This document shows, one piece after another, positions 1 to 56,580 of a stretch of DNA of 56,580 nt. The translations under genes and the position numbers were made by a program. The stretch lies in contig JAFGLI010000013.1 of NCBI GenBank assembly GCA_016928115.1, positions 1 through 56,580 on the forward strand, written 5' to 3'. Position 1 is the first letter of the stretch. The number at the start of each line of letters is the position of its first letter. Under the pieces are notes generated by a model, which searched no databases, was not told the DNA's origin, and saw only the letters and a program-made list of their open reading frames with translations. Origin of the DNA: Candidatus Woesearchaeota archaeon. Lineage in GTDB: Archaea > Nanobdellota > Nanobdellia > Woesearchaeales > UBA9642.

Positions 1-65
1 AACCAAGGGTTTACACAAAGTGTACAACCCTTCTTTTGGGGTAATAGCACTTTTAAAGGGCTATT

Positions 66-138
66 GGGGCTGCCGGGATTCGAACCCGGGTCTCACGACC
101 CCTAATCGCGGAGGATAGCCAAACTACCACACAGCCCC
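66..138 (-). tRNA. tRNA-Pro-like, anticodon AGG as read
   Basis: Reverse complement GGGGCTG...CAGCCCC acceptor, T-arm CCGGG-TTCGAAT-CCCGG, anticodon stem CGCGA/TCGTG with loop TTAGGGG; 73 nt. Confidence 0.9.
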
Positions 139-165
139 TTTATGAATTAACTTACTAAGTTAAGC

Positions 166-2241
166 CTAATTTAAGCAATGGCTTAGATGATTATGTTTCT
201 CTATCTTAAGTATATTGTCAACATAGCCCTCTATTTTATTATCGTGGCTTATTATAATTATCTGCTTTATTTTTAATGAGTCTATTATATCTTTTATTTT
301 ATCAAGCTGGGTGTTGCTGAAACCATCTGTGGGTTCATCAAGGATTATAAGATTTTTGGTTTTTATCCTTGTTATGAAGTCATTTATTACCTGGTTTAAG
401 GCTAATCTATAGGATAAAGCAAGGGATGTTTTTTCTCCTCCTGAAAGATTATCTATATTGGTCTCATAACCGTTTTGTGTGATTACCGGAGAAAAATCCT
501 CATTCAGCCTTACCTGCAATTCTTCCTCCTCAATAAGCACATGAAACCATTCTGTAAAATATTCATTAAACTGATGGTAAATCTTCATAAGGATATTTTT
601 CTCCATTTCAGACATTAATTTTATAAAATTATCTTCAAGCCAGTTTAATAATTGCTTTATATACTCTATATTCTGCCTTATTTTTTCCTGCCCCCTTATT
701 TGCTCATTTAATCTGTTTATGCTTTCTTCAAGGCTCTCTTTTTCTTTTCCTGATTCTGCTCTTTTTATCTCGGCATTTTTTTGTTTTTCAATTATTTCAG
801 ATAATTTTTTCTCGACAAAATTTTGTTTCTCATCTATTCCTTTATATTTATCGGCCTCTTTTTCCAGTTCTTTTCTCTTTTTTTCCAGCACATCTATATC
901 TTTTTTCAGGCCAATATTTTCGTTTATAAGATTCCCTGTTTCCTCATCTCTTTCTTTTATGTTTCTTTCATGCACTAATTTTTCTTCAGTCTTGTATCTT
1001 AACCTTATAAGGTTCTCTTTTTTCTTTTTCAGCTCATCTATATTTTTAGTTGACTTTGAAAGCTTTTCTTTTAAAAAGCTGATTTTTTCATTCCATATTT
1101 TTATTTTATTATTCTCTTTTTCCTTAACGGTTTTTTTATGTCTTTCATCAACATCCTGCAGGCATGTAGGGCATTTGTTTAAGTCAGTTATTTTTCTTAT
1201 GACTTTCTGGGAATGGTCTTTTCTTGTCTCCAATATCTGGATTTTCCTGCTTATTTTTTCCCTGTTGTCCAGAAATTTCCCAAGATTCTCATCCAGTTTC
1301 TTTTTTAAAACATCTCCATCAACCTCATCCAGAAAAGAGGGTATTTTTAAAGAGGATATTATTTTTCTTTCCTGCTCATTCTTTTGTTTATTATTCAGAA
1401 TTTTTTTATTGTTTTTTTCAAGAGACTCTTTTTTATTATTTAATTCTGAGCTATTCTTAAAAAGTTCCTGTTTTAATTCATGGTATTTTTTAATCCTTTC
1501 TTTGTTCTTTTCTTTTTCATCTTCTGTTTTTTTTCTTTTTTCTTTTATTTCTTCCAGAGCCTTATTCAGAGTTTCTATTTTCTGCTGAATTTCTTCAATC
1601 TCTTTCTGCTTATCTTTAAACTCATCCATGTTCTTGTTAAGGCTTTCTGTTTTCTCATCCATATTCTTCTTTTTATTCTTTAATTCCCTTATATATAATA
1701 CAGCATTCTCCTTTATTGTTTTATATTTGTCAATATCAAATATCTTCCTCAGGGTGTTTAATCTTTCATCCTTATCCTCTATTAAGATGGAATTCATCAT
1801 CTCCTGGGGAGTATATACTGTATACCTGTAAATCAAGGATTTTGATTTTGAGACCATCTCCTCAGGATAGCCCAGCAAATTAAAAATCTTTGACTTCAAC
1901 TCCAGGGCAGAGCCTTCTGTTTTTTTGCCGTTGATGACAATATGCCCTGAATCCTGCTGTATTCCTGAAGGTGTTTTTTTAAGTGTCCTCTTGATTGTGA
2001 TTTTTTTGTTCCCTATTGAAAAACTTAATTTTACAGAGCCTTGTTTTTTTCCGTGCCTCAGCAATCCCGAGCCTGCTAATTCCCCCCTCCTTAAACCAAA
2101 TATCGCAAACTCAATAGCCAAAAGCAAAGAGGTCTTTCCCGAGCCTATATCCCCGAGTATTAGAAAAGATGATTCTGGGAATTTTATAGTTTCATTCTCA
2201 TAAGACCTTATGTTCTTTAATTCAAGAGAATTGATTATCAT
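166..2241 (-). CDS. rad50: Rad50-like SMC-family DNA repair ATPase
   Basis: Walker A GDIGSGKTSLL, zinc-hook CPTC, signature LSGGE, Walker B LIILDEPTDG, long coiled coil. Confidence 0.9.
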   Translation of the reverse strand: MIINSLELKNIRSYENETIKFPESSFLILGDIGSGKTSLLLAIEFAIFGLRRGELAGSGLLRHGKKQGSVKLSFSIGNKKITIKRTLKKTPSGIQQDSGHIVINGKKTEGSALELKSKIFNLLGYPEEMVSKSKSLIYRYTVYTPQEMMNSILIEDKDERLNTLRKIFDIDKYKTIKENAVLYIRELKNKKKNMDEKTESLNKNMDEFKDKQKEIEEIQQKIETLNKALEEIKEKRKKTEDEKEKNKERIKKYHELKQELFKNSSELNNKKESLEKNNKKILNNKQKNEQERKIISSLKIPSFLDEVDGDVLKKKLDENLGKFLDNREKISRKIQILETRKDHSQKVIRKITDLNKCPTCLQDVDERHKKTVKEKENNKIKIWNEKISFLKEKLSKSTKNIDELKKKKENLIRLRYKTEEKLVHERNIKERDEETGNLINENIGLKKDIDVLEKKRKELEKEADKYKGIDEKQNFVEKKLSEIIEKQKNAEIKRAESGKEKESLEESINRLNEQIRGQEKIRQNIEYIKQLLNWLEDNFIKLMSEMEKNILMKIYHQFNEYFTEWFHVLIEEEELQVRLNEDFSPVITQNGYETNIDNLSGGEKTSLALSYRLALNQVINDFITRIKTKNLIILDEPTDGFSNTQLDKIKDIIDSLKIKQIIIISHDNKIEGYVDNILKIEKHNHLSHCLN

Positions 2242-2285
2242 ATTAAAGGGAAAAGAAGAGGTTTTTATATATTTTTAGGTTTTGG

Positions 2286-2431
2286 AACTCTGATAAACCC
2301 TGTGTGTCTGTGCTGTGAATGCCTTTGATTGTTTTTTTTGCAATCATGGCATGGCCAAGCGGAACTGACTTTGTTCGTATATAAATTATACTGTTAAAGT
2401 CAGTGGAGTAGAACAGGAGTTCACCAGAGTT
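2286..2431 (+). ncRNA. Candidate structured RNA, copy A (three-way junction, homologous to 11141-11281)
   Basis: Closing stem AACTCTG/CAGAGTT plus AACCCTGT/ACAGG(A)GTT; hairpin TGCT-gtga-ATGCC..GGCAT-ggcca-AGCG; second hairpin CTGACTTT/AAAGTCAG; intergenic. Confidence 0.6.
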
Positions 2432-2448
2432 TGTTTAGAATATAAATA

Positions 2449-2820
2449 TTATTTAAAAGAAACTTTATCTCTGATTTTGGTTTTTGTCTTTTTTATAGTC
2501 CCTGCTGGCAGCTCAATGACAAACATGCATTTTTTCTTTCCTTTGTAGAATGTAAATGGTTTGAAATTCTGTATGATATCGACAACCTCATTCTTATCAT
2601 CTACAAATAAAACATCAATAGGAAAGAATACAAAAAACATATGCAGGCTTACTTTTCTGGGGGGGAAAAACTCAAAAACAAGTGCTTTGTCTTTTAATTT
2701 ACCGGAAAACATAAGCCCCTTGGCCTTTCCCAATATTCTCCTGTATATTATATATTCATCTGCAAGTTTTCCTGATTTTGTGTGGTTTAATAAAGCCATT
2801 TTTATCCCTGATAATTCCAT
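2449..2820 (-). CDS. DUF192 family protein
   Basis: Pattern ARGLMF-like (AKGLMF), MFFVFFPIDVLFVD, VIELPAGTIKK typical of DUF192/COG1430. Confidence 0.75.
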   Translation of the reverse strand: MELSGIKMALLNHTKSGKLADEYIIYRRILGKAKGLMFSGKLKDKALVFEFFPPRKVSLHMFFVFFPIDVLFVDDKNEVVDIIQNFKPFTFYKGKKKCMFVIELPAGTIKKTKTKIRDKVSFK

Positions 2821-2832
2821 AGTTTCATAGTG

Positions 2833-3843
2833 TTAAGGACAGTTTATATAATCAAGATTGCCCTGTACCTCATAAAAAGCCAGATGGTTATCTGTTGTAT
2901 CGACCTTGAACCAGTCAGGAACATAAACCATGTTCTGTATGCTGCATTTGTTTGATGTTGTCCTGTTGCTGAAATAGATATAATCCACAACACTTTTGTC
3001 ATTATCTATATCTATACTCTGGGCACTTAATTCAGGCAGATTGACAAAGCTTTCTATGCCGTATGGTGAAGATGAAAGATTGTTTGAAAAACGCATTAAA
3101 AAGCTTGGTGCATTAGTATTATTAACATATAATGAATTATTCACCATATACTGCAGATTAGTTGTATCATTTTTATTATCACTATCATCAACAAAAAAAG
3201 ACCTGTTGAATCTTTTTACAGGCTTCTGTACTTTGCCTTTTGTATTTACACTATATAAAGGGTCCCTTACGTCAAAAATAGGGACTTTTGTTGAGAATGT
3301 GGTGTTATAATTCCATTCTGCAATATTTGTATTGTCTGTTATATTAACATTAGTAAAAACAATGACGTTAATGTGCCACGGGTCTGTATGGTACAGCTCA
3401 ATCAATGTAACATTTAATTCAATATGGACATTAATTTTATCTGCATTTGCATTTATTCTTCGCTCATATTCCTGGAATTCTGAATTATTCATAACAGCCA
3501 TATATGTGCCATTTATAGTCCCGTAATAAAAAACCTCCCTGAATGCCTCTCTCGGATGCTGCAAAAAAACACTATGGGATGAAATATAATCCTCCATTCC
3601 TATTAATGAACGATAGCCAGTAATATAAACTGCCCTTTGCGCATCATTATGAAAATCCTCGATAAAATCATCAATAGCCATTATCCTTATTTCTGTATTC
3701 CTCTGTTTTTCCCTTTGTGAATAATCAGAACTTGAATAAAAAACAGCATATACTATTCCTAAGAACAATATTGAAACAGCCATATATGCTATCCCTTTCT
3801 TCCCCATTGTTTTCGTTGTTCTTTTTATATTACTTATATTCAT
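2833..3843 (-). CDS. Membrane-anchored surface protein in pilin-like cluster
   Basis: N-terminal basic stretch followed by one TM helix, Asn/Thr-rich ectodomain. Confidence 0.6.
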   Translation of the reverse strand: MNISNIKRTTKTMGKKGIAYMAVSILFLGIVYAVFYSSSDYSQREKQRNTEIRIMAIDDFIEDFHNDAQRAVYITGYRSLIGMEDYISSHSVFLQHPREAFREVFYYGTINGTYMAVMNNSEFQEYERRINANADKINVHIELNVTLIELYHTDPWHINVIVFTNVNITDNTNIAEWNYNTTFSTKVPIFDVRDPLYSVNTKGKVQKPVKRFNRSFFVDDSDNKNDTTNLQYMVNNSLYVNNTNAPSFLMRFSNNLSSSPYGIESFVNLPELSAQSIDIDNDKSVVDYIYFSNRTTSNKCSIQNMVYVPDWFKVDTTDNHLAFYEVQGNLDYINCP

Positions 3844-3882
3844 CTTATTTATTTTATTTTTGCTAATATATTTTTTAACATA

Positions 3883-6666
3883 TTATTTCCATGTTTTAGC
3901 CTTGACCTGCACAGGTCCCCATAAATAAGGAACTCCCTGAACCATTGTTATGACAATTTCCAAATCTTCCTCCTCAAGATTTAGGTCTACCCTGCCGTCC
4001 TTATCAAAATCTATCTGGCTTAAGATTTCAAAAACAGCAATATCATAAGTATCGTTCCTGTTATTATAAGAACAACCAGGACTAAAACAGCCGCTGTTGT
4101 AATAACATAAATCTGATGCAGTCTCAGGTATGGTAAGGTTCTGATTACTGCCGTATTCAAACTCGACATTCCATATGCAGCCGTCATAATACTCATAAAC
4201 ATCCGTCCTTGTTATGGATGAATTCACCATTGCTGTGAATATGAGTGAATTATTATCAGAACAGTTGGTCCTGTTATACGGCGAGTCGCCCGTCTCTATT
4301 ATAATAGTATTGTTGCCTGAGTTCAATCCTGTAACACGGATAATAAAAGGATCGCCTAATACACCATAATCTTCTGAGTATTCTGAAAGGTTAAAATCAT
4401 AATTAGTTCCCACACCAACAATATCTGTCCAGTGGGAGCCTGAATATGATGCAACATGTGAATCTATAAACCTTAAACCCTGCGGAAGCTCAACAGTGGA
4501 ATTGCAGCCATCAAGATTTTCCTGCATCTTTATCTCTATTTCATTAGCTCTCGGCTCTTCTATTACGGGCGTATAATTCAGGTTAATATGGGAATCACCA
4601 TAGAGCCTTGATTTTATCATTTCCCCTTCAATATTTACAACCTGCTCATAATACTCGATGCTTATAACACTTCCCGCAAGATTCTCATATATTTCCTTTA
4701 ATTCAGAAGCATTGGAGCTTGCATAATAGCTTCCGTTTCCACATTCAGCAATATTTTTAAGTGTTGTGTTGGCATTCAGGCAGTCATCAAGAGGACCAAA
4801 CCCTATGCTGTGAACTGTGGCATTTAAATCACTATGGGCCCTGCATGAGCTGTAATTTGCATTCTGCATTGCTCCATCACAATTACTGCCGGTGCAGTCA
4901 CTGTTTCCTGCACTGCAGTCAGAATACTGGCCTGAAACACCAGTTCCCTCCTCATCGCAGGAAACACAAAACCACCACCACCACGAGCCACATCCTGCAC
5001 AATAGCCCGTAATTCCATCTGTCATTAAAACAATATACTTATTCCTGTTGGAGGAGCTTTCTGAATTCAGGACATCATAAGCCCTGTTTATAGCACAGGC
5101 AATGCATGTTCCTCCTGAAGGATTGTTAGGATACTCCTCTACACGGGCTTTGAGATAAGTTGAATCAGCCGTCAGGCTTTCATAATCACTGTCTGAATTA
5201 AAATCCACGAGTGCAACCCTGTTTCCAGTGGTATTTAATACAATATCAATAAAGTCCTTGTCAAGGCATTTTGCCAGGCTTATCCTTCTGGTATCATCAT
5301 CATAAAGATCAGGATCATTGCATCCCCGGACAACACCATTTGTAGTGTCTGCATAGCCAACCCTCCACATCATGCTTCCTGACAAGTCGGTTATTAAAAC
5401 AACATCGCTGTTCCCTGTTGCATTTCCAACAGTGAAAGAAAGGTTGCCTGTTCCCAGCCTCAAAGGTACTGTATTCTGGCTTAATCTTGCATAATCAAGA
5501 TAAGAGGATATGTTTGTATTATTGAGTGTTATATTTTCCTCTCCTGAAACATTATAATCTATAAAAACAGGAACATCCCCTATTGTAAAATAAATTGAGA
5601 CATTTGTATTGTTGAGGGAGGATGTATTGGCAAAATAATGCAGATATGCTGACATCTGTTTCAGGTTCCCTGGAACATAAAAAGAATCATAAAGGTTTAT
5701 AGTGCCTTCAATTTCAGGAAAATCATATTGGCCCTTGCCATAGGATTCATTTGACTGCAGCTGGTCTGTCGTATATGCTAATCTTATATATCCTCCTGCT
5801 ATATATGACTGGTTTATTTCCCCTGAGAAAATAATTGAAAAATTGTTTCTTCCCTGATCCATATAATCCCTGCATGATGTTATATCCCATTTATCAGGAG
5901 CCATGTCCCCGGAAGAAGGATTGAATACTGAATTGCACTGGTTATTATTTATATAAAGCTCAAAATCATCTTTTATATCCAATTCCATAGTAATATTGAC
6001 TATCCTGCTTGAATTCACATCTGAAGGAAGGTTATCAATAAATACGGTTATATTCCCCTGCCCCACAAAGCCACCGAAATAAATAAATGAATAATACCTC
6101 TTATTCCTTATCCTTTTCAGATATCCTGAAGAAGTTGCTCCCTGCAGGGGCTTTCCCTGTTCAATGCCTGAAATCATTCTGCTTGATGCAAAGATATCGG
6201 GGTTTTCTCTCTGCGATGTCAGGTTTTTCATAAACAGCGTCTCATTCTGGATAACAATCTCAAAATTTATATCTGAAGGCAGGGAATCATTCAGGGTTAT
6301 ATCAAGTAGTTCTTCTGCCTTTGAAGTTTTGTTTAAAGCCCAGTAATTCCCTATTTGGTCAAGGACACTTTTATTCAGGTCAGTTATGTTATTATTGTTA
6401 TATTCATCTATTATGAAAGTTATGTTTTTCAGGTAAAGGTCATCTAGTTTCATATTTGAAATGCTGTTTAATATGTCCCTTGTTATAAATGTCATATGCT
6501 GGGTTTCCTTTTCATTTAAGGAAACATTATGGGAAATTAACAAAAGAGAACCTATAAGCAGGGCAGAAGCTAAGAAAGCATCCAGGCTGAAATAAAAGCC
6601 TTTTTTGTTTTTGCATTTTCCTTTTAGTTTAATTTTTTTAATTCCATACATAAATATCCATCTCAA
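3883..6666 (-). CDS. Large secreted/membrane-anchored von Willebrand factor A (vWA) domain protein
   Basis: MIDAS-like DLSGSM, downstream VLMTDG; N-terminal KKGFYFSLDAFLASALLIGSLLLIS TM segment resembling class III signal peptides. Confidence 0.8.
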   Translation of the reverse strand: MRWIFMYGIKKIKLKGKCKNKKGFYFSLDAFLASALLIGSLLLISHNVSLNEKETQHMTFITRDILNSISNMKLDDLYLKNITFIIDEYNNNNITDLNKSVLDQIGNYWALNKTSKAEELLDITLNDSLPSDINFEIVIQNETLFMKNLTSQRENPDIFASSRMISGIEQGKPLQGATSSGYLKRIRNKRYYSFIYFGGFVGQGNITVFIDNLPSDVNSSRIVNITMELDIKDDFELYINNNQCNSVFNPSSGDMAPDKWDITSCRDYMDQGRNNFSIIFSGEINQSYIAGGYIRLAYTTDQLQSNESYGKGQYDFPEIEGTINLYDSFYVPGNLKQMSAYLHYFANTSSLNNTNVSIYFTIGDVPVFIDYNVSGEENITLNNTNISSYLDYARLSQNTVPLRLGTGNLSFTVGNATGNSDVVLITDLSGSMMWRVGYADTTNGVVRGCNDPDLYDDDTRRISLAKCLDKDFIDIVLNTTGNRVALVDFNSDSDYESLTADSTYLKARVEEYPNNPSGGTCIACAINRAYDVLNSESSSNRNKYIVLMTDGITGYCAGCGSWWWWFCVSCDEEGTGVSGQYSDCSAGNSDCTGSNCDGAMQNANYSSCRAHSDLNATVHSIGFGPLDDCLNANTTLKNIAECGNGSYYASSNASELKEIYENLAGSVISIEYYEQVVNIEGEMIKSRLYGDSHINLNYTPVIEEPRANEIEIKMQENLDGCNSTVELPQGLRFIDSHVASYSGSHWTDIVGVGTNYDFNLSEYSEDYGVLGDPFIIRVTGLNSGNNTIIIETGDSPYNRTNCSDNNSLIFTAMVNSSITRTDVYEYYDGCIWNVEFEYGSNQNLTIPETASDLCYYNSGCFSPGCSYNNRNDTYDIAVFEILSQIDFDKDGRVDLNLEEEDLEIVITMVQGVPYLWGPVQVKAKTWK

Positions 6667-7168
6667 TTATCGTTGAATCATAAACCAAAAAGCGCCTTAT
6701 CTTTACTAAGTCATTGTACTGCAATAAGCTTAAATCAAACGAGCAGTTTTCATCTGTGATTATGTCCCCGCTGCCAAATCCGCATTTTGTAATGTTAAGG
6801 GTTTTGTTCAGGGAATTGTCCCTGAAAAAGAAATAATAATCATTTCTTATTGAAAAAAGGGTTTTTGTATAAGGATATGTCAGATTACAGAAATTATTAA
6901 GTTTGGATATATCAAGTGTTTTTTCTCTGTTTAACAAACCAGGCCTTATAACACTGCTTTTATTCCAGTTCTCAGGAAACCCCTGGCTCATCAGTATCTC
7001 GCTTATATAATCAGCTTCTTTCTCAACATTCTCAAAATCAATATCATCTCCAAAAGCAGTATTGGTTATCTTGACTGACAATAATATTGCGGTTGTGAAT
7101 ATTATAAGAGATATTATTATATCTGTAACCCACACCTGTGATTTTTTTGACATTATATTTATTCTCAT
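6638..7168 (-). CDS. Pilin-like small membrane protein
   Basis: KKSQVWVTDIIISLIIFTTAILLSVKI N-terminal hydrophobic helix after KS-Q motif; in pilin-like cluster. Confidence 0.55.
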   Translation of the reverse strand: MRINIMSKKSQVWVTDIIISLIIFTTAILLSVKITNTAFGDDIDFENVEKEADYISEILMSQGFPENWNKSSVIRPGLLNREKTLDISKLNNFCNLTYPYTKTLFSIRNDYYFFFRDNSLNKTLNITKCGFGSGDIITDENCSFDLSLLQYNDLVKIRRFLVYDSTIIEMDIYVWN

Positions 7169-7213
7169 TTTGATTAATGTAATTTTAATTTAGTTAATAG
7201 GATATTGATAATA

Positions 7214-7633
7214 TCAATTCAGTATGTAAATTGTATTATTTTGTTTTTTTATAATGTTGCTTTCATTGAATCCCTGTTTCAGGCTTCCGTTCACTACAGG
7301 AATCTTAAAGCTCATGGATTTTTTGTAATAACTGTTTTCATTATCATAGTAAATATAAAGATAATTTTCTGTATTATTTATTCCGAATTCAACATTCGAA
7401 ACTGAATCAGGTATTGTCAAATGCCTCATATAACCGTTATGAACCTGGGCAGCTGTGATAAATTCTTTCTGGAGGCTCAAGCCGTAATCCCTTATTACTA
7501 AATAATGCTTCTGCTCTATTTTTTCCTCAAGTGAGCCCCTTATAGCTATAAGGAAAACGAGGAGTATCACCATAGAAAGCGATACAGCAAGCATAAATTC
7601 AAGATGAAACTGTGCTTTTACATTTGATTTCAT
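7214..7633 (-). CDS. Pilin-like small membrane protein
   Basis: KAQFHLEFMLAVSLSMVILLVFLIAI: Q..xEF plus hydrophobic helix as in archaeal class III signal peptide proteins. Confidence 0.6.
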   Translation of the reverse strand: MKSNVKAQFHLEFMLAVSLSMVILLVFLIAIRGSLEEKIEQKHYLVIRDYGLSLQKEFITAAQVHNGYMRHLTIPDSVSNVEFGINNTENYLYIYYDNENSYYKKSMSFKIPVVNGSLKQGFNESNIIKKQNNTIYILN

Positions 7634-7661
7634 TTTATATTATTATTGCTATTATTTGATT

Positions 7662-8168
7662 TTATCTGAGTTCCTCTATTACAACAAAAGTTCCCTGCGC
7701 CCTTAGTTTGAAAACATGCAAGCCCTCTCCACCAGAAAGGCTTCCTGTGAGATTTGCAGAGGTTAGTTTTGACATATTATTTATTACACCATTATTGTCT
7801 ATTGTGAAAACCAGAACCTTATTATTTACCGGAGAGATTGTTATGTCTTTAAGAGTTGAGGGCATATGCAGCTTAATTGTTTTCTGTGAAGGTTCACCAA
7901 GATAATTAACAGAATCCACGGCATCCACCAGTTCATTCATTACCTTCTCAGCCTGTGCATTCTCAATCTCAATATTCATTCCTGAATAATGAGTGTAAAA
8001 AACAACTATGAGTGGGATTATCATCAAAAAGGCAAACCCCATCACCAGTAAAAATTCCATGCTCACCTGGGATTTTCTTGTTTTATTCAATAATACATAT
8101 TTATTAAAATATTTATTTAAGAGAAATAAATCTAAATCAACCCTGCCTCTTTTTTTATGTTCCGGCAT
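7662..8168 (-). CDS. Class III signal peptide / type IV pilin-like protein
   Basis: RKSQVSMEFLLVMGFAFLMIIPLIVVFY is a canonical QxSxEF class III motif. Confidence 0.75.
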   Translation of the reverse strand: MPEHKKRGRVDLDLFLLNKYFNKYVLLNKTRKSQVSMEFLLVMGFAFLMIIPLIVVFYTHYSGMNIEIENAQAEKVMNELVDAVDSVNYLGEPSQKTIKLHMPSTLKDITISPVNNKVLVFTIDNNGVINNMSKLTSANLTGSLSGGEGLHVFKLRAQGTFVVIEELR

Positions 8169-8266
8169 AATGATATTATTGGCAAGGGTTATTTATAAAA
8201 TTAATTGATATTTGGTATTTGATATTTTCAAAACCTTTTTATATTAATATTACATCTTATATATTT

Positions 8267-8737
8267 ATGGCTAAAAAAAAGTCAAAAATAAAAAAGAATA
8301 TTCTCTCAATATCCATTATGATAATATTTGTTCTTTTTATTGGGTATGGGATAGAAACATTTTATAGTTCTCCAAAATATTATGATTTTTGCAATTATTC
8401 AAGATTTTATGATGAAATGGATTATAAGGATTTAAATGATTCTGCTTCAATAAAAGAGCAGGAAGCTTGCTTTAATGAATATGATAATGTAAGAGAAATA
8501 TACAACAGGAATGTTTTTATCATAACTCTTATTATAGGACTTTCTGCACTTCTTGCAGGTGCATTAATATTACAATCAGAATCAGTTTCTTCAGGTATAA
8601 TGGGTGGAGGAATATTAACAATAATCTATGGAACTCTTGTTTTCTGGGGAAATATGTCCAAATATATAAGATTTATAATTCTTGCTTTTGTATTAGCCCT
8701 GCTTATATGGCTGGGATATAAGAAGTTTAAAGATTAA
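8267..8737 (+). CDS. Hypothetical membrane protein
   Basis: ORF 8219..8737; internal Met (MAKKKSKIKK) is the more plausible start after TATA-like AT-rich sequence; about 4 hydrophobic segments. Confidence 0.55.
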   Translation: MAKKKSKIKKNILSISIMIIFVLFIGYGIETFYSSPKYYDFCNYSRFYDEMDYKDLNDSASIKEQEACFNEYDNVREIYNRNVFIITLIIGLSALLAGALILQSESVSSGIMGGGILTIIYGTLVFWGNMSKYIRFIILAFVLALLIWLGYKKFKD

Positions 8738-8793
8738 ATTTAACTAAAAAGAATAATATTAAATTAATTATCTTATATTGTACTATGATATAA

Positions 8794-9603
8794 TTATCCT
8801 ATATAATTCATATCTGAGCCGTGTGATTTGTATTTGGAGAATTTCCCCTGCTTTTTCTGAAATAACTCAAGAAGATTCTCTACATTATCTATCTCTTTTT
8901 CTACTTCTTTTATTTCCTTGTTGAGTTCCTTAAGGTCGACTTTGAAGCCGTATTTGTCTGTTAAGACATTTATTATCTCCCTGGCCCCCTTTAATCCCAA
9001 AAATAAAGGATGCTTGAAGGTTTCTGCAAGCAGGCTTACTGAAGGTATATTTCTTTTTTCACTTAAACCCACTAATAAGCCGGAAACTCCTATTATAGGC
9101 CCGACTACACCGTAAATCTCGGGATTGACCTTGGCTTCTTTTTTAAAGTCATTTATGAAGTTGCTGTCATTACCTGTTATGAAGACCTTGGGATTCTCAG
9201 GCACATTGCCAAGGCCTATTCCCCCAAGGGTTATTATTCTCTTTCCTTTTATGCCCTGGAACCAGTCAAGAATGGTTTCACAGAACTCAAAAGAAGCCCT
9301 TTCATTTGAGGGCTGGACATCACCTGTCAGAAACAAGAAATCCTGGTTATTATGATTAATATGGTAAATCTCAATTTTGGGCATTTCAACCATATTTTCC
9401 TTATTGATAAAAACAGTATTGGGTACTGAATAAGAGAATATATCTGCTATTTTTTTATTCTTGGTTTTTTCAATTATATAGTCCAGAGCTATCTTACCGA
9501 CATTGCCAATGCCCGGCAGACCCTCAATCAATATTGGGTCTCTTGCCGTGAACTTGGTTTCCTTTATTGTCCATTCCTCTTTTGTTTTATTCATATTTTT
9601 CAT
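8794..9603 (-). CDS. PAC2 family protein (proteasome assembly chaperone-like)
   Basis: ILIEGLPGIGNVGKIALDYI and downstream GLGxxPE.P.V pattern; start moved from 9645 to ATG at 9603 because the upstream part overlaps Nop10. Confidence 0.8.
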   Translation of the reverse strand: MKNMNKTKEEWTIKETKFTARDPILIEGLPGIGNVGKIALDYIIEKTKNKKIADIFSYSVPNTVFINKENMVEMPKIEIYHINHNNQDFLFLTGDVQPSNERASFEFCETILDWFQGIKGKRIITLGGIGLGNVPENPKVFITGNDSNFINDFKKEAKVNPEIYGVVGPIIGVSGLLVGLSEKRNIPSVSLLAETFKHPLFLGLKGAREIINVLTDKYGFKVDLKELNKEIKEVEKEIDNVENLLELFQKKQGKFSKYKSHGSDMNYIG

Positions 9604-9604
9604 T

Positions 9605-9760
9605 TTAAACTCCTTCCTCCCTGGCTTTTCTTCGGTATTCCCCATATTTATCCTCGGGGCTGAATTTAGGGGGCTTTACAGTTATTCTTTTTCCGCCGCA
9701 GGAGCATTCCTCTTTCAGGCCGTAACTGCTGCACTTTTCACATTTAAGGATATGTTTCAT
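9605..9760 (-). CDS. nop10: Ribosome biogenesis / H/ACA RNP protein Nop10
   Basis: Translated by eye: MKHILKCEKCSSYGLKEECSCGGKRITVKPPKFSPEDKYGEYRRKAREEGV (51 aa); zinc-binding Cys and PPKFSPEDKYGEYRR signature; missing from the ORF track. Confidence 0.95.
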   Translation of the reverse strand: MKHILKCEKCSSYGLKEECSCGGKRITVKPPKFSPEDKYGEYRRKAREEGV

Positions 9761-9762
9761 TT

Positions 9763-10551
9763 TTATTTCTCTATAGCTATTTTCCTGAAACTCCCTTCGC
9801 CTTTGTTACTGCCCATAAAATCAATTACTTCAGCGACCGAGTCCTGAAGCGTATTGTCAATTTCCTTTACATTCTCGCCTTCGATTGCAACTGCATAACT
9901 GCCGCCACCTTTATATTTCACGCTTATTCCTTTTTTTTCAAGCATCACAAGGGCCTGTTTAATAATATCAACACCTTTCTTTTCATAGCTGCTTAACTTA
10001 AATTCTCCCTTGATTATAATTTTCTTTGGCTTAATCTTTGATTTTACCTCTTCAGACAAAGGTCCTGATATTTTTTCAGGCAATATTTTTTTAAGGTCTA
10101 TATTATTTTTCACATAATCATTAAACCCTTCATGAATATAATCATAGTTCTTTAACAAAACCTTTGCAACAGCAGAATAAACCCCTTTTACCTCTTTTTT
10201 AAGCTTTTTTGCAATATTTTCTATGATTTTTTCAGCTTTCTGCTCCTGCTTTATCTGCTCTTTTTTTATCCTTGCCTGATTCTGGGAAACCCTTCTCAGC
10301 GACAAGTCTATATAGCCTCTTGTTTCATCAACCTTGAGAACCTTGCAGACAACAACCTTGCCTTCTTCAACATAATCCCTTATATTCCTTATTCTTCCGG
10401 GGCTTACTTCGCTTATGTGTATCAAGCCGGTTTTCTTGCCGTATTCCTCAAGAACACAGAAAACAGAATGCTTCTGCACCTTTGTTACAGTGCATAAGAC
10501 TATTTCATCTTCATCAGGGAATCCTTCTCTTTTCAGCAGCAACTCTCTCAT
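9763..10551 (-). CDS. eif2a: Translation initiation factor aIF2 subunit alpha
   Basis: S1 domain GLIHISEVSPGRIRNIRDYV and C-terminal aIF2-alpha fold; adjacent S27e/Nop10. Confidence 0.93.
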   Translation of the reverse strand: MRELLLKREGFPDEDEIVLCTVTKVQKHSVFCVLEEYGKKTGLIHISEVSPGRIRNIRDYVEEGKVVVCKVLKVDETRGYIDLSLRRVSQNQARIKKEQIKQEQKAEKIIENIAKKLKKEVKGVYSAVAKVLLKNYDYIHEGFNDYVKNNIDLKKILPEKISGPLSEEVKSKIKPKKIIIKGEFKLSSYEKKGVDIIKQALVMLEKKGISVKYKGGGSYAVAIEGENVKEIDNTLQDSVAEVIDFMGSNKGEGSFRKIAIEK

Positions 10552-10552
10552 T

Positions 10553-10747
10553 TTATTCCAGAATCTCCAAAACTCTTGCCTTTACAAGGGTTTTTCCTCC
10601 TGTTGAATCAGCAAGATTCTTGCCACAAACAAGGCATTTTATTTTTGTGGCTGATTTCCCAAATATAACCTGCTCGTTCTTACATTTTGGGCATCTTAGC
10701 TTTATAAATTTTGAATTTGGAGTTTCAGTTTCTTCCATTTGAATCAC
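10553..10747 (-). CDS. rps27e: 30S ribosomal protein S27e
   Basis: KLRCPKCKNEQVIFGKSATKIKCLVCGKNLADSTGGK. Confidence 0.93.
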   Translation of the reverse strand: MIQMEETETPNSKFIKLRCPKCKNEQVIFGKSATKIKCLVCGKNLADSTGGKTLVKARVLEILE

Positions 10748-10779
10748 CTTAATTTTATTAAATATTTGTATGAATATAA

Positions 10780-11091
10780 TTATATAAGCTCAAGCTTCTT
10801 GGTTCTTTTTCCTTTCTTCTGCACATGTGTTTTTTTGCATACAGTGCAGTTATACCTTAAATCAGTCTTCTTGCTTAATTTCTTGCCTGACCGTTTAGGT
10901 GAAGTCGGCCTTGAATATTTGCCCTTATTGCCCATTCCTCTCCATTCTCCTCTTTTTTTTGTCCTGTGCTTGGAGCCTCTGCTAAGAGGATGTGTGGTTC
11001 CTTTAGACCTTTTCTTTGATTCCATTACCTTATGTTTCGTATGTTTTTTACAAAAAGGGCAATATCTGCTTATTGTTTTGGGTATTTTCAT
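10780..11091 (-). CDS. rpl44e: 50S ribosomal protein L44e
   Basis: CPFCKKHTKHKV ... DLRYNCTVCKKTHVQKKG. Confidence 0.93.
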   Translation of the reverse strand: MKIPKTISRYCPFCKKHTKHKVMESKKRSKGTTHPLSRGSKHRTKKRGEWRGMGNKGKYSRPTSPKRSGKKLSKKTDLRYNCTVCKKTHVQKKGKRTKKLELI

Positions 11092-11140
11092 ATTAATAAA
11101 AAGAGATTAGGCATTCATTTATAAATATTATTGTTATTAT

Positions 11141-11281
11141 GGCTTTGGTAAAAAGTGCGTCTGTGCCGTGGATGCTTTTGATTGATTTTGGCAATCATGG
11201 CATGGCCAGGCGAAGCTTACAACGTTCCCATAGTTTAGTGTGGGGTTGTGGTAAGCGAAGCAGGGCTTTTTTACTAAAGCC
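11141..11281 (+). ncRNA. Candidate structured RNA, copy B (three-way junction, homologous to 2286-2431)
   Basis: Closing stem GGCTTTGGTAAAAAG/CTTTTTTACTAAAGCC; hairpin TGCC-gtgg-ATGCT..GGCAT-ggcca-GGCG; second hairpin GCTTAC..GTAAGC; TATA-like TTTATAAATA just upstream. Confidence 0.65.
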
Positions 11282-11290
11282 TGTTTTTCA

Positions 11291-11944
11291 TCATTCTTTA
11301 ACTGCTCTTTGTTTTTTTATGAGAATATCTGCTATTTCAGAAGGCAGTTCATCTTTATCTTCAGGCTTATAAGGCCCGAATATATTATTATTTCTCCCCG
11401 CAAACCTGGGGACATTGGTTATAAACCTTATTTTTGTCATGCCTGTTTCTGTGGGTTTTTCTTCTTTATCTTCAGGCATTTTTCCTTCTTTCCTGTCTTC
11501 CTCTTTTTCAGAAACTTCTGTTGTTTCTTTTTCATTCTTTTCTCTTTTGGGTATTTCGGATTTTATAACCTTATAAAGAACAGAATTCCTGAAATGAGAG
11601 AGAACTTTATATATATCTTCAAAAAGCATTTTTTCCTCTTTTAATTTAAACTGATTATCATCTATCCTGAGACCCCGGGATTTAAAAACAGCCATATCAA
11701 TTATCTTTTTCTCTCTTCTTTCATATAAATCCCTGATTATTTTTATTATATTCTTTAGCTGCAATCTCGTATGCTCTTTTTCTTTTTCTATTGTATTTGG
11801 GTCAGAAATAATCTGCTCTTTCTTCTTCAGGTAATCCACAACATTCTCAAAAAAATCCTCATCCAATTGCTGAAGCTCTTCTGTATTTTTTTCTTTCCTG
11901 AGAATATTGAATAATGACTCATAAGTTATCTTTATCTCTTCCAT
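11291..11944 (-). CDS. GINS complex family protein (Gins51-like)
   Basis: N-terminal helical A-domain with RDLYERREKKI, C-terminal VRFITNVPRFAG-like B domain. Confidence 0.8.
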   Translation of the reverse strand: MEEIKITYESLFNILRKEKNTEELQQLDEDFFENVVDYLKKKEQIISDPNTIEKEKEHTRLQLKNIIKIIRDLYERREKKIIDMAVFKSRGLRIDDNQFKLKEEKMLFEDIYKVLSHFRNSVLYKVIKSEIPKREKNEKETTEVSEKEEDRKEGKMPEDKEEKPTETGMTKIRFITNVPRFAGRNNNIFGPYKPEDKDELPSEIADILIKKQRAVKE

Positions 11945-12112
11945 TTTATATCAGGATTATCTATAGTTATTTAAATCTTTTGTCAAGATTTTAATCCCGG
12001 AAATTTCAAAGAAATTTATGTTACTTGAATTTTTTGGACTTTAGCAGAACAGGATTCTGCCAAAGCTATTTTTTGTAAACCTTTATATATCCTCGCAATT
12101 TTCAGAAACTAT

Positions 12113-13324
12113 ATGAAACACCAGACAAAAATAGAATATAATGACTTTGAATTTATTGAAATACCTGCTAAAAGAATGCTGAGGTTTATTTTCCTTAAAT
12201 ATTTCTATTTTGATATCCTGATGGAGGAATTAGAGAAAATAAAAATTGTAAAAACAGAAAGAAAATGCCTTTATTTTGACGAAAAAGAGCAAAAGGTAAA
12301 CCATAAATTCAACAGGATAATGAGAGAAGGCTTCAATAATCTTAAAAGCATTATTAACGGAAGGGATGCAGTTTATATACACCAAAACTCAGGAATTCCT
12401 TTGGTCGGAACAAACTATTTCGGGATTGTTGACAGGGATAGCTCTATCCTGGAAATAAAGCCTGTAACAGGATGTAATCTAAAATGTATTTATTGCTCTG
12501 TAGGCGAAAGCTCACTTAAGAAAAAGACGGATTATGTTGTTGAAAAAGATTATCTTATTAATGAATATGAAAAATTAGTAAAGCTTAAAAAAAATAAGGT
12601 TGAGGCCCATATAAACCCCCAGGGAGAGCCTTTAATTTATGGGGATATAGTTGAACTGGTAAGAGGGCTTAAAAATATTGAAAAAACAAAAAAAGTCTCC
12701 TTTAACACAAATGGTTTATTATTAAACAAGGAATTAACTGATGATTTGATAAAGGCAGGTCTGGACCAGATAAATATTTCTTTAAATGCTTTAGATGAAA
12801 AAACAGCTTCTAAACTTGCAGGAGCACATTACAACCTAGAAAAAATCCTGGATTTAATGAATTATATTAACAAAAAAATCAAACTTATAATCTCTCCAGT
12901 TATTGTTCCGGGAATAAACGATTCTGAAATAGATAAACTGATTAAATTAAGCAAAAAACTAAATTGCAGAATAGGATTACAGAATTTTTTAAAATATAAA
13001 CACGGTTTTAATCCTGTTAAACAAAGAACATGGGAAGAGTTTTATAGAATATTAGATAAAAAGGAAAAAGAACACAATATAAAACTTATTTTAGATGCTG
13101 AAGACTTTGATATTAAAAAAGACGAGGCTCTTGAAAAGCCGTTCTCAAAAAATAAAATAGTGGAAGCACAGATAAAAATGCCCGGAAGGTATAATAACGA
13201 GATGATTGCTGCTGCTAAAGACAGGGCAATTACAGTATTTGACACAAAAGCAAAGATAAATGATGTTGTAAGGGTTAAAATCATAAGAACCAAGCATAAT
13301 ATTTTCAATGCTGTTGAAGCCTGA
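12113..13324 (+). CDS. Radical SAM protein with possible C-terminal TRAM-like segment
   Basis: CNLKCIYC CxxxCxxC motif, NPQGEPLIYGD, C-terminal DRAITVFDTKAKINDVVRVKI. Confidence 0.8.
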   Translation: MKHQTKIEYNDFEFIEIPAKRMLRFIFLKYFYFDILMEELEKIKIVKTERKCLYFDEKEQKVNHKFNRIMREGFNNLKSIINGRDAVYIHQNSGIPLVGTNYFGIVDRDSSILEIKPVTGCNLKCIYCSVGESSLKKKTDYVVEKDYLINEYEKLVKLKKNKVEAHINPQGEPLIYGDIVELVRGLKNIEKTKKVSFNTNGLLLNKELTDDLIKAGLDQINISLNALDEKTASKLAGAHYNLEKILDLMNYINKKIKLIISPVIVPGINDSEIDKLIKLSKKLNCRIGLQNFLKYKHGFNPVKQRTWEEFYRILDKKEKEHNIKLILDAEDFDIKKDEALEKPFSKNKIVEAQIKMPGRYNNEMIAAAKDRAITVFDTKAKINDVVRVKIIRTKHNIFNAVEA

Positions 13325-13369
13325 CTCATATTTTAATTTCTAATTATTTAATTTCTGGATTTTTAATTC

Positions 13370-15259
13370 CTAAGAGAATAAATTACCAAAAAAATCAACA
13401 ATAGCACTTATCACTTCTGCTATAAACCCCTTCTTATTTCCCTCATTGATGCTGTCTCCTTCTTTTCCGGAAGATGAATCCTTGTCTTCCTTTCCCTGCC
13501 CTTCATCCTGTACATCAGTTACATTTGTGACTTTTATCTCTGTACTCCTAGTTAAAACATAAACCTTCCCTGAGGCCTCATAATCTAATATTGTAGTAAT
13601 ATTGAAAGCCCTTTTTGTAAAATTCTCAGGAACCTTTATCTTATATAAATAAGCATCCTGTTTTTCCTTCTTTCCCAGGTTTAAGGTATTTTCATAGCTG
13701 CCCTGGACAAGAACAACAGAAGAGTCAAACTCATCCCTTACCTTAACATTATTAAGGTTTGTATCCAGAAGATTTTCAATAGTGGCCTGGATAATTATGG
13801 TCCCGCCCGTGGGAACAGTTTTCCTGCTTATCTCCTGCTTTATTGAAAAGCTCTTGTTTAAGGGCTTTACAGTTATTTTCTTTTCAGTATAGAATGTCTT
13901 GTCCTCATTATTCTTTGTCCTGTAATCCCCCTCCAGCTTTATAACATACACTATCTCCTCGGACACTTCCGGAGCTGTTATTTCTATATGCTCGACCTGC
14001 TCCTTTCCCGGAAGCAGGTAATCAAGTGAATACCCCTCATCAAAAAAATCCGAGTATATATTATAGTTGATATCATAATAAGTATTCGCAGTGTCTTTGT
14101 TTGAAATAGAAAAATAAAGGTTCATTTTATCATTTGATTTCAGGGTTTTCTTATACAGGTCTATTTTAGGTGTTATATCATTTGTTGTTATTATTATGGT
14201 CTTATTTACCTCTTCTTTCATTTCCTCATCGAAAATATTCATATCGACAAAGCTCTCTATTATATAATCCCCAGTATAAGGCACCTGCCCGTTTATTTCA
14301 AGGGTTGTTTTCTGGCCTGATTTTATTTTAGAGGAATGATACAAGTGTTTTGAGCTTAGATATTCCAGAGAAGTTGCCTTGCTCTTTACATTGAAATAAT
14401 CAGGAAGATAAACCTCAAGGCTGAAATTCAAATCCTCGCTTGGGTCCTTATTCTCCAATTCAAATGAATAAGTTATGAGCTTGTCTATGTTGGTCTTGGA
14501 AGGAGTGGCTTTTATCTCAAGCTTATAAGGCGAAACTACCTCTATATCCTGGGCTTTTGAAGATAATTCTTTTTTTATTCCCTCGTATTTATATGTTATA
14601 TTTCCCTTTAGCTTTGCCTTGCCGTAATCCTTTGCTTCAATACTATAATAAAATGACTTTGTATTGTCTTTTTTTAAATCATCAAATGAAGCCTCTATTA
14701 TCCTGCCTTTTAATGAGCCTTCTGAACTTGACTTAAACGTGAATATGTCTGTGGGGATTTCTTCCCTGTATATTAAGTCTGAAGCGTCTTTTTCACCTGT
14801 ATTTTCCAGTGTTATAGTGACTTTTGTTTTCTCTTCATTATTTAGTTTTGCCTTTTCTATTTCCCTTGTTATCTTTATATTGGGCTTTAGCTCATATATT
14901 ATAACCCTTATTGCCGGTTCCCATTTATTGGTTACGGGATTTATCCTGCTTCCATGCTCATACCATGAAAGGTTATCAAAACAATATTTGTAAAGAGCCT
15001 CACTATAGCAGCTGTATTTCTCTATAAAAGGAGTGGTTTTGTTTTCCATATTTATCCTTATGTCAGTATAATTATATTCAGAATCAGTGCTTTCTGAAAC
15101 CCATCCGGTAACTGTATGTATTGTATCATCTACCTGGAAAGATTCTCCTGATAAATGCCATCCGTCGTGTATCTTAGTTGTGGTATCTGCGTTAACTACA
15201 ATTACTGAAAAGAACAGGAATAAAATATATATGAATAAAAGCACTCTTTTTTTTATCAT
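13370..15259 (-). CDS. Secreted/membrane protein with repeated Ig-like (DUF11/NEW3-like) domains
   Basis: Signal peptide, repeated beta-rich segments (VTITLENTGEKDASDLIYREEIP), C-terminal hydrophobic segment. Confidence 0.6.
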   Translation of the reverse strand: MIKKRVLLFIYILFLFFSVIVVNADTTTKIHDGWHLSGESFQVDDTIHTVTGWVSESTDSEYNYTDIRINMENKTTPFIEKYSCYSEALYKYCFDNLSWYEHGSRINPVTNKWEPAIRVIIYELKPNIKITREIEKAKLNNEEKTKVTITLENTGEKDASDLIYREEIPTDIFTFKSSSEGSLKGRIIEASFDDLKKDNTKSFYYSIEAKDYGKAKLKGNITYKYEGIKKELSSKAQDIEVVSPYKLEIKATPSKTNIDKLITYSFELENKDPSEDLNFSLEVYLPDYFNVKSKATSLEYLSSKHLYHSSKIKSGQKTTLEINGQVPYTGDYIIESFVDMNIFDEEMKEEVNKTIIITTNDITPKIDLYKKTLKSNDKMNLYFSISNKDTANTYYDINYNIYSDFFDEGYSLDYLLPGKEQVEHIEITAPEVSEEIVYVIKLEGDYRTKNNEDKTFYTEKKITVKPLNKSFSIKQEISRKTVPTGGTIIIQATIENLLDTNLNNVKVRDEFDSSVVLVQGSYENTLNLGKKEKQDAYLYKIKVPENFTKRAFNITTILDYEASGKVYVLTRSTEIKVTNVTDVQDEGQGKEDKDSSSGKEGDSINEGNKKGFIAEVISAIVDFFGNLFS

Positions 15260-15369
15260 GCTTTATTTATGAATAAAACTATTTATAAGTTTTTTTATTT
15301 ATGAAAGAAGATATTATTTATAAGAATAAAAGAAATAATAAGAAAAAAAAAGAAAAAAAAGAAAAAAGA

Positions 15370-15394
15370 AAAAGGCATTCAGCCTTTTTATTCT
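15370..15394 (-). terminator. Hairpin plus T-rich tract at the end of the S-layer gene
   Basis: Minus strand AAAAAGGC-TGAAT-GCCTTTTT followed by an extended C/T-rich, T-run sequence; the stop codon lies in the hairpin. Confidence 0.6.
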
Positions 15395-17724
15395 TCAGCT
15401 TCTTCAGTAGGCTCCTGTACCTGTAGGTCAGATAGGTCTGTGGTAATTACTTCCATCTCATTACCTGACAACTCATAGTCTTCGTAGTTAGCCAATACTC
15501 TTCCTGCACCGGTTGTATCCTGTGCAGTCATACCAGCTACAAGTAAAGCGCTTTGGTCTTCGTATATTTTCAATACTGCTTTACCTTCTTCGAATCCTTC
15601 AGTACATACAGCTGGGTTGCCCATCAGTTCCATAGCAACTGTGTTGACGCAAGGTCCACCAACAACAATATATGGTGTATCTCCTAAATCATCTGCGTCA
15701 TTGTCCAGTATTGCCATTCCAACTGCAATTGGGTTCACATCTGTAGATGTATCGCCTGCTGCTGAGGTTTTCTCTGATGATAATTCAGAGAAGTAAACCT
15801 TGTAGTCAGCTTCTTCATCTGGTGTCCATATGTAGGCATAATCTCCATCATTATCTACATCCACTTCCACATATGTTCCATATTCACTAACTCCATAGTC
15901 AACATCTCCATCATCATCCTGTTCAACTGTGAAAACAGAAGATTCAGTTAATGACATCTCAATGTCATTATCAGATGTTGAATCCAGAGTTATGTTTATG
16001 TCACCAGGTGTAGTTTCATCTTCATTGCTTGCTGTAGCTTCCTCTAAGTTAATTATAGCTCCTCCTGCTGGAGTGCCTTCATCACCCAGAGTAATTGTCA
16101 TATCTCCTATAGTATATATAACAGTTTCAACAGCAACTTCATATGAAGAATTGTCACATGCTGAATCACTGCTTAAGGAAATATTGTCATCCAATGTTGT
16201 TCCTCCAAAGTCTTCAGGACATACATAGACATCTGTATCCTCAATCTCATCACCTGCATCTACAGTAAAGCTTCCTCCACTTAGGTCTTTCAATGTTACT
16301 TCATTATCACTTCCTGTGTCAATGTCATCAAGCTCATAGATTTTGGTTATTGCTGATGAGCCGCTTCCTTCTGTCAGGATGAATATCTGGCCTTCAACCA
16401 TGTTGGTGTAGTTTCCAGATAAGCCATACCAGTCTTCATGGACAGTTATGTCTGAGCCGTCTCCTTCATAAGGTATGACTTCATATTCATCACCGTCTCT
16501 GTTCTTAAACTTCAATACAAGCTCATCTCCGCTTCTCTTCAGCTCTATGAAGTCTTTGTCATCATCTTCCAGTTCAGGAACAACATCAACAAAGCTTACT
16601 TTGAAGGTTCCGAACAATGGGTCGACAAAGTCTTCTCCAATTTCTAAGGCTTCTTTTTCATCTTCGTCCATATCTCCAGGAGTTATTGTAAAGTTAATAC
16701 CCTCTATAGTATCTATATCACTGCCTGAGCCAAAGTCTATATCAACCTCAACACCTTCCAAGTCTTCATTATCAACTTCTACAGTGTCTCCGTCTGATAA
16801 TGTCACTTCCTCGCTTCCTACGAAGAATTTGACAGCTGCGGATTCAGTTGGGATTGTCTGCATAAATATCTCATTTATATAGATATCTCCAACCTTGTCT
16901 CCTTCTTCAACCTGCTCTAATTCTCCATCAATTCTTAGGGTTGCAGTGTCACTGTCTGTATTAGCTCCTACAATTTCAATCTCTGTCCCGTCGATAACAG
17001 CAGATTCTCCTATTGATAAAACCTGTGTTACATCTGAGGAATACAATATTATATCTGTATCTCCTGAATCCATATCTGGGTCAAATGTAAACTCCTTACC
17101 AGCAATGGTAATTGTTTCACTGTCATCCAAACCAGAAACATTCACTTCATCGTCAAAGTCGACAACGACAGTATATGCTGCTCCGGAAGACATGTCAATA
17201 TACAATACTGGAATCTCATTTGATGCCAAATCTGTATTCACCATATAATCCTCTTCATCCAGTGGTCCAAAAGTAACTGAATCACCACCTATATGGATTT
17301 CCTGGTCGTAGTCAAACTCATCATCAGTAGAGTCGTCTTCAACAGTTCCATCTGCTAATATAGTTGGGAAGTCATCCTTGGTTAACTTATCTTCTATATC
17401 GCTCAAAGCATCGCCAAAGTTTAAATCACTTGCACTTCCTTCTATAAGAACACTTTCACCAGTCATACCCACTGAACCTCCGCTGATTGGAGTTTCAATA
17501 GTTGCATCTCTCTGCAGACTGGCTGCAATGTCAACAGCACTGATGACATCGTCTACCATTGCTGTACTACCTAAAACAATGTTTCCTTCGTAAACACCAT
17601 CTACTACAAAAGGTTCTGGGTATTCACTTAAATCCATTGCCATCGCTCCCATTACTGTAGCTCCAAGCATGGTTGCTCCGGTAGCCAACGCAACAATCTT
17701 TTTAATCGCGTTTTTTACTTTCAT
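15388..17724 (-). CDS. S-layer protein
   Basis: N-terminal KKIVALATGATMLGATVMGAMA-DLSEYPEPFV signal and S-layer N domain pattern; highly acidic; C-terminal S-layer-like region. Confidence 0.85.
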   Translation of the reverse strand: MKVKNAIKKIVALATGATMLGATVMGAMAMDLSEYPEPFVVDGVYEGNIVLGSTAMVDDVISAVDIAASLQRDATIETPISGGSVGMTGESVLIEGSASDLNFGDALSDIEDKLTKDDFPTILADGTVEDDSTDDEFDYDQEIHIGGDSVTFGPLDEEDYMVNTDLASNEIPVLYIDMSSGAAYTVVVDFDDEVNVSGLDDSETITIAGKEFTFDPDMDSGDTDIILYSSDVTQVLSIGESAVIDGTEIEIVGANTDSDTATLRIDGELEQVEEGDKVGDIYINEIFMQTIPTESAAVKFFVGSEEVTLSDGDTVEVDNEDLEGVEVDIDFGSGSDIDTIEGINFTITPGDMDEDEKEALEIGEDFVDPLFGTFKVSFVDVVPELEDDDKDFIELKRSGDELVLKFKNRDGDEYEVIPYEGDGSDITVHEDWYGLSGNYTNMVEGQIFILTEGSGSSAITKIYELDDIDTGSDNEVTLKDLSGGSFTVDAGDEIEDTDVYVCPEDFGGTTLDDNISLSSDSACDNSSYEVAVETVIYTIGDMTITLGDEGTPAGGAIINLEEATASNEDETTPGDINITLDSTSDNDIEMSLTESSVFTVEQDDDGDVDYGVSEYGTYVEVDVDNDGDYAYIWTPDEEADYKVYFSELSSEKTSAAGDTSTDVNPIAVGMAILDNDADDLGDTPYIVVGGPCVNTVAMELMGNPAVCTEGFEEGKAVLKIYEDQSALLVAGMTAQDTTGAGRVLANYEDYELSGNEMEVITTDLSDLQVQEPTEEAEE

Positions 17725-18089
17725 TTTACACCTCCGTGTAATTTTTTTCTCTTTGTTTTTTGTTTTTAACGTTTTTCACCTTTTCTACACAAGGTTTGCG
17801 CCATGCCTTTATCCCAAAAATAAAGACATTTTGGGCCCTTATATAGTAAAGGCTAGTTATTTCCTGAAATATAAAGTAGCATTTATAAAGTTTTTGGTGA
17901 AATAAATGACAAAATATCAAATAACAGCTTACAAGCCCTGTAACCCCAAAATTCTAAAAATAGAACCTTTCACTATTGAACAGGAAAAACAAAATAAAGC
18001 CCAAAAAAACCATGAAAAACAGGTAAAAATGCCCTTTTTTTAACAAAAAAGTAATATTTATATATTACTTAATTCAATATATAAGTAAA

Positions 18090-18857
18090 ATGACAAAATT
18101 GCTTGAAATTTATAAAAAACTATACCAGGAAAAAATCTTTACCTTGAAATATATAAATTCCATGTGCAAAAACTACCAGATGAGCAAGAATCTTGCCTCA
18201 AAACTGGTTAAGAAAAGGCTTATCAAAAGAATAACTCCCGGGGTATATCACATAATCTCCCTGGATGAAAATGGGTATGTGCCTGACCCAATCATCATAG
18301 CCTCAAAACTAAAAGAAAAATACTTTCTTTCAAACCTGACTGCATTATACCTCCACAACATACTGGAAGAAAAGCCAAACGAAGTATATATGAACTCAAA
18401 AAGAAAAGAATTATTCCATTATAAAAACCAGATTTTCAAAATAGAAAAAACCAAGAACTTTTTCGGGGTTGAGGAGATAGATTACAAAGGCCATAAAATA
18501 AAGATATCAAACATAGAAAGAACCCTGCTTGACTGCATCAAGAATAACTTTTTCCCTGAGCCAAAAAGCATAATAAAGACTGCAAGAAAAATTTACCTTA
18601 ATAAAAAAGTTAACAACAAGAAAATGCTTAATTACCTTTTCAGGTATTACACAAAAAAGACAATGGCAAAGACGGGGTATATCCTAGATTCCCTTAAGGA
18701 AGGAATTTCCATAAGAGAAAAAGACCTCAATAATATAAAAAAGCATCTCGGGAAAAAGGTTTATTATTATATCAAAACCAAAAGAAGGTTTCATTTCAAA
18801 AAGGAGCCTGAGCATTATAACAGGAAATGGAAAATTATGCTCCCGGAAGAAGAATAA
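18090..18857 (+). CDS. AbiEi-like antitoxin / transcriptional regulator family protein
   Basis: N-terminal wHTH with LVKKRLIKRITPGVY..., LSNLTALYLHNI, ISNIERTLLDCI pattern typical of AbiEi. Confidence 0.7.
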   Translation: MTKLLEIYKKLYQEKIFTLKYINSMCKNYQMSKNLASKLVKKRLIKRITPGVYHIISLDENGYVPDPIIIASKLKEKYFLSNLTALYLHNILEEKPNEVYMNSKRKELFHYKNQIFKIEKTKNFFGVEEIDYKGHKIKISNIERTLLDCIKNNFFPEPKSIIKTARKIYLNKKVNNKKMLNYLFRYYTKKTMAKTGYILDSLKEGISIREKDLNNIKKHLGKKVYYYIKTKRRFHFKKEPEHYNRKWKIMLPEEE

Positions 18858-20699
18858 TTATTTTTTCCTTTCTTTTATTATGTGTATTACATTCATAGAA
18901 ACTATCCCTGCCACAATAAGGATTATAATGACCACGAATGTTACAAGCCATTTATTGGATGATTCTGATTCTCCCTCTGCTCCGGTAATATTTAAGCTCT
19001 CATTTTCTCCTTTTGTAATATTTATCCCTTCTCCAATAGCTCCCGTAAGGTTTTCTTCGGGCTGAGTTAAATTTTCCTCTTCAGCAATCTCTTCAGTTTC
19101 ATTATAAGGTCCTATAGTTATATATGCAGAAAGTGAATTGAAATATATTTTATCCAATCTTAAAAAAGTGTCTTTTTCACCATTATCATCCACATCAATA
19201 TGACCTGTTTCTCCTTCCTCTAAAGTTAAATTCCGAGGGTCTGACTCTATCCTGAAGACTGCTGAAATGTTTGTCAGTTTTTTTAATGTGATTTTATGGT
19301 ATAGCCCGTTTATGCTGAATTTCCTGTAATCATTTAATTTCAGAGTAAAGCTCCTGTTGTATATCAATTTCCCAATTGTCCTGTCCACATTAGTGCTGAT
19401 AGAACTAGAGTCGTCGTCATCGTCCCCATTACTTTCAGAATCTGTTGTAAAAGTTGTGGAATTGGAATAATTCATTACATTACCTGCACCGTCATTGCAC
19501 CTGACATAATAAGTATAACTAGTTGAAGCACTTAAACCAGATAATGTTGTGTTATGGGTTGTACTATTTGTATTAGTAAATGTATTAGTCATATTTGTAT
19601 AATTTAAATCAGATGATGCATATTTACATACTGCTGTTTCGTCAGTTTCTACATTTAAAATAGCTGAACTAGTTCCTACACTAGATGTGCTTATTGAAGT
19701 TATTACTGGTGCTTCCTGATCTATAGTAATATTATATACACTGGCATTAGCACAATAATCTACATAATCACAAATCTCAAAAGTTAAATTATACTCTCCA
19801 TCTAAAAACGACCAGTTATACCACCACAATCCTGTGGATCTATCTAAACTACCATTATGGCTGTCATTAATCAAACCCTGAAAAACACCATTTAGATAAA
19901 ATGTTATATTACTAATAAATATAGTGCCGCCAACCACAACATCACTAAAATTACCAGTTATATTATGATAACTATTATTATTTTTATCAAAAATAGTATT
20001 ATTATTTAGATTATCAATTGTTATATTTGGTATTGTTGTATCTATAATAATAAAATTATTCTCACTCTTATTAACATTTCCTGCTAAATCAGTACAATTT
20101 ACATAAAAAAAGAATCCTCCATCAGATAAAGAAGAATTAGGAATAATTGTTGTATTTGTATTGTTTAAAGTTGTTGAATTTGTACCATAAGCCGCATCAT
20201 TAAAAGTATCATTAAAATATAATGTACAGCTTGCATTTAGGCTTAATTCATCTATATAATTAAATGAAATAGGATAAGTATTATTTGAACTAATAATCCC
20301 CCACGGAGTTGATATATTTACCTTTGGAACTGTTCTGTCAACAATTAAATTATATGTTGAAGAATTTTTTATTTCAAAAGTGTCATTACATGTTACATTC
20401 CAGAAATGTGATCCTTCAGTTATGGTATTATTAGCATAAATTATTGTATTTGTATTATTTAAAACAGTTGAATTTGTACCATAAGCAGAACCATCTATGT
20501 ATAAAGTACAAGAGGAATTAGATACATTTCCTGTGTAATTAAATGTAAAAGTTATTGTATTATTTGTTCCATTGGTCCAGTTATTATCTGAAGGGCTGAT
20601 TAAATTTATTGAATCAAAAGCAGCAGAAACAAACCACACCAAAACAAACATAATTAAGAAAAAAACAATAATAAAATTAAAAACAGACTTTTTATTCAT
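18858..20699 (-). CDS. Surface protein with Ig-like/fibronectin-type domains and C-terminal TM anchor
   Basis: Signal peptide, repeated NNTNTxI...Y.V.C.D.AGNV units, TM helix then HIIKERKK. Confidence 0.65.
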   Translation of the reverse strand: MNKKSVFNFIIVFFLIMFVLVWFVSAAFDSINLISPSDNNWTNGTNNTITFTFNYTGNVSNSSCTLYIDGSAYGTNSTVLNNTNTIIYANNTITEGSHFWNVTCNDTFEIKNSSTYNLIVDRTVPKVNISTPWGIISSNNTYPISFNYIDELSLNASCTLYFNDTFNDAAYGTNSTTLNNTNTTIIPNSSLSDGGFFFYVNCTDLAGNVNKSENNFIIIDTTIPNITIDNLNNNTIFDKNNNSYHNITGNFSDVVVGGTIFISNITFYLNGVFQGLINDSHNGSLDRSTGLWWYNWSFLDGEYNLTFEICDYVDYCANASVYNITIDQEAPVITSISTSSVGTSSAILNVETDETAVCKYASSDLNYTNMTNTFTNTNSTTHNTTLSGLSASTSYTYYVRCNDGAGNVMNYSNSTTFTTDSESNGDDDDDSSSISTNVDRTIGKLIYNRSFTLKLNDYRKFSINGLYHKITLKKLTNISAVFRIESDPRNLTLEEGETGHIDVDDNGEKDTFLRLDKIYFNSLSAYITIGPYNETEEIAEEENLTQPEENLTGAIGEGINITKGENESLNITGAEGESESSNKWLVTFVVIIILIVAGIVSMNVIHIIKERKK

Positions 20700-20770
20700 G
20701 AATACACCCCTTTATAATCTAAATATAAATATAATACTATTTAAATTTTTTTATTTAGAATTTTAAAAGT

Positions 20771-21026
20771 TTTCATCCGACGAAGTCGGACTTAATTTGG
20801 GGTAATAGCCCTTTTCTAAAATCAAAAACATTTTTTGTTTTTGAGGATTAAAAATCCATTATTTTTAATAGGGCTATGCGGGGAGAAGAATCCAGAAGAA
20901 GTTTTTGAGAAAAACTTCACCAAAACTAAGGGTTTCCTCACTTCGTTCGTCAAGCCCTTTTTGTTAAGGGATTAACCGAAGGTTATATCCCTTCTTTTTG
21001 ATTAAACTTTTATTTAGAAAAGTTTA
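20771..21026. repeat. Cluster of inverted repeats/hairpins 3' of tRNA-Leu
   Basis: TCCGAC-gaa-GTCGGA; ATAGCCC..GGGCTAT; GAAGTTTTTGAGAAAAACTTC; AAGGGAT-TAACC-gaa-GGTTA-T-ATCCCTT; TAAACTTTT..AAAAGTTTA. Confidence 0.75.
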
Positions 21027-21169
21027 TGCGGGGAGAAGGATTCGAACCCCCGTAAGCACTAAGCTAACAGGTGTCTTCAGGCCAGTATGCTGAATTCACA
21101 CCTGACATGCCTAAGCCTGTCCCGTATGGTCTCCTGTAAAAAGGGATTTGACCGCTCCGGCATCCCCGC
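21027..21169 (-). tRNA. tRNA-Leu (UAG) with canonical 37/38 intron and an apparent second D-loop intron
   Basis: Acceptor GCGGGGA/TCCCCGC+A; class II variable arm TTAGCTTAGTGCTTACG; anticodon stem ACAGG/CCTGT with CTTAGG loop; 143 nt total. Confidence 0.85.
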
Positions 21170-21192
21170 GAACCTGATAAACCCACTGGCTG

Positions 21193-21363
21193 TTATTTTT
21201 TACTCTTTCTCCAGTTATATTTTCTGATTTTACTGCTTCTGCCATACCCGCAGCTACTGCAGAATTTCTTTCTCATATGGAAAGAATGCCCTCCGCATCT
21301 CGGGCACCTTATATGAGTCTTCTTTCCTGACTGTTTTCCTTTTGACGGTGTTCCTTTTGTCAT
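21193..21363 (-). CDS. rpl37e: 50S ribosomal protein L37e
   Basis: [54 protein letters not shown] at 21363 preferred over TTG at 21378. Confidence 0.93.
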
Positions 21364-21519
21364 TTTTATTTTCCTCAATTAGTGGGACTTCATTTGTTTG
21401 AAAATTTTATTTTCTAACTTAGGAAATCTTTGATTTCCGTAATTTCCTTTAATGTCCCACAAGTTCCTTTTCCGAGAGTTTTTGAAAAACCTCCGGGTGT
21501 TCCTTTTGTCATTTTTATT
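21347..21519. repeat. 24-bp direct duplication (21347-21370 and 21496-21519) flanking a 125-bp hairpin-bearing insertion
   Basis: Exact GGTGTTCCTTTTGTCATTTTTATT at both ends; the insert carries CTAACTTAGGAAATCtttGATTTCCGTAA and GTGGGAC..GTCCCAC inverted repeat. Confidence 0.8.
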
Positions 21520-21544
21520 ACTTTTAATTATCCAAAATATATTA

Positions 21545-21775
21545 TTACTCGCTGGGCGATATTATATTTATCATATTTCCCCTGATAAAAACAGTTCCCA
21601 GTTTTCTTTTTACTTTTCCTTCAATTATTTCCTCTGCATCCTCAAGAACCGTATTGATATGGATGTCAAAAGCCTTAAGCTTTCCTATATACTGCACGCC
21701 ATTGTTTAACTCAATTATTACTCTTTTGTTCCTAGAATTGTTCAAAGCATCTAGTGGTCTTGGTGGTTCTCCCAT
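21545..21775 (-). CDS. Sm-like archaeal protein (LSm)
   Basis: RPLDALNNSRNKRVIIELNNGVQYIGKLKAFDIHINTVL...GTVFIRGNMINIISP. Confidence 0.92.
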   Translation of the reverse strand: MGEPPRPLDALNNSRNKRVIIELNNGVQYIGKLKAFDIHINTVLEDAEEIIEGKVKRKLGTVFIRGNMINIISPSE

Positions 21776-21910
21776 TTTTTATCCCTCCAAAAAATAAAAA
21801 TCTTTTAAACAAAAGAATTAATGGTATATTTATAAAGTTTGTGGTATACGAAATTCGTAACTCTTTAATACCGCAAGGTTTATAAGTAAAACCAACTCCC
21901 CATTTACAAA

Positions 21911-22294
21911 ATGGTCGTTATACAGAGCAGAAGCAAGAGAAAGATTACTGGCGGAAGGTATAAGAAAGTGCTGCATAAGAAAAGGCAGTCAAGAAAAGGC
22001 AATTCCGCCACACTTACAGGAATAGATGACAAAATAATAAAAGAAACAAGAACAAGGGGAGGCAATAAAAAGATAAAAAGCCTGACAAACAACAAAGTAA
22101 ACATTTATGACCCTAAAAAGAAAAAGCACTTTAGTGCTGAAATCAAAGAAGTTATTGAGAATCCTGCTGACAGCCATTTTGTGAAAAGAAATATTATAAC
22201 CAAAGGAGCAATAATAAAAACCGACAAGGGAAATGCAAGAGTAACCAACAGACCTGGCCAGGAAGGAGCAATAAACGCAGTTCTAAAAGAATAA
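21911..22294 (+). CDS. rps8e: 30S ribosomal protein S8e
   Basis: SKRKITGGRYKKVLHKKR... RVTNRPGQEGAINAVL. Confidence 0.93.
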   Translation: MVVIQSRSKRKITGGRYKKVLHKKRQSRKGNSATLTGIDDKIIKETRTRGGNKKIKSLTNNKVNIYDPKKKKHFSAEIKEVIENPADSHFVKRNIITKGAIIKTDKGNARVTNRPGQEGAINAVLKE

Positions 22295-22328
22295 TATTTA
22301 TTAATCTGTTTGTTTCTGAGATTATAAA

Positions 22329-23315
22329 ATGCTTCCTTTTGAAAAAAGAAAACCAGGAATTCTGACAAAAAAAGAATCAGTCACTAGTTCAAAATTCGGA
22401 TGCTATCCTGAAGAAAGAAGTGTTGAAAAACTGATACATTACGGCATAGTAAACCTTGACAAGCCCTCAGGCCCGACTTCTCACCAGGTAAGTGCTTATG
22501 TCCAGAAAATCCTCGCTATAGAAAAAGCAGGTCATTCCGGAACCTTGGACCCAAGGGTTACAGGAGTGCTGCCTGTCGCGCTTGACAAAGCCACAAGGAT
22601 AGTTAATTCTTTATTAAAAGCAGGAAAAGAATATATAGCATTAATACAGTTTCATAAGCCTGTAACTGAAAAAGAGCTTGATAAAATAAATAAGCATTTT
22701 ACAGGTATAATAAAGCAAATGCCTCCAGTAAAAAGTGCTGTAAAAAGAAGACTGAGGGACAGGAAAATCTATTATATTGAACTTATTGATATATCTGAAG
22801 ACAACAAGTATATTCTGGTAAGGATAGGCTGTGAAGCAGGCACATATATAAGAAAACTGGCCCACGATATGGGTGAACTGCTGGGAAAAGGAGCCCATAT
22901 GGCCCAGTTAAGAAGAACAAAAGCAGGGCCTTTCAATGAAGAAACGAACCTTGTTACCCTTCAGAACCTAAAGGATGCATATTGGTACTGGAAAAACAAA
23001 GAGGATGAAAGCCATATAAGAAATACCATAATGCCTGTTGAATACGCAGTTAATCATCTTCCTAAAATATGGGTACTTGACACTGCTGTTAATTCAATTA
23101 CACAGGGAGCAAGCTTAAAAATCCCGGGGGTCAGTAAAATTGAAGATGATATAAAAAAAGGAGATGTTATAGCAATACTGACATTAAAAAGGGAGCTTGT
23201 TTCAATAGCTGAAGCAAAGATGAACTCAAATGAAATTATAAGAAAAAACAAAGGCATTGTTTCAAAACCAATACAGGTTTTTATGAAACCTAATATTTAT
23301 CCAAGGCCTGAATAA
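22329..23315 (+). CDS. cbf5: RNA-guided tRNA/rRNA pseudouridine synthase Cbf5
   Basis: NLDKPSGPTSHQVSAYV, HSGTLDPRVTGVLPVALDKATR, PUA domain. Confidence 0.95.
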   Translation: MLPFEKRKPGILTKKESVTSSKFGCYPEERSVEKLIHYGIVNLDKPSGPTSHQVSAYVQKILAIEKAGHSGTLDPRVTGVLPVALDKATRIVNSLLKAGKEYIALIQFHKPVTEKELDKINKHFTGIIKQMPPVKSAVKRRLRDRKIYYIELIDISEDNKYILVRIGCEAGTYIRKLAHDMGELLGKGAHMAQLRRTKAGPFNEETNLVTLQNLKDAYWYWKNKEDESHIRNTIMPVEYAVNHLPKIWVLDTAVNSITQGASLKIPGVSKIEDDIKKGDVIAILTLKRELVSIAEAKMNSNEIIRKNKGIVSKPIQVFMKPNIYPRPE

Positions 23316-23405
23316 TAATTATTTGCTTAAAGGCATATATAAGACATAATATAAAAATAATATTAACAGTAATATTTATAAAGAAGGATAATTTCTTTCT
23401 GAAAA

Positions 23406-23693
23406 ATGGCAATGAAGAAAGGCTTTAAGAATAAAACAAGGCATAAGCTGAGAAAAAACATTAAAGAAAAGGGTAAAATAAGCATTACCCGCTATATGAA
23501 TGAATTCAAAAAAGGGGATAAAGTTTCCATAAAAATAGATTCAAGTGTTAATAAAGGCATGCCGCACCCCAATTATCACGGAAAAACCGGCGTGGTTGTG
23601 GAAAAAGCAGGCGAATGCTATAAGACAAAAATCAGGGACAAAAACAAGGAAAAAATATTGATTGTCCATCCCATTCATTTAAACAGACTGTAA
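23406..23693 (+). CDS. rpl21e: 50S ribosomal protein L21e
   Basis: KKGFKNKTRHKLRKN...KGDKVSIKIDSSVNKGMPHPNYHGKTGVV. Confidence 0.92.
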   Translation: MAMKKGFKNKTRHKLRKNIKEKGKISITRYMNEFKKGDKVSIKIDSSVNKGMPHPNYHGKTGVVVEKAGECYKTKIRDKNKEKILIVHPIHLNRL

Positions 23694-23714
23694 AAAACAA
23701 AAGGAGAATAAAAA

Positions 23715-24059
23715 ATGACCAAATCTGAAATTCTGGAAGAAGAGCCATTGGATATGAAATCAACGCTCAAAGAGCTTAAAATAATAGAGAAAAGGGATAA
23801 AGAACTGACTTTCAGGGGAGAAAAAACTTATAACTACCTTAAATCATTCAAATTCCCAAGCGACAAGGACATAAAGGAGATGTATGAAGATATAGAAAAG
23901 CTGAATATTGCCAGATTAAAGCCTGTGCATATAAATAAGATTATTGACATCATGCCTAAAACTATCGAAGACTTGAAGATTGTTATGAAAGGATACTCAT
24001 TGACTATTGATAATGAAGGCATGGAGAAAATCATAAAGGTTGTAAAAAAATTTAAATGA
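23715..24059 (+). CDS. rpoF: DNA-directed RNA polymerase subunit F (Rpb4)
   Basis: Position after L21e and before DUF655; TLKELKIIEKRDKELTFRGEKTYNYLKSF...ARLKPVHINKIIDIMPKTIEDLKIVM. Confidence 0.8.
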   Translation: MTKSEILEEEPLDMKSTLKELKIIEKRDKELTFRGEKTYNYLKSFKFPSDKDIKEMYEDIEKLNIARLKPVHINKIIDIMPKTIEDLKIVMKGYSLTIDNEGMEKIIKVVKKFK

Positions 24060-24081
24060 TTATTTCTTTTTTATAATTTCT

Positions 24082-24266
24082 TAAGTTAGGGAATTCCGTA
24101 ACTTACGAAAAACACCTTGTTTTTTTAAGTTAGGAAAAACTGAGTTTTTCCGTAACTTACGGAAATAATATATTTCCTAAGTTCGAAAATGTTCCATTTT
24201 CGTAACTTACGAAAACACATTATTGTGTTTTCTAAGTTAGGAATTTTGCAAGCAAAATTCCGTAAC
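24082..24266. repeat. Alternating TAAGTTAG / GTAACTTAC array with seven distinct palindromic spacers
   Basis: Four forward and four reverse elements read directly; each spacer is self-complementary; followed by CCTTTATAAAT. Confidence 0.9.
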
Positions 24267-24384
24267 CTTTATAAATCACACTTACAATAAAATTATTAAG
24301 GCAGGGGGATATAACTATATATAATTAGTTAGAATAATTTACATAGTATGATATTTAATGTTAAAATAGGCTGGAGGTTTTCAG

Positions 24385-24972
24385 ATGATTGAAGAAAGAA
24401 GGCAAAATCATGAAAAAAGGCACAGGGAGGAATATGTTATTGTATTAGATTTCCTTCCGAACGGCTATCCTTTTGACAAAAGGCCAAGCCACAAGAAAAA
24501 GCCTATTGCCCAGGCCATTGGAAAGAATTATTTTTCATTGCTTGAAATAGTCCCGAAAAAAGAAATATTCCTGCAGCCTTATTCTGAAGTATATATCGGG
24601 GAAGGTAAAAGGGAGCAGATACATCATATAAAAGGAAGATTAGCGCTGGATAAATTAACTAACACTGCACAATCAGAACTAAAACATATAGTGAAAAAAA
24701 TAGTTGATGAAAACGAGAAAAAATTCGTTGATTTCTTCAATAGGGCACAGCCCCTTACAACCAGGATGCACTCCCTTGAATTACTGCCCGGACTTGGAAA
24801 AAAACACATGTGGGAGATAATAGAGGAAAGAAAAGGAAAGCCTTTTGAAAGCTTTAATGATATAAAGAAAAGGGTAAAGCTGATGCCTGACCCTGAAAAA
24901 GCAATCATCTCAAGAATCCTCAAAGAATTAAATGATAACGAAAAGCATTATGTTTTCGTAGATAAGAGATAA
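24385..24972 (+). CDS. DUF655 domain-containing protein
   Basis: EEYVIVLDFLPNGYPFD...LELLPGLGKKHMWEIIEERKGKPFESFNDIKKRV (HhH-like). Confidence 0.85.
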   Translation: MIEERRQNHEKRHREEYVIVLDFLPNGYPFDKRPSHKKKPIAQAIGKNYFSLLEIVPKKEIFLQPYSEVYIGEGKREQIHHIKGRLALDKLTNTAQSELKHIVKKIVDENEKKFVDFFNRAQPLTTRMHSLELLPGLGKKHMWEIIEERKGKPFESFNDIKKRVKLMPDPEKAIISRILKELNDNEKHYVFVDKR

Positions 24973-24998
24973 TAAATAAGGAGGATTATTAAACTAAA

Positions 24999-25358
24999 AT
25001 GCTAGGAGCAACAAAAGAGGAAATTAAAAGAAGGGAGAAAATAATACAGGAAGAGTATGGAGAAATTATTCGCCATTTGAATCCTGAATTAGATAATGTA
25101 GATTGGAAAAAATGCCCTTGTTGTGGCCTCAGTACTTTCACATATGAACCGAAACTTGAGGAAAATCGTTGTTATAATGAAGCATGCAGATTTTCAGATA
25201 AAGTTGGTATTGCTCCTGATGTGCCTATGTCTTTTCTAGAACATTGCCTTTCTGCAGCTAAGTCTCCTGTCCGGAAAAAAATAATTGAAGAAGTTATTAA
25301 CAAAACAAAAGAAGCAGATGAAAGATATTACAGAAAAAGCAAATATTGCTTAGATTAA
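24999..25358 (+). CDS. Hypothetical zinc-binding protein
   Basis: CPCCGLSTF...CYNEACRF Cys pattern. Confidence 0.5.
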   Translation: MLGATKEEIKRREKIIQEEYGEIIRHLNPELDNVDWKKCPCCGLSTFTYEPKLEENRCYNEACRFSDKVGIAPDVPMSFLEHCLSAAKSPVRKKIIEEVINKTKEADERYYRKSKYCLD

Positions 25359-25382
25359 AGAAATCTCTTAAAATAGATTATT

Positions 25383-25892
25383 TTATCTTTTTGATGAAGA
25401 CCTTCTTCCTGAAGAAGTCAATCCCCTGAATGTCCTGCCTTTTTTCTTAGCCAGGTTTCTCAGGTTTTTGTCTGCCAGAATCTGTGGATGGTTCCTGTCA
25501 ACCATTATTACTTCATAAAAAGAAATCTTTCCGGTATTACCAACCCAGTAGCTGTTAAGAACCTCGCAGTTTTTGAATTTCCTGTTTGCCCTTTCCTCAG
25601 CTATCTGCTGGTAGTTCTTATGCACTATCTTTTTTCTTCTCCTGTGCTTGCTTCTCCTTCCTGCCTTGAATTTCGGCCTCTGCCTTCCTCCTTTCTTAAC
25701 TCTCTGCCTCACCAGAATAAAACCTGTTTTTGGCTTGTAGCCTAAGTTTCTGGCCCGGTCTAATCTCGTAGGCCTTTCTATTCTTACAGTTGAAGGCTGC
25801 TTTGACCATTCAATAAGCCTTTCTTTATATAAATCGCCCAGATTTTTCTGGGGCTTTTTCCATATTTCCTTTATATACTTATAAACTCCCAT
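25383..25892 (-). CDS. rpl15e: 50S ribosomal protein L15e
   Basis: MGVYKYIKEIWKKP...RPTRLDRARNLGYKPKTGFILVRQRVKKGGRQRP. Confidence 0.94.
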   Translation of the reverse strand: MGVYKYIKEIWKKPQKNLGDLYKERLIEWSKQPSTVRIERPTRLDRARNLGYKPKTGFILVRQRVKKGGRQRPKFKAGRRSKHRRRKKIVHKNYQQIAEERANRKFKNCEVLNSYWVGNTGKISFYEVIMVDRNHPQILADKNLRNLAKKKGRTFRGLTSSGRRSSSKR

Positions 25893-26052
25893 GATTTATT
25901 GTTGTGAAAAAATAACTATTTATAAATCTTGCTTTTTTATTGTTTTGTTTAATACGGAACTTGAATATCTTTAATAAATAGACTGAAAATTCATAAATTT
26001 TATAAACATCAAAAGTTATTTTCTTGGGTATAGGAATAAAAAGGGGGATAAT

Positions 26053-26463
26053 ATGGCAAAAGAAAAAGGAGAATCAGATAAAAGTAATAATGGAGAGAGT
26101 GACATAAAAAACAAAGGAAAAATAAAGGATGCAACAGCTAAAGACAGTACAAAAACAATCGAACTCGGCGGAAATATTGTTCTTACAGGATTTAATGACC
26201 TTGATTATTCTGAAATGATTGTAGTGAAAAAATTAATAGGCTCTGCAACAAAAAAGATGAGCAACCACTGCGATAAAATAGAGGAAATGAAACTTACGCT
26301 TAAGAAAATACATGAAATAGAGGGTAATGCAAAATATGAACTGCACGGCCAGCTTATCTGCAATGGAAAAAGCTATAATTCTGAATTCGTGGATAAAAAC
26401 ATATATATAGCAATAGATCAGGTAACAAAAAAGATCTTAAATGAATTAGCAAAGAAGAAATAA
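26053..26463 (+). CDS. Hypothetical; possible HPF/RaiA-like ribosome hibernation fold
   Basis: ELGGNIVLTGFNDLDYSEMIVVKKLI...YNSEFVDKNIYIAIDQVTKKILNEL resembles the HPF beta-alpha-beta-beta-beta-alpha pattern. Confidence 0.45.
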   Translation: MAKEKGESDKSNNGESDIKNKGKIKDATAKDSTKTIELGGNIVLTGFNDLDYSEMIVVKKLIGSATKKMSNHCDKIEEMKLTLKKIHEIEGNAKYELHGQLICNGKSYNSEFVDKNIYIAIDQVTKKILNELAKKK

Positions 26464-26517
26464 TTATCTTAATAATTTTATTGTAAGTGTGAAAAGAATA
26501 TAGACAAATATTAATGA

Positions 26518-27150
26518 TTAATTTTTCTTTTTATTATCAGGCTCTGTTTTTTCTTCAGTTTTATTCTCTTCTTTTTCCTCTTTTGACTCTTCTTTATTTT
26601 CTTTCCCTTCTGGTTTCTTTTCAGGCTCTTCTTCCTTTTTTTCTTCAGTTTTTGTTTCTTTTGCCTTTGTTTCTGATTTCTCTTTAGTTTCTGTTTTCTC
26701 CTCTTTTGGTTTTTCCTGTGGTTTTTCCTCCTCTACATTATCTCCTGTTTTTTCTTTTGGCTCCTCTGTTTTTCCTTCCCCTTCATTTGCTAAAGGGGCT
26801 TTTCCTTTTTTCAGAATCTTAAGATTAATTTGTGCTGTTTTGGCATAAACAGTATTGCCAACAACAGTCCTTTTTATCCTCATCCCTTTCCTTGTTTTTT
26901 TATTGCCTGTTGTTCTCCCGCACAAAAGAACTTTTTTTCTTCCACTGACATCAACATCCTTTCTCATCGGAAAGCCGCAATGGTCGCTTCCGCCGGTAAA
27001 TTCAAACTCATAGCCCTCAAAACCAATCAAATCACCTTTGAAATTATCGCCTATCTTTTTGCCTCTAAGAGCTTTTGATTTAGCCTCATCTAGCTTAAAG
27101 TTGTATGTCTTTCCCTCTTTTGGGTCTGATATATTAATGTTTATCTCCAT
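26518..27150 (-). CDS. rps6e: 30S ribosomal protein S6e with long Lys/Glu-rich C-terminal tail
   Basis: MEININISDPKEGKTYNFKLDEAKSKALRGKKIGD...GFEFTGGSDHCGFPMRKDV-like core; start at internal Met MEININ. Confidence 0.92.
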   Translation of the reverse strand: MEININISDPKEGKTYNFKLDEAKSKALRGKKIGDNFKGDLIGFEGYEFEFTGGSDHCGFPMRKDVDVSGRKKVLLCGRTTGNKKTRKGMRIKRTVVGNTVYAKTAQINLKILKKGKAPLANEGEGKTEEPKEKTGDNVEEEKPQEKPKEEKTETKEKSETKAKETKTEEKKEEEPEKKPEGKENKEESKEEKEENKTEEKTEPDNKKKN

Positions 27151-27167
27151 TTTATCCCTTTTATTAT

Positions 27168-27692
27168 TCAATTATTTTTCATGACTTCTATTAAACATGA
27201 GCATGGAAATTTTGTTTTTGCCTTTCTTAAGGCATTTTTTGCCAAATCCAGGTTCTGTTTATCCACATCTATTTCAAAAACCGGCTGGTCTTTCTTGACC
27301 TGGGCAGCTATACCTATAACCTTGCCAAAAGACAAAGTCATACCAGTACTCATCCTGTCTGCACCTGCACCTGCAGCTATTGGATTTTCCCTTAATGCAT
27401 GATGGGGATAAACCCTTACTTTGAAATAATATCCCTTAGGGCCTAAAACTTTCTGCATTGTAAAGTTTGCAGTCATCCTTCCTGATTCTAAAGTATCATG
27501 CCTGAGCTGTACTGCTTTTTTCGGCTTTAAAAGTACTTTATACTCAAATTTCCTTCCAAGCTCTCCCATATCAAACTTTGTAACCTTGCATACAGGAACT
27601 GATTTTACATAAGACTTTTTCTTGTATTTAGATTTTCTTGTATAAGGCCTTTCAACTTTTGTGTAGGAAACTCCCTTTCTTAATCTTGCCAT
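27168..27692 (-). CDS. rpl10e: 50S ribosomal protein L16/L10e
   Basis: ARLRKGVSYTKVERPYTRKSKYKKKSYVKSVP...VRVYPHHALRENPIAAGAGADRMSTGM. Confidence 0.93.
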   Translation of the reverse strand: MARLRKGVSYTKVERPYTRKSKYKKKSYVKSVPVCKVTKFDMGELGRKFEYKVLLKPKKAVQLRHDTLESGRMTANFTMQKVLGPKGYYFKVRVYPHHALRENPIAAGAGADRMSTGMTLSFGKVIGIAAQVKKDQPVFEIDVDKQNLDLAKNALRKAKTKFPCSCLIEVMKNN

Positions 27693-27860
27693 ATTATGAA
27701 AAGAAAAAAGATGGGCTTTATAAAGGTTATGGAATTCTATGAATTCATTAACTTATGCTTTATTAAATTAAATTTCAATAATTTTATAAATAATCAAATA
27801 AAATAAAATTATGTTGTCTAAATTCAGATAATCCATAAAAAAGAGGGTTTTAAATAAAAA

Positions 27861-29768
27861 ATGGCTGAATTAAAGAAAGTATTATCTATGCCTGTAATGC
27901 TTATAATAACAATAAACTCCATAATGGGAACAGGCATCTTTTTTCTTCCTGCAATCGGGGCCCGGATAGCAGGCCCGGCTTCTATGATATCATGGGGGAT
28001 ATTAGCTATATTAAGCATTTATATAGCTATGTGTTTTGGTGAACTTACAAGCATGTTCCCGACAGCAGGAGGAGTGTATGAGTTCTCCAAGCAGGCATAC
28101 GGCGGTTTTTTTTCATTTATTATAGGATGGATAACTTTTTTAGCAGGAAACATCACTATTGCCATGCTTATAGTGGGGGCAATACAATATCTTTTACCCT
28201 TACAGATAATATGGCCTAAAATACTTATTTCCCTTATGTTTATACTTATATTTAACATCATTGCTTACAAGGGAATGAAACTGTCTTCAGTAATGCTTGT
28301 AACTTTTGGAATCATCACAATGTCCACCCTGATACTTTTAATTATCCCCAACTTAATCAAACTCAATATGAATAATTACCAGCCTTTTTTTGTTACACCA
28401 ATACCAATAATCTTTTTTGCTATATTCTTTATTGCGGAGACTTTTTTTGGGTGGGAAACAGCAACTTTTCTTGCAGGGGAAACAAAAGACGGTGAAAAAA
28501 CAATGCCTAAAGTACTTATTTTAGGCACAATCATAATAGCAATCATCTCCCTGACTTTTGTCTTCAGTTCACTGGGATTTGTCAGTTGGAAAGTTTTCGG
28601 CAATTTTGAAGCACCATTGGCTTACCTAGGAACTGCACATTACGGCTCATTGGGGGGGGATGTATTCACCATCCTCGTATATATGTCAATAATAGGCTCT
28701 GTTGCAGGATGGATTGTCTCTGCCCCAAGGCTTATACTTTCAATGGCTGAAGACAAATTACTTCCCCAGCAGCTTGCATCTATTCATCCAAAATATTTTA
28801 CACCACACAAAGCCATAATATTCCAGATCATAATCACATCAATACTTGTTGTTGTGGGCGCAGCCTCGTATGCTGTTTTGCTTGAGATGCTGCTTCCTTT
28901 CCTGATTTTTATGTATTCTGTTGTGTTAATAGCACTTGTTGTCCTAAGGTTTAAGAAACCCGAGATAAAAAGATACTATAAAGTGCCTTTCGGAAAAACT
29001 GGTCCTTTTTTAGTAATAGCATTCATGCTTTTTTTAATGTATATGTGGATTGAAAACTCAACTAATGCAGTGCAGATATTAAAGATAGGGGCAAGCTTCA
29101 TACTATTTGGAGTGCCTCTTTATTTTCTATTGCTGTTTTATTATGACCCTGATGCAATAATCAAAATCAATAATTACATTGCTTATCTCAAATTATGGTT
29201 TGAAAAAATACTATACCCCATAGGCTTAAGGACAAAATTATTTAATTTGGTGGGTGAATACAGGGAAAAAATAATCCTTGAATATGGCTCTAATGTTGGT
29301 ACACTAACAATGGAGCTGGCTGAAAGAGTGGGACCTAACGGAAAAATATATGCAACCGAGATGATAGAGAATAATTTAAAGATATTAAAAAAGAGGATTG
29401 ATAAAAAGGGGCATAAGCATGTTGAGCTGATTTATGACCCCCACCAGGTAAACCGAATTCACCCGAAAATAGACTATGCAGACATGGTTTTCTCATCAGA
29501 AATGCTCAGTTACATACAGGATTTAGAAAAGGTATTGAAAGAAATCCACAAAATACTGCCTGAAAACGGCAGGATATGCTTTGTTGATTATATTGATTTT
29601 TTCAAGATTATGCCTAACGGAGGCCATTTATCTGACCTAAAAAAACTAAAGAAGAAATTTCTGGATGCAGGATTTTCAATAAATGTAGAAAAACATAAGG
29701 GGTTATTCTGGAACTACATTATTGTATATGGTATAAAAACAAGCAAAAAGGATATTGTTTTTGTGTGA
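27861..29768 (+). CDS. APC-type amino acid permease fused to C-terminal class I methyltransferase-like domain
   Basis: N-terminal SIMGTGIFFLPAIGARIAGPAS and about 12 TM; C-terminal ILEYGSNVGTLTMELAERVGPNGKIYATEMIENNLKIL and LKEIHKILPENGRICFVDYID. Confidence 0.85.
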   Translation: MAELKKVLSMPVMLIITINSIMGTGIFFLPAIGARIAGPASMISWGILAILSIYIAMCFGELTSMFPTAGGVYEFSKQAYGGFFSFIIGWITFLAGNITIAMLIVGAIQYLLPLQIIWPKILISLMFILIFNIIAYKGMKLSSVMLVTFGIITMSTLILLIIPNLIKLNMNNYQPFFVTPIPIIFFAIFFIAETFFGWETATFLAGETKDGEKTMPKVLILGTIIIAIISLTFVFSSLGFVSWKVFGNFEAPLAYLGTAHYGSLGGDVFTILVYMSIIGSVAGWIVSAPRLILSMAEDKLLPQQLASIHPKYFTPHKAIIFQIIITSILVVVGAASYAVLLEMLLPFLIFMYSVVLIALVVLRFKKPEIKRYYKVPFGKTGPFLVIAFMLFLMYMWIENSTNAVQILKIGASFILFGVPLYFLLLFYYDPDAIIKINNYIAYLKLWFEKILYPIGLRTKLFNLVGEYREKIILEYGSNVGTLTMELAERVGPNGKIYATEMIENNLKILKKRIDKKGHKHVELIYDPHQVNRIHPKIDYADMVFSSEMLSYIQDLEKVLKEIHKILPENGRICFVDYIDFFKIMPNGGHLSDLKKLKKKFLDAGFSINVEKHKGLFWNYIIVYGIKTSKKDIVFV

Positions 29769-29773
29769 TTTTA

Positions 29774-30706
29774 TTATTCCAAAGAATATTGTCTTCCGAA
29801 ATTCATATAAGGCATGAAACTGATTCCTCTGCCCATAAAAAAAGCCTGCTCATTTGACAGCTCATTAAGCAGTTGTAGAAATGATTTTTTGGTTTTATAT
29901 GAAACTAATTTTACACTAATATTCTCTTTTTCCTTTATATATTTTACAGCACTGTCTTTATCTCCTAATTCATCAACCAGGTTTAATTCCTTTGCCTCTA
30001 TGCCCAGATAAAATATTCCTGATGAAATCTCATCTTTCTGGGCTTGTGTTAAATTCCTGTTTTTCACAACTTCATCAATGAAAAACTCATGAATCTTATC
30101 CATCTTATTCTGCAATATAATCTCCTCCGGCTCAGAAAGCTCCCTGAAAGGGTCTCCTATATCCTTATAAGAGCCTGAAACCAGCCTTCTATAGGTTACA
30201 TTATAATTCTCAATAAACTCAGCGAATTCGAGATAAGATGAAATAACCCCCACAGAGCCGGTGATTGACATTTTATTTGCAACAATATAGTCGCATGAGC
30301 TTGCAATCCAGTATGCACCTGATGCGCCATATGCCCTTATCCATGCAACTGTGGTTTTATTGGTCTTTTTTATTGCAGATGCAATCTCATCAGTTGCAAC
30401 CGGAGAGCCGCCGGGAGAGTTTATCTCAAATATCATTGCCCTGATTGAAGGATTGCTGTCTGCTTTTTCAATCATACTTACAATTTCAGATGAATCACTA
30501 ACTTCTGAAGAGAACATTCCTGAAACAGAATCTGTTGTTATGGCCCCTTTTATGGGTATTAAGGCAACATTCCCAAAACCCTCTGTGTCACTGCCTAAAG
30601 CAAATAAGGATATTATGCCTGCTGAAATTAGTGCTGTTATGAATAATAAAAATAATATGATTATTATAATCAGAGTTTTGTTTTTCCGGTTATTGTTTTT
30701 TGCCAT
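29774..30706 (-). CDS. sppA: Signal peptide peptidase SppA (S49 family)
   Basis: INSPGGSPVATDEIASAIKK, GASGAYWIASSCDYIVANKMSITGSVGVI. Confidence 0.92.
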   Translation of the reverse strand: MAKNNNRKNKTLIIIIILFLLFITALISAGIISLFALGSDTEGFGNVALIPIKGAITTDSVSGMFSSEVSDSSEIVSMIEKADSNPSIRAMIFEINSPGGSPVATDEIASAIKKTNKTTVAWIRAYGASGAYWIASSCDYIVANKMSITGSVGVISSYLEFAEFIENYNVTYRRLVSGSYKDIGDPFRELSEPEEIILQNKMDKIHEFFIDEVVKNRNLTQAQKDEISSGIFYLGIEAKELNLVDELGDKDSAVKYIKEKENISVKLVSYKTKKSFLQLLNELSNEQAFFMGRGISFMPYMNFGRQYSLE

Positions 30707-30709
30707 TTA

Positions 30710-31189
30710 TCAAACACCAAAAGTTGTTATTTTCTCAACTGTTCTTGTTTTTGTTATATGCTCTAAAAACCTGTATTTGTGGGTTAATAAATATATCGGT
30801 TCTGTTATCCAAAGAAGATAAAAAGGGAAAAAAGGTATAAGGAATATATTTCTCATCAGGGATTTTAAAAAGGTCGTATTGCCTCTGACATAAATATTCA
30901 TAAGCATCTTGCCAGGTGTTTGTTTCAGGAAGTATTCGGTTACTGAAAAATAAAATAAAAAAAGCATTGAAATTATGAACATAGAAGCATAAATATAGCC
31001 CGGAATTATAATATTGGTTTGTGTTAATAATCCAAACCCTGCTTCATAAGGAAAAGCTTTCAGGAAAAGGTGCCTGAAGGGCATGACTGCAACAAAATAA
31101 AGGACGATTACATCTATGAAAAAAGCCATAACTCTCCTGGAAAGAGAAGCATTTGTCTCATATTTTCTTAACTCAAGAGGTTTTGCCAT
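30710..31189 (-). CDS. RDD family membrane protein
   Basis: ASLSRRVMAFFIDVIVLYFV and later TEYFLKQTPGKMLMNI. Confidence 0.8.
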   Translation of the reverse strand: MAKPLELRKYETNASLSRRVMAFFIDVIVLYFVAVMPFRHLFLKAFPYEAGFGLLTQTNIIIPGYIYASMFIISMLFLFYFSVTEYFLKQTPGKMLMNIYVRGNTTFLKSLMRNIFLIPFFPFYLLWITEPIYLLTHKYRFLEHITKTRTVEKITTFGV

Positions 31190-31288
31190 ATTAAAGAAAA
31201 GATATTTTATATTTAAAAATTTAATGGTAAATTTAAAAGTAATAAAAAACCATAAGACTTATAAAAGAATAAATATTTATCACAAAAT

Positions 31289-31609
31289 ATGGATAAGAAT
31301 AATAATGAAGAAATAAAATTCCACATGAGGTTTCCCCGAAATAATGAGGTTCTCGGCATTGTGGAGCAGAGGCTGGGAGGAAGCAGGTCAAGAGTTAAAT
31401 GCCTTGACGGAAAAACACGAATTTGCAGGATTCCCGGAAGGCTGAAAAGAAGTTTATGGATAAGGGAGAATGATGTTGTTTTAATCGAGCCGTGGGAGCA
31501 CTGCGGTGATGAAAAAGGCGACATTATATACAAATACAGGCAGAACCAGGTTAGTACTTTAGAAAGAAAGGGATTGTTAAAAGGCCTGGAAGACGTTGAT
31601 GAGTTTTAA
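31289..31609 (+). CDS. eif1a: Translation initiation factor aIF1A
   Basis: RFPRNNEVLGIVEQRLGGSRSRVKCLDGKTRICRIPGRLKRSLWIRENDVVLIEPW. Confidence 0.94.
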   Translation: MDKNNNEEIKFHMRFPRNNEVLGIVEQRLGGSRSRVKCLDGKTRICRIPGRLKRSLWIRENDVVLIEPWEHCGDEKGDIIYKYRQNQVSTLERKGLLKGLEDVDEF

Positions 31610-32031
31610 TCTTTTTTTCTGAAAAATTCTATTATTAATAAAATAACGCCGATTGTTATGAAGCTGTCGGCAATATTGAAAACAGGCCATATTTTAAAGT
31701 TTATAAAATCAATTACAAAGCCATAAAATATTCTGTCTATGATATTACCTGTTAAGCCTGCTGCTATGAATGTAAATGAATATGGATTAATCCGGTCATA
31801 GAAATAAATCAATAACCCCAAGACTATGACTGAAAAATAAATTAATACAGAATTTAAATCCTGAAATAAGCCAAAGCCGGCTCCTGTATTTTTTACCAAA
31901 GTAAAAGCAAAAAACTTAAAATCAATTGTTTTTGTCAGATTCAAAGCCCATATTTTTGTTAATCTATCTGTTAATAAAATTATGATTGAGATGATAATGA
32001 AAATAATCCATTTATATTTAAATTTTTTCAT
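31606..32031 (-). CDS. lspA: Signal peptidase II (lipoprotein signal peptidase)
   Basis: Four TM; VKNTGAGFG, GNIIDR, FNIADSFI catalytic motifs. Confidence 0.9.
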   Translation of the reverse strand: MKKFKYKWIIFIIISIIILLTDRLTKIWALNLTKTIDFKFFAFTLVKNTGAGFGLFQDLNSVLIYFSVIVLGLLIYFYDRINPYSFTFIAAGLTGNIIDRIFYGFVIDFINFKIWPVFNIADSFITIGVILLIIEFFRKKD

Positions 32032-32063
32032 TAATTAAAGTAGAAAGAAATAGTTTATAAATA

Positions 32064-32492
32064 TTAGTACTCCCAGCCTTTTTTCTTTGGCTCTTCTTTG
32101 TTTGATTCCTCTGCTATTTTCTCTATCCTAGCCAAGCGGTTTTCAATATTTTTAAGAATTGAGCTTACATTATCAAGCTTTAAGGACACTAATTCAATAT
32201 CTTTCTGTAAGTTTTGTGTCGGCTGTAAATTCTGCTGAGGGTAATTCTGTGAACTCATAGGATTAAACCCTGAACCCTGCGGATAGGCATTCCTCCCGGT
32301 TTCTTCCTGATCAATTGTCGGGAGAGTTGAGAATCTAGAAACAAAATCCTCCTGTCCATAACCCTGCTGCTGATTACTTAAACCAGAATCAAGATTTGGT
32401 CCTGGCGGCAGGCTTGTATCAACTGGATTATTCATATTAAGATCATCATCATCTTTATTTGACTTTCTCCTGAAGAAACTGCCTATACCCAT
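32064..32492 (-). CDS. Hypothetical protein (Gln/Pro-rich, C-terminal coiled coil)
   Basis: Open frame with C-terminal DIELVSLKLDNVSSILKNIENRLARIEK. Confidence 0.55.
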   Translation of the reverse strand: MGIGSFFRRKSNKDDDDLNMNNPVDTSLPPGPNLDSGLSNQQQGYGQEDFVSRFSTLPTIDQEETGRNAYPQGSGFNPMSSQNYPQQNLQPTQNLQKDIELVSLKLDNVSSILKNIENRLARIEKIAEESNKEEPKKKGWEY

Positions 32493-32535
32493 TTTTCACC
32501 TCTTTTTTATGATTAGGTTATTATAATTTAAAAAA

Positions 32536-33297
32536 TTATTGATTTTGATTGGCTATTTTTTCTATTAAAAAATCCGGGACTAATCCCATAGTCTTCATCA
32601 TCAATGTTCTGGGATAGAATTTTATATCTCCGTTTGTGATGTGTTTTATTAATTTAACTGAATTTGTGGGACCGAATAATTCACCAACAAATGACCCGAA
32701 TAAATAATTCCTTATGTCCTGGGAATTCAATTCATTCTCAAACTCTGCCATGACGTCACTTTTTGGCATTGAAGCCTTAAGAGAATAAACCTCTGCAAAA
32801 GAATCCAGGGGATTCTCACTCCTTATAATCTCTATGATTTCCCTGCCGGTTAAGCTTATATCCTCAATAGGAAACTCAGTTTCATTGAAATCCTCAAGAA
32901 TCCTGAAATTCAGGCAGATTATCTTATAATTGTCTTTCAGTAATTCATCAAAATCCTCTTTTTTATAATAATTTTCTGCCTCTTTTAATTCTGTCCGGTT
33001 GTAAAAGTCAGCAATATCCTCCATGCTTTCAGCCTCGTCTGCCTTTGAGAAATCAGTTTCCATTAAAGCATATAAGCTATGGGATTCATCCTCTAATAAT
33101 ATTATATTTGATGAATTGGTGAAATTATTCTTAAAATCCTTTATATCATTGAATATTATTATGCTAAAGACAATACAGAAAACCAATCCTAATAAAAGAA
33201 ATATTTTCACTATCCTCCATGCCAGGCTGAATATCCTTGAGACTATCATCAGCCCTATAAATAAAACTACTATCCCAAATATTATATACCAAAGCAT
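32536..33297 (-). CDS. Hypothetical membrane protein
   Basis: Two N-terminal hydrophobic segments; long ORF in operon direction. Confidence 0.5.
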   Translation of the reverse strand: MLWYIIFGIVVLFIGLMIVSRIFSLAWRIVKIFLLLGLVFCIVFSIIIFNDIKDFKNNFTNSSNIILLEDESHSLYALMETDFSKADEAESMEDIADFYNRTELKEAENYYKKEDFDELLKDNYKIICLNFRILEDFNETEFPIEDISLTGREIIEIIRSENPLDSFAEVYSLKASMPKSDVMAEFENELNSQDIRNYLFGSFVGELFGPTNSVKLIKHITNGDIKFYPRTLMMKTMGLVPDFLIEKIANQNQ

Positions 33298-33320
33298 ATT
33301 GTTTATAGAAATGAATGTGA

Positions 33321-33968
33321 TTATTTAAAAAGTTTTTTACAGCTTTTGCTGAAAATACATTTTTTACACAGAGGTTTATTTTTACAGAACTCTTTTGCTA
33401 ATTTTACCAGAAGAGCATGGTATTCTTTGAATAAGATTATATCTTTTTTTAGATTTTGCATAAAAAGGTTTTGCAGTTCTTCATATGTTATATTATTATT
33501 GCAGAAACCCATTCTTGAGAATATTCTTTTAGTGTATGAGTCTATTACAAATATTGGCCTGTTGAAAGCATATAATAAAATAGAATCTGCTGTCTCATTT
33601 CCTACTCCTTTTAGAGTTAATAGTTTATTTCTTAATTGTTCTGTTGATAGTTTAGTTAAATCATTATTTATATAAAAATCTGCTATTAGCTTTAATCTAT
33701 CGGCTTTTTGATTATAATAACCCGAGCTTTTTATTAACCGGGCCAGTTTTTCTGTTTTTGTTTTTTTTATATTTTTAAAAGAAAGAAGATGGTTTTTATT
33801 TAAATTATTTAAAGCCTTTTCAACATTCTTCCATGAAGTGTTCTGGGTTAGTATTGTGCCTATAATTATCTCAGATATTTTTTGTTGTTTTGTCGGTTTT
33901 TTTTGTATAATTGGCCACCATTTCTGAGGTCCGTAATAAGAGTATAATTTTTCATAGATTTTTTTCAT
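33321..33968 (-). CDS. Endonuclease III-family HhH-GPD protein with 4Fe-4S cluster
   Basis: IGTILTQNTSWKNVEKAL, LKGVGNETADSILLYAF, C-terminal CKNKPLCKKCIFSKSC. Confidence 0.85.
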   Translation of the reverse strand: MKKIYEKLYSYYGPQKWWPIIQKKPTKQQKISEIIIGTILTQNTSWKNVEKALNNLNKNHLLSFKNIKKTKTEKLARLIKSSGYYNQKADRLKLIADFYINNDLTKLSTEQLRNKLLTLKGVGNETADSILLYAFNRPIFVIDSYTKRIFSRMGFCNNNITYEELQNLFMQNLKKDIILFKEYHALLVKLAKEFCKNKPLCKKCIFSKSCKKLFK

Positions 33969-33999
33969 AAAATTTCAGATAGAAAAAAGGTTTATAAAG

Positions 34000-34695
34000 T
34001 TAATTATCTGGGAAAAGTTTCCCCATGCCTGTTTCCGGATCAATTTTATCAGACTTATATGAAGAAATTCTGGCTAATTTTCTAAACCTGCCTGGCTTAA
34101 AACCAATTGTTGAGCCAATAATTCTTGATTCTTCTGAAGGATATTTGACTCTGGAATTAGTTCGAAAAGGAGGCAATTCAAATTCATTATATTTTTCCCA
34201 TGATTTCTCATAATCAGAATCAGAAGTCTTCATATCAAAAACTCTAACAGACTGTGGAAGTCTTTTTGTTTGGGGCTGATAATAGGCTAAAAAAGGATCA
34301 TCAGTATGCCTCAATACAAAATCTTCAAGGTCTCTTAAATCTATGAGTTTATGCATATTTAATTTAGTGCCCTCTTCCAGGCATTTATTGTTTTGTGGTT
34401 TTTTATGGCTATTCACATACCTGACAAAATAATCTATACCATTTTTATAGAATATAGGAACAGATAAAACACCATTCAAATCATCTTTAATTAATTCTTC
34501 CTTAAAATAATTAACAGATGGCTTGTATCCAAAAGAATAAATATGAATATCTTTTCCATTATTTAGATTTAAATAAATATTCTCATTTTTTTTATCTTTA
34601 TTCATGGTTGAAATATCATCCCTTCTATCTAACAATTCAAGAACATAATCAATCATTTCTTCTTTTTGTTCATCATTAACTGAACATTTGGCCAT
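34000..34695 (-). CDS. Hypothetical protein
   Basis: Long ORF, no recognised motif. Confidence 0.45.
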   Translation of the reverse strand: MAKCSVNDEQKEEMIDYVLELLDRRDDISTMNKDKKNENIYLNLNNGKDIHIYSFGYKPSVNYFKEELIKDDLNGVLSVPIFYKNGIDYFVRYVNSHKKPQNNKCLEEGTKLNMHKLIDLRDLEDFVLRHTDDPFLAYYQPQTKRLPQSVRVFDMKTSDSDYEKSWEKYNEFELPPFRTNSRVKYPSEESRIIGSTIGFKPGRFRKLARISSYKSDKIDPETGMGKLFPDN

Positions 34696-34765
34696 TTTAT
34701 ACCATATATAATTATATATTTATAAACTTTTCGTTTTTTAACTACTATTTAGTAATAATATAGAA

Positions 34766-35041
34766 TCAGTCTGCTGCAAATAAATCAGAATCATTAACCT
34801 TAAACCACTTTAATCTTGCCCCTGCGTCTAACCAGGCATGTGCATAATTCAATGCGCCAAAAGCCCTGACATAATCCCCTTTTTCTTTGAAATAGTTTGC
34901 GTCCTTATAATATCTCTGGGCCATATCAAGAAAGTCATGGGCCTCTTTTTTATCTACTATTTCATTAGAGTTTACTTTATCTAAAGCTCTTTTAGTAACA
35001 TCAAAATACTTATTCAGTGTTTCTTCTGTTATTTCTTTCAT
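34766..35041 (-). CDS. DUF357 domain-containing protein
   Basis: MAQRYYKDANYFKEKGDYVRAFGALNYAHAWLDAGARL. Confidence 0.85.
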   Translation of the reverse strand: MKEITEETLNKYFDVTKRALDKVNSNEIVDKKEAHDFLDMAQRYYKDANYFKEKGDYVRAFGALNYAHAWLDAGARLKWFKVNDSDLFAAD

Positions 35042-35096
35042 TTTTTCATTATAAAATACAAAACTATAAAAAATTAACTGTATTCTTAAATCAGAA

Positions 35097-35585
35097 ATGA
35101 ATTATTATGATGAAACAGCAGAAGGATATGAAGAATTACATAAAAAAGAACAGCTGAATAAGATAAAGATTATCCTGGAGAATTTAAAGATAGAGAAAAC
35201 AGATAAGTTATTAGATATTGGCTGTGGAATGGGTTTTTTATTTGATTTTGCAGAATGTGATTTTATTGGTATTGATCCAAGTAAAAAACTAATTGAAAAA
35301 AGCAGGCACAAGGATAAAATCCTGTTAGGAAATGCAGAAAAACTTCCTTTTAAGGACAATGAGTTTGATGTAATTGTTTCCATAACAGCAATACATAATT
35401 TTGACAATATTGAACAATCTTTGAAAGAAATGAAAAGGGTTTTAAGAGATAAAGGAAAGATTGCAATAACTGTCCTAAAGAAATCCAAGAAAAGCAATGA
35501 TATAGAAAAACTCCTGAACAAATATTTTAAGATAAATACAGTCATAGATGAAGGAATGGATTTGGTTTATTTTGGAGAAAAATAG
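35097..35585 (+). CDS. Class I SAM-dependent methyltransferase
   Basis: LLDIGCGMGFLFDF, GNAEKLPFKDNEFDVIVSITAIHNF. Confidence 0.88.
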   Translation: MNYYDETAEGYEELHKKEQLNKIKIILENLKIEKTDKLLDIGCGMGFLFDFAECDFIGIDPSKKLIEKSRHKDKILLGNAEKLPFKDNEFDVIVSITAIHNFDNIEQSLKEMKRVLRDKGKIAITVLKKSKKSNDIEKLLNKYFKINTVIDEGMDLVYFGEK

Positions 35586-35609
35586 ATGTTAAACTCAATT
35601 AAAAAAGTC

Positions 35610-36158
35610 TTAGTCATGAGGTTGGGTTTTACTTCCTCTGTATGCTCCTTCTGCCGCAGAATTTACACCAAAAAGTTTTCTAAAACAATCCATATACCAA
35701 CCCATTGTTGGACCAATTAATGATGAAATTGTCGCAAGATATGTTGCTCCATTTTTAACTTTCTCCATATCTACTTTTCCCTCAGAAACATAACTTCCTA
35801 TTGCGATTGCTACTGAATAAATTGGTACTTGGAAAGTATTAAATGCAAGAAGGTCAACCAATCTTTTTCTAAGATTTCCACTTTTTTCAGTTGTTTTTGT
35901 TAGTTTGAAAGTTTTTTCTCTCCACCAACCATATATTCCACCTGTAACAGAATTCATAACAGTTGCTGATGCCCTTGAAGCAACAATTCCTGTAAAATTT
36001 AATCCTGCTATATAATCAAGTAAACTTCCAACAATTAATGAATATGTAATATTTCCTACAGTATCAACCACTGCAATCTTACCAGCAGAGGATTGTTTAT
36101 TTTCCTTAATTTTTGCTTCAAGATCTGTTTCTTCAGATTTATCTCTAATTTCATCCAT
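35610..36158 (-). CDS. AlaE-like L-alanine exporter family protein
   Basis: VDTVGNITYS..., IYGWWREKTF, LVDLLAFNTFQVPIYSVAI, GPTMGWYMDCFRKLFGV follow the AlaE layout. Confidence 0.65.
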   Translation of the reverse strand: MDEIRDKSEETDLEAKIKENKQSSAGKIAVVDTVGNITYSLIVGSLLDYIAGLNFTGIVASRASATVMNSVTGGIYGWWREKTFKLTKTTEKSGNLRKRLVDLLAFNTFQVPIYSVAIAIGSYVSEGKVDMEKVKNGATYLATISSLIGPTMGWYMDCFRKLFGVNSAAEGAYRGSKTQPHD

Positions 36159-36271
36159 TTTACTATAAATAGAATGTTTTCTTTTATAAACTTTTCTGTT
36201 ATTTACTACTTAATAGTTAATATAAATAGTTTATTAAAAAATTTAAATATAAACACCCAATCCAAACCAAT

Positions 36272-36673
36272 ATGAAAATCGCAATTTGCGGCAGTGTGTC
36301 TTTTGCTAAGGAGATGCTTGAAATTAAGAAAAAACTGGAAGCACAAAATTATAATGTTGTTGTTCCTTCAGGTATTGAGAAATATGCTGACGGCTCTCTT
36401 AATGTTGAAACCAAATGGGAAAAAATAGAATTTGATGTTATCCGTGCTTATTTTGAGGAAATAAAGAAAAACGATGCAATATTAGTTATTAACAAAGACA
36501 AGAACAATATAAAGAATTATCTTGGTGGAAACAGCCTGATTGAGATTGCTTTTGCCCATGTATTAAATAAGAAAATATTCCTGCTTAATCCTATCCCTGA
36601 AATGAATTATTCTGATGAAATAGAAGCAATGAAACCTATTGTTATAAATGGGGATTTAAGCAGAATAAAATAA
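36272..36673 (+). CDS. Nucleoside 2-deoxyribosyltransferase-like protein
   Basis: KIAICGSVSFAKEMLEIKKKLEAQ..., DAILVINKD...GGNSLIEIAFAHVLNKKIFLL. Confidence 0.6.
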   Translation: MKIAICGSVSFAKEMLEIKKKLEAQNYNVVVPSGIEKYADGSLNVETKWEKIEFDVIRAYFEEIKKNDAILVINKDKNNIKNYLGGNSLIEIAFAHVLNKKIFLLNPIPEMNYSDEIEAMKPIVINGDLSRIK

Positions 36674-36734
36674 ATGAATATGTTAGATTTTCTTTGATTT
36701 GTTTAAGAGGAAAAATCAAACTTCTCTTAATCAC

Positions 36735-36852
36735 GATGTTAAGTTCAATTGTGTTTAAGTTCTTTTTAGAAAAGGGGGGAGTTCGTCCTTCGCACATATA
36801 CACTCCCTGCGGAGAAATTTATTACCGTGAAAATTTAATTGAAATTAACATC
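36735..36852. mobile_element. MITE-like 118-bp element with 16-bp imperfect terminal inverted repeats
   Basis: GATGTTAAGTTCAATT at left versus AATTGAAATTAACATC at right (15/16 complementary); internal GGGAGT..ACTCCC stem; no ORF. Confidence 0.5.
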
Positions 36853-36948
36853 TATTATAAGAAAGAATAATCAAAACCTGGATTATCAAGTATAAATTAT
36901 TTTTTTCTTTAGAAAACTTTAAAAACCCATTTCTATATTTAGAATAAG

Positions 36949-37722
36949 ATGAATATTAAATATTATTTTAAAAAAATAACAGGAAGTTTTATATTATCAA
37001 AGTATAAGAAAATATCATCGGGCTCAATGATGGATGCAATAAAATATTTCTTTTTTGTCTTTATCGTGGGATTGGTATTGATGTGTGTATTCAGCATTCC
37101 TTTTCTTATAAGAATGCCCTCGCAGATAGGGGATAAAATGGACGGGTTTGAAAATTTCAATATTGACTTAAACATAACCACAAAAGAGCCATTAACACTG
37201 ACAAAACAGCCCTTAATCATTATTGACAAAAACAGGAAAAACCTCAGCACTGAATTCGGATTATTTACAAATGAAAAGTTTATCTATAGAAAATACTTTT
37301 TTTTCGGCAAAAATGAAATAGGGGGAAAGCCGGATTATAACCTTGCTGAAGACAGGGGAAAACTAATTAAAATGGGCTCTGTTTTATTTATTATATTAAT
37401 ACCATCAATATTATTAGTTATAAGTTTATTTTTTCTGACAAAATTCCTGTTTTTCATATTCTTATTCTCAGCAATAGCATTTTTCATAATCCATTTATTT
37501 AAATATAAATTAAGCCTGAAAAAAATAATCAAAATAGCAATATATTCCTCAACTCCATCTATTTTACTGGATTTAATGCTTTTCCCGTATATAAAATTAG
37601 GCCTTTACAGCCTCATACCCTTCGTTATATTATTCATCTTGGCATTATTCACAATAAGCGAGAAGCAGTTCCATATAAAACACAAACCAAGTGAAAAGAA
37701 AGATATTTTTAAAGATGAATAA
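36949..37722 (+). CDS. DUF1189-like multi-pass membrane protein
   Basis: TM layout with SGSMMDAIKYFFFVFIVG and C-terminal TM helices. Confidence 0.5.
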   Translation: MNIKYYFKKITGSFILSKYKKISSGSMMDAIKYFFFVFIVGLVLMCVFSIPFLIRMPSQIGDKMDGFENFNIDLNITTKEPLTLTKQPLIIIDKNRKNLSTEFGLFTNEKFIYRKYFFFGKNEIGGKPDYNLAEDRGKLIKMGSVLFIILIPSILLVISLFFLTKFLFFIFLFSAIAFFIIHLFKYKLSLKKIIKIAIYSSTPSILLDLMLFPYIKLGLYSLIPFVILFILALFTISEKQFHIKHKPSEKKDIFKDE

Positions 37723-37777
37723 AAAAATTTATAAATAGTTATCTATTCTCATCAAAATTAATTCATGGAGAGAAAAC

Positions 37778-37990
37778 ATGGGAAGAATAAAAACACAATT
37801 AATAAAGAGAGTAACAAAGGAATTATTTAGCAGCCACAAGGATGAATTCAGCAATGATTTTGAAGAAAACAAGAAATTAGTTGAAAAGTTTGCAGATGTT
37901 CCTTCAAAGAAATTAAGGAATATAATAGCAGGATATATAACAAGGCTAAAGAAATCAAACAAGGATGTTTTTCAGGAACTTAATATTTAG
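37778..37990 (+). CDS. rps17e: 30S ribosomal protein S17e
   Basis: MGRIKTQLIKRVTKELFSSHKDEFSNDFEENKKLVEKFADVPSKKLRNIIAGYITRLKK. Confidence 0.93.
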   Translation: MGRIKTQLIKRVTKELFSSHKDEFSNDFEENKKLVEKFADVPSKKLRNIIAGYITRLKKSNKDVFQELNI

Positions 37991-38011
37991 TAAATACACG
38001 GGGGGTGTAAA

Positions 38012-38311
38012 ATGGCAGGAAAAGCAAAAGAAAACGACAACACAATATTTATTGGAGAGAAACCATTTATGAACTATGTGACCAGTGTTATAATGCAGTT
38101 TACCACAAAGGAAGAAGACACAGTGTATGTGAAAGCAAGGGGAAAGTTTATCAACAAGGCAGTGGATGTTGTGGAAGTAGCAAGAAAGAGATTTTTAGAG
38201 GATAAAATAGAAATAAAAAACATAGAGATTGACTCAGAAGAGTTTGAAAACAAAGAAGGAAGAAAAGTAAGGGTTTCCACAATAAGCATAGAAATGACAA
38301 AAGTAAAATAA
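38012..38311 (+). CDS. albA: DNA-binding protein Alba
   Basis: IFIGEKPFMNYVTSVIMQF...VYVKARGKFINKAVDVVEVARKRFL. Confidence 0.93.
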   Translation: MAGKAKENDNTIFIGEKPFMNYVTSVIMQFTTKEEDTVYVKARGKFINKAVDVVEVARKRFLEDKIEIKNIEIDSEEFENKEGRKVRVSTISIEMTKVK

Positions 38312-38329
38312 TATCTTATATTTTCTTTA

Positions 38330-39406
38330 ATGGAAAAAAATAAAAACAATCCCGATAGTTCTGAATATAAAATGATTGAACTGGACGGCAGTTACGGGGA
38401 AGGAGGAGGACAGATATTAAGGACAGCTTTAGCACTGAGCATATTAACACAAAAGCCGTTCCATATTATAAGAATAAGGCACGGAAGGGAAAAACCAGGA
38501 CTGAAGCCGCAGCATTTTCATTCTATAAAAGCATTGCAGAAATTAACCAATTCCGAAGTAAGCAATCTGAAAATGGGGAGTGAGGAAATAACATTTAAGC
38601 CCAAGCCAATAAAAGAAAACTCATTAAATATAGATGTGGGAACAGCAGGCTCTTTAACATTATTATTGCAGTCTTTATTATTGCCCTGTATAAATTCAGA
38701 AAAAGACATCTGCATAAAGATGAAAGGCGGGACAGATGTCTCTTGGTCTCAGCCCATTGACCATTTGCAATATGTTTTTCTTCCATTGATAAAAGAATTC
38801 TCAGACATAGAATTTGAATTAATACAAAGGGGCTATTATCCAAAAGGGCAGGGAAAGATAAAGCTGAAAATACCTGCAAAAAAGATTATTCCTGATGAAA
38901 TAAACCATATAGAAAAAGGCAGTCTTAAAAAAATAAAAATAATAAGCCATGCACATAAAGACTTAAAAAACAGTAATGTTGCAGAAAGGCAGTTAAAATC
39001 ATGCAAAAAAATGCTCAACAGCTTTTTTTATCATGAAAACATAAATCCTGAAATAGAAACAACAACAGATTACCAAAACACTCAAAGCATTGGCTCAGGA
39101 ATCAGTGTTATCGGGATATATGAGAACACAAGGATAGGCTCGGATTCCCTTGGCGAAAAAGGGAAAAAAAGCGAAATAATAGGAAAAGAGGCTGCTGAAA
39201 GGCTCATTCTTGAGATTCAGAAAGATGCTGTTGTAGATAAATTCACAGCAGACCAGCTGATACCTTTCATGGCCTTAACAAAAAAAGCAAAAATAAAAAC
39301 CTCACAAATAACAGACCACATACTGTCAAACATTTACACAGCCGAAAAGTTCATGGACATAAAATTCAGTATAGAACTGAAAAATAACATAATAGAAAAG
39401 ATATAA
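38330..39406 (+). CDS. rtcA: RNA 3'-terminal phosphate cyclase
   Basis: ELDGSYGEGGGQILRTALALS, GTAGSLTLLLQSLLLP. Confidence 0.92.
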   Translation: MEKNKNNPDSSEYKMIELDGSYGEGGGQILRTALALSILTQKPFHIIRIRHGREKPGLKPQHFHSIKALQKLTNSEVSNLKMGSEEITFKPKPIKENSLNIDVGTAGSLTLLLQSLLLPCINSEKDICIKMKGGTDVSWSQPIDHLQYVFLPLIKEFSDIEFELIQRGYYPKGQGKIKLKIPAKKIIPDEINHIEKGSLKKIKIISHAHKDLKNSNVAERQLKSCKKMLNSFFYHENINPEIETTTDYQNTQSIGSGISVIGIYENTRIGSDSLGEKGKKSEIIGKEAAERLILEIQKDAVVDKFTADQLIPFMALTKKAKIKTSQITDHILSNIYTAEKFMDIKFSIELKNNIIEKI

Positions 39407-41434
39407 TCACCTGTTCAGCAATGCAAGCTGTATCTCATTGTATAATTCCCTGATTACATTATATATTATAGACTTCTCAATACCATCAAGAGAGCTTTGC
39501 TCATAAATCTCCCTCAGTTTTTCGTAAAACTCTTTTGCTGCCCCAATATCCCCGTTTCTTATAGAATCCCTGCATTTTTCGCTCATCTCATATATCTTCG
39601 GGTGGTTTCTTATGTAATCCACAACATCCTCTCCCACCACTTTTTTCCTGAATGATGCATCTTCAGGTCTTAACTCCCCGAGCTTTTCCTTTAGGAATTC
39701 CTCAAAATCATTATCCTTGTGGCTTCTCTTTTTGTTTTTTCTGGGAATCTCTATTTTTCTAAGGCCGAATAATTCCTCCTTATCCTCCAGGTCCTTTTCC
39801 ACTTTCTCTTTCTCTTCCTCAACCTTATCCAGCTCTTTTTCTTTTGATTTAAGAGCATCTTTTTCTGATTTTAATTTCTCCTTCATCACCTCAAGTTGCA
39901 TTGACTTGAAGGCTCCCTGCTTTCTCAGCTCCTGCTCCTTTCTTGAAAGCTCTGCCTCTTTTTTGTCAAACTCCTTTTCCTTTTCAATCAGTTTTTTCTT
40001 TTCCTCTTTTATTCCTTCATCAATCCTTGTCCTTATTGCCCTTTCAAGGTCTCTCTTCTCTTTTTCAAGCTTATCCTCCTGTTTCTCAAGCTCATCCTGC
40101 TTTTTCTTCAGGGCATGCTCCCTTCTCCTCAGGTTAAGGTGTATCTCTGTTAGCTCATCCCTCTGCCTCTCAAGCTCAAGCTTGGCTTTTGCAATTCTCT
40201 CATCAATCTTCTCCTCAAGCTGCTCCTCGTGGTCTTCAAGAATCTTTATAATATCCTCCTTAAACACAGTCTTTCTTAACTCATTAGCCAATTCTTCTTT
40301 TTCAAGAACATCCTCAATCCATTCTGCAAAATCATTCTTATGCCTGTTTACATGGTATTTGAATACATTTTCATCTATTTTTTTTAAAGCATCAATAAGC
40401 TCCTTTAATGACCTTACCAGCCTGCCGTTTTTCAGAAGCAGCTCATCTCTTGAGGGGGTTGTTTCTTTTCTTACGGCTTTTTTTAATTTGTCTTCAAGCT
40501 CTTTTTGTTTTTTCTTTATTTTCCCGAAGAACCTATTATAGTCAAATTCCTTTTCAGCCATTTCATCCAAAGGAGGTATTCTGGTTTTCTTCTTTGATTT
40601 CTTTTTAGATTGTTTTTTTCTCTTTTTAACTGATTTTTTTATTGATTTGGATTTCTTTTGTTTTTTTGGTTTTTTCTTTTTTGGCTGTTTTTTCTTTTTT
40701 GGGGTTTTTGGCGTTGGTTTTGTTTTCTTTTTTTGTTTCTTAACTTTTGTTTCTGCTTTTTTCGTCTTTTTCTTTTTTTCTTCAGACTTTTCTTTTTTAG
40801 TTTCTTTCTTTTCTTTTTCAGGTTGTTTTGGCTCTTTTTTCTCTTCTGGTTCTGATTTTTCTTCTTCTGCAGGCTCAGTTTCTTTTTTCTTCTTAGGTTT
40901 TTTTTCATCACCAGAGAAAAAGCCGTCCTCATATTCAGTCCAGTTAATATCTTTTTTAATTTCATCTTTTGTTTTATCTGGAACCGAGGATTCCCGAATA
41001 TGCTCGGAAACTTTTGTTTCTGACATTTCAGGCTTTTTTTCTTTTTTTGGTTGTTCTTTTGTTTCTTGTTTTTCTGGCTCGTATAAAACAGGTGGTTTCT
41101 TAATATTCCCTGAAACAGGAATTTCAGGAATTTTCTCCTGAATCATTTGCTTATTTTTCTCAACAGGAGGCTTTTCAATATTGCCTTTTTCATCTTTTTT
41201 TAAGAACTCATCATAAGGAACTCCTGATGTTGGTTTATTGGAAACTGTTAGATTTGAGAAATCCTCATCTAATTTTTTTATTCTTCTGGAAAATTCATCA
41301 TCTTCACTAATCTCAGATATGTCTTTTACCTCATCTTCTCCGGACAAAGAACTGCCTCTCTTCTCTTTTTTCTTTTCTTCCTCTTCTTTACCCCCGGCAG
41401 GAGGCTTTGGGGGCTGGATATCAACCATCAACAC
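39407..41434 (-). CDS. Hypothetical Lys/Glu-rich coiled-coil protein
   Basis: Long uninterrupted ORF with heptad-like KEKELDKVEEEKEKVEKDLEDKEE and K/P/E low-complexity region. Confidence 0.65.
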   Translation of the reverse strand: MLMVDIQPPKPPAGGKEEEEKKKEKRGSSLSGEDEVKDISEISEDDEFSRRIKKLDEDFSNLTVSNKPTSGVPYDEFLKKDEKGNIEKPPVEKNKQMIQEKIPEIPVSGNIKKPPVLYEPEKQETKEQPKKEKKPEMSETKVSEHIRESSVPDKTKDEIKKDINWTEYEDGFFSGDEKKPKKKKETEPAEEEKSEPEEKKEPKQPEKEKKETKKEKSEEKKKKTKKAETKVKKQKKKTKPTPKTPKKKKQPKKKKPKKQKKSKSIKKSVKKRKKQSKKKSKKKTRIPPLDEMAEKEFDYNRFFGKIKKKQKELEDKLKKAVRKETTPSRDELLLKNGRLVRSLKELIDALKKIDENVFKYHVNRHKNDFAEWIEDVLEKEELANELRKTVFKEDIIKILEDHEEQLEEKIDERIAKAKLELERQRDELTEIHLNLRRREHALKKKQDELEKQEDKLEKEKRDLERAIRTRIDEGIKEEKKKLIEKEKEFDKKEAELSRKEQELRKQGAFKSMQLEVMKEKLKSEKDALKSKEKELDKVEEEKEKVEKDLEDKEELFGLRKIEIPRKNKKRSHKDNDFEEFLKEKLGELRPEDASFRKKVVGEDVVDYIRNHPKIYEMSEKCRDSIRNGDIGAAKEFYEKLREIYEQSSLDGIEKSIIYNVIRELYNEIQLALLNR

Positions 41435-41505
41435 ACCTCTTTTTGATTTTTAAATAATGACTTATTTTTTATATAAATATTTTGTTTTATAAAACTATTG
41501 GTTTT

Positions 41506-42441
41506 CTATGGGTTTTTGAAACCAAAATCAGCACAGCCCTTTAAAGATAAATCCTCATCATTTTCTATGAATGAAATACTTATGTCACTGAATTCCCTGT
41601 AATCCTTATTGAAAAATTTTTTAAAAACATCAGTAAACTCATTTTTTATTATACCATCAACAGCATTTATTATATTTCCTGCCAGCAATATTGTTTTCGG
41701 CATGAAGCTTAAGCTCAAACCTGCAGAGGCTTTTGCAATATAATAAACAAACAATTTAACTGCTTCGAGCTCTGCTGAACCATTATTGTTGTTATAATCA
41801 GAAAGTGCTTTTTTCACAATTTCTTCAGGGTTATTCAAATTACTGCCTTTAAGGAATTTATATAAATTAACTATCCCCGGGCCTGAAACTACATTATCAT
41901 ATTTGAATTCCATGTTATTATTGAAAAAATTAAATAATTCAATATCTTTTTTTGTTTCAAGATTTATATAATTATGGCTGAACTCCGAAGAAATGACCTT
42001 ATAGCTGTTATCAGGACACTTAAATAAAAAAACAACACCCAGGCCTGTCCCTGGCATCAATATAAGGATTTTATCGCTGTTGACATTTCCGGAACCTGAA
42101 AAGCCGTAAGCAAAGGCCTCCATATCATTAATAAGAATTATGTTGTTGCATTTCTCTTTTGTTTTCTGTAATTTTATTGTTTCTATACACAACCCAGAAT
42201 TAGAGAGCTTGCATTTTTCCTTATTAAAAAGGATTGGACCTGCACATCCCAGGACACAATTTTTTATTATAATGTCAGGAGAATTTTCTTTGATAAAATT
42301 TACAAAAATATCATCAAGCTCATTGCTGCTGCTTATATCCTTTGTCAGAAAAGAGTGTTTTTTTATTATATTAAGACTCTTATCTACTAAAGCAATCTGC
42401 GTATTAGTACCCCCGATATTCCCTGCGAGAATATATTCCAT
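41506..42441 (-). CDS. Glucokinase-family protein
   Basis: LAGNIGGTNTQIALVD, CAGPI, LMPGTGLGVVFL. Confidence 0.75.
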   Translation of the reverse strand: MEYILAGNIGGTNTQIALVDKSLNIIKKHSFLTKDISSSNELDDIFVNFIKENSPDIIIKNCVLGCAGPILFNKEKCKLSNSGLCIETIKLQKTKEKCNNIILINDMEAFAYGFSGSGNVNSDKILILMPGTGLGVVFLFKCPDNSYKVISSEFSHNYINLETKKDIELFNFFNNNMEFKYDNVVSGPGIVNLYKFLKGSNLNNPEEIVKKALSDYNNNNGSAELEAVKLFVYYIAKASAGLSLSFMPKTILLAGNIINAVDGIIKNEFTDVFKKFFNKDYREFSDISISFIENDEDLSLKGCADFGFKNP

Positions 42442-42442
42442 C

Positions 42443-43522
42443 TTAGTCTATATAAGCACCCATTTTTTCTTTCAGTTCCTCAACCACAGGGACCCCGTTA
42501 GGATCAGTCTTATATATCAGAGACAGATAATATGAAATAAGGTCGCCAAGGTGGATTGAGCTGAATATCTTTGTTAATGCACAATTGCCTTTAATGAGTA
42601 ATCTTGTAATTGGTAATTTTTTCTTTAATATATCCTGGGTTATGTTGACTCTTTTCTTTATCCTTGAAAACTGCCCTTCATCCACAAGTATTATTAAATG
42701 GAAAGATGCAGTAAGATTAGTGAATGCATTTATCTCATTGTGATTCAGTTCAGAGAATTCATTGCAGAAAGCCATGGTTTTTGCGTTTTCATTAAACTGG
42801 GTTTTCCACCTATATGCAACAGGATAAAACAGATGGGATGAATAAATAAGAGGGATTCTTCCCTCAAGTTTTTTTGACAATTGCTTTGCAGTCTCATCAT
42901 ATATTGGCTTTTTAAGGTTCTGCATCAGTTTTTTCACTGCATCCTCCTGACCCCCAATTATTTCGTTTTTCTCAAGAATCTTCAGCAAAGGGAAAAAAGT
43001 ATAAGCCAATGCAACCCTGGGCTCAAATCCTGAAGGTAATTTAACAAAGGGAACATTATCTATTTTTGATTTCCTTTCAAGTATTCCTCCTGAACTCAAT
43101 ATGACCACTGAAGCACCTTTCCTTACCGCATCCTTATAGCACGATATGGCCTCTTCTGTGTTTCCTGAATAAGAGATAACAAAAACAAGGCTGTTTTTCC
43201 CCACAACCCTTGGAATACTATAGTCCTTCACAGAATAAACAAAAGGCATCTTGTTTTTCCTGTCTGATGAGCCTATCATTTCAATGTATGAAGCCAGCAG
43301 GTCTCCTGAAATTCCCGAACCACCCATTCCGCAGCACACTATATCATTTATGTTCTTGTTCTCAATAACAACATCGCTGCCCAGCTTATAAGCATCCCAG
43401 AGCTGGTTTGAAAAATCAAGAATCTGTTTTTTCATATTTTTTGAATCTATATTTTTAGATGCAGGCTCAGCTGTTTCTGCCTTCTTATTTTCCCCATTGT
43501 TTTGTTCAGAATCTTCCATCAT
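42443..43522 (-). CDS. Bifunctional phosphoglucose/phosphomannose isomerase
   Basis: CCGMGGSGISGDLLASY, VISYSGNTEEAIS, LSSGG, PSGFEPRVALAY. Confidence 0.9.
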   Translation of the reverse strand: MMEDSEQNNGENKKAETAEPASKNIDSKNMKKQILDFSNQLWDAYKLGSDVVIENKNINDIVCCGMGGSGISGDLLASYIEMIGSSDRKNKMPFVYSVKDYSIPRVVGKNSLVFVISYSGNTEEAISCYKDAVRKGASVVILSSGGILERKSKIDNVPFVKLPSGFEPRVALAYTFFPLLKILEKNEIIGGQEDAVKKLMQNLKKPIYDETAKQLSKKLEGRIPLIYSSHLFYPVAYRWKTQFNENAKTMAFCNEFSELNHNEINAFTNLTASFHLIILVDEGQFSRIKKRVNITQDILKKKLPITRLLIKGNCALTKIFSSIHLGDLISYYLSLIYKTDPNGVPVVEELKEKMGAYID

Positions 43523-43591
43523 TAATCCCTCTTTATATTAAAATCAAATATAAGAACAAACTATTTAAATTTTGTGTTTTTTTATTTTATC

Positions 43592-44887
43592 ATGGCAAAG
43601 ATATATATCAAGACATTTGGTTGCACATTAAACCAATATGAAAGCGAAATAATGAAAGGGCTGATTAAGAATTCTGAACACAATATAGTTAATAATGAGA
43701 ACAAAGCAGATTTAATTATTATAAATGGATGCACTGTAACAAAAAGAGCTGAGAACAAGTTCTGGAATTATCTGAAGAAAACTAAAGATAAAAAAATAAT
43801 ATGTGCAGGTTGTGTTGCCCAGGCAGAGCCTTATCTGTTAAAAACAAAATTAAAAAAATATTCTGTAATAGGAACAGAGCAGATACATAATATTTTGGAT
43901 ATAATAAACAAGACATCAGAAGGCAAAATAATACATAATATCAAAAGAAATCCTGAATTAAACCCAAACAAAATTGAAAACCTTAAAGACAATAAGATAA
44001 CTGAGATAATACCAATAGCAAGGGGATGTGTTGGAAACTGCAGTTATTGTATTACTAAACTTGCCCGCGGGAGTTTAAAATCTTTCTCGGTTGATTCAAT
44101 AATAAAAAGATTTGAAAAAGGCCTGAAAAAAGGCTCAAGGGAATTCTGGATTACAGCAGAGGATACCGGGGCTTATGGAAAAGACATGAATAATGGTGTT
44201 AATATTATATATTTACTAAAATACATATTAAAAAATATAAACGGAGATTATAAAATAAGGCTGAGCATGGGAAACCCAAACCATTTCATTAAATTCAGAA
44301 AAGAACTGGCTGATATATTAAAAGATGAAAGGATGTTCAAGTTCATTCATCTGCCCTTGCAGTCAGGAAGCAATAAGATTCTGAAAGAAATGAATAGATA
44401 TTATAAAAAAGAGGAATTCCTGGACTTGATAATATATCTGAAAAAACAAATCCCTGAAATTACAATAAGCACAGATGTAATCCTGGGTTTTCCCGGGGAA
44501 ACTGAAAAAGATTTCAATGAAACAATTAATGTTATTAAGAAAACAAAGCCGGATATTTTAAACATAAACCGATTCTCTCCAAGACCAAAAACAAAAGCCT
44601 ATGAGCTGAAAGAATTACAGTCAAATATCCTCAAAGAAAGGTCGAGAAAGATGACAAAACTGTTTGAAAAAATAGGATATGAGAATAATAAAAAATGGCT
44701 GAATAAAAAGGCTGAGGTTTTAATAGATGAAGAAGGCAAGAAAGGAACAAAAACAATGAAAGGAAGAAATAATTCCTATAAAACTGTGGTTGTATCATAT
44801 AAAAACAAAAAAGCCGGACTGGGGGAAAAAGTTAATGTTAAAATAGACAAAATCAGTTATTTTGACTTAAGAGGCTCAATGATATAA
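43592..44887 (+). CDS. tRNA (t6A37) methylthiotransferase, archaeal MtaB/CDKAL1 type
   Basis: IKTFGCTLNQYESEIM, radical SAM CVGNCSYCITKLARG, C-terminal TRAM; start moved to MAKIYIKTFGC. Confidence 0.9.
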   Translation: MAKIYIKTFGCTLNQYESEIMKGLIKNSEHNIVNNENKADLIIINGCTVTKRAENKFWNYLKKTKDKKIICAGCVAQAEPYLLKTKLKKYSVIGTEQIHNILDIINKTSEGKIIHNIKRNPELNPNKIENLKDNKITEIIPIARGCVGNCSYCITKLARGSLKSFSVDSIIKRFEKGLKKGSREFWITAEDTGAYGKDMNNGVNIIYLLKYILKNINGDYKIRLSMGNPNHFIKFRKELADILKDERMFKFIHLPLQSGSNKILKEMNRYYKKEEFLDLIIYLKKQIPEITISTDVILGFPGETEKDFNETINVIKKTKPDILNINRFSPRPKTKAYELKELQSNILKERSRKMTKLFEKIGYENNKKWLNKKAEVLIDEEGKKGTKTMKGRNNSYKTVVVSYKNKKAGLGEKVNVKIDKISYFDLRGSMI

Positions 44888-44959
44888 TTATCATACTTCA
44901 TCATACTTAACAAAATATTTATAAATTCTAAAAAGTTTCCGGGAATATCAGGGGTAAAG

Positions 44960-45277
44960 ATGACGAAAAGAAAAAAAGTTATTTGTTTAACAAGAGATTG
45001 CTGGGTTGAGGATATTTTATTTGATTCAAAAGCAAGGAAGGGGAATGTTTTGTATTTTATGGAAGGAGAGAAAGAATTAATCCATAAAATTATAAAATCT
45101 ATAATAAGTACATACAGACTGGAAAAAAAAGAGGGTATTGAAGGAGTAATAGAAATGTTTTATTATGCAGGAGATGATTTTGATATATCTGCAGATTATA
45201 ATTATTGGTGTTCGAAAAAGAATTGTCCTGAATTATATCAAAAAACAAAAAAAGCTTTAGGGAATATCTTAAAATGA
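44960..45277 (+). CDS. Hypothetical protein
   Basis: ORF overlapping the start of the downstream gene, with TATA-like TATTTATAAATT upstream. Confidence 0.45.
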   Translation: MTKRKKVICLTRDCWVEDILFDSKARKGNVLYFMEGEKELIHKIIKSIISTYRLEKKEGIEGVIEMFYYAGDDFDISADYNYWCSKKNCPELYQKTKKALGNILK

Positions 45278-46056
45278 AAGAAAGAGTTACTTTAACAATA
45301 GAAGAAGAACTTCTTAAAAAAATTGATAATAGTATTGATGGGTCTAAGATTAAAAACAGGAGCCATGCTGTTGAGTTATTGTTAAGAAAAGGTTTAGGGA
45401 ATATAAAGCCGCAGAAGGCATTTATACTTGCAGGAGGGAAAAACAACAGCGGGAAATCAAGGTCCATGGTTAAAATAGAGGGAAAAGCTGTTCTTGAGCA
45501 CGTTATTGATTTATTTAAAAAACACGGCATTAATGAGATAATAATATCTGTGAGCAAAAAAAACCAGAAGATAAAAAAATATTTCAGTGATGGCTCATTG
45601 TGGGGGGTTAATATTAAATATATAGAAGAAGAAATGCCACTTGGAACAGGAGGGCCCCTGAACCTTGCCAAAGAAGAGTTGAAAAGCACTTTTGTGATGT
45701 GCAATGCTGATGAGATAAAGGATGTTGATATTCTGGATATGTTTAATTTCCATAAGGAGAATGAAGGTTTGGTTACAATGGCCCTGACAACAGTGAAAGA
45801 CCCTTCTGATTATGGGGTTGTTCTGATGAACGGAAACAAAGTCATGGCTTTTATAGAAAAACCATCAAAGGACATAAGCTCCAGGATGATAAATGCGGGG
45901 CTTTATATAATAGAGCCCGAGATTATTAAGCTGCTGCCTGAAGGATATGCAAATCTTGAGCAGAATGTTTTCCCAAAGCTTGTAAGGGCAAACAAGCTTA
46001 TTGGATATGTGTTTTCAGGCAGGTGGATGGATGGAAAAACAGTAAAAAATAAATAA
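45274..46056 (+). CDS. N-terminal ribbon-helix-helix domain fused to sugar-1-phosphate nucleotidyltransferase
   Basis: KERVTLTIEEELLKKIDNSIDGSKIKNRSHAVELLLRKGL (RHH) then AFILAGGK...MVKIEGKAVLEHVIDLF...LGTGGPL. Confidence 0.85.
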   Translation: MKERVTLTIEEELLKKIDNSIDGSKIKNRSHAVELLLRKGLGNIKPQKAFILAGGKNNSGKSRSMVKIEGKAVLEHVIDLFKKHGINEIIISVSKKNQKIKKYFSDGSLWGVNIKYIEEEMPLGTGGPLNLAKEELKSTFVMCNADEIKDVDILDMFNFHKENEGLVTMALTTVKDPSDYGVVLMNGNKVMAFIEKPSKDISSRMINAGLYIIEPEIIKLLPEGYANLEQNVFPKLVRANKLIGYVFSGRWMDGKTVKNK

Positions 46057-46089
46057 GATTTATAATCTTAAAAAGAAAAGAGGTTTATT

Positions 46090-47430
46090 ATGGGTATTTT
46101 TAAGGCATATGATATAAGAGGGATTTATCCTGAAGAACTTTCTGAGGAAACAGCATATAAGATAGGAAGGGCTTTTGTTTCATTTCTTAACTGTAAAAAA
46201 GCTGTTGTGGGGTATGATGCAAGGGAATCAGGGAAAAAGCTTTTTGATGCATTAACCAAAGGAATAATAGATCAGGGAGCTGATGTTGTAAATATTAAAG
46301 ATATAACTACACCGATGCTTTTTTTTGCCATAAATAAAATAGAGAATGCAGATTCAGGAATAATGATTACTGCAAGCCATAATCCCGCTGAATATAATGG
46401 ATTTAAATTGTGCAGGGAAAAAGCAATTCCATTAAATGAGAATACAGGAATTAAAGAAATTGAAAAAATGGTTGAAAAAAATGATTTTAAAGAGCCTGAT
46501 AAAAAAGGAGGATACAGTGAATATGATATCGGCGGGGAATATGAAGAATTCTATAATGAATTCACTAAAAAGATTGGCTTGGAAAAAAACAATCTTAATA
46601 TTATTATAGATTGCGGTAATGGTATGGGTTATAAGGAACTGCCTGTAATAAAAAAATTTGCCAATGTTGAGACAATATATGAAAATCCTGATGGAAGTTT
46701 TCCCAACCACAGCCCAGATACCACAAATAAAGAAAACCTAAAAGAAATAAAAGAAAAAATAAAAAATGGAAATTTTGATTTAGGCATTGTATTTGACGGA
46801 GACTGTGACAGGGCTGTTTTTATGGATGAAAAAGGAAATAACATAGAGCCAGATATAATCACTGCACTGATTTCAGAATTTATTTTAAAAGATTCAAAAG
46901 AAAAAAACGAAAAGATAATCTATGACATAAGAAGTTCGCTTGTTGTCGAGGAAACCATAAGGAAAAACAAAGGCATCCCTTTAATACATCCTGTGGGTGC
47001 AAGCCTTATAAAGACAACCATGAGAAAGGAAAATGCTGTATTCTGCGGGGAAAAATCAGGGCATTATATGTTCAGGAATTATTTTTATTCAGATTCTGCA
47101 TTAATGACTATATTTTATGTATTTAAAATCATGCAAAAACAGGAAAAAAGCATTTCTGAAATAATCAAGCCTTATAAAAAATATTACAGCAGCTATATGA
47201 ATTTTGAGGTTTCAGATAAGGATAAAACAATTAAAAAAGTTGAAGATGAATTTACCGACTACAGCAAAAAAATGGATATTGACGGGGTTTCTGTATATTA
47301 TGATAATTACTGGTTTAATATAAGAAAAAGCAACACAGAACCTGTAGTAAGATTAACAATAGAAGCAAAATCAAAGGAGATTCTTGAAAATATAAAAAAG
47401 AGGCTGAATGATATTATTAATGAAAAATAA
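46090..47430 (+). CDS. Phosphomannomutase/phosphoglucomutase
   Basis: FKAYDIRGIYPEEL, GIMITASHNPAEYNGFKLC, FDGDCDRAVFMDE, GEKSGHYMF. Confidence 0.93.
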   Translation: MGIFKAYDIRGIYPEELSEETAYKIGRAFVSFLNCKKAVVGYDARESGKKLFDALTKGIIDQGADVVNIKDITTPMLFFAINKIENADSGIMITASHNPAEYNGFKLCREKAIPLNENTGIKEIEKMVEKNDFKEPDKKGGYSEYDIGGEYEEFYNEFTKKIGLEKNNLNIIIDCGNGMGYKELPVIKKFANVETIYENPDGSFPNHSPDTTNKENLKEIKEKIKNGNFDLGIVFDGDCDRAVFMDEKGNNIEPDIITALISEFILKDSKEKNEKIIYDIRSSLVVEETIRKNKGIPLIHPVGASLIKTTMRKENAVFCGEKSGHYMFRNYFYSDSALMTIFYVFKIMQKQEKSISEIIKPYKKYYSSYMNFEVSDKDKTIKKVEDEFTDYSKKMDIDGVSVYYDNYWFNIRKSNTEPVVRLTIEAKSKEILENIKKRLNDIINEK

Positions 47431-47432
47431 AG

Positions 47433-48041
47433 ATGAACCTTTTTAAAAAAATTAAATCAAATATCAGGAAATCAGAGAATTTTGCCCATGAAACAAAAAG
47501 GTCTGTGACAATAAAGTTTATCTCAGTTATTCTTATTTTTGTTTTTTATTTCTTTTTTGTTTCCATAAGATATAACCACTGGGGCGACGGGTTCATTATA
47601 ACTCTGCTGACATGGTCTTTTTTTGTTTTCTGCACGCCCATTGCTGACGCAGGAGTATTGATTGATTTCCCAATACGCCTGATAACAAAAATAAGGATGA
47701 TTTATTCTGAGATTCTGGTATGGATAACAGCATTATCTATTAACATCTACTCACTGACCTTTATGCCCCAGCTCTATGAAAAAACAATAGTTTTAAGACT
47801 GTTTAATCACATATTATTACAGCCATTCCCTTTCTGGTCAATAATATTAATTTCAGGATTAGGAACTTTCTTATCAATACATTTCGGGGATGAACTCCTG
47901 GATATCTCAAAACACAGGGAAAGAAAGAAATACATTCTGCATGAAAAAAAACACAAGTGGATTTTGATTATATTCATAATTGTAAGCATCCTTATACTCT
48001 ATGATTTCCTGTTAAAAGAATTCGGGATACATATAGTTTGA
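47433..48041 (+). CDS. Hypothetical multi-pass membrane protein
   Basis: Several hydrophobic segments; overlaps next ORF by 4 nt. Confidence 0.5.
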   Translation: MNLFKKIKSNIRKSENFAHETKRSVTIKFISVILIFVFYFFFVSIRYNHWGDGFIITLLTWSFFVFCTPIADAGVLIDFPIRLITKIRMIYSEILVWITALSINIYSLTFMPQLYEKTIVLRLFNHILLQPFPFWSIILISGLGTFLSIHFGDELLDISKHRERKKYILHEKKHKWILIIFIIVSILILYDFLLKEFGIHIV

Positions 48042-49015
48042 TGTTTATTGTTAATTCAGAAAAAATGAAACTAAAACAAGTTCTCAAGAAAACAATCTAT
48101 CCAAAAGCGCCATATAACTTTGATTATAGTGTGCATAACCCGTCACATTATCCAACACCCCTAGTAAAATATGAGAGGGGCAGATTATGGTTTTCTTTTA
48201 GATTTAAAGAAAAATTAGCCGGGGTTAAATTTATTGATAAAGGAGAAATAGATAAGCCAAAGATAGAGGCAACAGTTTACTATCGGAATAAATTAGATAA
48301 AACATTTGAAGACGAACTCTTTAGAGAATTAGATTACAGATTTCAATTACAGGAAGACTATTCAGAATTCTATAAAAAGTTTGAAAAAGATAAAATCGCA
48401 GGAAAAGTTATCAGAAAATTCAAAGGCATGCATAATTTCTGTATTAAAGGGCTTTATGAATATTTAATGATTGCAATTTTACTTCAGAACGCTACTATAA
48501 AAAGAACTGTGCAAATGACTGATTCAATATTAAAAAATTATGGCGACACAATAAATTTTGATGGGGTTAAATTATATTCAATCTGGAAACCTGAGAATTT
48601 GCTAAAAGTGTCTGAATCAGAATTAAGATCCCTTAAAGTAGGCTACAGGGCAAAAAGCTTTATTAGGGCTACAGAAGATTATCTAAAAATAAATGAATAT
48701 TCTATGCGAAAATTAGATAACCTCGAACTCAGAAAAGAACTGCTTAAGATTTACGGGGTTGGCCCTGCATCAGTTGATTACATCATGACAGGGGTTTTCC
48801 ATAGAAATATTTTGAATACAATTCCGCCTTGGGAAGCTAAAATCTATTCTAAATTAATTGGATTGAATACAACAAACCCAAAAAAGATTATGGAGCTTCT
48901 TGACAAAAGATATGGAAGATATAAATCCTATGTTATGGGGCACCTGTTTATGGATATTTCATGGAAACATAAACATAAAAGAATTGACTGGATGGAAAAG
49001 TTACTGCCTTATTAA
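48038..49015 (+). CDS. HhH-GPD family DNA glycosylase-like protein
   Basis: AILLQNATIKRTVQMTDSIL, ELLKIYGVGPASVDYIM (HhH) and downstream PPWEAKIYSKL. Confidence 0.7.
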   Translation: MMFIVNSEKMKLKQVLKKTIYPKAPYNFDYSVHNPSHYPTPLVKYERGRLWFSFRFKEKLAGVKFIDKGEIDKPKIEATVYYRNKLDKTFEDELFRELDYRFQLQEDYSEFYKKFEKDKIAGKVIRKFKGMHNFCIKGLYEYLMIAILLQNATIKRTVQMTDSILKNYGDTINFDGVKLYSIWKPENLLKVSESELRSLKVGYRAKSFIRATEDYLKINEYSMRKLDNLELRKELLKIYGVGPASVDYIMTGVFHRNILNTIPPWEAKIYSKLIGLNTTNPKKIMELLDKRYGRYKSYVMGHLFMDISWKHKHKRIDWMEKLLPY

Positions 49016-49021
49016 AAAACC

Positions 49022-49135
49022 GTAACTTACGGAAACACAGAGCGTTTCCTAAGTTAGGAATTCCTTTGGAATTCCGTAACTTACGAAAAACAGAGTTTTT
49101 CTAAGTTCGGAATTTTGCCCGCAAAATTCCGTAAC
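49022..49135. repeat. Second alternating GTAACTTAC / TAAGTTAG hairpin array
   Basis: GTAACTTAC-[GGAAAC..GTTTCC]-TAAGTTAG-[GGAATTCC ttt GGAATTCC]-GTAACTTAC-[GAAAAAC aga GTTTTTC]-TAAGTTCG-[GGAATTTTGC cc GCAAAATTCC]-GTAAC then CTTTATAAA. Confidence 0.9.
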
Positions 49136-49144
49136 CTTTATAAA
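49136..49144 (+). promoter_or_regulatory. TATA-like box A (CTTTATAAA) directly after the hairpin array
   Basis: Matches the CCTTTATAAA element at 24267-24275 after the other array; precedes pop5/psmA operon. Confidence 0.6.
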
Positions 49145-49226
49145 CCATTCAATTATTCCCAAACAAGAGAGAGGAAAAAATACTGCCGTTTTGTATAAAA
49201 ATGGTTTTCTCTGGAAGTTATAGAAA

Positions 49227-49577
49227 ATGTTAAAATTGAAAAAACCTTTATTACCAACTTTAAAGGAAAAAAAGCGCTACATTGTTTACAGGATTATTTC
49301 AGAAAGGAAAATAAACAAGGATGTTTCAAAGGACATTATAGATAAAATAAATAGTTATCTTGGTGTGTTTGAAGGCGCAAAAGCGGGAATAATGAATGTA
49401 ACTTACAACAAAAACAAGCAGGCAGGTATTTTAAAGGTAAGCAATAAAAAATTAAAGGAAACAAAAAGCTCAATAAGCCTGATAAATGAATTAAATAAGC
49501 AAAAAGTAATAATAACAAATATATATGTTTCAGGCATATTAAAAAAAGCTAAAAATAAACTGAAAAATATTGAATGA
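49227..49577 (+). CDS. rnp2: Ribonuclease P protein component 2 (Pop5)
   Basis: LKEKKRYIVYRIISE..., FEGAKAGIMNVTYNKNKQAGILKVSNK; upstream of psmA. Confidence 0.8.
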   Translation: MLKLKKPLLPTLKEKKRYIVYRIISERKINKDVSKDIIDKINSYLGVFEGAKAGIMNVTYNKNKQAGILKVSNKKLKETKSSISLINELNKQKVIITNIYVSGILKKAKNKLKNIE

Positions 49578-49586
49578 GGTGCAAAA

Positions 49587-50312
49587 ATGGCAAAAAATGA
49601 TGATTCATTACAGAACCAGATGATGGGGTATGACAGGGCAATTACTTTATTTAGTCCTGACGGAAGACTGCTGCAGGTTGAGTATGCTGAAAAAACAGTA
49701 AGAAAAGGCTCTCCTGCAATAGGAATGGTATGTAAAGACGGCATTTTGCTTGTTACAGACAAAAGGATTATAGACAAACTTGTTGTTGCAGAAAAGCTTG
49801 AGAAAATATGGGAGATAGACGAGCATATCGCTGTCACCGCTGCAGGCATACTTTCAGACGCCCGCATACTGATTGAAAGGGCTCAGTTAAAGGCACAGCA
49901 GCACAGGATTACATATGACAGCCCGATTGACATAAAAGATATAATAAAGCACATTGCAGACATAAAACAAATGTGCACACAATACGGCGGATTAAGGCCT
50001 TTCGGGGTTTCTTTGCTGATAGCAGGAATAGACCAGGACGGCCCAAAACTGTTTGAGACCAATCCTACAGGCATATTTTTTGAGTACTATGCCACAGCAA
50101 TAGGCGAGAACAGCAAAAGGCTTAAGGAAATATTAAGCAAAAAATACAGGCCTGATTTAACAATAGAGAAAGGACTGAAAATTGCATTGGATGCTCTGAA
50201 AAGCGTAACAAAAGAAAAACTCAGTGCGGGAAGGATAGGGACTGCATATATAACAAAAGAAGAGAAAAAGCTTAAGAGCTTTTCAGATGAAAAGATAGAA
50301 AAGATGTTATAG
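49587..50312 (+). CDS. psmA: Proteasome subunit alpha
   Basis: GYDRAITLFSPDGRLLQVEYAEKTVRKGSPAIG. Confidence 0.95.
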   Translation: MAKNDDSLQNQMMGYDRAITLFSPDGRLLQVEYAEKTVRKGSPAIGMVCKDGILLVTDKRIIDKLVVAEKLEKIWEIDEHIAVTAAGILSDARILIERAQLKAQQHRITYDSPIDIKDIIKHIADIKQMCTQYGGLRPFGVSLLIAGIDQDGPKLFETNPTGIFFEYYATAIGENSKRLKEILSKKYRPDLTIEKGLKIALDALKSVTKEKLSAGRIGTAYITKEEKKLKSFSDEKIEKML

Positions 50313-50321
50313 GTGTTATGA

Positions 50322-51044
50322 ATGGACAAACAGCAATTATATGACAGGGAAAAGCTGCATATAAATCTTGCCAAGCTAAAGGTAAAAAACCAGGAATTCG
50401 AGGTCGTGGTTGACCCTGACCTGGCAATAGAATTCAGAAAAGGCAATGAAGACATTGATATACTGGCCATTTTAAATGTTGAGGATATATTCAGCGATGC
50501 TAAAAAGGGATTAAGGCCTAATGAAAAAGCCCTGGCTGAAGTTTTCGGTACAGACGACAAAATTAAAATTGCTGAAGAAATAATCAAAAAAGGCGAAATC
50601 CAGCTAAGCTCTAATTACAGGGAAAAGGAAAGGGAAACTAAAAAAAGAAGGATACTTGAGATTATACAGATTAACAGCATAAATCCAAGAGATAAAACAC
50701 CAATTCCTTTAACAAGGCTGAAAAATGCATGGGATGAAGCCAATATACATATAAACGATTACAAAACAGCTGAAGAGCAGGTTAATGATGTCCTTGAAAA
50801 ATTTAAGCCTTTAATACCTATAAGGTTTTCAAGGCAAAGAATAAAAATTAATGTCCCTGGACAATATGCTGTTAAAATATATGGAGAAATAAAGAAAAAC
50901 TCAACTGTTGAGAATGAAAGCTGGAATAATGACGGATCATGGACAGGAACTGTTATAATACCTGGCGGACTGCAGGAAAAGTTTATTGATAATATGAAAA
51001 ATAAAACACATGGAAACATAAAAATTGAATTATTGAATGATTAA
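50322..51044 (+). CDS. Ribosome assembly factor SBDS
   Basis: Shwachman-Bodian-Diamond family pattern FEVVVDPDLAIEFRKGN..., IEIIQINSINPRDKTPIPLTRLKNAW. Confidence 0.92.
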   Translation: MDKQQLYDREKLHINLAKLKVKNQEFEVVVDPDLAIEFRKGNEDIDILAILNVEDIFSDAKKGLRPNEKALAEVFGTDDKIKIAEEIIKKGEIQLSSNYREKERETKKRRILEIIQINSINPRDKTPIPLTRLKNAWDEANIHINDYKTAEEQVNDVLEKFKPLIPIRFSRQRIKINVPGQYAVKIYGEIKKNSTVENESWNNDGSWTGTVIIPGGLQEKFIDNMKNKTHGNIKIELLND

Positions 51045-51780
51045 GAGAGGTTACAAAATGACTAAAGAAGAAAAAAAGGAATCCAGCGAACTGCTGGCAG
51101 AAAACAAAAGCATAGTTGTTCCCGGGCAGGTTATTGCAAAGGGAATGAACTACCTTCCAACAGAAGGAACATACAGGAAGGAAAAAGATATAATAGCTTC
51201 AAGGATGGGCATTCTGAATATAAACGGCAAGATAATAAAAACAATCCCGTTAAAGGGAAGATATATGCCGAAAAAGAATGACCTTATCATTGGAAAAGTA
51301 AGAGATATAGCTATGGCAGGATGGTCTATTGATATATCCAACTGTGCATACAGGGGATTTATAAGGCTGGAAGACGGAAGTTCAAGCTATATTGAGAGGG
51401 GAGAAGACCTTAAAAGGTATTTTGATATTGGCGAATATCTGGCTACAAAAGTTACTAATGTAAGCGGCCAGAACCTTATAGACCTTACAATGAAGGGGCC
51501 AAACCTGAAAAAACTGAAAGCAGGCAGGATAATAAAAATAAACCCGCATAAAGTGCCCAGGATAATAGGGAAAAAAGGGTCTATGATAAGCCTGATAAAA
51601 AGAAAAACCAACTGCGAGATATTAATAGGGCAGAATGGAATAGTGTGGGTTTACAGCAAAGACTCAAAATATAATGAAGTTATTGCAATAGAAAGTATAA
51701 AGAAAGTCGCAGAAGAATCAAATTCGGGCGGCTTAACTGAAAAGATTGAAAAATTTTTAGATAAAAATATTAAAAAATAA
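51037..51780 (+). CDS. rrp4: Exosome complex RNA-binding protein Rrp4
   Basis: VVPGQVIA, S1 domain GKVRDIAMAGWSIDI, KH domain HKVPRIIGKKGSMISLIK. Confidence 0.93.
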   Translation: MIKRGYKMTKEEKKESSELLAENKSIVVPGQVIAKGMNYLPTEGTYRKEKDIIASRMGILNINGKIIKTIPLKGRYMPKKNDLIIGKVRDIAMAGWSIDISNCAYRGFIRLEDGSSSYIERGEDLKRYFDIGEYLATKVTNVSGQNLIDLTMKGPNLKKLKAGRIIKINPHKVPRIIGKKGSMISLIKRKTNCEILIGQNGIVWVYSKDSKYNEVIAIESIKKVAEESNSGGLTEKIEKFLDKNIKK

Positions 51781-51798
51781 TAAATTAAAGGTGAAAAT

Positions 51799-52506
51799 AT
51801 GGTTTACAAAAAAAGATATGATGGCCGTGACTTTAACGAAACAAGGCCAATAGAAGCCAAGGCAGGAGTAATAGAAAAAGCAGACGGCTCAGCTTATTTC
51901 AGGATAGGCGGGACTGTGGCTTATGCTGCTGTTTACGGCCCAAGGCAATTACACCCAAGCCATCTTCAGGACCCAAGAACGGGAATCCTGAGATGCAAAT
52001 ACAATATGCTCCCTTTCTCAGGAAGGGGAGAAAGAATAAGGCCTGCTCCAAACAGGAGAAGCAAGGAAATAAGCATGATAACTGAAAAGGCATTAATACC
52101 TTTATTAAATCTTGAGGATTATCCAAATGCTGTTGTTGATGTATTTATTGAGCTTCCTGAAACCAACGCAGGCTCAAGGTGCGCAGGCATCTGTGCTGCT
52201 TCAATTGCCCTGGCTGATGCCGGGCTGATTATGAAAGACATGGTCGCAGCAGTAGCACTGGGAAAAGTGGATGATAAAATTGTAGTGGACCTTGATTATA
52301 ATGAAGAAGCATATGAAGATGGCGATGTTGCAGACATCCCCATAGCAATGATACCAAGCACAGGAGAGATAACCCTGCTTCAGATGGACGGAAAAATAAC
52401 AAAGAATGAATTCAGGGAAGTTTTAAAGACCAGCAAAAAAACAATCCAGAAGATAGTTGATATACAGAGGGAAGCACTGCTGGAAAGATACAAGGTGAAA
52501 AAATGA
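51799..52506 (+). CDS. rrp41: Exosome complex exonuclease Rrp41
   Basis: RYDGRDFNETRPIEAKAGVIEKADGSAYFRIGGTVAYAAVYGPR. Confidence 0.95.
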   Translation: MVYKKRYDGRDFNETRPIEAKAGVIEKADGSAYFRIGGTVAYAAVYGPRQLHPSHLQDPRTGILRCKYNMLPFSGRGERIRPAPNRRSKEISMITEKALIPLLNLEDYPNAVVDVFIELPETNAGSRCAGICAASIALADAGLIMKDMVAAVALGKVDDKIVVDLDYNEEAYEDGDVADIPIAMIPSTGEITLLQMDGKITKNEFREVLKTSKKTIQKIVDIQREALLERYKVKK

Positions 52507-53276
52507 ATAATGAAATGAAGAACCACTTAATAAAATCACTCAATGAGGATATAAGGATAGACAAAAGAAAAAAATCAGAATGGAGAGATGTTGAAATAGA
52601 GACAGGAATTATAAAGACAGCAGAAGGCTCTGCAAGAGTCAAGTTCGGCAACAGCGAAGTAATTGCAGGAATCAAGCTGAGTGTGGGTGAGCCTTACCCT
52701 GATAGTCCTGAAGACGGGGCTTTAATGGTAAATACTGAACTATTGCCTTTGAGCGACCCCGAATTTGAAACAGGGCCTCCAAGAATAGATGCAATTGAAA
52801 ACGCAAGAGTTATAGACAGGGGAATAAGGGAAAGCGGAGCTATTGACACTAAAAAACTATGTATTAAAAAAGGGGAAAAGGTATGGATAGTCTCAGTCGA
52901 TATTGCTCCAATCAACAATGACGGAAACCTTATTGATATAGGGGGACTGGCTGCAATTGCTGCTCTGAAAGACACAAAATTTCCAAAACTGGATAAGGAC
53001 AATAATGTAGATTATGATGAAATAAGCAAGAAAAAACTTGAAATAAAAGAAACACCCATTCCAGTAACAGTTCTTAAAATCGGCAATAATTTTATTGTTG
53101 ACCCGAAGAAAGATGAAGAAGAATTTATGGATGCAAGACTCACTGTAACATTCATAAAAAAGGGAAAGATGTGCGCTATGCAGAAAGGCGGGGACAATAC
53201 TCTGACAGAAGAGGATGTTATTAAAATGATTGACCTTGCTGAAGAAAAATATCTTGAGTTGTCGAAAAAGCTTTAA
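52503..53276 (+). CDS. rrp42: Exosome complex protein Rrp42
   Basis: DIRIDKRKKSEWRDVEIETGIIKTAEGSARVKFGNSEVIAGIKL. Confidence 0.94.
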   Translation: MNNEMKNHLIKSLNEDIRIDKRKKSEWRDVEIETGIIKTAEGSARVKFGNSEVIAGIKLSVGEPYPDSPEDGALMVNTELLPLSDPEFETGPPRIDAIENARVIDRGIRESGAIDTKKLCIKKGEKVWIVSVDIAPINNDGNLIDIGGLAAIAALKDTKFPKLDKDNNVDYDEISKKKLEIKETPIPVTVLKIGNNFIVDPKKDEEEFMDARLTVTFIKKGKMCAMQKGGDNTLTEEDVIKMIDLAEEKYLELSKKL

Positions 53277-53318
53277 AAAACAAAAGAAATAAAAATAGGT
53301 AATTATACCTGAAGGAAA

Positions 53319-53543
53319 ATGGTAGAAATCGAACTTGGAAAGGATGAGTACACAAAATTTGAGAAAGCCAGGATTATAGGGGCAAGGGCACTGCAGATAA
53401 GTTTGGGCGCTCCTTTTTTGATAAATATTACTAAAAAAGACCTTAAGGAAATGGAATACAGGCCTGTGGAAATAGCAAAAAAAGAGTTTGAAAAAGGCGT
53501 AATTCCGATAACAATAAAAAGGATTCTGCCCCATAATAGATAA
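53319..53543 (+). CDS. rpoK: DNA-directed RNA polymerase subunit K
   Basis: YTKFEKARIIGARALQISLGAPFLI...ARKEFEKGVIPITIKR-like C terminus. Confidence 0.9.
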   Translation: MVEIELGKDEYTKFEKARIIGARALQISLGAPFLINITKKDLKEMEYRPVEIAKKEFEKGVIPITIKRILPHNR

Positions 53544-53545
53544 TT

Positions 53546-53905
53546 ATGGAAAAAAACAGGGAAAATACCAATATCAATAATAATTACAAAATCATAATTG
53601 TCTTAATTGTTCTTTCTCTGGCAGGAATATGTATATTAGGCAAAGGCATTACTGGACTGGTAATATCTGAAAGCTGCTGCTTTGGTGAAGAATGCAGAGA
53701 GGAAAACAAGTGTGTTGTTGAAATGCCGTCAATAATTACAGGTATGGAAGATTATAACAATTATAATCAAACAGAAATGGTAAAAAACAGGAAGATAATA
53801 GAAAATGCCAGCACCATAATGATAGGGAGTTTTATTTTGGCTGTTTCTTTACTGGGATCCATGGCACTGCATTACCATAAGCATTTCAGGAAAAAATTTA
53901 AATAA
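53546..53905 (+). CDS. Hypothetical membrane protein with Cys-rich loop
   Basis: Two TM segments and SCCFGEECREENKCVV loop. Confidence 0.5.
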   Translation: MEKNRENTNINNNYKIIIVLIVLSLAGICILGKGITGLVISESCCFGEECREENKCVVEMPSIITGMEDYNNYNQTEMVKNRKIIENASTIMIGSFILAVSLLGSMALHYHKHFRKKFK

Positions 53906-53947
53906 GGGTATTACTTCTTTTTTTAAAAAGAAAAACGGGGTGAAAAT

Positions 53948-54412
53948 ATGCTATGGGATGACCCTTTTGAAGAACTGAAAAAAATGCAGGAAAAAATAAG
54001 AAGAATGTTTGACTTGTACAACGAGGAATTCGGCGGACTGATAAATAACAGGGAAGTAAAAGAACTCAAGGAATTCAGAAGCCCCAAAGTAGATATAAAA
54101 GAAAGGGGAAATAATTTATTAGTGTCTATAGATGTGCCGGGAGTGGAAAAAAAGGACATTGACTTAAAGATAACTGACAGGTATATCGAGATAAAGGCAG
54201 AAAAGGAAGAAAAAATTGAAACGGAAGACAAGGAAAAAGGGCAGTATTCATACAAAGCAAGTTCAAGAAAATTCTACAGAAAAATCCCCCTGCCTGAAGA
54301 GGTTAATGAAGAAGAGGCAACAGCAACATATAAAAACGGTGTTCTGAATGTGATTGCACCGAAAAAGAAAAAAGAGTCAGAAAAGAAGGAAAGAAAAATA
54401 AAAATAGAATAA
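53948..54412 (+). CDS. Hsp20/alpha-crystallin small heat shock protein
   Basis: PKVDIKERGNNLLVSIDVPGVEKKDIDLKITDRYIEIKAE..., FYRKIPLPEEV...ATYKNGVLNVIAPK. Confidence 0.92.
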   Translation: MLWDDPFEELKKMQEKIRRMFDLYNEEFGGLINNREVKELKEFRSPKVDIKERGNNLLVSIDVPGVEKKDIDLKITDRYIEIKAEKEEKIETEDKEKGQYSYKASSRKFYRKIPLPEEVNEEEATATYKNGVLNVIAPKKKKESEKKERKIKIE

Positions 54413-54542
54413 AACTTTTTATTTTATATTTTGTTTCTACTTTTTAATAGAAAAATTTAAATATTAATTGTTATTATTGATTAGACTAACAGAACATTTA
54501 TTATCTTAAAAAGAGGGGGTTTTATAAAAAAATAAAAGCAAG

Positions 54543-55703
54543 GTGGTAAATATGAATAGAATCTTTTGTGGATTGACAGCCCTTCTGATTATAGTCTTAT
54601 TGGCAGGATGTGCTCAAAATAATGAATTTAATTATACCGGGCCTGTCATCACTGAAACAATAAATATGACTATAGATGAAACGAACAATGAAACAGATAT
54701 TAATTACAGCAATGTTTACAGCATAGTGAAAGGAGAAGAGGGTGACCTGATTGAACTTAAGCCTGAAGTTATTGACCCTGATGGTGATGATATTACCGTA
54801 AAATATTCTGAGCCATTCAATGAAAACGGCCTATGGCAGACATACATAGGGGATGCAGGCCAGTATCTGGTTACAATAACTGCCTCTGACGGAAAAACCG
54901 AAGCCAGTGTTAATGTTCTGGTTATTGTAAACAAGACAAACAGGGCACCAGTAATAGAATGCCCTGAAGAAATAAATATAAAAGAAGGAGAAGAACTGTT
55001 TATTGACTGCAATATATATGATATTGAGGAAGACCCTCTGGATATAGAATACAGCGGATGGATTAATTCCAATAAATACACTCCAGGCTATGAAGAAGAG
55101 GGAGAACATACTGTTATAGTGACTGTAAGCGATGAAAAGCACACTGTGAAGGAAAAGGTTAAAGTCAATGTGGAAAATGTAAACAGGGCACCAGTAATAA
55201 AAACCCAATTCGAAGATATTACGATAATGGAAACAGAAATTGCAGTTGTCAACACAGAAGCCTATGATCCTGACAGCGATAATATAGATATAGCATATTC
55301 AGAGCCTTTTGACAATGAAGGCAAATGGAAAACAGAGATAGGGGATGCAGGAGAATATATTGTCAATGTGGTTGTGTCTGATGGTGAACTAAAGACAAAG
55401 GAATCATTCACGCTGACTGTTGAGCAGAAGAACACAGCTCCTGTTCTGCAGCCAATTGCAAACATAACAGTATATGAAGGGGAAACAATAACTATACGTG
55501 TGGAAGCAGATGACAGGGAAAACGATGACCTTATAGTAATATACAGCGGATGGATGAAATCCAAAACATATACTACTGATTATGATGATGCAGGAGAATA
55601 TAATGTAATCGTAACAGTAAGCGACGGCTTCCTGGAAGATTCCCAGAATGTGCACATAATTGTTCTGGACAAAAACAGGCCTCCTGTATTTGTAAAGCCA
55701 TAA
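54543..55703 (+). CDS. Putative lipoprotein with PKD/cadherin-like tandem repeats
   Basis: Lipobox LLAGC at N terminus; repeats of NRAPVI....D.....Y...G.Y.V.V.VSDG. Confidence 0.8.
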   Translation: MVNMNRIFCGLTALLIIVLLAGCAQNNEFNYTGPVITETINMTIDETNNETDINYSNVYSIVKGEEGDLIELKPEVIDPDGDDITVKYSEPFNENGLWQTYIGDAGQYLVTITASDGKTEASVNVLVIVNKTNRAPVIECPEEINIKEGEELFIDCNIYDIEEDPLDIEYSGWINSNKYTPGYEEEGEHTVIVTVSDEKHTVKEKVKVNVENVNRAPVIKTQFEDITIMETEIAVVNTEAYDPDSDNIDIAYSEPFDNEGKWKTEIGDAGEYIVNVVVSDGELKTKESFTLTVEQKNTAPVLQPIANITVYEGETITIRVEADDRENDDLIVIYSGWMKSKTYTTDYDDAGEYNVIVTVSDGFLEDSQNVHIIVLDKNRPPVFVKP

Positions 55704-55781
55704 TCTCTTTTTTTATTTTTTAAAATTTATTTTTGAACTCCGGAAACCCCAAAAAGGTTTCTGTGATTTCTTTTTATTTTT

Positions 55782-56580
55782 TCAAGAATTATCTTTTATA
55801 TCTATCCTGGCTTTTTCTTTATCAGATAAAGCAGGATATACTTTTTTTATTGTATTTTTTAAAGACCCATTTAAATAACTGGAATATTTATAATCATAGT
55901 TATCTAAAACATCAAGTATCTGAACTAAGTTTTCATAATTCTCTAATTTGCCTTTTTTTATTTCACTTAATATAGGATAACAGTATTTTTTAACTATTCC
56001 GTCTAAAATAAAATAATCCAGAGAATATTCAGAAAGACCAAATCTTTTTATTAACTCTTTTGTTTCACCTATTAATGAATCAATTTCTTTTATTGAATTA
56101 GAATCCAGGTCATTATCAGGATATATTTTTAAACTCAATTCATCAAGCAAAATCTTATATCTTTTAGATGAGCCTTTCTTCAGGGCTTTTTCAATAATTG
56201 ACTCATCAAAGCCCAATTCATCCGCAAGTTTAGTTGCTCTTAGCTCATAATCCTCGCCCACATATTTAAAATAGCCGTTTTCTATGAAAACTATGGATTC
56301 ATCAAATTCCTTTTTGCATCCTTTTTTATAGGAATCATCTACAATTTTTACAAGAGATTTTTTATTTAGACCGTATTCAGAAAGTTTTTCACTAAAAAAA
56401 TCAGCATTTATTTTATAATTAAGTCTGCCTGAAACAAGCGAATCAAGCGAAATATCAAATGCTTGTTTATATGTTAATAATTTTTTTGTATTTTTATAAT
56501 CATGATTAAAATAAAAATTACTAATAAAACTAAAGCAAGACAATACTAATCCCCCCAGATATAACAAATTTTTTTTATTC
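55782..56580 (-). CDS. Hypothetical protein, probably truncated at the window edge
   Basis: ORF called from TTG at 56567, but the frame stays open to base 56580. Confidence 0.5.
   Translation of the reverse strand, partial: NKKNLLYLGGLVLSCFSFISNFYFNHDYKNTKKLLTYKQAFDISLDSLVSGRLNYKINADFFSEKLSEYGLNKKSLVKIVDDSYKKGCKKEFDESIVFIENGYFKYVGEDYELRATKLADELGFDESIIEKALKKGSSKRYKILLDELSLKIYPDNDLDSNSIKEIDSLIGETKELIKRFGLSEYSLDYFILDGIVKKYCYPILSEIKKGKLENYENLVQILDVLDNYDYKYSSYLNGSLKNTIKKVYPALSDKEKARIDIKDNS

Follow-up and report, generated by a model that had tools for sequence, protein, structure and literature searches.

Arrays of sequence-variable hairpins ending at BRE/TATA promoters in a woesearchaeal genome and its relatives

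Inverted repeats are enriched upstream of start codons, with an archaeal peak near -50; the accessible part of the survey reporting this (PMC13155455) presents a bulk enrichment, with no mention of arrays that are anchored at the BRE and have co-varying words. In phage N4, promoter hairpins tolerate variation of their stem bases and can extrude at physiological supercoiling (PMC4496689). CRISPR loci combine direct repeats of about 21-50 bp with unique, non-palindromic spacers. The arrays described here are built differently from CRISPR: words of 8-9 nt alternate, and the spacers are palindromic, several of them recurring. The initial annotation of the locus had placed it outside both CRISPR and REP elements, and it indeed falls outside both definitions. 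Literature searches returned no description of such arrays. With Rfam, the only match at gathering score in the window (the whole stretch analysed, 56,580 nucleotides of contig JAFGLI010000013.1) was a tRNA elsewhere, and matches over the array were weak and attributable to chance.

Layout of the arrays and their promoters

Direct reading of the sequence confirmed the array, here called A4, at 24082-24267 on the plus strand. Its parts and the gene that follows are:

24082-24267, plus strand: array A4, seven hairpins separated by TAAGTT[AC]G and GTAACTTAC in alternation, with the DUF655 gene downstream
24082-24089, plus strand: word P1, TAAGTTAG; more copies at 24126-24133, 24178-24185 (as TAAGTTCG) and 24233-24240
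24098-24106, plus strand: word P2, GTAACTTAC, a BRE-like copy; more copies at 24152-24160 and 24202-24210
24089-24097, plus strand: hairpin 1, GGGAATTCC, the shortest and most distal
24107-24125, plus strand: hairpin 2, GAAAAACACCTTGTTTTTT
24133-24151, plus strand: hairpin 3, GGAAAAACTGAGTTTTTCC
24161-24177, plus strand: hairpin 4, GGAAATAATATATTTCC
24185-24201, plus strand: hairpin 5, GAAAATGTTCCATTTTC
24211-24232, plus strand: hairpin 6, GAAAACACATTATTGTGTTTTC
24240-24261, plus strand: hairpin 7, GGAATTTTGCAAGCAAAATTCC, promoter-proximal, of a family common to the terminal hairpins of arrays A3, A6 and A8
24262-24267 and 24268-24275, plus strand: BRE (GTAACC) and TATA box (TTTATAAA), directly adjoining the last hairpin
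24385-24972, plus strand: DUF655 gene (PF04919, E 1e-70), downstream of A4

The units follow one another in a single direction, P1 (TAAGTTAG), hairpin, P2 (GTAACTTAC), hairpin, P1 and so on. The window contains six copies of the P2 word where 0.18 would be expected, a count that none of 100 shuffles reached. Because P1 and P2 are complementary, any hairpin can be extended through pairing of its two flanking words, with a single base left bulged, and adjacent units compete for the word between them. Folded as single-stranded DNA, the plus strand of A4 reaches -47.8 kcal/mol (z = -10.05); the minus strand gives z = -11.5, and the array as RNA z = -9.6.

The initial annotation had reported differing spacers that all form hairpins, set between words that can pair on either side, and both statements agree with our reading, in which nearly all hairpins are close to perfect. 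It had placed the unpaired base on the 3' arm, which is correct for TAAGTTAG-hairpin-GTAACTTAC units (a G); in GTAACTTAC-hairpin-TAAGTTAG units the base, a C, is on the 5' arm. In the unit after TAAGTTCG, one G had been counted twice. The exact end of A4 at the BRE and TATA box was absent from that account, as was a third, single-unit copy on the minus strand at 27717-27756. The two arrays that it listed are both real, but they are not the whole: the genome, a 0.77 Mb assembly (about 774 kb) from an uncultured archaeon, contains at least 10 arrays on five contigs, and the element is patchy across the order. Nor did non-palindromic copies, which it had considered, turn up among the 10 arrays, whose hairpins are again nearly all close to perfect.

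The set, 41 units with 35 distinct hairpins, was assembled by pattern searches, a covariance model and inspection; some units were parsed, and stems and loops partly aligned, by hand, and the N padding fits the alignments to the structure. Three of the 10 arrays are inside the window, A4 and the two listed here along with a solo unit:

49022-49144, plus strand: array A6, with four hairpins ahead of GTAACC (49131-49136) and TTTATAAA (49137-49144); the Pop5 and proteasome/exosome genes lie downstream
49227-49577, plus strand: RNase P Pop5/Rpp14 subunit gene (PF01900), downstream of A6
27717-27756, minus strand: array A5, a single unit TAAGTTA-ATGAATTCATAGAATTCC-ATAACC-TTTATAAA, upstream of ribosomal protein L10e
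27168-27692, minus strand: ribosomal protein L16p/L10e gene (PF00252), downstream of A5
21413-21446, plus strand: solo unit TCTAACTTA-GGAAATCTTTGATTTCC-G-TAATTT, with no BRE/TATA box, beside a tRNA-like sequence

Array A6 (49022-49136) also folds well as a single strand (z = -7.2). The solo unit is probably a relic. A few degenerate units occur elsewhere in the genome; three adjoin a tRNA gene or a tRNA-like sequence and lack a TATA box. The tRNA-like sequence in the window lies on the minus strand at about 21030-21166 (region 20790-21170) and is not called by ARAGORN even when introns are allowed; the sequence that follows it contains several unrelated hairpins and repeats part of the tRNA-like 3' end (GCGGGGAGAAG near 20879). 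Comparable hairpin clusters adjoin tRNA genes at three further places (contig C12 at 8.2 kb, C13 near 7.3 kb and C21 at 27.1 kb).

All 10 arrays end flush at RTAAC(C/T)-TTTWTAAA, in which the TATA element is TTTATAAA or TTTTTAAA, and all have the same polarity. This is the archaeal layout of a BRE and TATA box belonging to the downstream gene, so the position upstream of TATA boxes that the initial annotation had suggested checking applies to every array. Conversely, each of the nine exact TTYCRTAACCTTTWWAWA sites (TTYCRTAACC-TATA) in the genome carries an array or a single unit. By Pfam, nine of the 10 downstream genes are housekeeping genes: S2, L1, EF1A, DUF655, L10e, Pop5/proteasome, EF1B, a GTPase and S19e. 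In the EF1B case, the first gene encodes a small zinc-ribbon protein and the EF-1 guanine-exchange-factor gene comes next. The first gene after the tenth array, an 84-aa ORF, has no Pfam match; this array (A10, L381 3566-3678) has the promoter GTAACTTTTATAAA and shares a degenerate distal word, CATAATTTAC, with the S19e array. The distal end of an array often lies 1-22 nt past the stop codon of a preceding same-strand gene. In A1 and A5 the upstream neighbour is divergent, and the constant partner is therefore the downstream promoter. Among intergenic clusters of at least three hairpins in 310 kb, almost all are BRE-anchored arrays. GTAACTTAC itself plausibly descends from a BRE, and we read it as a copy of that element (RTAACC).

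Pairing kept while sequence changes

The stems are AT-rich and 8-15 bp long; the spacing of the words varies from 17 to 33 nt, and their TAAC core is conserved. At inner stem positions 6-8, 81 of 88 (92%) position pairs are complementary, against 48 +/- 5% when 3' arms are shuffled between hairpins, with none of 5000 shuffles as high. Two-sided compensatory cells, counted from the alignment with N-padded loops, number 80, compared with 28.8 +/- 5.0 after shuffling and 6-19 when partners are slid by one to three columns; across three families the count is 45 against 15.0 +/- 3.4. The variable word position, followed through 18 units from three families, is C-G in nine, U-A in eight and unpaired in one. 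Palindromic transcription factor sites were considered as the source of the complementarity and rejected: neighbouring sites of this kind would pair only the outer bases, about five, and the pairing of positions 6-8 thus goes beyond them. Compensatory patterns can, however, also be obtained from template-switch mutation. The same hairpins reappear in different arrays beside different neighbours, which indicates modules shuffled between promoters.

In 72 distinct hairpins, stem mismatches comprise seven G-T and eight A-C against 470 Watson-Crick pairs. The loop-closing pair, tallied from the hairpin list, is C-G in 32 and G-C in 10, and the loop has three bases in 30 of 61. An RNA helix is expected to tolerate G-U on one strand. 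The lack of a G·U excess, together with the C-G bias at the loop, favours DNA over RNA hairpins; judged from these small numbers of non-independent hairpins, the balance points to structures that act as DNA and could form on either strand. The initial annotation had proposed alternative cruciform or RNA hairpin registers; the sequence allows the alternative pairing, and the mismatch balance tips the choice toward DNA.

Relatives and turnover

Searches with the exact words gave no match in relatives, and the regions upstream of the EF1A and DUF655 genes of relatives held no arrays. The idea that the arrays are private to this genome was overturned by a covariance-model match in G209, a genome of another family, and by a scan for the BRE/TATA pattern. 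The G209 array has five hairpins and ends in CCATAACCTTTAAATA; hairpin-foot words in G209 are GTAACCTA and GAGGTTC. In the pattern scan, which covered 353 genomes from the order, 81 contained TTYCRTAACCTTTWWAWA. Among 69 such promoters outside this genome, 15 have a hairpin of 6 bp or longer whose end coincides exactly with the BRE, where 1.2 would be expected from neighbouring offsets. These 15 are spread over families f10, f38, f62, f71 and f82, and further array cases were recognized by eye in f25, f37 and f44. In 12 of the 15 promoters, the bases just ahead of TAACC and of the terminal hairpin pair with each other (T..A in eight, C..G in four). Most TTYCRTAACCTTTWWAWA promoters in the order have no array; with so many promoters sharing the BRE/TATA but lacking it, the array is dispensable.

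The words had been called invariant, and they do recur within the genome (AACTT/AAGTT); across families they change together, being mostly AACCT/AGGTT in G209 and G042 and still pairing there. A further pair found by eye in G333, AATCC/GGATT, extends the series. Genes at the array promoters of relatives include, by Pfam, L34e, L37Ae, S13 (twice), S12, S3Ae, a proteasome subunit, S19e and CofD. Other G209 array genes gave no informative Pfam match; three we take to be PheS, PolB and LonB.

Two wider searches were set aside. The places found by exact-motif scans of collections of genome contigs and viral contigs, more than 200, almost all lack a hairpin and are chance matches, and AGGTT...TAACC-TATA does not serve as a general array marker, most of its matches having no hairpins. 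Two loci in other genomes have repeats of their own: at L441 (G175:C98, family f80) a different repeated hairpin word, TTGAGTTACTCAAGCTTTGCTTTCGTAACC, stands in several copies before an RTAACC-TATA promoter, and at L396 (G134:C47) a long tandem run of the type ACTTTAGACTTCAG precedes a Pop5-like gene that has this same BRE/TATA.

The L34e promoter offers a direct comparison between close relatives. In G303, ATTATGCTAACC runs unsplit into TTTATAAA; in G197, AGC-hairpin-CGGGCTATG-hairpin-ATAACC stands between the same two elements. This block of 55 nt, with its two hairpins, separates BRE from TATA precisely at their boundary in three species of one genus (G197, G248 and G311), and at least seven others have the site unsplit. 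Since the block repeats TAACC at both its ends, the old BRE turns into a P2-like word while the promoter retains a BRE. On the tree, its distribution needs three changes, and a TTTCAATAACC tail is retained in G310 and G213. Given the homology of the insert in three lineages and this tail, we favour old presence with several losses over repeated gains. In the L1 array, the next-to-last hairpin is the one that comes last in A3, A4, A6 and A8, as would be expected if arrays grow beside the promoter; they probably lengthen at that end.

Candidate explanations and known systems

Our preferred reading, held tentatively and at a little under an even chance, is that the array would act in cis as an upstream promoter element, composed of DNA hairpins, anchored at the BRE and recognized by structure. 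Negative supercoiling upstream of strongly transcribed genes would extrude the AT-rich palindromes; alternatively, a protein may read the palindromic geometry and the adjacent TAAC word. Either way, the binding of TFB/TBP and RNA polymerase would be stabilized or tuned at promoters of growth-related genes, and every added block would regenerate a BRE, so that lengthening is promoter-proximal. The sequences show position, polarity, conservation of structure and turnover; from these we infer hairpin extrusion, a binding partner and an effect on transcription. Counting against this reading are the order's many array-free promoters with the same BRE/TATA, the degenerate units at tRNA genes, which have no TATA box, and the ability of template switching to give compensatory patterns too. 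A more specific version, which we consider improbable, is a bistable DNA switch: TAAGTTAG (AGGTT elsewhere) would pair with the BRE-like word to its left or right, and supercoiling or a structure-binding protein would shift the register, setting translation-gene expression. At the promoter-proximal end, the partner on the right is the functional BRE itself, which one cruciform register would free and the other would put in a stem.

An unlikely but serious contender is that the words are ordinary double-stranded activator sites, TAAC(C/T)TA with its orientation alternating, to which an activator would bind cooperatively, upstream of the BRE, and recruit TFB as EarA and TFB-RF1 do. Known archaeal activators bind one to three repeated sites directly upstream of the BRE (PMC10665913), which counts for it, as do the polarity, the position at the BRE and the TAAC core conserved across families; alternating inverted sites would likewise give complementary words. 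It does not account for complementarity inside spacers of changing sequence, nor does it explain why the base ahead of TAACC should be complementary to the one ahead of the hairpin, and the spacing varies over 17-33 nt. Only slightly less likely is a miniature mobile or REP/BIME-like element, in which a block of ~55 nt with two hairpins would enter at the BRE-TATA boundary, become flanked by TAACC at either end and be moved by a protein acting on folded single strands, either hitchhiking or co-opted later. Precise presence and absence in related species with TAACC repeated, the same hairpins in different promoters of one genome and the BIME-like alternating orientation all fit. In IS200/IS605 elements the guide and cleavage sites are complementary, and the words here are similarly complementary to the presumed junction. 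Yet a motif scan of 622 kb (about 80%) of the genome found no HUH/Y1-like ORF, and an IS200/IS605-type transposase was dropped as a candidate for that 80%; the only recombinase candidate in the stretches read is a 275-aa XerA-like tyrosine recombinase (L385 4523, G000:C13). The hairpin sequences are not conserved as those of REPs are, and the L34e insert, homologous in three lineages, with its TTTCAATAACC tail in G310 and G213, fits old presence and deletion equally well. The arrays could have originated as mobile elements and still serve at promoters today.

Template switching at quasi-palindromes could also make and perfect hairpins with no selection on structure, since it can yield perfect stems in one event and keeps them paired (PMC8794818). 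The arrays as such a mutational by-product seem quite improbable to us: their location and polarity are fixed, they persist across diverged species, the loop-closing pair is biased to C-G, and the intergenic clusters surveyed in 310 kb are nearly all BRE-anchored. A little less probable still is an RNA-level element: an upstream or antisense promoter would drive transcription of the array, which would serve as a leader, as a terminator or in processing. The several arrays that begin just after the stop codon of a same-strand gene, and the RNA fold score of A4, speak for it; against this, G-T mismatches do not exceed A-C, unlike in most RNA helices, the upstream neighbours of A1 and A5 are divergent, and no Rfam family reaches gathering score over the arrays. 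The arrays also end at the BRE, upstream of the TATA box, and so would lie outside the downstream transcript, given normal spacing of the start site.

Structure in RNA is usually proved by covariation; here covariation is seen in apparent promoter DNA, upstream of the TATA boxes of core genes in several archaeal families. If confirmed, the structure-recognized element that we prefer would be a cellular promoter element read by shape and not by sequence, and it might allow reduced archaea to control their ribosome and translation genes together. The arrays are also a natural experiment on how a regulatory array may grow through insertions that regenerate the BRE.

Among described systems, the bacterial REP/BIME/REPIN elements with TnpA-REP (PMC3733652, PMC8266576) share short, clustered extragenic hairpins, alternating orientation and a short invariant foot word. 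Unlike them, the arrays have TAAGTTAG and GTAACTTAC at the hairpin foot in place of a GTAG/CGTC tag, 35 distinct hairpins in 41 units in place of a conserved palindrome, no Y1 transposase by motif scan in the 622 kb covered, and strict anchoring at BRE/TATA with one polarity. Integron attC sites resemble the arrays in keeping structure as sequence changes, in an unpaired base and in promoter-proximal growth; the attC boxes, R'' (RYYYAAC) and R' (GTTRRRY), are absent, since GTTAGGA, GTTAGAA and CCGTAAC deviate from them, and the arrays carry no cassettes. The sites of the archaeal activators EarA, TFB-RF1 and Ptr2 (PMC10665913, PMC5937170) are likewise repeated elements directly upstream of the BRE, but they are sequence-conserved and double-stranded, with no role for spacer complementarity. 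Finally, the hairpin promoters of the phage N4 virion RNA polymerase (PMC4496689) have variable stem bases with pairing kept and a C-G loop-closing pair, as the arrays do; the N4 promoter is a single hairpin bound by the phage RNA polymerase, whereas here arrays of putatively extruding hairpins stand upstream of a cellular BRE and TATA box.
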